A stretch of 41,830 bases of DNA from Deltaproteobacteria bacterium. GTDB taxonomy: Bacteria > Desulfobacterota > Desulfarculia > JACQYL01. The position numbers and the translations under genes are program-made. Below the pieces are notes generated by a model that was given only the letters and a program-made list of their open reading frames with translations, had not been told where the DNA came from and searched no databases. The DNA lies in contig JACQYL010000007.1 of NCBI GenBank assembly GCA_016208165.1, forward strand, positions 1 to 41,830. The letters are read 5' to 3'. Of the stretch, positions 1 through 41,830 are shown one piece after another; position 1 is the first letter of the stretch; each line of letters opens with the position of its first letter.

Positions 1-2
1 TC

Positions 3-440
3 GCGCAACGGATACGGGATAACATCAACGCCCTGGAAGGCACAAACGTCCCGGCCGGGAATGTCGATATCACCCTTTACAGGGACGACTGGACCCGGAA
101 AAGCACGCATCCCATTGTTCAGACCACAGAAATCCTGTTTGATCTGGACGACAAACAGATAATCCTGACCGATGACGTACTGTATACCGGCCGGACCACC
201 CGGGCCGCCATGGATGCGATCATCGATTTCGGCCGGCCCAAGAGGATCCGCGTGGCGGCTCTCGTGGACAGGGGCGGGCGAGAACTTCCCATTTTGGCCA
301 ATTTCGTGGGAATCCAACGCAAAGCGCGTCCGGGAGAAACGATCAACGTCTACTTGAAAGAGAGGGAAGGCGTGGACCGAGCCGTTGTAGAGAAAACGGA
401 CCCTCGATCGAACCCTCGGGTGAAATCTCAAACAACATAA
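3..440 (+). CDS. pyrR: PyrR bifunctional pyrimidine regulator / uracil phosphoribosyltransferase, 5'-truncated by the window
   Basis: The reading frame is open from the left edge, so the N-terminus lies outside the window. The visible part shows the PyrR pattern: an ITLYRDDW segment, then the PRPP-binding loop ILTDDVLYTGRT, then a region with ALVDRGGRELPI, all typical of the family. PyrR proteins bind pyr-operon RNA in response to UMP/UTP and also convert uracil plus PRPP to UMP in the cytoplasm; which activity dominates here cannot be seen. The C-terminal tail after the KEREGVD segment runs about 20 residues further and is Arg/Lys/Thr rich. No pyr biosynthesis gene follows; the next gene is about 600 bases away. 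Identification is secure; the full length is not visible. Confidence 0.93.
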   Translation, partial: AQRIRDNINALEGTNVPAGNVDITLYRDDWTRKSTHPIVQTTEILFDLDDKQIILTDDVLYTGRTTRAAMDAIIDFGRPKRIRVAALVDRGGRELPILANFVGIQRKARPGETINVYLKEREGVDRAVVEKTDPRSNPRVKSQTT

Positions 441-1042
441 GCACACCATGTACGCCGCGACGGGTCGCTTCTCGATGCTCGGGAATGCGTGATGATACCG
501 GGAAGCCGGTTTGTTGAAAGAGGGCGGCGATTCCGTGGAACGGAGTCCATGCTCTCCAGCGCGTCAACGACTTTGTCCGTCCCGAAACCCGTTCTATTTT
601 GCTGCCCAGGGTAAGCCCAAGCCATTTCTTGGCCAAGTTGGATGAGCCGATCACAAGATCCTTGATTTCGCCGGACGAATCGGCTAAGAGTAGACGTGAA
701 AAAAAGCACGAACGCGTCCGATCGGCGTACGCAACCAAGAAACCGGCCCGTTTTCAGATTCGGCCCACGCAGTATCCGCGAGTAAGCGCCTTGATTTAAG
801 GGCTTCCTCCTCGAGCGCCGTCGTCCGGGGATCGCTCGTGTGGTTCGGGCGTTGACGGCGGCCCTTACCGGACAAACGCCTTTGACGATCAGGCTGATGA
901 TTGCAGGACCGATGCCTCTGTCAGGAAAAGGCCGGGGTCCCCTTGCGGCGCGTTGTTCAGATCCCGAGCCGTTGCGTCTCGGGCCTCCGATACCGATCGG
1001 GCGAGGGACGAGTGGGAGATCTAATATAGAGGAGAATGTTAG
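441..1042. other. About 600 bases without an intact gene
   Basis: No ORF here has a good ribosome site plus a recognisable product. The long minus-strand frame through 428-1429 lies antisense to flxD and is not credible. A short minus-strand stretch at 637-702 reads like the HxKxxxxD...GSxN block of a phospholipase-D-type domain with the His replaced, and the neighbouring similarity seems to switch frame, so a decayed PLD-like gene is possible but weak. The last bases (about 1029-1036) hold the GAGGAG ribosome site of flxD. I found no convincing promoter or terminator by eye. Confidence 0.4.
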
Positions 1043-1480
1043 ATGACCGAAAGCGATTGGCAACCCAAAATCGTTGCATTTCTCTGCAACTGGTGCAGTT
1101 ACGGCGCGGCCGATTTGGCCGGAATAGGGCGCCTGCAGTACCCTTCCGATATCAGGGTCATTCGGGTTCCCTGTTCCGGAAGGATGAGTCCCAAGTTTAT
1201 CTTGACGGCTTTCCGGAAAGGCGCGGACGGGGTTTGGGTCTCCGGGTGACACCCGGGAGATTGCCACTATATTGAAGGCAACTACTACGCACGCAGAAAG
1301 TTCGCGCTGCTGAAGAATTTGCTGGAATATATCGGCATCGAGCCCGGGAGGCTTCATTTTTCTTGGATTTCCTCTGCAGAATCCACCAAGTTTCAGAGAG
1401 TGGCCAAAGAGGTCAGTGACGCGGTTCAAGCGGTCGGACCGGCGAATAAACTCATCAAGGAACTTGCTGAGGTAGCCTAA
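1043..1480 (+). CDS. flxD: FlxD / MvhD-like [2Fe-2S] electron-transfer subunit, predicted selenoprotein (UGA = Sec69)
   Basis: A 145-residue MvhD-family protein if the in-frame TGA at 1247-1249 is read as selenocysteine. The sequence runs uninterrupted on both sides: C15, C18 and C44 come before it, and the Sec sits in VSG-U-HPGDCHY, where the family motif has a Cys. After the TGA the frame continues with the expected HPGDC and YARRKF signatures to a stop that abuts the next start. MvhD proteins carry a [2Fe-2S] cluster and pass electrons to HdrA; the methanogen homologue VhuD is a known selenoprotein. The ATG at 1043 follows GAGGAG by about 7 bases. Stopping at TGA would leave 68 residues and lose C74. 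Sec insertion needs selA, selB and selC, which are not in this window, and a candidate SECIS hairpin lies just downstream. First gene of a four-gene operon. Confidence 0.9.
1247..1281 (+). promoter_or_regulatory. UGA selenocysteine codon with candidate bacterial SECIS hairpin
   Basis: The UGA occupies 1247-1249. A perfect 5-bp stem, TTGCC (1261-1265) with GGCAA (1277-1281), closes an 11-base loop that starts 16 bases after the UGA. Stem length, loop size and distance fall within published bacterial SECIS limits. The usual G among the first two loop bases is absent (the loop begins AC), so the exact fold is uncertain. Confidence 0.5.
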
Positions 1481-2428
1481 ATGATTAGATATACAGAGAA
1501 AATTCGCCAGGCGGCCAGGCAGTTACTCGAATCCGGAAAAGTCGACGTGTTTATCGGATTTCGGAAAGGCACGGTTCCCATGATGAGCGAGCCCACCTTG
1601 ATTCGAAACGCGCAAGCCGCGGAGACGCTCCATTGGGACAGCAACTGCGGAATCAACCTGGCTAACTATCTTCCAAAACGAAGCGAGCGCATAGGTATCG
1701 TCGCAAAAGGCTGCGATTCCAGAAATATCGTTACCCACATCGTCGAGAATCAGATCAGGCGGGAGCAGCTGATCATTGTGGGGGTTCCGTGTGAGGGGAT
1801 GGTGGATCGCCGCAAAGTGACCCGAATGGCCGGCGGAGACATCCTCGATGTGGTCGAGGAAGAGAGCCGCATCATTGTGACGGGAAAAGCGGGCCAACAA
1901 ACCTTCGACAAGAAGGACGTACTTCAGGAGAACTGCGCCATCTGCATTCACCGTAACCCCGTCGTCTACGACGAGTTGGTCGCCGATCTCGTGGAAGAAC
2001 AAAAGGACGTGGATCGTTACGAGGATATTAGGGCGATCGAGGATAAGACTCCGGAAGAACGTTGGGAGTATTTTCAGAAACTCATCGAACCCTGTATCCG
2101 GTGCTACGCGTGTCGCAATGCCTGTCCGCTCTGCTATTGTCCTACGTGTTTTGTGGATGAGTCGAAACCCCAGTGGCTGGGGAAAAGTATCGATCGCACC
2201 GATACGATGACCTTTCATTTTCTTCGAGCATACCATTGCGCCGGCAGGTGCACGGACTGTGGCGCGTGCGAGCGTGCGTGCCCTGTGGGCATACGCGTCC
2301 GGAAATTCACGAAGAAACTAGAAAAAGATATCAAAGAATTGTACGACTGGGAGGCTGGTCTTGCTTTAGACGAGCGACCGCCGTTAGACCGTTATAGACC
2401 GGACGATCCGAACGGATTCATTTTGTAG
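1481..2428 (+). CDS. flxC: FlxC-like protein, two-cluster [4Fe-4S] electron carrier
   Basis: 315 residues; the ATG directly abuts the flxD stop (TAAATG), implying translational coupling. The first 190 residues contain scattered Cys (C56, C78, C104, C152, C155) in contexts such as AKGCDSRNI and VGVPCEG. The C-terminal third is a dicluster ferredoxin: C205-C208-C211-C215 in CIRCYACRNACP, extra Cys in CYCPTC, and C257-C260-C263-C267 in CTDCGACERACP. This is the layout of the iron-sulfur subunits encoded with FlxA and MvhD-like proteins in sulfate reducers. It probably carries electrons between FlxA/B and FlxD in the cytoplasm; no signal peptide or membrane segment is seen. B and C subunits are similar, so the letter follows gene position. 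Confidence 0.82.
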   Translation: MIRYTEKIRQAARQLLESGKVDVFIGFRKGTVPMMSEPTLIRNAQAAETLHWDSNCGINLANYLPKRSERIGIVAKGCDSRNIVTHIVENQIRREQLIIVGVPCEGMVDRRKVTRMAGGDILDVVEEESRIIVTGKAGQQTFDKKDVLQENCAICIHRNPVVYDELVADLVEEQKDVDRYEDIRAIEDKTPEERWEYFQKLIEPCIRCYACRNACPLCYCPTCFVDESKPQWLGKSIDRTDTMTFHFLRAYHCAGRCTDCGACERACPVGIRVRKFTKKLEKDIKELYDWEAGLALDERPPLDRYRPDDPNGFIL

Positions 2429-2443
2429 AATAAGGACTTCCTG

Positions 2444-3502
2444 ATGATATCCAAAGTGCTTTCCAAAGAACGTTTACCGTCGGTCCTCGAAAAGCTGAAG
2501 GCATCCTACCGATTGTACGTTCCTGTTGAGAAGGGTGACATCGTCGAATTCAAAATGTTGGAGGGGGACGAAAAGCCTGCTTTCGAATTTCAAAACAGCC
2601 GTCTTTCTCCTAAATTTCTTATGGAGCCCCAGTCGGAGAAGATGTTCGAGTTCTCCACGGACCCAAGTGAAGAGAACGCCGGAATCCTGAAAGAAGTCCC
2701 CCGGGAGTATCCGCCATGGTTGGTCGTGGGCATAAGGCCGTGTGACGCTAAGGCCATACAACTGGTAAGGAAGAATTTCGACAATCCGGAATACCGGGAC
2801 CTCTATTGGGTGAAGCGCTTCGAAGCGGCGACCCTGGTCGGTTACGGATGCAACGATCCCTGTGCGGCCTGTTTCTGCACCAGCGTGGAATGCGGTCCGT
2901 TTCATGAAGAAGGTCTGGACGCATTGATGGCGGATCTGGGAGAAGCTTATCTTCTGAGAGCGCTGACGGAAAAGGGGGAATCGCTACTTTCAGGTGTGGA
3001 GGGAGAACCCGCCGACAAGGCACAGCTTAAGCAGGCGGAAACTCTACGCGAAACGGCCGAGCATAAAATAAAGAGTCGTGTCCCGACGGACAAGTTGGCG
3101 AAGCAGGATCTCATGAATCTGTTCGAGGCAAAGTTCTGGGACGACATAGCGTTCTCCTGCATCAACTGCGGGACGTGCACGTTTCTCTGCCCCACGTGTT
3201 GGTGCTTCGACATCCAGGACGAAGCGCGCGGCGGCCACGGCATCCGTCTCCGGAATTGGGACGCCTGCATGTTCCCGTTGTTCACGTTGCATGGTTCTGG
3301 GCACAACCCGCGTGACGCCAAAACGCAACGCGTGCGCCAGCGTTTCATGCACAAGCTGAAATACTACGTGGACAAGTATGGCAACGGCGTAGCCTGTGTG
3401 GGCTGTGGGCGATGTGTTCAGCATTGTCCGGTTAACATCGACATCCGCCGAGTATTCGAAATAATGAACAACTACGTTCCTGCAGCATGCGAAACGGCCT
3501 GA
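2444..3502 (+). CDS. flxB: FlxB-like / sulfhydrogenase beta-type [4Fe-4S] protein
   Basis: 352 residues, 15 bases after flxC. The N-terminal half has the pattern of HydB/sulfhydrogenase beta-type proteins: PWLVVGIRPCDAKAI near residue 95, followed by GYGCNDPCAACFCTSVECG near 134-151. The C-terminal half holds two [4Fe-4S] motifs: C239-C242-C245-C249 (CINCGTCTFLCP) and C318-C321-C324-C328 (CVGCGRCVQHCP). In the family this subunit links the flavoprotein (FlxA) to further iron-sulfur carriers. It is cytoplasmic, with no membrane segment. The flxD-C-B-A order and tight spacing support one operon. The assignment rests on motif and neighbourhood, and it could equally be called anaerobic sulfite reductase subunit A-like. 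Confidence 0.85.
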   Translation: MISKVLSKERLPSVLEKLKASYRLYVPVEKGDIVEFKMLEGDEKPAFEFQNSRLSPKFLMEPQSEKMFEFSTDPSEENAGILKEVPREYPPWLVVGIRPCDAKAIQLVRKNFDNPEYRDLYWVKRFEAATLVGYGCNDPCAACFCTSVECGPFHEEGLDALMADLGEAYLLRALTEKGESLLSGVEGEPADKAQLKQAETLRETAEHKIKSRVPTDKLAKQDLMNLFEAKFWDDIAFSCINCGTCTFLCPTCWCFDIQDEARGGHGIRLRNWDACMFPLFTLHGSGHNPRDAKTQRVRQRFMHKLKYYVDKYGNGVACVGCGRCVQHCPVNIDIRRVFEIMNNYVPAACETA

Positions 3503-3517
3503 GAGGGGGGGACTGTC

Positions 3518-4360
3518 TTGAAGAATCCGTATCTCCCGTACCCGGTTCGAATCATCGATGTGATCACCGAAACCGAGGATAAAAACCTGAAGACATTCAA
3601 GCTGGAATTCATCAATCCTTCGGACGAAGATGAGTTTAAATACCATCCCGGTCAGTTCGCCGAGCTTTCCGTTGCGGGGAAGGGTGAAATTCCTATTGGA
3701 ATAGCGTCTTCTCCCACGGAAAAAGGGTTTCTGATGTTTACGATTAACAAGGTGGGCCTGGTCACCAGCCACCTCCACAATATGAAACCCGGCGAAATCA
3801 TGGGGGTCCGTGGTCCTTTGGGGAACTGGTACCCCTGGGAACGGATGGAAGGGAAAAACATCGTCATCGTGGGCGGGGGTTTTGCTTTCACCACGCTTCG
3901 TTCCAGCATCGTCTATATGCTGCATCCGGACAACCGCAAAAAGTTCGGTGACATTACGGTCGTATATGGAGCCCGAAGTCCGGGAATGCTGCTTTATCGG
4001 GAAGAGCTCGCGGAATGGGAACGACGAGACGACATCAAGATGCATATCACGGTGGACGCTACCAAGGATCCGGATTGGAAATACAATGTCGGTTTCGTGC
4101 CCGCCATTACGAAGGAGAAGGCTCCCGGAGCGGAAAACGCCCTGGCGCTGGTGTGTGGACCGCCCATCATGATCCGTTTCACGCAGCCGGTTCTCAGCGA
4201 ACTCGGATTCACCCCGGAACAGATCATCATGAGTCTCGAAATGCGCATGAAATGCGGAATCGGAATCTGCGGAAGATGCAATATCGGCAAGGAACTCGTA
4301 TGCAAGGACGGTCCCGTGTTTACCCTAGAACAGCTCAACCGAATGCCTAAAGAATATTAA
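3518..4360 (+). CDS. flxA: FlxA-like FAD/NAD(P)-binding oxidoreductase with C-terminal [2Fe-2S] site
   Basis: 280 residues with a TTG start at 3518, chosen because a strong purine run (GAGAGGGGGG, 3501-3510) lies about 7 bases upstream. The order of parts is that of the PyrK/HydG-like ferredoxin reductase family: an N-terminal flavin barrel (HPGQFAEL, IGIASSP, residues about 45-65), an NAD-binding Rossmann part starting NIVIVGGGFAFTTLR near residue 115, and a C-terminal cluster site MKCGIGICGRCNIGKELVC near 244-262. In the Hdr-Flx complex of sulfate reducers this subunit oxidises or reduces NAD(H). Last gene of the flx operon; no hdrA, hdrB or hdrC follows, so its heterodisulfide-reductase partner must be encoded elsewhere. 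Confidence 0.9.
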   Translation: MKNPYLPYPVRIIDVITETEDKNLKTFKLEFINPSDEDEFKYHPGQFAELSVAGKGEIPIGIASSPTEKGFLMFTINKVGLVTSHLHNMKPGEIMGVRGPLGNWYPWERMEGKNIVIVGGGFAFTTLRSSIVYMLHPDNRKKFGDITVVYGARSPGMLLYREELAEWERRDDIKMHITVDATKDPDWKYNVGFVPAITKEKAPGAENALALVCGPPIMIRFTQPVLSELGFTPEQIIMSLEMRMKCGIGICGRCNIGKELVCKDGPVFTLEQLNRMPKEY

Positions 4361-4416
4361 GGATCGAGAGTTCTTGCGGTACACGGCGCATGGTCTACGC
4401 TTAGTTGAGCGCGGGT

Positions 4417-4968
4417 ATGGGTGAAATCAAAAGCACGCTGGATCTCGTCCTCGAAAAAACGCGTCATCTGCGCCTCGGCGACGAGGAGAAACGCGAAATC
4501 CTCAGAGAAGACGCCAAGAAAAGGGCCCGCGGATATGCGCTGAAGTACGTCGAGGGGGTCTGGAGGCTCAGCCAATTGCTCAAAACGCTCGGAGAAGAGG
4601 ACCCGGATCCGGATGTGCTGGAGGAGACAGTCCGAACCGTTGTGGAACAGCTACGGCCCGGCGACATGAATATCCGCCTTTTGGATGACCTGGGCGAATG
4701 GCGAGGGGACCGCGCCCAGGACGAGATCGATGGCATTCGCCGGGAACTGGAAGCCTTCGAGCGTCGGGAACGCTCCCTGAGCGACGAGATCCGGGAACGT
4801 GTTATAAAAGAGTTGGAGGGGAAAGGTATCTACGGTTCCGCCGTAGTGCCGAAAATCCAACACCATGCCGAATGGATCGAAAAGAACGAGCAAATGATAC
4901 TCGAATCCAACCGGGTTCTTGAACCCCTCAGGAACGAACTCGTACGTCGCCTGCTGTCCGGCGTTTGA
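4417..4968 (+). CDS. Conserved hypothetical, charged helical protein
   Basis: 183 residues from the ATG at 4417; a TTG at 4405 is in frame, but the MGEIKSTLDLVLEKT beginning is how I recall related deltaproteobacterial proteins starting. The protein is very rich in Glu, Arg, Lys and Leu with almost no Cys and no membrane segment, and long stretches (for example 110-140) look like coiled coil. I know no function. It lies 56 bases after flxA on the same strand, so read-through from the flx operon is possible. The ribosome site is weak. Confidence 0.72.
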   Translation: MGEIKSTLDLVLEKTRHLRLGDEEKREILREDAKKRARGYALKYVEGVWRLSQLLKTLGEEDPDPDVLEETVRTVVEQLRPGDMNIRLLDDLGEWRGDRAQDEIDGIRRELEAFERRERSLSDEIRERVIKELEGKGIYGSAVVPKIQHHAEWIEKNEQMILESNRVLEPLRNELVRRLLSGV

Positions 4969-5035
4969 GTTTTTCGCGTTCGGCTGCTGAAATTCCTCCA
5001 GGAGCTGAAACGGGCCATCCTTCGTAACGGGCCGC

Positions 5036-5242
5036 TTATCTCTCCTCCAGATCGAGCAGCGCCTTTCGGAGGCATTCCGTACTGGCTTTCTCGAGCCGCG
5101 CGAGTTCCCTTATCTGTGCCGCTGCGGCAGCTTTGCCCGCCTCTTCGAGTTGTTCCGCAAAAAGCTCGTATTCCTCTATGTGATGCTCATTGTGAGAAAT
5201 CCAATGGGAGATTCGAATCCTGGCCTTTTCCAACGTGTCCAT
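5036..5242 (-). CDS. Small helical hypothetical protein (68 aa)
   Basis: It starts MDTLEKARIRISHWISHN and is almost all helix by composition, with a His-rich segment (HWISHNEHHIEEYE) near residues 13-26 and an Ala-rich middle. The HxxHH-type spacing could bind a metal, but that is only a suggestion. An AGAGGA ribosome site sits 9 bases before the ATG. Small proteins beginning this way occur in deltaproteobacteria; the role is unknown to me. It lies about 60 bases downstream of the MBL hydrolase gene on the same strand and may share its transcript. Confidence 0.65.
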   Translation of the reverse strand: MDTLEKARIRISHWISHNEHHIEEYELFAEQLEEAGKAAAAAQIRELARLEKASTECLRKALLDLEER

Positions 5243-5304
5243 TCGTGTTTTCCTCTATCGAGCGTTATTTGGGTCTTAGTGCATGGCCCCGCGCTGCGGT
5301 CGGT

Positions 5305-5970
5305 TTATATTACCGGAAAATAGATACTCTGAATGAATTCAAAATTATCGCGAACTTCCTTTTCCCCCTGAATGATCTCTCCATGCCCGGGCAGAACGGT
5401 TTCCAGGTCGAGCTCCGCCACCTTGACGATGCTTTCTTTCAGCCGGTCGGTTCTCCCGCCTGGAAAGTCCATGCGCCCCACCCCTTGTAGAAAAACCAGA
5501 TCCCCGGTTATGAGGGTTTTGTATCGGGGCCAGTAAAGGCAAATCGAACCCGGCGAATGACCGGGGGCATGAATCACTTCAAGGTGATGATCGCCTAATT
5601 GCAGGGAGCCTTCCCGGAGGAGGAATTTCATCTCGAGCTTGGGCATTCGACCGCCCATGGCCTCGAAAAAAGCTTTCCCGTCACCCATCATGTAAGTTTC
5701 CTCCGCCTCATGCATGGTAACCAGGGTGGCGGCCGGAAAGAACCCGGCAGCGGCTTCCAAATGGTCCGGGTGACAATGCGTCAGAACGATCAGGTCGATA
5801 CTCTCGGGTGAAAATCCGTCTTCTTTCATCTGCAGGGAAAGCGTATTGAAAAGATGGGCGTGGCCGGGGTCCACCAGCGTTCGTGGACGTCCGTCTAGGA
5901 GATAGCTGTTGCAGTTGTTTTCCGTCAAACGCCTCCAAGGGTAGGAAAACAATTGTCCAAAAAGCCTCAT
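5305..5970 (-). CDS. MBL-fold metallo-hydrolase, glyoxalase-II-like
   Basis: 221 residues with the metallo-beta-lactamase fold signatures in order: THCHPDH near residue 64 (binuclear metal site), HAPGHSPGS near 134 (third His), TGDLVF near 155 (bridging Asp) and LPGHG near 193 (last His). All metal ligands are present, so it should be active. Substrates in this family range from hydroxyacyl-glutathione to other thioesters or esters and cannot be told from sequence. Cytoplasmic, no signal peptide. It lies 13 bases after the PfkB kinase gene on the same strand, so the two are probably co-transcribed. Confidence 0.85.
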   Translation of the reverse strand: MRLFGQLFSYPWRRLTENNCNSYLLDGRPRTLVDPGHAHLFNTLSLQMKEDGFSPESIDLIVLTHCHPDHLEAAAGFFPAATLVTMHEAEETYMMGDGKAFFEAMGGRMPKLEMKFLLREGSLQLGDHHLEVIHAPGHSPGSICLYWPRYKTLITGDLVFLQGVGRMDFPGGRTDRLKESIVKVAELDLETVLPGHGEIIQGEKEVRDNFEFIQSIYFPVI

Positions 5971-5983
5971 TTCTTCGTCCCCG

Positions 5984-6913
5984 TTACAGAATTCGCTTCC
6001 ATGTCACATGCGGCTTGATGGCTTCCACGAGATCGAGGGAACACAAGGCGGTGGCGGGCGTAATAGAGGTGGCGGTGCCGGCCGCACACGCCAGGACGGT
6101 GCATTCCTCGAGGGTACTGCCACGGCTGTGGGCGAGAATGAAAGCTCCCAGCGCCGAATCACCGGCTCCTACGGTGGAGTCCACCTGCACGACCGGAGGT
6201 ATTGCCTCAATCGCGGTTTCGGCCGTCACGACAATCAGTCCTTTGGGTCCCATGGAAACGATGACGTGGGATATGCCGGAGTCCACCAATCGTCTGGCTT
6301 CGATGACCACCTCTTCGGTCGATTTCAGCTCTTTGTTACTGAGCCGCTTCAACTCATGCAGGTTAGGCTTTATGAAATCCGGCTTCATCTCGATTCCGCG
6401 ACGCAACGCCTTGCCGTCCGCATCCAGCGCAATTTTGGCGCCGCGTTTTCGAAAGGTGACGATAAACTGGCTGTAGATCCCCGGGTCGATCCCCTTGGGG
6501 ACGCTGCCGGAAATGACGACGTACGTGGGGTCGGGCACGTTCTTAAGCTCTTCATACAACTGTCCCAACTCCAGCATCCGGATCTCGGGTCCCGGACTGC
6601 CAATGGAAAATTGGCGTCCGGTATCTTTTTCCTTGATGATCAAATTCACCCGGGTCGAACCGCCGATCCGTGTGAAATTCGTCAAAACGCCTTCATTGAC
6701 CAACCGACCCTCGAGTTCCAGGCCTTCATACCCTCCGGCAAAGCCCGTCGCAACGCTGTTTCCCCCAAGAGCGCGGATCACGCGGGATACGTTGATGCCC
6801 TTGCCCGCAGCGTACCTTTCTTCAGCGATGGGGCGCAACGTATCGTCGGCCTCCAGGTGATCGAGCACGATGGTCCAGTCCAACGCAGGGTTCAGCGTAA
6901 GCGTGTAAATCAT
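5984..6913 (-). CDS. PfkB-family hexose/tagatose phosphate kinase (1-phosphofructokinase-like)
   Basis: About 310 residues. I place the start at the ATG at 6913 rather than a TTG 15 bases upstream because GAAAGG lies 7 bases before it and family members begin MIYTLTLNPALD. The N-terminal signature GKGINVSRVIRALGG and the C-terminal catalytic signature VDSTVGAGDSALGAF (with the GAGD Asp) are both intact. These enzymes phosphorylate fructose-1-phosphate, fructose-6-phosphate or tagatose-6-phosphate with ATP. No PTS or sugar transporter gene is nearby, so a glycolytic PfkB role is as likely as a fructose-1-phosphate role. The substrate is not fixed by sequence alone. Confidence 0.85.
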   Translation of the reverse strand: MIYTLTLNPALDWTIVLDHLEADDTLRPIAEERYAAGKGINVSRVIRALGGNSVATGFAGGYEGLELEGRLVNEGVLTNFTRIGGSTRVNLIIKEKDTGRQFSIGSPGPEIRMLELGQLYEELKNVPDPTYVVISGSVPKGIDPGIYSQFIVTFRKRGAKIALDADGKALRRGIEMKPDFIKPNLHELKRLSNKELKSTEEVVIEARRLVDSGISHVIVSMGPKGLIVVTAETAIEAIPPVVQVDSTVGAGDSALGAFILAHSRGSTLEECTVLACAAGTATSITPATALCSLDLVEAIKPHVTWKRIL

Positions 6914-7066
6914 CTCAAAGCCTTTCAATAGGTCGAGTTTTCCGAACTTCTGCTAATAGTATCGATGGTTCATATTCGATGCATCGGCCACTGTCAATCC
7001 TAAAGCACGGACGACCGGCAATCGGACACGGGGCGCCGGAACACCGATGGGCCGCGCCGCTCATGG

Positions 7067-7804
7067 TCAATTGCTTCGTAAGTACGCCTCTGTAGCTGCG
7101 TTCGATTCCACGATCACTTCCGAGCCTTGCCGGATAACAAACTCGGAAAGCCCTACTTCCGTATCCACGGCGCCCCAATCGTAGGTGTAACCCAATCTCG
7201 TCCAGGGATACTGCATGGGAAAATAGGAATCGATAATGTTAGTATGAAACCACTCGATGTACCATTCCTCTGCGGATTCGGGTAATTCGAGCTGAACCGT
7301 CCGGTCTGTAATCTCGTTGTCCGGCGCGGGGCGGAAAAGGTCTCCGGGTCGAACCCAGAGTTCGACAAAATGCGTATACCCCGCGTCCTTCGGCAGCCCC
7401 AAAAGCTGCGCCGCCCGAAGGGTCATGTCCGTATTGCCCCGGTAATTCTCGCTGAACCAGTCCGTTATTTCGGGCGCCATGGTGACCCATGTGTCGCCCC
7501 ACCAGGTCTGGACCGTTTCACCCACGGGATAGCTGTCCGGATACGGGGTCCATGTCACCGCTAAGACTCTTATTTCGCCGTTTATATCCGACCAATGAAG
7601 ATAATGGTTTGCCTCCACCACGTCGGTCAAGCCGTCGTACAACTCCCCTTCTTCAGTGGTCATTGCGTCTTTGACGGCTTCCAAGTACTTTTCTTCGAGA
7701 ACGGTATCATTGGAACTCACGGAGCCGTCGCCGCCCGATGAGCATGCCACAGGGAGAAGGATCAAGGCGAAAAGAAAAAGAACACGACACGTTTTGGTCA
7801 TCAT
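7067..7804 (-). CDS. Predicted lipoprotein, unknown function
   Basis: 245 residues. An N-terminal hydrophobic stretch ends in a lipobox, LPVAC, with Cys21 as the lipidated residue, followed by a Ser/Gly linker. The mature part is rich in Trp, Tyr and acidic residues (TWTPYPDSYPVG, QTWWGDTWV) and looks globular, perhaps beta-rich. Two adjacent ATGs compete for the start; GAGAG lies 3 or 6 bases upstream. I do not recognise the family. It is isolated: about 150 bases separate it from the kinase gene downstream and about 215 from the next gene upstream. Confidence 0.7.
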   Translation of the reverse strand: MMTKTCRVLFLFALILLPVACSSGGDGSVSSNDTVLEEKYLEAVKDAMTTEEGELYDGLTDVVEANHYLHWSDINGEIRVLAVTWTPYPDSYPVGETVQTWWGDTWVTMAPEITDWFSENYRGNTDMTLRAAQLLGLPKDAGYTHFVELWVRPGDLFRPAPDNEITDRTVQLELPESAEEWYIEWFHTNIIDSYFPMQYPWTRLGYTYDWGAVDTEVGLSEFVIRQGSEVIVESNAATEAYLRSN

Positions 7805-8020
7805 TGACTCTCTATTTCAAAAGGTGATGCGGAAAAAGTCCTTATCGGAAGGGCGACATGGCATGGGAATCGCGGTGAAGCGTCCAATTATGGGCAACGT
7901 CCCGGATCCGAGTAACGCCGGGATCCGTCCCGGCGCGACGGATAACACACGTGAAAACCTCTTCCGGTTGCGCTTCGGCTCGGCCCCAGGCGGCTTCGAT
8001 GAGGAAAAGCTCGGAGGCTG

Positions 8021-8272
8021 TTACGCCCGACCAGCCGATCCCCACGGATACTCAGTCACGTATTCCAACGGGGCGTGCTGTTTGGCGGGCGCATAGTATA
8101 GAAACAGCCCTTCCATTTCAATCGGGAAGTGATCGTATTCATCGTCGCGTTCCGCCACGATCACGGGTTCTTCACCCAACCTTATGGCATGGCAGGGATT
8201 TTCGTTTTGAATGAGCACACTGACCTCCGTCACGATCTGCCATTTTTGCACCTGGCTGAAGTACTCTTCCAT
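8021..8272 (-). CDS. Small hypothetical protein (83 aa)
   Basis: I start it at the ATG at 8272 because AGAAGG lies 9 bases upstream; a longer frame reaches 8362 but lacks a ribosome site. The protein is acidic and begins MEEYFSQVQKW, with a Tyr/Pro-rich C-terminal part (LFLYYAPAKQH, VTEYPWGS). No transmembrane segment or known motif. It has no obvious operon partner; the next gene upstream is divergent. Function unknown, and reality as a gene is likely but not certain. Confidence 0.55.
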   Translation of the reverse strand: MEEYFSQVQKWQIVTEVSVLIQNENPCHAIRLGEEPVIVAERDDEYDHFPIEMEGLFLYYAPAKQHAPLEYVTEYPWGSAGRA

Positions 8273-8531
8273 ACAATTCATCCTTCTTGCAGTGGTTTCG
8301 GGTCTTTCATGAGCAAGATTTGTGCCTGCGAAATCCTTCGGATCTTTCTTAATCATGTTCATATGTTATCTCATGTATCGGCTCGTTCGGTCTCTGAATC
8401 TGTAACCGGAGTCCAAAAAGCGTCCAGACACTCATGTACACCGTATTTCTTGAAACTCTTGACGCTCCCTGGTATTCCATTTAGTGATCCTGTTTGCGCC
8501 CATCGAACGGACTTACCGACTGGAGCATGCT

Positions 8532-9479
8532 ATGGAAACAGTGTTGATAACAGGCGGCTGTGGATTCATTGGCTCGCATCTTGCCGAGCGGATCGTTCAA
8601 TCCGGATACAGGGTGAAAGTGTTCGATAATCTTTCCACGGGACACACTGAGAATATTGAACACCTTAAGCCGATGCCTGAACTGATCGAGGGCGATGTGA
8701 GGGATTTCGGGCAAGTGGAGCGGGTGACGCAGGGGGTGAATCGCGTCTTTCATCTGGCGGCGCTCGTTTCCGTTGCAGAGTCCGTTGAAAGACCCGTTCT
8801 CTGTCACGACGTGAATGTAACCGGAGCCCTCAATGTGCTGGAGGCTTGCCGCGTCCACCATGTTAAAAGGATGATACTGGCCAGCTCGGCCGCCGTGTAT
8901 GGATCCGAGCCCACGCTTCCGAAGTCCGAGGAAATGCTTCCTGCACCCGAATCCCCATATGCGGCGAGCAAACTGACCGGAGAGATGTATGCCAGGCTGT
9001 ACGCTCGGCTTTATGGGGTCGAGACCGTCAGTTTGCGATTTTTCAATGTTTACGGCCCTAGGCAGGATCCGTCTTCCATGTACTCCGGCGTGATCTCGCG
9101 CTTTACCCGTCAGATGCTCACAAATGAGACCTTGACTATTTTCGGCGACGGAAGGCAGACACGGGATTTCGTTTTTGTCAAAGATGTGGTTCAAGCGGCC
9201 GTGCTGGCGATGATTTCAACGGAGTTGGGCCGGGGAGAGGTAATGAATATTGCATCCGGCGCCTCCATATCGCTTCTGTCTCTGTTGGAAGCGCTGGAGT
9301 CCCTGACCGGCAGAAAGGTCGTTCCCTCGTTTGCCGAAGAACGGATTGGAGATGTGCGATATTCCGAAGCCAGTGTGGCCCGCATGCTCAATTTGTTAGG
9401 TTTCCGGGCCGTTCATTCGATCCGTTCAGGCCTCGAATCGTTGCTCTCATACGAAAGCTCGAGAATCAGCGGCGCATGA
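8532..9479 (+). CDS. NAD-dependent epimerase/dehydratase (UDP-sugar 4-epimerase-like, SDR family)
   Basis: 315 residues from the ATG at 8532, which has GGAG about 7 bases upstream; the longer frame from 8484 has no such site. The protein opens with the Rossmann motif LITGGCGFIGSHL and has the extended-SDR catalytic residues: SSAAVYG (Ser) near 127 and the YxxxK pair in YAASK near 147. FNVYGPRQDP and GRQTRDFVFVKDV are typical of UDP-glucose/N-acetylglucosamine 4-epimerases. It probably supplies sugar nucleotides for surface polysaccharide, but no glycosyltransferase gene is adjacent, so the substrate is open. Confidence 0.88.
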   Translation: METVLITGGCGFIGSHLAERIVQSGYRVKVFDNLSTGHTENIEHLKPMPELIEGDVRDFGQVERVTQGVNRVFHLAALVSVAESVERPVLCHDVNVTGALNVLEACRVHHVKRMILASSAAVYGSEPTLPKSEEMLPAPESPYAASKLTGEMYARLYARLYGVETVSLRFFNVYGPRQDPSSMYSGVISRFTRQMLTNETLTIFGDGRQTRDFVFVKDVVQAAVLAMISTELGRGEVMNIASGASISLLSLLEALESLTGRKVVPSFAEERIGDVRYSEASVARMLNLLGFRAVHSIRSGLESLLSYESSRISGA

Positions 9480-9619
9480 ACTGTGACATTTTCGATTGCA
9501 ACCTCTGAGCCTCTCGCCCTATACTCGCGATAAATCCAACTGTGCCGGCCGCGCTACGGTGCGACGGATTGGATTATATGGCCTTGGCGTAACTGATTTA
9601 CCACTAGGAGGAACAAATC

Positions 9620-10255
9620 ATGCGGCATAATTTACTGGCAGCGTCGGCGTTGGCCGTGGCTCTCATGATGGTGCTATCCTGCGCTTCGACTCCCGGCGTT
9701 CCGGATTACGAAAAACAATTCAACGCCCGGGTTTTTACGAACGTGGCCCGAGATAAGGTCACAGTGATTTCGGCCAAGCGATTCGGAGAAAACTGCCGAA
9801 TCGTGATGGATCCGTCCTTTGACTCCAGACCCTTCGAAGTGGTCCTGTCCGGTGAATCGGAGAAGACCGTGGACCTGCTGGCAGATAGAGGGCTTGGGAT
9901 GATGGTGCCCGTTATGATGCCCGCTTACTTCCAGGACGCTTCTGTCGTTGCCGAAGCGCCCGCCGACGGCGCTTCCTACGCCTTCAAGCTCGAAATCCAA
10001 AGTTTGAAGGCCGATGTGGTGGAAGCGGACAAAAGGGTCGTCCAGGTGGAAGTGGTGCTTTCAGCCGAGGTTTCCGACCCCGGGGGAACGCAAGTGGTCA
10101 AGACGGAAGGTGTTGGAACGGGGGAGAGGACATACGCCTATCGTCTGTATCCAACAGTTGAACTGGCCTGTGCCCATGCCCTTGGGAATGCGCTCAACGA
10201 TCTTGGAAGAAAGCTGACCACGGACGCGCCCCAACTGGCGAGTTTACTTCAATAG
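9620..10255 (+). CDS. Predicted lipoprotein, unknown function
   Basis: 211 residues behind a strong AGGAGG ribosome site (9606-9611). The signal peptide ends in VLSC with Cys21 as lipidation site, followed by ASTPG. The mature part has beta-strand-like segments and one Cys pair (C60 region NCRIVMD; C182 region ELACAHALG). The general appearance, with a signal, a strand-rich middle and a C-terminal helix ending LASLLQ, is like YajG-type outer-membrane-associated lipoproteins, but I see no decisive motif. It stands alone between the epimerase gene and the convergent PilZ gene. Confidence 0.75.
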   Translation: MRHNLLAASALAVALMMVLSCASTPGVPDYEKQFNARVFTNVARDKVTVISAKRFGENCRIVMDPSFDSRPFEVVLSGESEKTVDLLADRGLGMMVPVMMPAYFQDASVVAEAPADGASYAFKLEIQSLKADVVEADKRVVQVEVVLSAEVSDPGGTQVVKTEGVGTGERTYAYRLYPTVELACAHALGNALNDLGRKLTTDAPQLASLLQ

Positions 10256-10279
10256 GGAAGACGGCGCGGGCGGTCCGAT

Positions 10280-10876
10280 TCAGGCCGAGAATTGGGCGAT
10301 CATCTGGACGAGTTCAGCGAGAGCCTTCGGTGTCTGATGGAAGGATACGCCCGCGAGGAACCGGTCATCCTTGGAAGTCACGTTTCGAATGGCGCCTGTC
10401 AGATTGTGGATGTTATCCTGCGATGGACAGTGAATCATGATCACGATGACGCGACCGACTTCGAGACCTCCCGGTTCCTCCGCAGTCAGAAGGCATCCTT
10501 GGAGGGATAGATCCAGGATGGTCCCTTTGCCTTCGAATCCTTCACACTTGAAAGTGGCTTCCAGATTGGTTTTGTAGCGCGGCATCGCCCTGAGAGAGCG
10601 GTGCTCGGCGTCGGTTGGATACCGGATGATCGTGAAAGGGAAGGGCTTGAAAACGTTCTCGATCACCCAGGATCGGAACCCCCAATAGACCCCGTCTTCA
10701 ATGTAGCGGAAGATGTACTCCTTTTTCTGGTGGAGGTATATCGGCTTTCCACCGGCCATCGGCAGATCCAGAATCACATATTTATCTTCCCTCCATCCCC
10801 GAATTCGAGAAAAACACGTCGCTTTTTCCGCTCCTGCTCCAAGATCAATGGTAACGAGGGTGTCTACTGAGAACAT
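10280..10876 (-). CDS. YcgR-like PilZ-domain protein (c-di-GMP receptor)
   Basis: 198 residues. The N-terminal half resembles the flagellar-brake-type YcgR_N domain. The C-terminal half is a PilZ domain with both binding elements intact: RAMPR (RxxxR, near residue 96) and DLSLQG ([D/N]xSxxG, near 123), followed by a strand ending GVSFHQT. Such proteins bind cyclic di-GMP and alter flagellar or surface behaviour in the cytoplasm. AAGG lies 7 bases before the ATG. No flagellar gene is in the window, so the output is not visible. Confidence 0.88.
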   Translation of the reverse strand: MFSVDTLVTIDLGAGAEKATCFSRIRGWREDKYVILDLPMAGGKPIYLHQKKEYIFRYIEDGVYWGFRSWVIENVFKPFPFTIIRYPTDAEHRSLRAMPRYKTNLEATFKCEGFEGKGTILDLSLQGCLLTAEEPGGLEVGRVIVIMIHCPSQDNIHNLTGAIRNVTSKDDRFLAGVSFHQTPKALAELVQMIAQFSA

Positions 10877-10981
10877 GCGGCCGCCTTAGCTCAGATTGCT
10901 TTTTTCCGATTTTCTTAGAACATACCAAAAAAACAGCCGTACATCCAGCCTATTGATAGGCATTCAATTCCGGACGAGCGG

Positions 10982-12091
10982 TTATACGGTTTCGTTTCCC
11001 CTGAGAGGTTCTACTCGATCCCCCGGCGATGCTCCGGAAATCAACTCTTCGAACAGATCCCCCAGCTCGACGGACTGCGACACGGCTTGATTCCAGCGAC
11101 GAATACGCTCTTGAGGTTCATCCTTAAAGCGTATCCAATCGTCGCGATCCGGAAAGCGGCCATCCGGAAGCGTTTCAACATAACGGGGGCCTGGAGAAAC
11201 GGTCACAACCTGGTTCAGTCCGGGAAGTCGCCCGTACAACGTCGGTGCTTTTTTGTCCAGCCACGAAGGATAGAGGGGGCCGCCGTGATGGACGATAAGC
11301 ACGATTTCGTCCGGATTAAGATCCGGTTCGTGTTTCCAGACGTATTCGGCCAGACCGCCGTCACAATAGGCGCCCGCAGGCGCTCCGGAGATTCCACGCA
11401 CTGGACCTACCCTGAACGGCACCGCCCCTGTGGCCGCCAGGATCAGGCGGAGATGATTCCGGACGAGTGGAAAACGTCGCCATACCCTCGAAGCACGCCC
11501 ATTTTCTCGGGGTTCGGAGGTGGTCGTAAAAGAAACGTTCTCCCAGAACAAGCGCTCGAACCGCGGGGTCATGAAATGGAAACCCATGGCCAAAGCGAAA
11601 CCCACGAACGAAAGGGGAGCAAGGTTCGAAGCCAGAAGATGCCGGAGGCGGGCGGTCTGGATGCTCAGATCATATGAAGGGTGGGAGGTTACGTACCCTG
11701 CGTCTTCTTCCGAAATGAACGCCCTAACTGCTTTCCTTACGGTCTCGAGCCGGTCCATAGTCGATTCGGCGCTTCCGAAGTGCATGTGGATATAGGCTTG
11801 CCTGAAGCGGGCCAATGCCTCAAGAGGGTCTTTGCACGCCAGCGCCGCCATTCTCCACGCCCCGGCCGAGGCGCCGCTCAAAAGCACGCGCGCCGGTCCC
11901 TGTTGCAGCGCGGCGGTTCGCGCAATTACCTCGTCGATGGCGGCAAACGAGCACCATCGCGGCCCTGTCGCCGGGCCGGCGAAGACGCGTATGCGTTCGG
12001 GTGCGATGCCCTCGTCGCGAATTTGAGTGATTAGGCCGCTGCCGGCACGGATTCGCAATTTAGAGGGAAATTGGTTATTCAAACTCATCAT
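10982..12091 (-). CDS. Patatin-like phospholipase
   Basis: 369 residues. The catalytic dyad of patatins is visible: nucleophile Ser in GASAGAW near residue 73 and Asp in DGGL near 244 (CDGGLAEYV). An FAGPATGPRWCSF stretch upstream of the Ser supplies the Gly-rich oxyanion region. No signal peptide is seen, so it may be cytoplasmic or membrane-associated. Family members hydrolyse acyl esters of phospholipids or similar lipids. Two ATGs at the start (12091 and 12088) follow GGAGGAGAG. It stands alone, about 100 bases from the PilZ gene. Confidence 0.85.
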   Translation of the reverse strand: MMSLNNQFPSKLRIRAGSGLITQIRDEGIAPERIRVFAGPATGPRWCSFAAIDEVIARTAALQQGPARVLLSGASAGAWRMAALACKDPLEALARFRQAYIHMHFGSAESTMDRLETVRKAVRAFISEEDAGYVTSHPSYDLSIQTARLRHLLASNLAPLSFVGFALAMGFHFMTPRFERLFWENVSFTTTSEPRENGRASRVWRRFPLVRNHLRLILAATGAVPFRVGPVRGISGAPAGAYCDGGLAEYVWKHEPDLNPDEIVLIVHHGGPLYPSWLDKKAPTLYGRLPGLNQVVTVSPGPRYVETLPDGRFPDRDDWIRFKDEPQERIRRWNQAVSQSVELGDLFEELISGASPGDRVEPLRGNETV

Positions 12092-12182
12092 ACTTCAAGC
12101 TCTCCTCCTCGGCTCGGACGCCTATGAACTCATCCCCATCCATGATGCCTTTCGTGAGATTGATACGCAAGGCAGTTTTCCT

Positions 12183-12210
12183 TTGACATTTTATAAAGGT
12201 AGTCTATATT
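12183..12210 (+). promoter_or_regulatory. Sigma-70 type promoter upstream of the transpeptidase gene
   Basis: A perfect -35 TTGACA (12183-12188) is followed after 16 bases by TATATT (12205-12210). It lies 60 bases before the annotated start of the penicillin-binding protein and points toward it. Confidence 0.6.
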
Positions 12211-12269
12211 CATGCCTCAGTCATGAAAAATGAACCTGAAATTATCTTCGGACAATTTGTATCTCGCGT

Positions 12270-13622
12270 ATGGATCTGATCGTTCCTCCTCAACCAGAGC
12301 GCATGCATCAGCGAACGCAATTGCGCGTGTCGAGGAAACGGGGCTGCATCATGATCCTGTGTTTTGTCTTGTCCCTTATGTTCGCGTTCACCACATGGTT
12401 CGTCTTTGGTACCTTAGCCATCCCCCCCGATCCCGTTCAACAAGGTAACGAAGATCCTCCCGATTCGCCCCATCGATTTACACGAGCACAGGTAACGCAA
12501 CTGGTCTCCCGCATAGAGAAGCGGCTGGATGAGGAAACCGTTTTCGTGATTGCCGGGCAAAACGCACGACCTCTGTATTTGCAGACGACCATTGACCTGG
12601 AAGTTCAGAAAAAAATCAAAAACTTGTTGGAGCAGAGCGGCGCCGAAGCCGGCGCCGTGGTGGTGGTAAACCCACAGAACGGACGCGTTACGGCATTGGC
12701 CGATTTCGGGAGAGCCGACGGCATGCCGGTGTGGTCCGCGAGGTTCCCCGCCGCCAGCATCTTTAAAATCATAACTGCGGCGGCGGCCCTGGAAGAAGGA
12801 GCTGTGACTCCCGAAAGCAAGATTCCTTTCAGTGGTGGGAAATACACCCTGTATAAGAAGAACCTGAAATTAGAAGCAAACCGTTACAGCCAGTACGTAC
12901 GTTTTGATGGTGCGTTCGCTCAATCCATCAATTCGATCTTCGGAAAGGTCGGCCTGCATTTGACCGGACCGAAAATCCTGGCCAAATACGCTAGGCTCTT
13001 CGGTTTTGAAGAAAAAATCCAGTGCGACGTGCCCATCGAGACCAGTTGCCTTCTGGTCCCTGAATCGGATTTTCAAGTAGCGGAACTGGCATCCGGGTAC
13101 AACCGAGTCACGCAGATTTCTCCCATCCACGCCGCATCTCTGCCCGTGGCTGTTCTGAACGATGGGATTCAACCCGTGGTCTCCGTTGTGGACAAGATCA
13201 GAGACGCCGACGACCACAACTACTACTTGGGTCCGGTCATAGGTTCGGAGCGGATCATTTCCGCGGATTCGGCCAGGCAGTTACGCACACTCATGCAGGC
13301 TACGATCGAAAAGGGCACGTGTTCGAGGGCGTTTCGCAACATACGGCGATACACCCAACATGATCTTGCAGAAGTAGGGGGCAAGACCGGCAACATCGGT
13401 AACGAAGAACATACATTGAGATACGAATGGTTTGTTGGATACGTGCTGGATAAGAAGGAGAACCGGTCGATGGCTTTGGCCGTCTTGATGATCCACGGCG
13501 ACAGACTTGGATTTCGGGCGCATAGGATAGGGGCTACCCTGGTGAAAGATTTCCTGTGCTCTGAAGTCCCTTGGGGATCGGCCGGAGGAACACGCGAGCA
13601 GGCTTCCGCGCGTCCGTTATAG
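12270..13622 (+). CDS. Penicillin-binding transpeptidase without glycosyltransferase domain
   Basis: 450 residues in the longest form. An Arg/Lys-rich N-terminus precedes one membrane anchor (about residues 28-50), then a periplasmic transpeptidase domain. All three active-site motifs are present: SxxK in ASIFK (S163/K166), SxN in QSINSIFG, and KTG in GGKTGNIG. No glycosyltransferase domain precedes it, so it is a stand-alone D,D-transpeptidase that would cross-link peptidoglycan. The C-terminal tail past residue 425 is short and basic. The start is uncertain: ATGs at 12270, 12303 and 12351 are in frame and none has a strong ribosome site. No morphogenesis genes (mreB, rodA) are adjacent. Confidence 0.85.
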   Translation: MDLIVPPQPERMHQRTQLRVSRKRGCIMILCFVLSLMFAFTTWFVFGTLAIPPDPVQQGNEDPPDSPHRFTRAQVTQLVSRIEKRLDEETVFVIAGQNARPLYLQTTIDLEVQKKIKNLLEQSGAEAGAVVVVNPQNGRVTALADFGRADGMPVWSARFPAASIFKIITAAAALEEGAVTPESKIPFSGGKYTLYKKNLKLEANRYSQYVRFDGAFAQSINSIFGKVGLHLTGPKILAKYARLFGFEEKIQCDVPIETSCLLVPESDFQVAELASGYNRVTQISPIHAASLPVAVLNDGIQPVVSVVDKIRDADDHNYYLGPVIGSERIISADSARQLRTLMQATIEKGTCSRAFRNIRRYTQHDLAEVGGKTGNIGNEEHTLRYEWFVGYVLDKKENRSMALAVLMIHGDRLGFRAHRIGATLVKDFLCSEVPWGSAGGTREQASARPL

Positions 13623-13679
13623 ACCGCCTCAACTCGAATCGGGATTCTCGCAGCAAGGAAGGCGAAAGCCCGGAGCGGG

Positions 13680-14075
13680 CTAGACCCTGAGATACAACGG
13701 CTTCGAGAAATCCGGGGGCAATTTTAGTGCACACTCGGAGACGATCCCCGCCACCTCCAACTCGTCTCTGTGGCTAGTGTCTATTTGTAGTACTCCCGAA
13801 CCGAACCGTTTCCGCACGATGGAAAGAGCCTCTTCGATCTTCTGTGAGATATGGTGCAACACCGGCGGATTTTCATGGAGGTGCAGCCAGTAGTCCCTCG
13901 TTACCAGCGTCGGCGAATATATCCGAAGGTACTTACGAATCCGCCCGTTGCTCGCGATGATGTTTGGTCTGCCCGGTTTTGCCACCAGGAGGCTCCGGCT
14001 AACCTGCTGGATGGCCCTCAGGGTAGTGGTGCTTTTTCCGGAACCGTCGATTCCGACCACCGCTAACCGCAACAT
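13680..14075 (-). pseudogene. P-loop (thymidylate-kinase-like) protein, apparently internally deleted
   Basis: 131 residues. The Walker A motif GIDGSGKST (residues 8-16) and the following helix are well preserved, and the C-terminal half (DYWLHLHENPPVL, VLQIDTSHRDELEVAGI) resembles the end of dTMP-kinase-like P-loop kinases. Those enzymes are usually 200 residues or more. The middle, which should carry the DR/nucleoside-binding block, Walker-B-like strand and LID, is missing, while the frame stays open. This suggests an in-frame deletion near residues 50-60. It may be a non-catalytic remnant or a reduced but expressed protein. It lies 6 bases from the stop of the gene upstream on the same strand, so the two likely form an operon. 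Confidence 0.55.
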
Positions 14076-14081
14076 AACCGG

Positions 14082-14417
14082 TTACTTCTTCACCAGACTG
14101 ATGACCTTTCCGCTTTTGGCTCCGTTCTTTTCCGGTTTCGGCTTGGAGGGAACACGGGAAGCATAAGGCTCGACCCTTTGGATGCGCATGGGGACCGACT
14201 GCATCGTGAACTCTTCACCTCGTATTTGCTGGTCATCGAGAATCCAGACGATGCTCTGAAATTCCGAATTGTCGAGACTGAGCGGAAGGATTCGCACTTG
14301 CCACCATCCGGGTTTTCGATCCGCGACGATCTCCTCGACGCGGGCGAAAAAACCGGGATTGTGTTGCACATGTATCAGAATAAGATCGTTTTCTACAATC
14401 GCCCGAGGGTTTTCCAT
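14082..14417 (-). CDS. Hypothetical protein, beta-rich with basic C-terminal tail
   Basis: 111 residues from the ATG at 14417, which has GGAG 10 bases upstream and begins MENPRAIVENDLILIHV; an upstream ATG at 14513 would add 32 unsupported residues. Alternating hydrophobic strands (LILIHVQ, FFARVEEI, WWQVRILPL) suggest a small barrel, then QIRGEEFTM and a Lys/Pro-rich tail ending SLVKK. Proteins with this opening are found in deltaproteobacteria, but no function is known to me. Directly upstream of the P-loop gene and divergent from malate dehydrogenase across a 200-base AT-rich spacer. Confidence 0.65.
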   Translation of the reverse strand: MENPRAIVENDLILIHVQHNPGFFARVEEIVADRKPGWWQVRILPLSLDNSEFQSIVWILDDQQIRGEEFTMQSVPMRIQRVEPYASRVPSKPKPEKNGAKSGKVISLVKK

Positions 14418-14546
14418 GATGAGGTCTCTCCGGTTTCTTGGACTTCGTCGTTTTTCTGCTCTTGAGTCTAAAACATGAAAACGGTTAATATCAAAATAAT
14501 TTGCAGAAGACAAAATGCTCTTTGCGAGATACGCTTAATAATTTAA

Positions 14547-15554
<1,008 letters not shown>

Positions 15555-15584
15555 TTCGTTGGAGCCGTTTTTCAGCCTTGTTGC

Positions 15585-15616
15585 GCGGTCCGCTCCGAAA
15601 GACTCGGGCGGACCGC
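15585..15616 (+). terminator. Strong hairpin after mdh
   Basis: GCGGTCCGC (15585-15593) pairs perfectly with GCGGACCGC (15608-15616), and an inner CCGA/TCGG extends the stem across one bulged T. No clear T-run follows, so it may end transcription weakly or protect the mdh 3' end. Confidence 0.45.
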
Positions 15617-15713
15617 CGGGTTGATAACTTTAGTTTACATAATACTTCTTATCAGACGTAACGCGGAACCCATAAGAACACCCCAATGCTCTACCAGGAG
15701 GTCCTCCTTTCAC

Positions 15714-16469
15714 GTGTCTCTCGAACACATCACCATCGTCCTGCATAAACCGCACTATCCGGAAAACATCGGCGCAGCGGCGCGAGCCGCCATGAACATG
15801 GGCATTCATTGTCTGCGCGTCGTGGCGCCCGAAAATTGGGACCTCGGACGGGCCCTCAAACTCTCCACTCACGTCGCCGCCGATCTGATCAAGAATCTGG
15901 AGACCTACGATACGCTGTCCGAAGCGCTCCGGCCTTTCACCTACATCGTGGGCACCACCTCCCGCATCGGACGAAAACGTCCCGTTACCTCGACTCCCCG
16001 CGCCACGGCCGCCAGATTGGTCGAAATCGCACCCGAAAACCGGATCGCTTTACTTTTCGGACCCGAAGATCGCGGTCTCAGTAACGATGATTTGAAGTTC
16101 TGCCATGAAGTGGTCCTCGTGCCCACGGCCGACTTCCACTCGTTGAACGTGGCGCAGGCCGTGCTGATTCTGGCTTACGAATGCTTTCTTGCATTTAACG
16201 AGAAATCGCCGAAACCCGAGCCCAAACGAAAGCCCCTGGCCACCGCCGCAGACCTGGAACGCATGTACGCGCGTCTCGAGCATACGCTCGCCCGAATCGA
16301 CTTCATCGACCCCCGGAATCCGGAATACTGGATGCAAAAACTAAGGCGGAGCCTTGGCCGTTTTCCATTGACGCGTCAGGATGCGGATCTGATACTGGGG
16401 CTCTGCAGGCAAATCGATTGGGCCCAGGAAGCTAAACAAAATATAAGCAATAATAATGAACTGTTATGA
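15714..16469 (+). CDS. trmJ: TrmJ-type tRNA (cytidine/uridine-2'-O-)-methyltransferase
   Basis: 251 residues from the GTG at 15714, with AGGAGG 11 bases upstream; the homologous region begins exactly there (VSLEHITIVLHKPHYPENIG). The SPOUT-fold motifs are present: PENIGAAARAAMNMG (motif 1), ALLFGPEDRGLSN (motif 2) and SLNVAQAVLILAYE (motif 3), which form the knotted SAM site. TrmJ methylates the 2'-O of nucleotide 32 in tRNA anticodon loops. The C-terminal extension (residues about 165-250) fits TrmJ rather than the shorter TrmL. No operon partner is needed; the next gene is 54 bases on. Confidence 0.88.
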   Translation: MSLEHITIVLHKPHYPENIGAAARAAMNMGIHCLRVVAPENWDLGRALKLSTHVAADLIKNLETYDTLSEALRPFTYIVGTTSRIGRKRPVTSTPRATAARLVEIAPENRIALLFGPEDRGLSNDDLKFCHEVVLVPTADFHSLNVAQAVLILAYECFLAFNEKSPKPEPKRKPLATAADLERMYARLEHTLARIDFIDPRNPEYWMQKLRRSLGRFPLTRQDADLILGLCRQIDWAQEAKQNISNNNELL

Positions 16470-16523
16470 TAATAAATTAGAGTCATTAATCATATAATAC
16501 GCGAAAGCTGCAATGCCTACGAA

Positions 16524-17453
16524 ATGAACCGATCGCCTCGAATAACATTCTTAGGTACCGGAGGAGCCTGGGGAGTTCCCGAGTTCGGATGCACGTGCAG
16601 GATCTGCATGGGTATGCTTGAGAAAAGCGAGCGTAGAATGAGAACTGCCCTCTTTTGGGAAGGCAACGAACGGATCCTGATCGACTGCGGCCCCGATATC
16701 CATCAGCAGATGAGGGAATACCGCCTTAGAAGGCCCGACGCCGTTCTGATCACCCACGAGCACAGCGACCACTATATCGGTCTGGACGAGTTGGTATCGT
16801 TCCGGCGTTGTCTCCCAAAAGACGACTATCAACCAATCCCGCTATACGCCACGGAGAAAGCGTTCGAAACGATTGAACTCCGCTTCGGATACCTCATGCC
16901 GAGCGTGTTCGAAAAGCGCGTCGCGATTCCCGGAGAGCCCTTGAACGGTCTGAACACACTGGTGATCCCGTTCAAAACGTACCACGGTGACGTGGCCGGA
17001 GGTTCCGTGGGATACGCCTTGGAAGATTTCGGGTCCAGGCTATGTTATACATCGGATTTCAGCGCCTTGCCGGAGGAGCCGTCCGTATTGTTCCGACCGG
17101 ACGTGTTGGTCATACAGGCCTACTGGCTGAACGAGCCCGCGTTCAATCGCCCGAACCATATGAGTTTCCAGAACGCCTTGGCCTATATCAGGCGATGGGC
17201 GCCGAAAAGCGCCTACCTGACGCACATTGGAGATCAGGACCAGGTACCTGGCGACCCGGCAAACCGATTCCTCAAGAAGACCCCTCCAAAGGAGCCGCTT
17301 CGCCACCCGACGTCGGGCCGGATCTATCCGATACCGCTGTGCCAGGAAGAATGGGAGAGGATTGTTTCTGAAATCTGCAGGGACCGCCAAATTCAAACCG
17401 AGATTCACGTTGCCTACGATGGACTCACCGTAGAAGTGGCGAAGCCATCGTAA
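16524..17453 (+). CDS. PhnP-like MBL-fold phosphodiesterase/hydrolase
   Basis: 309 residues. The opening FLGTGGAWGVPEFGCTCRIC is the PhnP/MBL signature, including the Cys pair, followed by LIDCGPD, the metal motif THEHSDH near residue 76, and later YTSDFSAL and LTHIGDQD. These are the PhnP-family ligands. PhnP hydrolyses cyclic ribose phosphates in phosphonate use, and other relatives act on different cyclic phosphodiesters; no phn genes are here, so the substrate is open. It lies 19 bases before a HAD phosphatase gene on the same strand, and the two may act together or simply share a transcript. Confidence 0.82.
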   Translation: MNRSPRITFLGTGGAWGVPEFGCTCRICMGMLEKSERRMRTALFWEGNERILIDCGPDIHQQMREYRLRRPDAVLITHEHSDHYIGLDELVSFRRCLPKDDYQPIPLYATEKAFETIELRFGYLMPSVFEKRVAIPGEPLNGLNTLVIPFKTYHGDVAGGSVGYALEDFGSRLCYTSDFSALPEEPSVLFRPDVLVIQAYWLNEPAFNRPNHMSFQNALAYIRRWAPKSAYLTHIGDQDQVPGDPANRFLKKTPPKEPLRHPTSGRIYPIPLCQEEWERIVSEICRDRQIQTEIHVAYDGLTVEVAKPS

Positions 17454-17472
17454 AGCAAAACAGGAGTCAGCC

Positions 17473-17940
17473 ATGCGCATGGATATTCCCGGCGCCGGAA
17501 ATCTCGTCCTGGACTATCTGGTCCTCGATTTCACGGGTACCTTATCCATCAGTGGGTATCTTATCCCGGGCGTTGCGGAACGGCTCAAAGACCTGTCGAA
17601 CCAGTTGAAGATCAACGTACTGACCGCGGATACCTTCGGAAAAGTCCGACAGGCCCTGGACGGCTTGCCGGTGAAACTCACCATCATGGACCGGGCGCCT
17701 GAAGACAGGTTCAAAGAAGCCTTTGTCGAGAGTTTGGGCGCGGACAGAGTGGCGGCCATGGGAAACGGCAACAACGACCGGCTCATGTTGAAAAAAGCGG
17801 CTCTCGGCGTGGCGGTGATCGAAGGTGAAGGGTGTTCCGTACAGACCCTTGTGAACGCGGATCTCGTGGTAAACAGCATTCTGGATGGCCTCGACTTGCT
17901 CCGCGAACCGCTGCGCATCAGAGCCGGGCTGCGGTTCTGA
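17473..17940 (+). CDS. HAD-family phosphatase, soluble P-type-ATPase-like
   Basis: 155 residues. Motif I is DFTGTLS (DxT instead of the classic DxD), motif II is in NVLTADTFG, and motif IV is MGNGNNDRLMLKKA. This matches small soluble proteins related to the phosphorylation domain of P-type ATPases. Replacement of the second Asp by Thr is also seen in P-type ATPases, so phosphoryl transfer may still occur. Ribosome site AGGAG at about 17462. Substrate unknown. It lies 19 bases after the PhnP-like gene. Confidence 0.78.
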   Translation: MRMDIPGAGNLVLDYLVLDFTGTLSISGYLIPGVAERLKDLSNQLKINVLTADTFGKVRQALDGLPVKLTIMDRAPEDRFKEAFVESLGADRVAAMGNGNNDRLMLKKAALGVAVIEGEGCSVQTLVNADLVVNSILDGLDLLREPLRIRAGLRF

Positions 17941-18036
17941 AGGCGGGTCGGGTATCCCGGGCTCACCCGGAAGACGACGCATAAACGACTTCAGCGCGTT
18001 TTCATCGTGCGCCTGTGGTCGGATGACCGGCCCGGT

Positions 18037-18435
18037 CTATTCGGAAATGGCTTTTTTCCGGGGAGTATCCCGAATGAAGGTAACGTCGTCGTCTTTCGAT
18101 GCCCTGCCCTCCTGATCCAAACGGCGTTCGAGTCCCTCGACCTTTTGTTCCAGCCGGTTCAGTCGTTCCGTCAATTGGCTGCGGGACTCGGGCTTGTTTT
18201 TCTCTCCGGAGGATCCGGATGCGGCTTCTTCCAGGTTAAGACGGTCCGAGATCTCAGTCATTCTCTGTTCCAGTTGAGACACCGCGACTGAAAGGCGACT
18301 GTCCGCGACCATATCCGGAGCCGCCACTGCCCGAATCATGAAGGCAAGGCCAATGACAATGACCATCAACAGCAAGAGCTCGAGGGCGGAAAGCCTGAAT
18401 TTACGGTCGGGAACATGGTTGCTCTCTTTAGGCAC
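18037..18435 (-). CDS. Single-pass membrane protein with coiled coil
   Basis: 132 residues from a GTG start with GAGGAAG 6 bases upstream. One membrane helix (about residues 18-38, LLLLMVIVIGLAFMI) follows a short basic N-terminus. Two coiled-coil segments (near 48-70 and 85-108, LTERLNRLEQKVEGLERRL) lie in the part expected outside the cytoplasm. No enzymatic motif; scaffolding is a guess. A 10-bp palindrome GTTTGCAAAC at 18459-18468 lies just upstream. It is 128 bases downstream of the 609-codon gene on the same strand and may or may not belong to that operon. Confidence 0.7.
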   Translation of the reverse strand: MPKESNHVPDRKFRLSALELLLLMVIVIGLAFMIRAVAAPDMVADSRLSVAVSQLEQRMTEISDRLNLEEAASGSSGEKNKPESRSQLTERLNRLEQKVEGLERRLDQEGRASKDDDVTFIRDTPRKKAISE

Positions 18436-18563
18436 GCTCAGCTTCCTCTAACTTTAATGTTTGCAAACGGTTACAGATGGAAAAAAATGTGCGGCGCCCG
18501 TCACGAAATTTTTGGGGTTCGATACGCCTCAGGCATTCCTTCTTCCCATTACCGTCGAAGGAA

Positions 18564-20393
18564 TCAGGTCTCGATATAGGATCGAGCGTATTTGCGCACG
18601 TGATGCCCGTCCAGTACGTGAAACGTCCGCATCCGTTTGAGTGTTTGGGGTGAAAACATACCGATGGGCAAGTAGACAATCTTCCGTCCCAATCGTTCCG
18701 CCATGGTGCGCAGGCGGGAAACCGGAGGAGCAGCGGCCACGTACACCACGTTTCGTTCCAGGCTGTAGTCCAATGCGGCCATCAGCAGACGTTCCGATTT
18801 CGTGCGGCACCATTCGAAGAAGGGGTCCTGCCAGATGTCATATACCCTCATGGGCGGGTACGTCAGCATGAACCCCCCGTGTACGCACTTGGAAATTCCG
18901 GGGCCCACCAGCTGTTCCCCGACATGGGTTGCGTAGAAAGCCATGTCGGATTCCTGATCGTGCTCCCCCAGCCAGGTTAGCTTCCACGGGAAGGCCTCCT
19001 GCTCGGCATCCGCGTCCTCGTCGAAAATGATGACGACCGAGCCGATTTTGCCCTTCATCGGCAGTTGCTCACTTACGTAAATGGAACCGTCCGAGACCCA
19101 ATTTCGGATTGTTTCGCGGACGTCTATTCCATCCAGTAAAGAGGCGCAAAACGGCGCCACCCTCTTCTGTTCTTCAGAAAGTACGTATACGGCCCGCTTT
19201 TTGACGTAGTCCCCAAATCCCTCGACGGCAATATCTTCGGGAGGATATGAACAGATATGCTTTCCTGTCCATTCGTCCTTCCACTTCTTCGCGTTAAGTC
19301 CTCGATCCTGACGACGTCCCGGGACAGGAAGCAGCCGTCTTCTGAATGCACGTATCCGCCTGTGGAAGCGAACCAGCTTCCGATCGACGAAGAGATCCTC
19401 GCCGGAAACCCGAATCACCGGAATGGATGGGCTCTCCTCACGGTACGGGTAATCGGCTCCGATTTCCCATAATTCAAAGGCGAAGTTGTCGTTGACGGCG
19501 CCTCTTGCCCCTATGATCAACTGGTAAAAGTCCGGGACGAGGCGGCCCTGCACCCAGGCATAGTTGCGCGCGAATTGGAACAATACGCGTTTCTGGTACG
19601 CCGTGATCTCTTCCTTGTCGTTCTTGAAATACGCGTCCGACGCGGCATCGACCAGTTCGCGGTAGAGACGCAAGCGGTCGGGGCTCCCTGCAGTCACCAA
19701 GCCGCCTTTTTGACGTTCCTCCTCATATCGCCCCGCCAGAAACGGCATTTCGCTTAGGACCTCCCGGCTGGACTGTGGATCGAGGGCTCCCAGGGAAGCC
19801 TGCCGGGTTTGAATGCGCTCCAGCGGACGCGCCTGGGCGCGGTCGAGGCCCCGAAGCAAGGCGGCATAGTGGCTCAAACCAAACACACAGGCTACTCGTT
19901 TATGCCTCTCTGCGAGATGCTGCAAGTGGAAGCACATGCCTGCTTCCCTGCGCGCATCCGTCATCGAGGATTCGGCCTCCGGCCATCCCCGAAGAACCCT
20001 CTCGATGTAGGCGTCGTATCCGACGCGGGCGAGAGCGTAGCTGTCGGGCATGGGTTCGCGCATCCTCGGATATCCTTCAACGTCCACGTCTATGCAATAG
20101 ATCGGCAGGGAGTGCTCTATACCGAAACGAACCGCTTCAAAAAGCGGATCTTGAGGCTCCGCCAACAGATACACGAACGCCCCGTTCTTCTCCTGGTAGT
20201 GAATTACGGAAAGAAGAGGCAAACGAGCCGCTGCGCGCAGGATCGGTTCCCTGATGGTGCCGGGAAATTCCACGGCGATGGCGTCTGGATTCATCGAACA
20301 CAAACGACGATGGACTTCGGCTCCGAACTCAAGACGACCGTGGAGAACTGGAAGCAGGGTGAGAGCTTCCAATTGGGAGTTCGAGTTCTTCAT
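18564..20393 (-). CDS. Large protein of unknown function with TraB/ChaN-like N-terminus
   Basis: 609 residues. The start overlaps the MoxR gene stop (ATGA), so the two are translationally coupled. The first 45 residues (LHG at 17-19, then MNPDAIAVEFP at 34-44) match the look of TraB/ChaN/Tiki-like proteins, where a His near the N-terminus and a Glu after PDxVxxE line a putative metal site. The region to about 200 stays compatible with that fold. The rest is unfamiliar: a basic stretch near 355-380 (RRIRAFRRRLLPVPGRR), then an acidic FDEDADAEQEAF, and an alpha/beta C-terminus with NVVYVAAAPP and KIVYLPIGMF. No signal peptide. By analogy with MoxR-associated proteins of the DUF5682 type it might be the working partner of the ATPase; that is inference. 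Confidence 0.75.
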   Translation of the reverse strand: MKNSNSQLEALTLLPVLHGRLEFGAEVHRRLCSMNPDAIAVEFPGTIREPILRAAARLPLLSVIHYQEKNGAFVYLLAEPQDPLFEAVRFGIEHSLPIYCIDVDVEGYPRMREPMPDSYALARVGYDAYIERVLRGWPEAESSMTDARREAGMCFHLQHLAERHKRVACVFGLSHYAALLRGLDRAQARPLERIQTRQASLGALDPQSSREVLSEMPFLAGRYEEERQKGGLVTAGSPDRLRLYRELVDAASDAYFKNDKEEITAYQKRVLFQFARNYAWVQGRLVPDFYQLIIGARGAVNDNFAFELWEIGADYPYREESPSIPVIRVSGEDLFVDRKLVRFHRRIRAFRRRLLPVPGRRQDRGLNAKKWKDEWTGKHICSYPPEDIAVEGFGDYVKKRAVYVLSEEQKRVAPFCASLLDGIDVRETIRNWVSDGSIYVSEQLPMKGKIGSVVIIFDEDADAEQEAFPWKLTWLGEHDQESDMAFYATHVGEQLVGPGISKCVHGGFMLTYPPMRVYDIWQDPFFEWCRTKSERLLMAALDYSLERNVVYVAAAPPVSRLRTMAERLGRKIVYLPIGMFSPQTLKRMRTFHVLDGHHVRKYARSYIET

Positions 20394-21238
20394 AGGAGAA
20401 TCGCCGCTCCATGAAGGTAATCCAGGGCGTCGTCGCCCAGAATCATCCGAACCGCCAGATCGAGAACCTTGAGGATTTCCTTATGCGACGGATTCTTGTG
20501 TTCCCCCAACAGCTTCAGCGCATAGCGACCCAGGTTGATCCCGTCCCTCACGGTATAGCGCTCGCCGGCTGCATGAGCCAACTTCAGAAATTCGACTATG
20601 TATTCGAGAATCGCCTCGTTGGAGAACGGCAGATTTCGCCGCAAAATGACACGCTCTTCGTCCGGTTCCGGAAAGTCAATAAAGATTTGCGGTTGTATCC
20701 GGGAATGGATATATTCGGGCAACTCGAACGTGCTGGCGTCGTCATTCATGGTGGCACAGAAACGAAAATCCGGATGAGCCTGGATTTTTATCGCAGCCAC
20801 GACGGATTCCACATAGCGACGATTATCCAGGAGGGGCGCAAGCGAGGCCCAGCTCTTTTCACTCATTCGATTGCCTTCGTCCAAAATACAGATGCCTCCC
20901 CGAATCATGGCAGTGACCAGGGGGGACGCCATGTAGCGAATGTGACCGAGTTCTCCGATGACCGGAGTGATGATGAGGTCCTCGGGTCTGGTGTCCATGG
21001 TGGCCTGGAACATGTAAACGGGGCGTCCAAGCCGCTTCGCCGCGGCATATGCAAGGGTCGTCTTCCCTACTCCGGGTTTGCCTGTGAGGCGGGGATTCAG
21101 TGGAAGGTCTTCTTTGTCGAGCACCAGCCACGCCGCCAGTACCTGGTCCAGCAGTTCCGTCTGTCCCACCCAATCGTATTTCAATTCATCGGGGTGGGAT
21201 AAGAAAAGGTTTACACCGTCAATGGTTATCGTTTCCAT
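20390..21238 (-). CDS. MoxR-type AAA+ ATPase
   Basis: 282 residues. Walker A is GKPGVGKT (residues 53-60), Walker B is ICILDEGNRM near 117, sensor 1 is in CATMND near 152, and sensor 2 lies in YTVRDGINLGRYA near 228. The length and helix-2-insert pattern (TRPEDLIITP) fit MoxR-type ATPases, which act as chaperone-like remodelling machines, usually with a vWA-domain partner. No vWA gene is seen here; the only tight partner is the overlapping 609-codon gene. No good ribosome site is visible near the ATG. The gene is divergent from the YcaO-TPR gene across 229 bases. Confidence 0.88.
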   Translation of the reverse strand: METITIDGVNLFLSHPDELKYDWVGQTELLDQVLAAWLVLDKEDLPLNPRLTGKPGVGKTTLAYAAAKRLGRPVYMFQATMDTRPEDLIITPVIGELGHIRYMASPLVTAMIRGGICILDEGNRMSEKSWASLAPLLDNRRYVESVVAAIKIQAHPDFRFCATMNDDASTFELPEYIHSRIQPQIFIDFPEPDEERVILRRNLPFSNEAILEYIVEFLKLAHAAGERYTVRDGINLGRYALKLLGEHKNPSHKEILKVLDLAVRMILGDDALDYLHGAAILL

Positions 21239-21410
21239 AGATCAATCAAACTCACCTGTTTTAGTGTGTGTTTTGGGCTGTTATTGTCTTTCCCTGTTTG
21301 ACCCGTCCGTTCGAGATTCGGGCGCCCGTTTCCGGAAAGACTCTGAGTCATGATAGAGCAGGAAAAGCGCTTTTTCAACCGTCCGCGGAATGCGAATGCA
21401 TCCTCTCGCC

Positions 21411-21440
21411 TTGACACCCGATTCTTTTTGCTGATATCTA
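21411..21440 (+). promoter_or_regulatory. Sigma-70 promoter of the YcaO-TPR gene
   Basis: A perfect -35 TTGACA (21411-21416), an 18-base spacer and a -10 TATCTA (21435-21440) precede the YcaO start by 28 bases. The implied start point is about 21447, inside the palindrome at 21442-21453, giving a very short leader. Confidence 0.6.
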
Positions 21441-21441
21441 C

Positions 21442-21453
21442 ACGAAATTTCGT
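21442..21453. promoter_or_regulatory. 12-bp perfect palindrome ACGAAATTTCGT, candidate operator
   Basis: The inverted repeat lies immediately after the -10 box and covers the expected transcription start of the YcaO-TPR gene, a position where a bound repressor would block initiation. No regulator gene is adjacent, so the binding protein is unknown. Confidence 0.4.
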
Positions 21454-21467
21454 AAAAGAGGTGCCTC

Positions 21468-23237
21468 ATGAATGACAACCGTTCCCGAATCGTATTAACC
21501 GATACACTGAAGACCTATACGTTTGATCAGGATAAGATGCTGGATCCGTTGGAAACCGTGCAACGAGTTAGAGCGCGCTTCGACAGGGTAAACCTGGACG
21601 TGTTGAAAGAGACCGTGCGCATCGATCGCGGCCGGCTGGATATTCCAGTGTTTATCAGTGTTTGCGGTGGAGCAGCGTTACGCACCATCGGCACCAAAAA
21701 GCAAATGGGAAAAGGGGCCACTCCGGCCCAAGCCGAAGCCAGCGCGCTGATGGAGCTGGTGGAACGTTACAGCTTTTTCCATTTTCTAAAAGACCATCCC
21801 TTTATCGCAGCCGAATATCGGTCCGTTGCCCACGATGCCATGCCTTTCCATCACATTGCCGAGGCCGTACACCACGATCCGAACGACCTGGAGCGCGCCC
21901 TCAAAGCACTGGACGGACTGCCTTTGAAATGGGCCTGGGGACGTAACCTCACCCAGGGCCGGGATATGCTCATACCCATAGACTGGTTTTACGAAATTAA
22001 CCAGTTTAACGGACCTTCCGCGGGAAACAGCCTTGAAGAAGCCATTCTTCAAGGAACTTGCGAAGTGGTGGAACGACACGTGTCCGCTCTGATATGCCGT
22101 GGCAGGCTGGAACTTCCAAGCATTGAACCCGGAAGCGTGAAAAGTGAAGCGGCCCTCGAGTTGATCCGAAAATACAGGGCAAATGGGATTGAGCTGTTTA
22201 TGAAGGATTTCACCCTCGGAATGGGCATACCGTCCATAGGCGCCCTCGCCTGGGACCCATCTACTTTTCCCAAACGTAGCGAAATCGTTTTCACGGCCGG
22301 CACGGCAACCGATCCGGAAAAGGCATTGATTCGGGCGCTTACGGAGATCGCCCAGTTGGCCGGCGATTTTGACACCGACGGCGAATATGTTGCCAGCGGC
22401 CTTCCCAAGCCGCGGCGCCTGGACGAAGTACTCTACGTGACGCAAGACCATGGCCCGGCGGTGAGTATCGATCAGCTTCCGAACATTGCCGAGCAAAACA
22501 TGCGTCACGAGGTGGAACGGTGCGTTCAAACCCTGTCCGGAAAGGGCTTCGAACTGTACGTAGTAAACACCACCCATCCGAATATAGACGTGCCGGCCGT
22601 CTATACGATCGTACCCGGCTGTCATTTCCGTGAGCGCTCCAAGGGAACTAGTGTGCCGTTCTTTGCAGCAAAGCTCATCCATCAAAATCTCGATGTGTGG
22701 GAAGCGCTGGAGCGTTTGCAGAACCTCAACCGTTTGTACCCGGACAAATACTACCTGCAGTATTACGAAGGCGTTTGCTACGCAGGTATGGGCGATCAGG
22801 ATTCCGCCATCGCCAAATTCCTGCGAGCGTTGGATCTCGAGCCCGGCCCTGAAGACGCTCCCACGATCCAATGTTACCTGGGCATATGTCACAAAGACAT
22901 GGGTGACTATTCTCGGGCGATACAAGAATTGGAGAAAGCGACCGTTCTGGATCCGGAATGCAAGGAGGCCCACAATGCCATGGGCTTTTGTTTCTTCAAG
23001 CTGAAGGAACATGAAAAAGCCATTGAATGTTTTGAAAACGTACTGCGCATCGACCCGGGTTCCGCCATCGATTATGCCAATATAGCCTCCAACTTGAGAG
23101 AACTAGGCCGCATTGACGAGGCCATACGGCTGTATGGAATGGCCTTGGAATTGGATGCCGGCATTGACTTCGCTCGTCACAATCTCGAGCTGCTGACGCA
23201 ACGGAAAGAGCAAATGGAACCGGGCGCGAATTCCTGA
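21468..23237 (+). CDS. YcaO-domain protein with C-terminal TPR repeats
   Basis: 589 residues. The N-terminal 400 form a YcaO domain with its ATP/Mg residues visible: ASALMELVERYSFF near 90, QGTCEVVERH near 193, and ATDPEKALIRALTEIAQ near 290. Four TPR units follow (about residues 424-575), each ending in a DLEPG, LDPEC, IDPGS or LDAGI type turn. YcaO enzymes use ATP to activate peptide amide oxygens, making azolines, thioamides or amidines. E. coli YcaO also has a C-terminal extension with TPR-like repeats, so the architecture is known, but the substrate is not. The Pro-rich C-terminus of azoline-forming YcaOs is absent. No TfuA, E1-like or dehydrogenase partner is nearby. Ribosome site GAGGTG is 5 bases before the ATG. 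Confidence 0.88.
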   Translation: MNDNRSRIVLTDTLKTYTFDQDKMLDPLETVQRVRARFDRVNLDVLKETVRIDRGRLDIPVFISVCGGAALRTIGTKKQMGKGATPAQAEASALMELVERYSFFHFLKDHPFIAAEYRSVAHDAMPFHHIAEAVHHDPNDLERALKALDGLPLKWAWGRNLTQGRDMLIPIDWFYEINQFNGPSAGNSLEEAILQGTCEVVERHVSALICRGRLELPSIEPGSVKSEAALELIRKYRANGIELFMKDFTLGMGIPSIGALAWDPSTFPKRSEIVFTAGTATDPEKALIRALTEIAQLAGDFDTDGEYVASGLPKPRRLDEVLYVTQDHGPAVSIDQLPNIAEQNMRHEVERCVQTLSGKGFELYVVNTTHPNIDVPAVYTIVPGCHFRERSKGTSVPFFAAKLIHQNLDVWEALERLQNLNRLYPDKYYLQYYEGVCYAGMGDQDSAIAKFLRALDLEPGPEDAPTIQCYLGICHKDMGDYSRAIQELEKATVLDPECKEAHNAMGFCFFKLKEHEKAIECFENVLRIDPGSAIDYANIASNLRELGRIDEAIRLYGMALELDAGIDFARHNLELLTQRKEQMEPGANS

Positions 23238-23347
23238 ACCCGTCAGGTCGCGCCATCCTCACATTTCGGATCGACTGGGCGCTTGACCGGGTGTTGGGAT
23301 TTATCTATGGTTGAATGCGTCCAAAATTCTATCTATCCGGGGGTGTC

Positions 23348-24817
23348 ATGAATCGCTCAATCTGGTTCGCCATAGGTACCGTATGCCTGTTCGCTTCGTC
23401 CCTGTTCACCGCCTGCGACAGCCGTTCGGTGGACAGTCCGACCGTCGCTTCCGTGGAGCCCTCGGCGGCGCAGGTCAAGTCCGTGATCACCATTAACGGT
23501 TCCCACTTTGTCGACTCCTACAGCCAGACGGTCGTTCAGTTCACGGGAGGAAACGCCGTAGTCAAAGACTTCATATCCGTCACCAACTCCGAGATCGTAA
23601 TTCGCGTTCCCAATGTAGGCCAAACGGGCCCCCTCTCGGTGAAGGTGCAGGATGAAATCAGTAACGGAGTGTCTTTTTCGGTGTTCGGCCCGTGGGCGTA
23701 TGTTGGCCATGGGAATGCCAATCCGCTACTGACCGTTATCGACAGTCATGTCAATGAGAGCGCCGAGAGCGTGGAAATCCGGGCCGAAATAGGGCTGGAA
23801 GGCGCTCCGGAGGCCTTGGCGCCCACGCCGGAAGGCGACAAGACGTATGTCTCCCTGCCGTCCATAAATACCATTGTTGTGCTTGATGCCCCCAACAACA
23901 CGATTGCCGGCGTACTGCAGGATGGAGTTGGTCCGGCTCCGTCCGCCATGGCGGCCACCAAACAGGACAAACACAAGCTGTTTGTAGCCAACCGCGGCGA
24001 CCGTTCCGTTACGGTCGTCGATACGCTTACCAACACGGTCATCGCCACGCTGACCGTCTCCGGAGATCCGGATGACGGGCGAACGGATTGGGGTACGGCC
24101 TCCGTAGCGCTGGATCCTTCTTTCCAGACTTGCTACGTGATTTTTAAGGATGAAGGCATCTTGAGGGCCTACTGGGTGGATTCTCTCCAGGTGCGATCTG
24201 AAAACGAGTTCGGTCCTCAGCCGATAAGGCTGCTCGTGCTTCCGAACAACAGCAAGGTCTACAGTCTGAATCAGGCCAGTATCGAGGAAGGAAACGAGAC
24301 CAGCGGATCACTCACTACATTGCTGATCAGCGAGCAACGCAGATTTACGGACGTCACCGTGGGATCGAATCCAACAGACATGGTTGCCGCGGCCAGTGTT
24401 CAGGTGATTGTTGCCAACCGGAGCAGCAACTCCGTCTCCGTCGTGAACGCAGACGGGGACGTGGTCGTAAGAACGTTTGCCGATGGGGAAGTGGGCGTCG
24501 AGCCGGCCGGCGTCACGTTGTCGGGCGATAACCAGTTCATTTACGTAGCCAGCGCAGGCAACGGGTCCGTGTACGTCATCAATCGCGAACAGCTGACCGT
24601 CAACAAAGAGATACCGGTCTCTTCCGGCATAACGGATATCCAATATCGCGACACTGGCGAAGGGGAAAGGCTGTTCGTGCTGAACCCGGTTGAAAACACG
24701 GTGACCGCCATTACTGTCGAAGATGACAAGGACGAAGTCATCTCCTCCGCCACGATCGCGGAAGGAGCCCTCTTCATGTTGGTGGAGGAACTCACCACTT
24801 ACCCGCCGTCTGAATAG
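23348..24817 (+). CDS. Lipoprotein with IPT/TIG domain and YVTN-type beta-propeller
   Basis: 489 residues from the ATG at 23348 (GGGGGTG just upstream). The signal peptide ends in LFTAC with Cys23 lipidated. An IPT/TIG immunoglobulin-like domain (about 32-115, VEPSAAQVKSVITINGSHF) is followed by a propeller with repeated units such as KLFVANRGDRSVTVVDTLTN, VIVANRSSNSVSVVNADG and IYVASAGNGSVYVINREQ. It probably sits on the cell surface or in the periplasm and binds protein or carbohydrate partners. It follows the YcaO gene by 110 bases on the same strand and might be co-transcribed, but there is no functional reason to link them. Confidence 0.82.
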   Translation: MNRSIWFAIGTVCLFASSLFTACDSRSVDSPTVASVEPSAAQVKSVITINGSHFVDSYSQTVVQFTGGNAVVKDFISVTNSEIVIRVPNVGQTGPLSVKVQDEISNGVSFSVFGPWAYVGHGNANPLLTVIDSHVNESAESVEIRAEIGLEGAPEALAPTPEGDKTYVSLPSINTIVVLDAPNNTIAGVLQDGVGPAPSAMAATKQDKHKLFVANRGDRSVTVVDTLTNTVIATLTVSGDPDDGRTDWGTASVALDPSFQTCYVIFKDEGILRAYWVDSLQVRSENEFGPQPIRLLVLPNNSKVYSLNQASIEEGNETSGSLTTLLISEQRRFTDVTVGSNPTDMVAAASVQVIVANRSSNSVSVVNADGDVVVRTFADGEVGVEPAGVTLSGDNQFIYVASAGNGSVYVINREQLTVNKEIPVSSGITDIQYRDTGEGERLFVLNPVENTVTAITVEDDKDEVISSATIAEGALFMLVEELTTYPPSE

Positions 24818-24874
24818 ACCTGTCCGGACGGCGAAAGTCCCTGCCTATCCCGCACGGACTCTTTTCGGACTCAC

Positions 24875-24994
24875 CTACCCGCTTTCGAGTTCGTTGAGAG
24901 CGCCGTGCGCTTGATCTTTCTCCGGGTTCGGCCCGATCATCACGAAATAGAAGCCGTGTTTGATCGGCTCAGCCTCGTGGATACGAATGGACAC
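24875..24994 (-). CDS. Possible very small ORF (39 aa) behind the HAD gene
   Basis: After the stop of the HAD gene the same frame continues open. A GTG at 24994 begins a 39-codon ORF with a protein-like composition (IRIHEAEPIKHGFYFVMIG, then PNPEKDQAHGALNELESG). The ribosome site is poor (CGCAGG directly before it). It could be a real small protein or the remains of a longer C-terminus. No family recognised. Confidence 0.3.
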   Translation of the reverse strand: MSIRIHEAEPIKHGFYFVMIGPNPEKDQAHGALNELESG

Positions 24995-25009
24995 CCTGCG
25001 ATAGTTCCG

Positions 25010-25627
25010 TCAGAGCATCCTTTTCAGCTCGCTCAACGAATCGATATGTGCTTCCGCTTCGAGTTCCGGATTTCGGAAAGCGATGAGAGAAACGGACGCC
25101 TGCACCGAGGCTTGTTCGTCAATCACGCTGTCGCCGATGTATACCGCCTGACGGTTCGTCAGACGGAACGCTTCCAGGGCCTTGTTCAAAGCTTCAGGAT
25201 CAGGTTTGGGGCGTGAAACATCCAGGGCGCTAACCACCACATCGAACAGCTCATTCAAACCATGGAGCTTCAGCAGTCCTGCCAAGGTCGTGCTCCGGTT
25301 GGAAACCACTGCGGTCTTGTAGCGTTCCCTAAGGTACCCGAGCACTTCTTTCAGGTCCGGCTCCATGGTCATATACTGTATGAAAGGGGCATAATCCACC
25401 GTCTTGAGGTATTTCATCGCGGCGGGCAACGACTCGGGATGGTGGCGCATAATGTATTTCACCGAATCCCACGCCGTCAGCATATGGACCGGACCTACGT
25501 CCTCGTCCGGCATGTCGGGAAACCCCAAGTGATTTAAAATACTGTTGTAATAATGCCGGTTGGCTTCACGCGAGTCGAACATTACCCCGTCGCAGTCGAA
25601 CAGAATCGCTTGAACGTCATTCCACAT
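25010..25627 (-). CDS. HAD-superfamily phosphatase (phosphoglycolate-phosphatase-like)
   Basis: 205 residues with the complete HAD motif set: FDCDGVMFDS (I), VVSNRST (II), SRPKPDPEAL (Lys of III) and YIGDSVIDEQAS (IV). A helical cap lies between motifs I and II (about residues 18-85), as in Gph and beta-phosphoglucomutase relatives. It should dephosphorylate a small phosphorylated metabolite in the cytoplasm; the substrate is not clear. GGAAAG lies 5 bases before the ATG. It is alone, with tRNA-His divergent upstream. Confidence 0.85.
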   Translation of the reverse strand: MWNDVQAILFDCDGVMFDSREANRHYYNSILNHLGFPDMPDEDVGPVHMLTAWDSVKYIMRHHPESLPAAMKYLKTVDYAPFIQYMTMEPDLKEVLGYLRERYKTAVVSNRSTTLAGLLKLHGLNELFDVVVSALDVSRPKPDPEALNKALEAFRLTNRQAVYIGDSVIDEQASVQASVSLIAFRNPELEAEAHIDSLSELKRML

Positions 25628-25830
25628 GGTTGCTTTCCGTAGTTCTCTCGTGCCGCCGCCACCGGAATGTGGCAGGGCGTACCTGAAACGTTGATTCTTC
25701 TGTGAGTATCATCTTTAACGAATTTTGTGAGGGATGAATATAGGGCAAAACGGAGTCAAATACAAGGATGAAACTCGAAGATGACAAAACTAACTTATTG
25801 ATATTTTTGTAGCTTTCCAGAAAAAAAAGT

Positions 25831-25859
25831 TTGCATAGGGACGAAATCTCTGATATAGG
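25831..25859 (+). promoter_or_regulatory. Promoter of tRNA-His
   Basis: TTGCAT (25831-25836), a 17-base spacer and TATAGG (25854-25859) lie about 25 bases before the tRNA 5' end, in an AT-rich stretch. A start near 25866 would give a short precursor. Confidence 0.5.
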
Positions 25860-25883
25860 AGAGCCATTCAAACGCGGGATCAT

Positions 25884-25960
25884 GGTGAGTGTAGCTCAGT
25901 TGGCAGAGCACCGGGTTGTGGCCCCGGTTGTCGTGGGTTCAAGTCCCATCACTCACCCCA
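25884..25960 (+). tRNA. tRNA-His (anticodon GTG)
   Basis: A complete cloverleaf can be drawn. The extra G at position -1 (25884) pairs with C73, as tRNA-His requires; the acceptor stem is GTGAGTG with CACTCAC; the D arm begins TAGCTCAG. The anticodon stem CCGGG/CCCGG encloses TTGTGGC with anticodon GTG at 25918-25920, and the T arm is GTGGG/CCCAT. The 3' CCA is encoded. An intrinsic terminator follows 8 bases later. Confidence 0.97.
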
Positions 25961-25968
25961 AATAAATC

Positions 25969-26001
25969 AAGGACTTAGGCCGGTGGTCCAAGTCCTTTTT
26001 T
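25969..26001 (+). terminator. Intrinsic terminator of tRNA-His
   Basis: AAGGACTT (25969-25976) pairs with AAGTCCTT (25990-25997) and runs straight into a T stretch (25996-26001). Confidence 0.85.
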
Positions 26002-26163
26002 GTTTACCACATGTAGCTACGCGGCTACGTGCTCATGAGCGGGCCTCAGGCATCGCCCCGGGCCGAATCACGGCGAAACCGGTTCGCTATCCTGCACCAG
26101 CGGCCGGAGCGCCCGTCTTTTCAGCGCCGTTACAGCAGCAGAAGTTCCTATGCGGGAAAAACG

Positions 26164-27252
26164 TTAATCAACTTCGATCCGATCTATCTGCGCTTCAGCT
26201 ACTTTTCGGCTTTCGATCTGGATTTCATCCACCAATTCGCTGATCTGGCGAGAGGCGTCACTGGACCTTTTCGCGAGAACGCGGATTTCTTCCGAGACCA
26301 CGGCAAACCCTGCCCCGAGTTCGCCCGCTCGCGCCGCCTCCACCGCGGCGTTGATCGCCAGCAGATTGGTCTGGCGAGCGATAAGCTCGATGCTCTTTAC
26401 GATATCGTCTATTTTCTCTAGTTTCTTGGCAAGGTTCTTGGCGGTCTCGATCTGTTCATGAATGGCCTTGTCTTTCTTCACTTCATCCGTCACGTCGCGA
26501 CCGATTTCAAGAAAACCGTCAATCTTGCCCTCTTCGTTTTTCAAGGCCGTGACCGTGCAATGCAGTGGAAACATTTCCCCGTTTTTCCGCAGCCGCCTCA
26601 TGGTAAACAGGGCCTTGCCGGTTTTCATGACCTGTTTGGAGCGCTGTCGCTGAATGTCGGCCGCTTTGCCGCTATCGTCCTTTATGAAACTGAATGATAC
26701 CGGGCGTCCCATCGCTTCGTCACGGGTCCAGCCAAACAGATTCTCTGCGCCGGTGTTCCAACTCCCAACCTTGCCTTGCATGGTAACCGTAATAAAAGAG
26801 TATAGTGAAGCACTGTCCAGGATTCTCTGAAAAAGCTGTTTTTCAGCTTCGTATTGTTTTTGTAGTTGTTCACTGTCCGCCTTGTCACGCACGTCGGGAA
26901 GCAGTTTCTGCTCCTCTCGTGCAGCCGATTTGTACTGGTCCAGAAGTCCCTGGACTGCCAGGAATCTCTCCGCCAATTGGTGCTGAAGGCTTCCCTCCCG
27001 AATGTCTTCAGGCTCGACGCTCGGGTCCGGCTCCGGACTCAACGCGAAGTCGGCGAGGCTTTCCCAACCCCGGACCTCTCTTCGAAAGAAGATATACACA
27101 GTGAACTCGCACAGCAGGAACGTTCCTGCAAGAACCGAAAGGGACCTCATGAGATCTTCCGGTGGAAAGAAATACCACATGCTCGCTGCCGAGATAATAA
27201 AGATAGCCGCGATGAGTCCCATCGTCATCCAGAGGTAACGGCGATTGTTCAT
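26164..27252 (-). CDS. PAS-domain methyl-accepting chemotaxis-type sensor with short signalling region
   Basis: 362 residues from the ATG at 27252 (GAGGAGATCGATA upstream); an earlier in-frame start lacks support. Two membrane helices (about 8-28 and 35-58) are followed by a linker with coiled coil, then a PAS domain near 145-255 ([11 protein letters not shown], ending [11 protein letters not shown]). The C-terminus carries the MCP hairpin tip: [21 protein letters not shown], then [16 protein letters not shown]. Only about 40 residues follow the tip, so the helical bundle is far shorter than in classical MCPs and the second methylation helix is nearly absent. PAS may bind haem, FAD or a small ligand. 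It may signal to a CheA/CheW array or a non-chemotaxis pathway. Confidence 0.85.
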
Positions 27253-28007
27253 TATCGATCTCCTCGATTCTTGCATCTTTACCAAGTAATACTCACATGA
27301 ACATGAATTATAGCGAGCCGTCCGGAGACGACCTTCCGGCAAATTGAACATCGGTACTAGAAGGACCTCGGCCGCGAGCGTTCCAGCCGGCCTTCTCGTG
27401 CGTCATTCCGACCTCTCCGAAAGAACCATACAAGCATAGGAGTCTGCCGAAACAGCTCCGTAGCACCTATGAGACAACCTCGTAAAAGACATCGGATGAA
27501 CTGCGCAATACTTTAGGCTTATAAGTGAGCAGCCCGCTGAAAAAGCCAGGCCGAGTCGGGGTTCAATTTGTTTCATGGCATCGAAGCGATTCAGTTTCCC
27601 CAACTTATATAATGTTTAAGAGCACTCTCCCACTCAGTCCCGTCTCAGCTCAACAACGAATTCCGATGCCCGTCCTTTTTCCCAACGGGCCGTTCTTCAA
27701 CGGCTTACTACTCGAACTTCCTGAATAAGAAAGCACGACACCGCGAAAAGGGATTTATTTCCATTGGCGATAATGTGTCAAAACGGCATCACTTTCAAGC
27801 CCTGATTGGCTGCAGTTTGAGTTCGGGCAGTCGGAAATAGGTTTACAAACCCATCGAAGTTCAGGAAGTGACTGTTCCATGCCTTCGATTTGCCTAGGAT
27901 CAAGGCCTACAGGCACGATTTTTTGGTGGAATTTGGGTGCGAAATCGATAGAATGGGAAAAGTATTTACGTTCATCGCGGATTTCCACGCCAGCGGGAGG
28001 TTGCTCA
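27253..28007. other. About 750 bases with no recognisable gene
   Basis: Short ORFs exist on both strands (for example 27755-28024 minus), but none combines a ribosome site with a known family. The stretch separates the chemoreceptor from the small leader-like ORF at 28008. Its last part contains a GGGAGG ribosome site at 27995-28000 and a loose -10-like TAGAAT near 27950. I see no IS ends, tRNA or repeat array. Confidence 0.5.
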
Positions 28008-28139
28008 ATGAAACGGGAACACAAGGAACGGCTCGGTCGAGCCGAACCACAAAAAAGAACCGGCTATGTAAAACCGAAACTCACTCCTCTGAAGAAGCTC
28101 AAAAATGTTACAGCGGGGTTGGGCTCCCCACAATCGTAA
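28008..28139 (+). CDS. Small ORF (43 aa) with lasso-type RiPP leader spacing
   Basis: GGGAGG at 27995-28000 stands 7 bases before the ATG, an excellent ribosome site for so small an ORF. The first 19 residues are highly charged. Then comes Y20-V-K-P23-K-L25, followed after three residues by K29 (Gly in the usual motif) and after five more by T35. This is the YxxPxLx3Gx5T spacing of lasso-peptide leaders, with Gly replaced by Lys. Only GLGSPQS remains after a T35-A36 cleavage point, too short and lacking the Asp/Glu for a lasso ring. No lasso cyclase, PqqD-like RRE or transglutaminase-like protease gene is in the window. It may be a relic, a precursor processed in trans, or chance. Confidence 0.5.
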   Translation: MKREHKERLGRAEPQKRTGYVKPKLTPLKKLKNVTAGLGSPQS

Positions 28140-28147
28140 TTTGAGGG

Positions 28148-28612
28148 TTACACGATCAGATTCACATTGCCTCCCACCACGATTGGGTTAAAAAAAGACG
28201 CGTTGCCGAACACGCTTGATAGGAGGAACTCCACCGCCGCACTCGAGTTGGTCGCGGGCGAGTCTTCGGAGGCCTCGATCAACGTTACGGGCAGCGGAAT
28301 CGCCTGTCCGCCTTCCTGCGGGGGCTCCGATGGGAGGTTCACCAGGACCTGGGATACTGGGGATGCACTGGCAAACTGCGCGGTGACCTGCAGGTTTTCG
28401 AGTCGTTCCACAATACCCTGCAGGCGCCTCATCTTGTCCACCAGGGCGAAGGCCAAGGCATCATCAATGAGTTTTTCCTGTTCCTCATTTTCGCCCGAAA
28501 GAATGACGATATCCTGGGAAAGAAGCGTTTCCTGATGAGGTTGTACCTTTAAACGCGCGATGGGTACACTCTGACCCTCGTTCAGCAACCCGATAATGCG
28601 TGTTACGTCCAT
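28148..28612 (-). CDS. Hypothetical protein (154 aa), acidic with hydrophobic Gly/Asn C-terminus
   Basis: It starts MDVTRIIGLLNEGQSVPIARLKV; a GAGGCG ribosome site lies about 7 bases upstream. The middle has a short coiled-coil-like helix (DKMRRLQGIVERLENLQV), then a Pro/Ser/Glu-rich stretch, and the C-terminus ends in FFNPIVVGGNVNLIV, resembling an aggregation-prone or anchoring tail. No signal peptide, Cys or catalytic motif. It is convergent with the small leader-like ORF, with stops 8 bases apart. Function unknown; composition makes it a credible gene. Confidence 0.6.
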   Translation of the reverse strand: MDVTRIIGLLNEGQSVPIARLKVQPHQETLLSQDIVILSGENEEQEKLIDDALAFALVDKMRRLQGIVERLENLQVTAQFASASPVSQVLVNLPSEPPQEGGQAIPLPVTLIEASEDSPATNSSAAVEFLLSSVFGNASFFNPIVVGGNVNLIV

Positions 28613-28972
28613 TGTAAATCGCCTCCACCACGCCCCTGCCGGACCTTTAACTCCGGAACCGTATGACCTTTGGCCTTTTCATTTGGCCAACCCAGCGATA
28701 TTTCTCGTGTCCCTGTATATTTTAATCTAGTTCCTCACCCCGTTCCTGTCAATCAGCGGAAACATCCGGTATCCTGCGGAGTCGCGCCATACTCCCAGCC
28801 TCCCTGCGAACGATAAAAGTCGGTGCTTGACCGCCGGATGTCTCGGAGATAGGCTGCAAGGGTCTCTTGGTCCACGCCGAATGGACGTGGCTTATGCGAA
28901 GAAGGAGGCCTATAGAGGGGCCCGCCGGAGGAAAACGGACTTCGCACTCAACGGAGAGAGGAGATCTTGAGG
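28613..28972. other. 360-base spacer, no confident gene
   Basis: A 64-codon minus frame (28753-28947, GTG start) has a protein-like end (ETLAAYLRDIRRSSTDFYRS) but no ribosome site. The + strand carries GAGGAG (about 28958) for the following lipoprotein gene. The region probably contains promoters for both divergent neighbours; none stands out. Confidence 0.4.
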
Positions 28973-29518
28973 ATGACGAAAAGGACCATCATACTATTGA
29001 TGCTTTTGTTTCTGCCGGCCTGTGTTTCAGACCAGCAGCAGACACGTTCACAGTCGCCTTCGTATCCTGACGCTCCGGCGGAGGAAGCGGTTCTAACCTA
29101 TGCCGTCACTTCGGACTACGGAAAGGAAGTGACATGGTCGGCGAAGTACTCTGTTTATGCGGCTGAAGGCCCCAGCAAGCTGTATCGCTTTCCCAGAGGA
29201 GAGGGGCCGCCCGTCCGGCTCGAATTCGCCGACAACAAAGCGAGAATAAACGTCCTGGACCTGAATCCTATCCTCGAGCTGTTGGGATTGCCTGCCGTTC
29301 GAGAGAGCGTAATGGAAACACCGGATCAGGAAAGAACCAGCCATGCCCGATATGTATTCGACTGGGCTATACCCCGAGAAGGTCGGTTGACCGTTGAAGT
29401 GGTTCTTTGTGTTTGCATGGAGTCATCCATCACGGAATGCCCGAAAGGAACCACGAAAAGAATGGGCAGCAAGTATTATTACTGTGTGGGGAAGATAGAA
29501 CACGTGAAAGGGAGCTAG
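28973..29518 (+). CDS. Predicted lipoprotein, unknown function
   Basis: 181 residues from the ATG at 28973 (AGGAG 9-10 bases upstream). The lipobox is LPAC with Cys17, followed by a Gln/Ser/Pro linker. The mature domain looks beta-rich and ends with a cluster of Cys (VVLCVCMESSITECPKG ... YYCVG) that could form disulfides outside the cytoplasm. No family recognised. It is convergent with the methyltransferase gene. Confidence 0.7.
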   Translation: MTKRTIILLMLLFLPACVSDQQQTRSQSPSYPDAPAEEAVLTYAVTSDYGKEVTWSAKYSVYAAEGPSKLYRFPRGEGPPVRLEFADNKARINVLDLNPILELLGLPAVRESVMETPDQERTSHARYVFDWAIPREGRLTVEVVLCVCMESSITECPKGTTKRMGSKYYYCVGKIEHVKGS

Positions 29519-29589
29519 CGTCGCATCTTCATAACGAAAACCGGGTTGACCGGGTAAGCCTGTCGCCAACTCGTCCTCAGGGGGCTCAC

Positions 29590-30735
29590 TCAGGACGGTC
29601 TGCGGGCAATGAGCACACAGTCCACCTGACGCTGAAGATCATCGGACCATCGGGCGAAGTCGGCGTGGAACCTCGAGAGCTCCCCGCCGTCAGGTTCGTA
29701 TTCATGCAGGACGTCGAAAAGGAGTAGGTCAAAACCGGCTTCGAGGAAAAACTCTTTCCATTGCCAGGGAGCTACGCGGTTCTGGTAGAATTTATTGGCG
29801 TTGATGCGGTCCCACTCAGCTTCCGAGCACGATCGGTATGATAAGGGAGTATATCCTTCTACCCGTCCGAAAGAACGGTGATCTCGGGTAATGACGTTAT
29901 GATATGCAATTCCCCCTTTTCTGAGGATGCGAAACGACTCGGCCGCGGCGCGCCTGGGATTCCTGACATGCTCCAAGACGCCGAAGGACGTCACCATATC
30001 CACTTGCTCGGACTCCAAAGGTAGTTGAGAAAACCGGTGCGGATACAGAAAAGACATCCTGGCCGCATTCAAATACGTTCTTCCTCCCCTCTCCTGGAAG
30101 CAGGCCGACCAACGGCGTGTGCATCGATTCGCGTCGAGATCGTGCTCGCGCGCGAAACGCCCGAGGTCTTCCAGACACTTGGCGTACGCTGTCTTGTGCT
30201 CGCTGACATCGGGGAAAGATGCATTGAACAGGTATGCATCGATGGAAAATACGAATTCGCTCCACAGAGACAAAAGGCTCAACTCAAATCCGAAGAATCC
30301 CCCTGACCCTATGTGCGCGACCGTCTCCAGCCCCTTCATGAACCCTAGCTTCGAGTCATATCTCACAAGCTCCGTCAGTTTTCCAAGTACATCGTGGGGA
30401 TATCTTCCCACTTTAAAGAAATCGATTCCTTCGATGAGGCCCATCTCTCTCAACTGATGCGCGATGGCGTCTCTTCCGGAAATCGAAGTGATAATGATCA
30501 TCGAATAGGCGATTCGGGTCAAGGACCCGGGTTCGAAAATGGGAAACCCAAGCAGCCTTTTCCCCCACATGCAAGGGTCGTTATCGATCAAGCCGACGAT
30601 TTCCTTTTCCAACCCACGTTTCCGAAAATAAGCAATCATTTCCTCGGAACCGTGGCCGGCGCCGAAGAGCAGCACTTTCTCACCTTCTTTTAACTCAGGT
30701 ACTTCGTGTTTGTTGATCCATTGAGCGTCATCCAT
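29590..30735 (-). CDS. Nucleotide-binding domain fused to SAM-dependent methyltransferase
   Basis: 381 residues. The N-terminal 115 form a Rossmann-like domain (VLLFGAGHGSEEMIAYF, IVGLIDNDPCMWGKRLLGFP) of the kind found in sugar-acyltransferases and capsule enzymes, where it binds a nucleotide or senses a sugar nucleotide. The rest is a class I methyltransferase whose usual GxGxG is relaxed (HIGSGGFFGFE near 140), with MVTSFGVLEHVRNP near 248 and SFRILRKGGIAYHNV matching post-motif regions. The substrate is probably a glycan, but that is inference. GGAG is 9 bases before the ATG. It is alone on its strand here. Confidence 0.72.
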   Translation of the reverse strand: MDDAQWINKHEVPELKEGEKVLLFGAGHGSEEMIAYFRKRGLEKEIVGLIDNDPCMWGKRLLGFPIFEPGSLTRIAYSMIIITSISGRDAIAHQLREMGLIEGIDFFKVGRYPHDVLGKLTELVRYDSKLGFMKGLETVAHIGSGGFFGFELSLLSLWSEFVFSIDAYLFNASFPDVSEHKTAYAKCLEDLGRFAREHDLDANRCTRRWSACFQERGGRTYLNAARMSFLYPHRFSQLPLESEQVDMVTSFGVLEHVRNPRRAAAESFRILRKGGIAYHNVITRDHRSFGRVEGYTPLSYRSCSEAEWDRINANKFYQNRVAPWQWKEFFLEAGFDLLLFDVLHEYEPDGGELSRFHADFARWSDDLQRQVDCVLIARRPS

Positions 30736-30853
30736 ACTACCTATCTCCGAAAAGAAATTGTTCTTTTCATTCCGCGGGATCGCCCGACAGCTGTAAACAT
30801 CCTCTCATAAGCCTCATAAGCCCTCGGAACTTCAAGGATCCGTGGCCGGAAAG

Positions 30854-30883
30854 CTGACAGCCATACGGCGCTCCCTGTATAAT
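30854..30883 (+). promoter_or_regulatory. Promoter of the MDR oxidoreductase gene
   Basis: CTGACA (30854-30859, one mismatch to TTGACA), an 18-base spacer and a perfect TATAAT (30878-30883) lie about 40 bases upstream of the ATG. Confidence 0.6.
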
Positions 30884-30922
30884 CCTACCATACACCCACC
30901 TTTCGGAGTACAGGAGTTCAGA

Positions 30923-31954
30923 ATGAAGGCGCTTAGTTTTAAGGAACACGGCGGCCCAGAGGTATTGACATACACCGACGTTCCCGATCCCCAGCCCCCG
31001 GGTCCGGGTGAAGTCCTCGTTCAAGTGAAAGCGACGAGCCTCAACCATCTGGATATCTGGGTGCAGAAGGGTTGGCCCCACCTGGAACTGGCCATGCCGC
31101 ATTGGGGAGGGGCTGATGTATCGGGCGTCATCGCGGACCTGGGTGAGGGGGTCCGGGATTGGGAAATCGGCCGTAGGGTCGTGGTGGATCCGGGCATCAG
31201 TACGCGTGAGGACGAATTCACACGTAGCGGAGAAGACAGTGTGAGTCCAGGCTATCGAGTATTGGGAGAAAACGTACGTGGCGCCCATGCCGAATATGTA
31301 ACCATTCCCGCGAAGAACCTGGTGGCTATGCCGGCTCACCTCGATTTTCCGTCCGCTGCGGCACCTCTGTTGGTGACCCTCGCTGCCTGGCGTATGCTCA
31401 TCACCAGGGCCCGACTCCGTGCAGGAGAGACCATACTGATCGTGGGAGCGGGTGGCGGCGTGAACAGCATGGCCATTCAAATCGCAAAACTGGCCGGCGC
31501 CAAGGTGTACGTGGTGGCCGGCGGAGCCCATAAAGCCGCATTGGCCGAGGAGTTGGGGGCCGATCTTATTCTGGATCGAAACAAGGTCGACTGGGGTCGC
31601 GAAATCTTCCGGATCACCGAACATCGCGGAGTGGACGTGGTGGTGGACAATGTGGGAGCGGCCACCCTCGAGACCAGCATTCATGCGGTGGTTCGGGGCG
31701 GCCGCATCGTGATCATCGGAAATACCAGAGGACCTCAAACCCAGATCGACATCCGATATATTTTTGGGAAGCAGATTTCCCTGGTGGGAAGCACGATGGG
31801 CTCTCATCAGGATTTCTTTAAGGTAACGGAACTCCTGTGGTCCGGAAAACTCCGGCCGGTAATCGATCGTGTGATGCCTCTGAGAGAAGGCGTCGAGGCT
31901 TGCACATTAATGGAACGAGGGAAATTATTTGGAAAAGTCGTGCTCGAGCCCTGA
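30923..31954 (+). CDS. MDR-superfamily alcohol dehydrogenase / quinone oxidoreductase, zinc ligands lost
   Basis: 343 residues from the ATG at 30923 (CAGGAG 6 bases upstream). It begins like zinc-type MDRs (MKALSFKEHGGPEVLTY) and has the NAD(P) motif IVGAGGGVNSMAIQIAKLAG near 173. Where zinc enzymes have their catalytic Cys, this one reads SLNHLDIW; the GHE motif is GADVSG. The lobe that should hold four structural Cys keeps its length (DPGISTREDEFTRSGEDS) but has none of them. So it is expected to be zinc-free and to act as an NAD(P)H:quinone or enoyl reductase. The substrate is unknown. Single gene, convergent with the acyl-CoA dehydrogenase gene. Confidence 0.82.
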   Translation: MKALSFKEHGGPEVLTYTDVPDPQPPGPGEVLVQVKATSLNHLDIWVQKGWPHLELAMPHWGGADVSGVIADLGEGVRDWEIGRRVVVDPGISTREDEFTRSGEDSVSPGYRVLGENVRGAHAEYVTIPAKNLVAMPAHLDFPSAAAPLLVTLAAWRMLITRARLRAGETILIVGAGGGVNSMAIQIAKLAGAKVYVVAGGAHKAALAEELGADLILDRNKVDWGREIFRITEHRGVDVVVDNVGAATLETSIHAVVRGGRIVIIGNTRGPQTQIDIRYIFGKQISLVGSTMGSHQDFFKVTELLWSGKLRPVIDRVMPLREGVEACTLMERGKLFGKVVLEP

Positions 31955-32109
31955 GCCGACCACGGTTTGCCGTCATGGGGGGGAAACGTTTGAACCCGTC
32001 CCTGGCGGGTCTTCCATATCTCCTTTTCGTACCCTCCCATGCCCGCGACCAGGTGCGGGATGCCCGATCCGGATGCCCGCTCCCGGTCTTTATGCCTTGG
32101 GCCGCCGGA

Positions 32110-33294
32110 TCATTCCTCGTTTTGAACCATGCCGCTCGCCCGGTTCAAGACTTCCCGTGCGATGATCAGTTTCTGGATGTCCTGGGTGCCTTCTCCCAGG
32201 GAAGAAGCCCAGGCATCCATTGGAAACTTGTGGATGGGATGCTCGAACACAACGGAGGCCGCTCCGAAGAGATCCGCAGCCCAGGAGCTTACTTCCCGGG
32301 CTATCTGAACCGCCAGGTATTTGGCCATCGAAGAATGGATTCGGATCGGCCGGCCGGCGTCTTTGGTCCGACAAGCGTTCCAGACCATGAGACGGGCCGC
32401 TTCCAGACGCGAGTACAGGTCGGCCATCTCGAAGGTCTTTGCCTGAAACTCGCTGATCGGCTTTCCGAACAGCTTGCGTTTCCGCATATGTTCCAGCCCC
32501 AGTTCGAAAGCGCCAACCGCCGTTCCCGTGGTGAGGGCGCTGATGGGCAATCGGCTTTGGGTGAAAACCGACAACACCTGCTGCAGCCCTTTCCCCTGCG
32601 TTCCCATCAGGTTTTCTTCCGGAACAACCACATCGTTGAGCTGAACACGAGTCAGATCGGAAGGGATCCAGACGCGCTTGTTCAGCTTCTTTCGGATAAC
32701 TCCTTCTGACGTCAGATCCACCAGGTACATGGAGATGCGCCGACTTCTTTCGGCCGTGGGATCCGATACCGCCGTCAATATCGTAAGATCGCTTATCGAA
32801 CCGTTCGTGACGTAAGCTTTGCCGCCGAAAAGCCGCCATCCCTGCCCTGCCCGTCTTTCCGCACGGGTCCTTATGGAAGCCACGTCACTCCCCGCGTCCA
32901 GTTCGGTGTTTCCGAGGCACAGAAGCGTCTCGCCGCGCGCTGCCTTCTCCCAATAGCGCTGTTTGTGGTCTTCCGATCCGAACATCCACAAGGCCTGCAT
33001 TCCCAGAGACGTTTGAGCGAGCATCGCCACTGCGACGCCGGGTGCAGTCCTGGCGAGAGTCTCGATAAGCACAGCCAGTTCCAACGTGGGTTTCTGAATC
33101 CATCGCCCCGTCAACCGATCAAAACCCAGCCAGCCTTCCCTACCCAATGTTTCGAAAAACGTCCTCGGGATGGCCCCGTCCTGGTACCACCCCGGCAGGT
33201 TCGAAATCAGGTGCGTGTCAAGGAACGAGTTGAAACGTGTGTTTCGTTCGATCACTTCTTCGGGGATCGGAAACAGGATGGATTGGTTCGACAT
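32110..33294 (-). CDS. Acyl-CoA dehydrogenase
   Basis: 394 residues, full length for the family, with GGGAGG 4 bases before the ATG. FAD-binding regions are recognisable (LGNTELDAGSDVASIRT near 125, YVTNGSISDLTILTAV near 160). The C-terminal SLGEGTQDIQKLIIARE contains the catalytic-base Glu at its usual place. It oxidises an acyl-CoA to the enoyl-CoA and passes electrons to ETF. No etfAB, hydratase or CoA ligase gene is adjacent, so chain length and pathway are open. Convergent with the MDR gene upstream; divergent from the pdh block. Confidence 0.9.
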   Translation of the reverse strand: MSNQSILFPIPEEVIERNTRFNSFLDTHLISNLPGWYQDGAIPRTFFETLGREGWLGFDRLTGRWIQKPTLELAVLIETLARTAPGVAVAMLAQTSLGMQALWMFGSEDHKQRYWEKAARGETLLCLGNTELDAGSDVASIRTRAERRAGQGWRLFGGKAYVTNGSISDLTILTAVSDPTAERSRRISMYLVDLTSEGVIRKKLNKRVWIPSDLTRVQLNDVVVPEENLMGTQGKGLQQVLSVFTQSRLPISALTTGTAVGAFELGLEHMRKRKLFGKPISEFQAKTFEMADLYSRLEAARLMVWNACRTKDAGRPIRIHSSMAKYLAVQIAREVSSWAADLFGAASVVFEHPIHKFPMDAWASSLGEGTQDIQKLIIAREVLNRASGMVQNEE

Positions 33295-33835
33295 ACAGCC
33301 TCCCTTGTCGATTTCTGCACCAATTGGTATGCCAGTGGAAACACCGGCATGCGCATTTCGCCGGACCGCTTCGAGACCCCGTTCCCAGACTTAGCACGTT
33401 CTCCGGATGGGACAGGGTGTTCGAGAGAACCCGGAACCGCAGATACGGAGGATCCTAATCGATCTTCAAACGATCTTACAAAACATTTTGCATTCTGGAA
33501 ACACTTTCGCTCCGTGACTACCATCATTGTGCCCTATTCTCGCAAGGAGATCGCAGCCCCGGAAGAATCCTTGTCGGCCGATCCCTTCCACCTCTGTCCC
33601 GTAGCTCAACACAGGAGGTCCGTTCAAAGGAGAAGCACTTTCGGCGTGCCGCAAGTGGAAAAGGTATTCCTGCGCGGCTTTGGATTTGTCTTTATGCACA
33701 ATAACAGATATACTAACGATCAAATTCTTCCGTATGCTATCTCCGAAAAACGTTTAGTAAGGAAATACAGATGGGTTCCCCCGGTCATGAGCAGTCGGTG
33801 ATTTGCTGAAGATCGGGTGGAGAATGTCTCGATCC

Positions 33836-33863
33836 TTGACAACGTTCTCTGCATCCTTATCCT
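33836..33863 (+). promoter_or_regulatory. Candidate promoter of the pdh-nqr block
   Basis: TTGACA (33836-33841), a 16-base spacer and TATCCT (33858-33863) lie 135 bases before the E1 alpha ATG. Confidence 0.5.
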
Positions 33864-33925
33864 GAATACTGAAATACACGGCTCTTTTCACCTATCCCTA
33901 TACGGGACGCTTCTATCCGTTCAGG

Positions 33926-33937
33926 TTTCTATAGAAA
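33926..33937. promoter_or_regulatory. 12-bp perfect palindrome TTTCTATAGAAA, candidate operator in the pdh leader
   Basis: It lies about 55 bases downstream of the promoter's expected start and 60 bases before the E1 alpha ATG. It may be a regulator site; the binding protein is unknown. Confidence 0.35.
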
Positions 33938-33997
33938 GAAGGACTACGACGATTTTCAAGGCCGCGCTTCGGCCAACCCCGAGAAAGGAGTAAGTAT

Positions 33998-35104
33998 ATG
34001 CCAAGGAAAGAGATCAAGTTGCCCTACAAGCTGGAACGTCTTTCCATATTGGATGAAAAGGGCAAACTGGATAAATCCCTCGAACCCGATATTCCTGACG
34101 AATTGCTGTTGAAACTCCACAGGGCCATGTTGGCTGCCAGGCGCTTCGATGAACGGTTGCTGAACCTTCAACGCCAGGGGCGCATCGGCACGTTCGCTCC
34201 CATAACCGGCCAGGAAGGGGCTCAACTGGGCGCCGTGGCGAATTTGAGGCCCGACGATTGGATGGTGCCGTGCTTTCGTGAAACAGCGGCGGAGATTTGG
34301 CGCGGCAAAACCATGGACAACGCGATCATATACTTTGGAGGCTTCGACGAAGGCGCGCGGCCGGAAGACGAACGCAACGACCTGCCCATAGCCGTTCCCG
34401 TGGGTTCTCAAACGCTGCACGCGGTGGGTCTGGCTTGCGCCATGAAATATCGACGGAAAGACACGGTAGTGATGACGTTTTTTGGAGATGGCGCTACATC
34501 CGAAGGCGATTTTCACGAGGCCATGAACTTTGCGGGCGTATTTCAGGCTCCGGTGATCTTTGTATGCCAGAACAACCAGTGGGCCATTTCCGTTCCCCGT
34601 TCCAAACAAACCCGTTCGGAAACCTTGGCGCAGAAAGCATTCGCTTACGGAATGCCTGGAATACAGGTGGATGGAAACGACGTGCTGGCGGTGTACGCCG
34701 CCGTGAAAGAGGCCGTGGAACGCGCTCGAGCCGGGGAAGGTCCTAGCTTCGTCGAATGCGACACGTACCGGATGATGATGCACACCACGGCGGATGATCC
34801 GAAACGGTACCGTTCCGAAGAGGAAGTCGATGAATGGAGAGGGCGGGACCCCATCACGCGATTCCAGAAATACCTCAAAGCAAAAAAACTGCTGAAAGAT
34901 ACCGACATTGAAAAACTGGAACAAGAAATCAAGGGCGAAATTCAGAGCGCGGTGGATCGTGCTGAAGCCCTCATGAAGAAATTGGGAGATCCTCTAGATA
35001 TGTTTTCACACACATACGCCGAGATCCCGCCCCATTTGGCCGAACAGAAAGAAGAGCTGTCACAGGTACTGACTTCGGACAAGCAGGAGGCGAACCATGG
35101 CTAA
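33998..35104 (+). CDS. pdhA: Pyruvate (2-oxoacid) dehydrogenase E1 component, alpha subunit
   Basis: 368 residues. The thiamine diphosphate motif is intact: GDG (163-165) in FFGDGATSEGDFHEAMNF and NN (192-193) in VFVCQNNQWAIS-type context. RQGRIGTFAPITGQEGAQ near 59 is characteristic of the family. With the E1 beta subunit it decarboxylates a 2-oxoacid and hands the acyl group to E2 lipoate. Length, the opening LPYKLERLSILDEKG and the gene order favour pyruvate over branched-chain substrates, but acetoin or branched-chain use cannot be excluded. AAAGGAG lies 8 bases before the ATG; its stop overlaps the E1 beta start by 8 bases. Confidence 0.9.
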   Translation: MPRKEIKLPYKLERLSILDEKGKLDKSLEPDIPDELLLKLHRAMLAARRFDERLLNLQRQGRIGTFAPITGQEGAQLGAVANLRPDDWMVPCFRETAAEIWRGKTMDNAIIYFGGFDEGARPEDERNDLPIAVPVGSQTLHAVGLACAMKYRRKDTVVMTFFGDGATSEGDFHEAMNFAGVFQAPVIFVCQNNQWAISVPRSKQTRSETLAQKAFAYGMPGIQVDGNDVLAVYAAVKEAVERARAGEGPSFVECDTYRMMMHTTADDPKRYRSEEEVDEWRGRDPITRFQKYLKAKKLLKDTDIEKLEQEIKGEIQSAVDRAEALMKKLGDPLDMFSHTYAEIPPHLAEQKEELSQVLTSDKQEANHG

Positions 35105-36077
35105 AATGACAATGGTCCAGGCCATCAATCTTGCTTTGCACCAGGAAATGGAAAAGGACGATCGGGTAATTGTGCTGGGTGAAGATGTTGGTAAGGACGG
35201 AGGCGTCTTCAGACTGACTGAAGGCCTGGTCCAGAAGTTTGGGGAAGAACGGGTCATGGATACGCCTTTGGCGGAATCCGGTATTGTGGGAGTATCTATC
35301 GGCATGGCCTTGTACGGGCTGCGGCCCGTGTGTGAAATTCAGTTTTCAGGTTTTTCCTACCAAAACCTCCACCAGATCGAAAACCATGCTTCCCGCCTCA
35401 GAAGACGCTCGCAAGGTCGCCTCACCGTGCCCATGGTGCTGCGAGCCCCCTACGGAGGTGGGATTCGGGCGCTGGAACACCACTCGGAAAGCCGTGAAGC
35501 ATTCTGGGCTCACATTCCAGGACTTAAGATGGTCATCCCTTCGGGCCCCAGGAATGCACGCGCACTGCTTATCAGCGCCATAAGGGATCCTGATCCCGTG
35601 ATCTTCTACGAGCCCAAAGCCGTGTATCGAGCCTTTCGAGAAGAAGTCCCCGAGGAAGAAGAAACCATGCCTCTGGGAAAGTCCCAGACAGTGCAGGAAG
35701 GCAAGGACATCACCCTGATTTCGTATGGAGCCATGATGCGTCCCACCCTCGAGGCGGCGCAGGAACTCAAAGAGAAAGACCAGGTCGAGGCTGAGGTGAT
35801 CGATTTGTTGACCATTATGCCGCTGGACGACGAGCTGTTCACCGCTTCAGTGAAGAAGACAGGCAGGGCGCTTATCGTGCACGAAGCTCCGAAAAGCTTC
35901 GGTCCGGGCGCCGAGATCGCCTCACGCATCATGGAGAAGTCCTTTTTCCATCTGGAAGCGCCCATCGCACGAGTTGCAGGGTATGACATAGTAATTCCTT
36001 TGTTCGCGCGTGAAGACGCATACCTCCCGAACGTTCAGAGGATTGTTCGGGCCGCCCGACAAGTCCTAAGCTCATAG
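35097..36077 (+). CDS. pdhB: Pyruvate (2-oxoacid) dehydrogenase E1 component, beta subunit
   Basis: 326 residues. Typical signatures run from GEDVGKDGGVFRLTEGL near 24, through TPLAESGIVGVSIGMAL and QFSGFSYQNLHQIENHASR, to RAPYGGGIRALEHHSES. C-terminal VIDLLTIMPLDDE and IVHEAPKSFGPGAEIA belong to the transketolase C-terminal domain. It forms the alpha2beta2 E1 heterotetramer with the preceding product. It overlaps the E1 alpha gene by 8 bases, has AGGAGG upstream, and is 17 bases from the E2 gene, so the operon is tight. Confidence 0.93.
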   Translation: MAKMTMVQAINLALHQEMEKDDRVIVLGEDVGKDGGVFRLTEGLVQKFGEERVMDTPLAESGIVGVSIGMALYGLRPVCEIQFSGFSYQNLHQIENHASRLRRRSQGRLTVPMVLRAPYGGGIRALEHHSESREAFWAHIPGLKMVIPSGPRNARALLISAIRDPDPVIFYEPKAVYRAFREEVPEEEETMPLGKSQTVQEGKDITLISYGAMMRPTLEAAQELKEKDQVEAEVIDLLTIMPLDDELFTASVKKTGRALIVHEAPKSFGPGAEIASRIMEKSFFHLEAPIARVAGYDIVIPLFAREDAYLPNVQRIVRAARQVLSS

Positions 36078-36094
36078 CAAGAGAGGGGAAGACG

Positions 36095-37399
36095 ATGGTT
36101 CGAGATTTCAAGCTCCCGGATTTGGGTGAAGGAATCCACGAAGGCGACATACTTTCCGTGCTTGTTAAAGTCGGAGACAAAATAGAGGAAGGCCAGCCGA
36201 TTCTGGAGATAGAAACGGACAAAGCTACGGTGGAAATACCGTCTCCGTACACTGGGACGGTTGAGAACATCGCCGTCAATCCCGGTGATGTAGTTCAGGT
36301 AGGCGGCGTGCTGATGAGTTTTTCCGTTGAAGGTGAAGGCGCCGCTCCGCGTGAGGAGGCCGAAAAGCCTGCAGCGGTTAAAGAGGAAGCTGAACGGAAA
36401 CCTCCCAAAAAGGAAGAGGAAAAGAAGGCTGAGGCCGCTCCAGGGAAGGAAGGTCCTGTTCCCGCTTCCCCGTCCACCAGACGTTTGGCTCGGGAACTCG
36501 GTGTCGATCTTCATCAGGTTTCACCCTCGGGACCCGGAGGGCGAGTCACCGCGGAGGACGTGAAAGCCTTTGCCGAGAAGCCCGAAACGGCGGCTCGCGC
36601 CGGTGAGGAGGCTCCAACGCCGACCTCGCCGCCTTCGGAAAAAGCGGCGCCCCCGCGTCCCGCTGATTGGAATAAGTGGGGGCCCATCGAACGCATACAG
36701 CTGCGCTCGGTCCGGCGCGCAACCGCAAGACAGATGGCGTTGGCCTGGTCGAAGATACCTCACGTAGGCAGCCAGGAGATTGTGGACATCACTAAACTCG
36801 AAGCGTTCCGAAAGAGGCACAAAGTCGAAATCGAAGCTCAGGGGGGGCGGTTGACCCTGACCGTTTTGGCATTGAAGGCCACGGTTGCGGCTCTGAAGAA
36901 GTTTCCCCGTTTCAACGCGAGTCTGGACGAGGAAACCCAGGAAATCGTGCTGAAAAAGTACTATCATATCGGGGTGGCGGTGGACACGAAGGACGGCCTG
37001 CTGGTGCCCGTGGTGCGGGACGTGGATCGGAAGAGCATCGCCGAACTCTCCATCGAGCTGCATGAAATTGGCCAACGTACACGGGATCGGAAAGTTAGCT
37101 TGGAAGAACTCCAAGGCGGATCCTTCACCATCACCAACATCGGACCGCTGGGAGGAACGGCGTTTGCCCCCATCATCAACTACCCGGAGGTAGCCATTTT
37201 GGGTCTGGCCAGAGCCCGATGGCAGCCCGAGATCATTGGTGATGTGGAAAGCGGGCAGTATACGGTGGAACCTCGCCTGATGTTGCCCGTCATGATGTCT
37301 TTCGATCATCGGGTGCTGGATGGCGCTGATGCGGAACGATTTCTGCTCGAAGTCGTCGGAGCTCTCGAAGATCCGGATCGATTTCTGATGGTCATCTAG
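36095..37399 (+). CDS. pdhC: Dihydrolipoamide acyltransferase (E2), one lipoyl domain
   Basis: 434 residues. One lipoyl domain (1-75) carries K43 in the ETDKATVEIPSP motif. A linker rich in Lys/Glu/Pro/Ala follows, then a peripheral-subunit-binding domain near 122-160 (STRRLARELGVDLHQVSP, then GRVTAEDVKAF), a second linker, and the catalytic domain ending in HRVLDG (H405, D409). It moves the acyl group from lipoate to CoA and forms the complex core. Only one lipoyl domain is present, as in many Gram-positive-like or acetoin types. It starts 17 bases after the E1 beta gene. Confidence 0.93.
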   Translation: MVRDFKLPDLGEGIHEGDILSVLVKVGDKIEEGQPILEIETDKATVEIPSPYTGTVENIAVNPGDVVQVGGVLMSFSVEGEGAAPREEAEKPAAVKEEAERKPPKKEEEKKAEAAPGKEGPVPASPSTRRLARELGVDLHQVSPSGPGGRVTAEDVKAFAEKPETAARAGEEAPTPTSPPSEKAAPPRPADWNKWGPIERIQLRSVRRATARQMALAWSKIPHVGSQEIVDITKLEAFRKRHKVEIEAQGGRLTLTVLALKATVAALKKFPRFNASLDEETQEIVLKKYYHIGVAVDTKDGLLVPVVRDVDRKSIAELSIELHEIGQRTRDRKVSLEELQGGSFTITNIGPLGGTAFAPIINYPEVAILGLARARWQPEIIGDVESGQYTVEPRLMLPVMMSFDHRVLDGADAERFLLEVVGALEDPDRFLMVI

Positions 37400-37501
37400 A
37401 GCCGCGGGTGGTTTTTGCATCTATCCCGTAAATTATAGTGTCAACCCGGGCCCTCGGAAATATCCTGTTCGTTCGATGGGACCCTCGGGAGGGAATACCA
37501 T

Positions 37502-38947
37502 ATGGTTATGGGCGAATTCACACAAGAGACGGAGTTGCTGGTGGTCGGAGGTGGGCCGGGGGGCTACGCCGCCGCTTTCAGAGCAGCCGATCTGGGGTTG
37601 GAAGTCACTTTGGTGGAGCAGGACCCCAAACCCGGAGGCGTGTGTCTGCACAGGGGATGCATCCCATCCAAATCGCTGTTGCACCTGTCCGAGATCATGG
37701 ACGATGCCGGGCATGCCGCCTCCATGGGTGTGACCTTCAGCAGACCGAGCATCGACCTGGAACGAATACGGGAATGGAAAAACTCGGTCAACGACCGGTT
37801 GGCCGACGGTCTGCTCGACTTGTGTGAGAAACGGGGCGTTCAATACTTACAGGGACGAGCCGTTTTCGAGAGTCCAGATCACTGCCGTCTCTCCGAATCC
37901 CAAATCAGTCATATTAAATTCAAACACGCCATCCTATGCACCGGATCCAGACCGAGTTCGCTGCCGCACCTCGAATTCGGAAAAGAGGGCCGGGTGATGG
38001 ACTCCACACTTGCTTTGGACTTGAGAGATATCCCCGAGTCGCTCTTGGTCGTGGGCGCAGGTTACGTAGCCCTGGAAATGGGATCCGTTTATGCGGCTCT
38101 TGGATCCAAAGTCACCCTCATCGTGCATCGCGAGCGTATGGTGCGCGCCGCGGACCCCGATCTTACAGCTCCCCTGAAACGTAGGCTGGGCGAGATCTTC
38201 CACTCCATCCATTTCAATACAAAGGTGACATCGGTAAGAGAAGAAAAAGATCATGTGGAAGTCACCATGGAGGGCGAGATCGAACCTTCGAAACAGCGAT
38301 TCGAGCGGATACTGGTGGCTGTGGGACGCGATCCGAACTCGAATGATTTAGGGCTCGAAAATACGCAAGTGAGGATCAACAAGCGAGGGTATGTGCAAGT
38401 GGATGAACAGCAACGAACCTCGGACCCGAGGATCTTTGCCGTTGGCGACGTGGTGGGAGGCTACATGCTCGCCCACAAAGCGATGCATGAAGGCAAGGTG
38501 GCCGCGGAAGTGATTGCCGGGCGACCATCGGCCTTCGATGCTCGAGCCATTCCAGCCATCGTATACACCAACCCTCAAATCGCCTGGTGCGGATTGACCG
38601 AGGAACAGGCCCGAGCGGAAGGCCGGCCGATCAAGGTGACTCGATTCCCGTGGAAGTTCTCCGGTCGCGCCCTGAGTATGGACGCTCCCCTAGGACTTAC
38701 CAAAATGATCTTCGATCCCGACACGCAACGAATCCTGGGCGTGGGCGCGGTAGGTAGACAAGCGGAAGGCCTGATCGCCGAAGCCGTTCTTGCCGTGGAA
38801 ATGGGTGCTCTCGCGGAAGACGTGGCCTTGAGCGTTCACGCGCATCCAACCCTTTCGGAAACGGAAGGCGAAGTGGCCGACATCTTTCTAGGCCGCGCCA
38901 CTCATGTTTTACCCAAGAAAACCCAGGAAATGTCTTCAGGAGACTAA
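37502..38947 (+). CDS. lpdA: Dihydrolipoamide dehydrogenase (E3)
   Basis: 481 residues from the ATG at 37502 (GGGAGGG 8 bases upstream). Features in order: FAD Rossmann VVGGGPGGYAAAFRAADLG near 14-32; redox disulfide C48/C53 in GGVCLHRGCIPSK; NAD motif VVGAGYVALEMGSVYAALG near 182; FAVGDVVGGYMLAHKAMHEG; and the C-terminal HAHPTLSETEGE with the catalytic His-Glu pair. It reoxidises E2 dihydrolipoate and yields NADH. It begins about 100 bases after the E2 gene, a larger gap than elsewhere in the block, and precedes nqrB by 48 bases. Confidence 0.95.
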   Translation: MVMGEFTQETELLVVGGGPGGYAAAFRAADLGLEVTLVEQDPKPGGVCLHRGCIPSKSLLHLSEIMDDAGHAASMGVTFSRPSIDLERIREWKNSVNDRLADGLLDLCEKRGVQYLQGRAVFESPDHCRLSESQISHIKFKHAILCTGSRPSSLPHLEFGKEGRVMDSTLALDLRDIPESLLVVGAGYVALEMGSVYAALGSKVTLIVHRERMVRAADPDLTAPLKRRLGEIFHSIHFNTKVTSVREEKDHVEVTMEGEIEPSKQRFERILVAVGRDPNSNDLGLENTQVRINKRGYVQVDEQQRTSDPRIFAVGDVVGGYMLAHKAMHEGKVAAEVIAGRPSAFDARAIPAIVYTNPQIAWCGLTEEQARAEGRPIKVTRFPWKFSGRALSMDAPLGLTKMIFDPDTQRILGVGAVGRQAEGLIAEAVLAVEMGALAEDVALSVHAHPTLSETEGEVADIFLGRATHVLPKKTQEMSSGD

Positions 38948-38995
38948 CTCCGGGCGAACTAGGCGGCTTATTGATTCAAATTACGAGAACCGAGG

Positions 38996-39862
38996 GTGAC
39001 CGAGACTGTGGCGCAAGAAGAACAGGCAGCGACTCCGGTTGAACAAGATCCGGCAAAAACAACTCCTCCGCCGGGGAAAAAGAAACGATTTCTCGTCCAG
39101 CCCATGATGGTGCACGTGATGGTCGGGCTTGTTCCCTGCCTTGCCGGCGCTGTCTACCTGTTCGGGCTTAGGGCCTTGGTGCTGGCATTATTCGTGTCGG
39201 CTTTGGGAATCGTTACTGAGGGGTGCTTCACTTTACGCCAGGGCAAACCCATTACTTCCGCCGTTCTGGTGACCAGCCTGATTTTTGTGTTGAGTCTGCC
39301 TCCGAACATACCGTTCTGGATGGCGGCCGTTGGAATCGTGTTTGCCGTGGTTTTCGGCAAAATGGTTTTCGGCGGTTTTGGGTTCAACGCATTCAACCCT
39401 GCCATGGTGGGACGGTGTTTCATCTACATAGCTTTTCCCATGGCGATGACCAATCAGTGGTTCGATCCATTTCCGGGTACTCCGGGGGGCTTCGCTGAAT
39501 GGTCTCCGGCAGTCGATGCAGTGACGGGCGCCACTCCGCTGCAAGTACTACGTGAGGGCGGTTCCATTCCACTGGAGCGTTTGTTGGCGGGAACTTACAC
39601 CGCGAATCCGTTGTACTGGATCTGCGCCGGCTCTTTCCTGTTTGGCGCTTTTTTCGTGGCCACGGAACCGATTACTGCTCCCAAGAACAAAAGCGTCCAG
39701 TGGGTGTATGGATTCATCATCGGCTCGCTGATCATGGTATTTCGCCAATATTCCAGCTTCTCCGAGGGGGTGATGTTTTCAGTGCTGTTCATGAACATAT
39801 TCGCTGCGGTGATGGACGTGGGTGCAAGAGAGTGGAAGGGTCGGGACAACAAAGCGTCATGA
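38996..39862 (+). CDS. nqrB: Na+-translocating NADH:quinone reductase subunit B (NqrB/RnfD family)
   Basis: 288 residues from a GTG at 38996; a GTG at 39008 is an alternative, both with modest ribosome sites. A charged N-terminus precedes about eight membrane segments. The covalent FMN site is visible as DAVTGAT (Thr180). The protein is much shorter than the about 410-residue Vibrio NqrB and is similar in size to RnfD. The neighbours, however, match NqrC, NqrD and NqrE, which places it in an Nqr rather than Rnf complex. It forms the membrane route for electrons and sodium. No nqrA precedes it; the gene in front is E3. Its stop overlaps nqrC (ATGA). Confidence 0.85.
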   Translation: MTETVAQEEQAATPVEQDPAKTTPPPGKKKRFLVQPMMVHVMVGLVPCLAGAVYLFGLRALVLALFVSALGIVTEGCFTLRQGKPITSAVLVTSLIFVLSLPPNIPFWMAAVGIVFAVVFGKMVFGGFGFNAFNPAMVGRCFIYIAFPMAMTNQWFDPFPGTPGGFAEWSPAVDAVTGATPLQVLREGGSIPLERLLAGTYTANPLYWICAGSFLFGAFFVATEPITAPKNKSVQWVYGFIIGSLIMVFRQYSSFSEGVMFSVLFMNIFAAVMDVGAREWKGRDNKAS

Positions 39863-40503
39863 AGAAAATACGAAGCTTTTCAATCTACTATATGTTTCTT
39901 CTGACCCTGTTTTTCACGGCTGTGGTGAGCCTGATTCATGGACTGAATGAGGAACGCATAACGGTTAACGAGAAAATCAAACTCCAGAGAATCATTCTCC
40001 AGGTTCTCGATATCTCCTTACCGGCAGAGGCGGACGATAGACAGGCACTCGAGATATTCAATAAACGCGTGGCATCGAAGGAGGTGGATGGGAACGCTAT
40101 CTACATCGCTACCTCCGAAGACGGCCATGGTATTGAGGGATACGCCATCGACTTGCACGGTCCCGGATTCTGGGGTCCGGTCTACGGAATGATGGGTATC
40201 GGTCCGAAGTTGGACCGGGTGCTCGGTATCGCCTTCTACAAGCATACGGAGACACCAGGCTTGGGCGGACGCATCACGGAATCCTGGTTCATGGACCAGT
40301 TCAAAGGGAAGAAGATCGGAGACATGCAAGGGGAAACGGCGCCGTATTTCCGGCTGAAACCACCGGGGACGGCCAAGGTCCCCCATGAAGTGGACGCCAT
40401 TGCCGGCGCCACCGGCACCAGCAGGGCCGTCGAGCGGCTCATTAACGAGGGCCTGCATCGATATCTTCCCTTACTGGCGCAACTGCCTCCGGAACCAAAA
40501 TGA
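39859..40503 (+). CDS. nqrC: Na+-NQR subunit C (FMN-binding)
   Basis: 214 residues with one N-terminal membrane anchor (about residues 11-27) and a periplasmic FMN domain. The covalent FMN motif is DAIAGAT (Thr185 region), followed by GTSRAVERL. The Ala before GAT replaces the usual Ser/Thr, a minor change. LHGPGFWGPVYGMMGIG near 99 and HTETPGLGGRI near 129 are NqrC/RnfG hallmarks. A flavin transferase (ApbE) is needed for FMN attachment and is not in the window. The ATG at 39859 lies inside the nqrB stop. Confidence 0.9.
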   Translation: MKKIRSFSIYYMFLLTLFFTAVVSLIHGLNEERITVNEKIKLQRIILQVLDISLPAEADDRQALEIFNKRVASKEVDGNAIYIATSEDGHGIEGYAIDLHGPGFWGPVYGMMGIGPKLDRVLGIAFYKHTETPGLGGRITESWFMDQFKGKKIGDMQGETAPYFRLKPPGTAKVPHEVDAIAGATGTSRAVERLINEGLHRYLPLLAQLPPEPK

Positions 40504-40531
40504 GGTCTGTACGTAGAGGAGGTTTCATCCA

Positions 40532-41155
40532 ATGGCCAAATTGACGGGTCAAGCCATCATCATCAAGGGCCTCTGGACGGACAATCCGGTATTTCGCCAG
40601 ATTCTGGGCATCTGTTCCGCACTGGCCGTAACCAACCTGATGCTGAACACCCTGATCATGGGCTTGAGCCTTATTTTCGTAACGGCGCTTTCGAACGTCA
40701 CGGTTTCCGTATTGCGCAACGTCACTCCCACGCGCATTCGAATGATGGTCCAGACGCTGATCATCGCCTCCTACGTTATCATAGTGGATATTCTGTTGAA
40801 GGCCTATCTACCGGACATCAGTGAGGCATTGGGCGCGTACGTGGGTCTCATCATCACCAACTGTATTATCATGGGCCGGTGTGAAGCTTTTGCGCGCCAT
40901 AACCCGGTGTGGCCCTCCTTTGTAGACGGTATTGCCAGCGGCGTTGGATACGCCCTGGTTTTGCTCGCGGTGGCGTTTTTTCGAGAGGCGGCGGGCTTCG
41001 GCAGTATTTTCGGGGTGCCGCTTATCCCGTCCGAATGGACCAGATGGACCATCATGGTCATGCCGCCGGGTGCATTCTTTATGCTTGGTATCATAATTTG
41101 GGTGGTCCGGTCCATCGGAGGCAAAGAGTTGCAGAAAGACGAAACCACCAGTTGA
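40532..41155 (+). CDS. nqrD: Na+-NQR subunit D
   Basis: 207 residues with six hydrophobic helices. ILGICSALAVTN near 24 and GLIITNCIIMGRCEAFA near 105 agree with NqrD; the Rnf counterpart RnfE has GLCPLLAVT instead, so Nqr is preferred. The Cys in helix LGICSALAVT and in TNCIIMGR are positioned as those that hold the intramembrane iron centre shared by D and E subunits. GAGGAGG lies 8 bases upstream of the ATG. Confidence 0.93.
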   Translation: MAKLTGQAIIIKGLWTDNPVFRQILGICSALAVTNLMLNTLIMGLSLIFVTALSNVTVSVLRNVTPTRIRMMVQTLIIASYVIIVDILLKAYLPDISEALGAYVGLIITNCIIMGRCEAFARHNPVWPSFVDGIASGVGYALVLLAVAFFREAAGFGSIFGVPLIPSEWTRWTIMVMPPGAFFMLGIIIWVVRSIGGKELQKDETTS

Positions 41156-41165
41156 CGGAGTCATC

Positions 41166-41759
41166 ATGGAAGTAGGTTTGACCGCTTTCGTCATTTTTTT
41201 CGCGGCCATCTTCACAAACAATATTCTATTGACCAATTTTCTGGGCATGTGCTCGTTTCTGGCCATTTCCAGGGAGGTAAAATCCTCGCTGGGATTGGGC
41301 CTGGCCGTGATTTTTGTGATGACCTGGACCTCGGCCCTCAATTATCTGGTGTATTATTATCTACTTGTGCCCTCCAATTTGACGCAATTCAGGTACATCG
41401 CGTTCATCATCGTCATCGCGGCATTTGTCCAACTGGTGGAAATGATCATCGAGCGCTATTCTCCCGTATTGTATATAGTTCTGGGAGTATTCCTGCCTTT
41501 GATCACGGTGAATTGCGCTATTCTGGGGGTCTGCCTCTTCATGATCATAAGGGAGTACAGCTTCCTCTCTTCCATAGCCTATGGCGCCGGGGGCGGGATC
41601 GGTTGGACCCTGGCCATCGTGGCCATGGGCGGAATTCGACAGAAGCTGGCCCACGCCACGATTCCAAAACCGCTCGAAGGTCCGGGCATTACGCTTATCA
41701 TCGCCGGCTTGATGGCCCTAGCGTTCATGGGATTCAGCGGCATGATCCAAATCCAGTGA
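41166..41759 (+). CDS. nqrE: Na+-NQR subunit E
   Basis: 197 residues with six membrane helices. FTNNILLTNFLGMCSFLAIS near 17-36 and FLPLITVNCAILG near 114 match NqrE, including the two Cys paired with those of NqrD at the iron site. The C-terminus GITLIIAGLMALAFMGFSG is nearly identical in style to Vibrio NqrE. It lies 10 bases after nqrD. Confidence 0.93.
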   Translation: MEVGLTAFVIFFAAIFTNNILLTNFLGMCSFLAISREVKSSLGLGLAVIFVMTWTSALNYLVYYYLLVPSNLTQFRYIAFIIVIAAFVQLVEMIIERYSPVLYIVLGVFLPLITVNCAILGVCLFMIIREYSFLSSIAYGAGGGIGWTLAIVAMGGIRQKLAHATIPKPLEGPGITLIIAGLMALAFMGFSGMIQIQ

Positions 41760-41767
41760 GGTAGTTG

Positions 41768-41830
41768 ATGCTCCAGATCGCCCTCGGACTTCTCGCCTTG
41801 AGCGCCTTCGCTGGATTCCTCGCCTTGTGC
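41768..41830 (+). CDS. nqrF: Start of nqrF (NADH-oxidising subunit), truncated by the window end
   Basis: The first 21 codons read MLQIALGLLALSAFAGFLAL and are a single membrane anchor, as at the start of NqrF. GAGG lies 5 bases before the ATG and 8 bases separate it from nqrE. RnfB would also begin with a hydrophobic helix, but the preceding genes are Nqr-type. The [2Fe-2S], FAD and NADH domains would lie outside the window. Confidence 0.6.
   Translation, partial: MLQIALGLLALSAFAGFLALC

What the first reader, a model, noticed from the sequence alone, without database searches (positions are those of the whole stretch)
28008..28139. 43-codon ORF with lasso-leader spacing but almost no core
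Y20-x-x-P23-x-L25, then the G position (here Lys) and T35 at exact lasso-leader distances, plus a very good ribosome site. Only seven residues follow the predicted cleavage point. No maturation genes are nearby, although a YcaO gene lies about 5 kb away. It may be an orphan precursor, a leader-like peptide used for another purpose, or coincidence.
Basis: partly seen in the sequence, partly recalled or inferred. Interest (0 to 1): 0.55.

Follow-up and report, generated by a model that had tools for sequence, protein, structure and literature searches.

The report
Orphan precursor of short lasso-like peptides
This tiny gene is real: it encodes a stray member of a family of very short modified-peptide precursors that seem to borrow the lasso-peptide start machinery but lack the ring-closing enzyme, with that machinery encoded elsewhere in the same genome.

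Summary
The ORF is real and not a coincidence. Four tandem paralogs lie on another contig (C80) of the same genome. A profile built from those four alone finds the window ORF at E=5.3e-8, and only six such peptides turn up in 5.7 Mb. On C80 they sit beside the genome's only lasso-type B2 protease, a lasso-type B1 (PqqD-like RRE), an HprK-like kinase, a B12-radical-SAM enzyme and a DUF362 protein. No lasso cyclase was found in the genome. The same cassette, usually with a nucleotidyltransferase and tandem short-core precursors, recurs in Deltaproteobacteria and Bacillota MAGs: profile hits in 12 of 16 close cassettes, 0 of 59 control loci. Almost every core carries a Ser 5-7 residues after the conserved Thr. 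Ten orphan precursors like the window's occur in five genomes. The likely mechanism: B1 binds YxxPxL, the kinase phosphorylates the core Ser, and B2 cuts after Thr-x, giving a linear phospho-heptapeptide (GLGSPQS) further altered by the radical-SAM and LarA-fold DUF362 proteins. It is not a lasso peptide. The nearest known family is the linear polyphosphorylated peptides (LPPs, 2026), which use another protease and long cores. I found no description in the papers searched. The chemistry is inferred.

The parts
27996..28001 (+). Shine-Dalgarno sequence GGAGGT, 6 of 6 match, six bases before the ATG
   Evidence: read; scored 6 of 6
28008..28139 (+). 43-codon precursor-peptide gene (with stop): orphan member of the short-core lasso-leader family
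28065..28112 (+). RRE-binding leader segment YVKPKLTPLKKLKNVT (Y20 to T35)
   Evidence: aligned with four paralogs and compared with 42 family members; Y, P and T invariant
28116..28136 (+). predicted core GLGSPQS after cleavage at T35-A36; Ser40 is at T+5, the family's most frequent core Ser position
   Evidence: cleavage and phosphorylation are inferred

Best explanation
The ORF encodes an orphan precursor of a conserved, apparently undescribed RiPP family of very short linear peptides. Its leader (YxxPxL...L..(V/I)T) is bound by the B1/RRE protein encoded on contig C80. While held there, the HprK-like kinase K phosphorylates the positioned core serine. In genomes with the nucleotidyltransferase, a glycosyl-phosphate may follow, as in pseudomycoidin. 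A B12-radical-SAM enzyme and a LarA-fold DUF362 protein make a further change whose nature is unknown. The B2 cysteine protease cuts after Thr-x, releasing a linear modified peptide of about 5-11 residues, here GLGSPQS. The window gene acts in trans with the C80 enzymes. Shown by sequence: family membership, the conserved cassette, lack of a cyclase in it, conserved catalytic residues, the positioned serine, recurrent orphans. Inferred: binding, cleavage, phosphorylation, final product, role.
For: Paralogs: four tandem short-core precursors on C80 and one more orphan on C86; leave-one-out E=5.3e-8. Machinery in the own genome: one B2 (E=5.2e-15), B1 immediately upstream (2.0e-19), K downstream, radical SAM and DUF362 alongside. 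Conservation: of 17 loci with this radical-SAM type, 12 have B1, 12 B2, 13 K, 14 DUF362, 9 the nucleotidyltransferase; of 59 remote B12-radical-SAM loci, none has any of these. A profile from the six own-genome peptides gives 43 hits in 12 of 16 close cassettes and 0 in 59 remote loci. Core serine: 44 of 45 cores have one, 40 of 45 at T+5 to T+7; shuffled cores give means 32.6 and 17.1, maxima 39 and 27 in 5000. B2 Cys84, His118 and Glu130 invariant in 12 of 12; K Walker-A residues Gly189, Lys190 and Thr192 in 14 of 14. Ten orphans in five genomes with no cassette gene in the 9.8-41.8 kb fetched around them; the orphan loci in two Syntrophomonas genomes lie between the same genes. NCBIfam lasso models weakly match 29 and 15 of 42 precursors. 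Known HprK homologs phosphorylate a core Ser of lasso or LPP precursors (PMC8498205, passages; PMC13381572, sections).
Against: No expression or chemistry was tested. The cassette's nucleotidyltransferase is not on C80, only elsewhere in the genome. The kinase is well below every curated NCBIfam cut-off, so its substrate is unproven. The C86 core (GLPAPT) has Thr but no Ser. Three of 17 genomes with the radical-SAM gene (G449, G450, G451) show no such precursor. Five of 50 profile rows lack T at the aligned position: four L051 peptides, and the window's own row, misregistered because the script matched an upstream stretch of the same open frame. The family is rare: 6 of 395 genomes of the phylum, three of them with a single weak hit.
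Confidence: 0.72

Rival explanations
1. True lasso peptide precursor, truncated or decayed: a lasso core lost its C-terminal part and the gene is a relic.
For: Leader motif, B1 and B2 are lasso-type; NCBIfam lasso models weakly match many family members.
Against: Short cores are shared by the whole family in several genera. No lasso cyclase in 16 of the 17 close loci (the exception, L055, is a different cluster). The own genome's two full-length asparagine synthases score as ordinary ones. The ribosome site is perfect and the Thr and Ser positions are kept.
Confidence: 0.05
2. Member of the LPP family (linear polyphosphorylated peptides) in a new phylum rather than a separate family.
For: [quoted passage not shown]
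Against: LPPs use an SpI-like peptidase (LppS) and an MsbA-like transporter; no further gene family was shared across the 13 cassettes compared beyond six core ones (three close Syntrophomonas genomes apart), and these six include B2 instead. LPP precursors are 35-200 aa with, in the tested case, a 45-aa core; here cores are mostly 6-12 residues after the Thr. The LPP paper's main text has no mention of radical SAM or DUF362.
Confidence: 0.13
3. The peptides are not released products but leader-guided substrates or regulators: for example, the tail is modified in place, or the orphan acts as a decoy for B1.
For: Cores are very short, no exporter gene is conserved in the cassette, orphans are scattered among housekeeping genes.
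Against: B2 keeps invariant Cys, His and an acidic residue and the cleavage-site Thr is nearly invariant, as expected if the leader is cut. Cores vary strongly while leaders do not, as expected of products.
Confidence: 0.1

Closest known systems
Linear polyphosphorylated peptides (LPP, lpp clusters; PMC13381572, sections 6, 7, 12 and passages read)
   Same: Discrete RRE, HprK-like kinase, NTP transferase, no macrolactam cyclase, YxxP leader with Thr at Tyr+15, Ser in the core
   Different: SpI-like peptidase instead of B2, MsbA-like exporter, long cores, Bacillota; no radical SAM or DUF362 mentioned; one to three precursors per cluster, not arrays of up to seven tiny ones
Paeninodin-type phosphorylated lasso peptides and pseudomycoidin (PMC8498205, passages read)
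   Same: B1, B2, HPr-kinase homolog and nucleotidyltransferase acting on a core Ser
   Different: They have a lasso cyclase, an acidic ring acceptor and longer cores; here none of these, and a radical SAM plus DUF362 stand in the cassette
Lasso_leader_L3 and lasso_cyano precursor models (NCBIfam NF033521, NF033528)
   Same: Weak matches to 15 and 29 of 42 family members
   Different: The window ORF itself has no match; the cores are too short for a lasso
LarA superfamily (for the DUF362 protein)
   Same: Predicted fold matches LarA-type racemases (6d6z, Z 17.5, rmsd 3.0, 213 residues; best unrelated row Z 4.9); invariant His and Lys ten residues apart as in LarA1 His174/Lys184
   Different: 310 aa against 393-480 for the matched chains, 12-18% identity; cofactor use untested

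Membership tests
Lasso peptides | Leader with YxxPxL and Thr near the cleavage site | tested here: met
   Y20, P23, L25, T35 in the window ORF; Y, P and T invariant in 42 family members
Lasso peptides | B1 (RRE) and B2 (leader protease) | tested here: met
   C80 B1 and B2; B2 over the NCBIfam lasso_biosyn_B2 cut-off; in trans to the window ORF
Lasso peptides | Asparagine-synthetase-like macrolactam cyclase | tested here: not met
   1 of 17 loci has one, L055, a different cluster; the two full-length own-genome Asn synthases pass the ordinary asn_synth cut-off and fail the lasso-cyclase one. Genome 95.5% complete
Lasso peptides | Acidic acceptor at core position 7-9 and a core long enough to thread | tested here: not met
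   Window core GLGSPQS has 7 residues and no Asp/Glu; in the family 8 of 45 cores have Asp/Glu at 7-9 and 3 of 45 have 13 or more residues
LPP | RRE plus HprK-like kinase without a cyclase | tested here: met
LPP | SpI-like leader peptidase LppS and MsbA-like transporter in the cluster | tested here: not met
   Clustering of ORFs of 90 aa or more in 13 cassettes finds only the six core families shared beyond three close Syntrophomonas genomes; no SpI model was run
LPP | Leader motif YxxPxVLxHQxIxFETxxS | tested here: not met
   Mainly Y, P and T at the same spacing are shared; motif from PMC13381572, rows
LPP | Polyphosphorylated core serine | not testable with these tools
   A positioned Ser exists; modification needs mass spectrometry
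RiPP precursor in general | Conserved leader, variable core, dedicated RRE and modifying enzymes | tested here: met
   column entropies; cassette
LarA superfamily (DUF362 protein of the cassette) | LarA N-domain fold with cofactor Lys and catalytic His | tested here: met
   the sequence match to Mar2 alone is not significant (E=0.8)
LarA superfamily (DUF362 protein of the cassette) | Nickel-pincer cofactor available (LarC present) | tested here: inconclusive
   LarC family PF01969 in 13 of 17 genomes; missing in G448, G452, G453 and G454, which have precursors and, in their radical-SAM locus, a DUF362 gene; also common in control genomes, 6 of 14

The most novel reading that the evidence does not exclude
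A new RiPP class: tandem, genome-scattered precursors with cores of only about 5-11 residues, delivered by lasso-type B1/B2 but never cyclised by a lasso cyclase. Instead, each core is phosphorylated (perhaps glycosyl-phosphorylated) on one positioned serine, altered by a B12-radical-SAM enzyme, and acted on by a LarA-fold enzyme. That would bring LarA-type (possibly nickel-pincer) chemistry into peptide maturation, which no paper I saw describes.
Probability: 0.25. Interest if true: 0.85.

Novelty: new variant of a known kind. Interest (0 to 1): 0.7.

Why it matters
It shows how lasso-type leader recognition and cleavage can be uncoupled from lasso formation outside the LPPs, in anaerobes including Syntrophomonas and Syntrophaceae. 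It gives a testable new pairing of enzymes (B12-radical SAM and LarA-fold DUF362) with tiny, exactly encoded substrates, and warns that genome-mining tools which require a lasso cyclase, a long core or a nearby cassette will miss these genes and their orphans.

Tried and rejected
Lasso peptide: rejected (see membership test). Link to the YcaO gene 5 kb away: the C80 genes scanned and the families shared by 13 cassettes hold no YcaO gene; it is a YcaO-TPR fusion in its own setting. Decayed or random ORF: rejected and the shuffles. DNA-level duplication of the C80 genes into the window: no match beyond 18 bases. Contaminant contig: window and C80 have similar G+C (0.546, 0.557) and the highest tetranucleotide correlation of the sets compared, 0.728, against 0.499-0.541 for the two own-genome stretches C28 and C86 and 0.394-0.502 for six stretches of other genomes. 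C16 hit: an ORF antisense to an acyl-CoA-dehydrogenase-like gene (named by eye), taken as chance. Structure of B2: confident model (pLDDT 85), but Foldseek gave no match at E 0.001 or better and VIA-align at most Z 5.3 (6tsl, rmsd 3.1, 88 residues, tied with others), so it adds nothing firm; Transglut_core3 rests on sequence. No solved B2 was found by sequence. Papers: ten searches of an open-licence library only; I saw listings, passages or sections as cited, no supplements. None of what I saw describes this cassette; most subscription journals are not in the library. The SynChlorMet cassette (NCBIfam names ScmC/ScmD) was considered: only weak matches below cut-off, and the word occurs in none of the 15 papers listed.

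Full report
What is there. Window 28008-28139 (+) encodes MKREHKERLGRAEPQKRTGYVKPKLTPLKKLKNVTAGLGSPQS, preceded by a perfect GGAGGT. No NCBIfam or Pfam model matches the peptide itself.

It has relatives in its own genome. Searching the whole assembly (5.69 Mb, 142 contigs, 95.5% complete) with the peptide gave two matches on contig C80 and one on C16 that I take as chance. C80 holds four short-core peptides in a row...RRPYVRPELRIFGPLKDMTAGNGSPPP...KRPYSKPELTGHEKLKNVTSGAPSPN...KRDYSKPLLILHDKLKKVTAGPVGSG and ...KKPYVKPVLKKYLPLGTITASLAPS. A profile from these four, with the window ORF left out, finds the window ORF at E=5.3e-8 and a sixth peptide on C86 at 1.5e-5; the next hit is at 0.104. The same four, as a profile in a script, score the window frame at 33.5 bits; the best score in 60 shuffled windows is 11.2.

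The machinery is on C80. Next to the tandem peptides lie a PqqD-like B1 (13089-13370; E=2.0e-19), a B2 transglutaminase-like protease (13360-13797; E=5.2e-15, the only match in the genome), an HprK-like kinase (13807-14862), a B12-binding radical-SAM protein (16116-17522, minus) and a DUF362 protein (17564-18496, minus). The closest solved relative of B1 by sequence is the lasso RRE TbiB1. The genome's two full-length asparagine synthases, on C14 and C117, pass the ordinary asn_synth cut-off and fail the lasso-cyclase one; the other four Asn_synthase matches are short stretches that I did not examine. So the window gene is an orphan whose enzymes are encoded elsewhere.

The cassette is conserved and specific. 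A scan of species genomes with the radical-SAM alignment gave 74 loci. Counting 14 close loci plus G016, G091 and the own genome, 12 of 17 have B1, 12 B2, 13 kinase, 14 DUF362, 9 a nucleotidyltransferase; of the 59 remote loci none has any. Four of the close loci lie on contigs under 12.5 kb and so are cut short, among them L057, whose genome has B1, B2, kinase and two precursors on another contig. A profile from the six own-genome peptides, which shares no sequence with the other genomes, gives 43 hits in 12 of 16 close loci and none in 59 remote loci, 0.93 Mb. Titles of the close records name Deltaproteobacteria, Syntrophaceae, Syntrophomonas and other Bacillota. In a sample of the window's phylum the peptides are rare: 6 of 395 genomes, three with one weak hit each.

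The cores share a positioned serine. Of 50 profile rows, 45 have T at the aligned place; the other five are four divergent L051 peptides and the window's row, which the script misregistered. I then left out the one 33-residue outlier (L051), added the correctly read window core, and tested 45 cores: 44 contain Ser and 40 have it 5-7 residues after the Thr; shuffling core residues 5000 times gave means 32.6 and 17.1 and maxima 39 and 27. Cores in one locus are related, so these counts overstate independence. In a reduced set of 39 rows (near-identical leaders of the same loci left out, orphans added) the leader positions Y, P, L, L and T have entropies of 0 to 0.8 bits and the core positions T+3, T+4 and T+7 of 3.3 to 3.6 bits. 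B2 has invariant Cys84, His118 and Glu130 in 12 of 12 aligned sequences, and the kinase the Walker-A residues Gly189, Lys190 and Thr192 in 14 of 14 (the 14 include two from L056 and the weak one from L055).

Orphans recur. Ten peptides in five genomes lie away from their cassette: two in the own genome (window, C86), three in G016, three in G443, one each in G445 and G454. No cassette gene was found in the 9.8-41.8 kb fetched around them. The loci in G445 and G443 sit between the same conserved genes, with flanks 72-94% identical at the DNA level while most of the stretch that holds the peptides gives no alignment. Their neighbours look like housekeeping genes (my reading of the translations), so position gives no clue to function.

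How it probably works. B1 presents the leader; by analogy with lasso and LPP kinases (PMC8498205 passages; PMC13381572 sections) the kinase phosphorylates the core Ser; where the nucleotidyltransferase is present it may add a sugar to the phosphate, as in pseudomycoidin; B2 cuts after Thr-x. In the own genome the nucleotidyltransferase is not on C80, though three family members exist elsewhere. The radical-SAM protein resembles BchE, HpnJ and the RiPP enzyme ApyD, far below their cut-offs, so its reaction is open. The DUF362 model (pLDDT 91) matches LarA-type racemases at up to Z 17.5 (6d6z, rmsd 3.0, 213 residues), with eleven LarA-type rows at Z 14.2-17.5 and everything else at 4.9 or less. 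His192 and Lys202 are invariant in 14 of 14, ten residues apart like LarA1 His174 and Lys184, and DUF362 and the LarA family are in one Pfam clan (PMC11770544 passages). LarC is present in 13 of 17 genomes but missing in four that have the peptides (no completeness is given for these four), so use of the nickel cofactor is undecided.

What it is not. Not a lasso peptide (no cyclase, no acceptor, core too short). Not, on present evidence, an LPP: different protease, no conserved exporter, short cores. Against my reading stand the lack of any experiment, the low scores of the kinase, the C86 core without Ser, and three genomes with the radical-SAM gene but no peptide.

Verdict. A genuine orphan precursor of an apparently undescribed, cyclase-less, lasso-leader RiPP family. 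I rate it a new variant of a known kind.

Noticed in passing
L042 (own genome C28:36000-48000), 6012-6581 +: A PqqD-domain protein carries its own leader-like C-terminal tail (PFKRPVLEKYTDMSDMLLLDPIHEVDETGWP), beside an HprK-like kinase, glycosyltransferase-like genes, a sulfotransferase-like gene and a nucleotidyltransferase: an RRE apparently fused to its substrate.
   Followed up: partly
L055, 10001-15730: The related radical-SAM gene lies beside a lasso-cyclase-type Asn synthase, a B1, a kinase and a WTPPKL precursor ending GVSDGPSGSPLS: a possible link between true lasso clusters and the cyclase-less cassette.
   Followed up: partly
L006 5564-6496 - (DUF362) and 13 homologs: DUF362 with a predicted LarA fold and invariant His and Lys in a RiPP cassette.
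   Followed up: yes
window 21468-23237 +: YcaO domain fused to a TPR array, next to a TIG-domain protein (23315-24817); no partner gene was looked for.
   Followed up: no
own genome C80 2066-2235 and L042 5913-6082: A 170-bp dispersed repeat, 94.7% identical, shared by contigs C80 and C28.
   Followed up: no
window 28148-28612 -: A 154-aa protein with no Pfam or NCBIfam match, ending nine bases from the precursor gene on the opposite strand.
   Followed up: no
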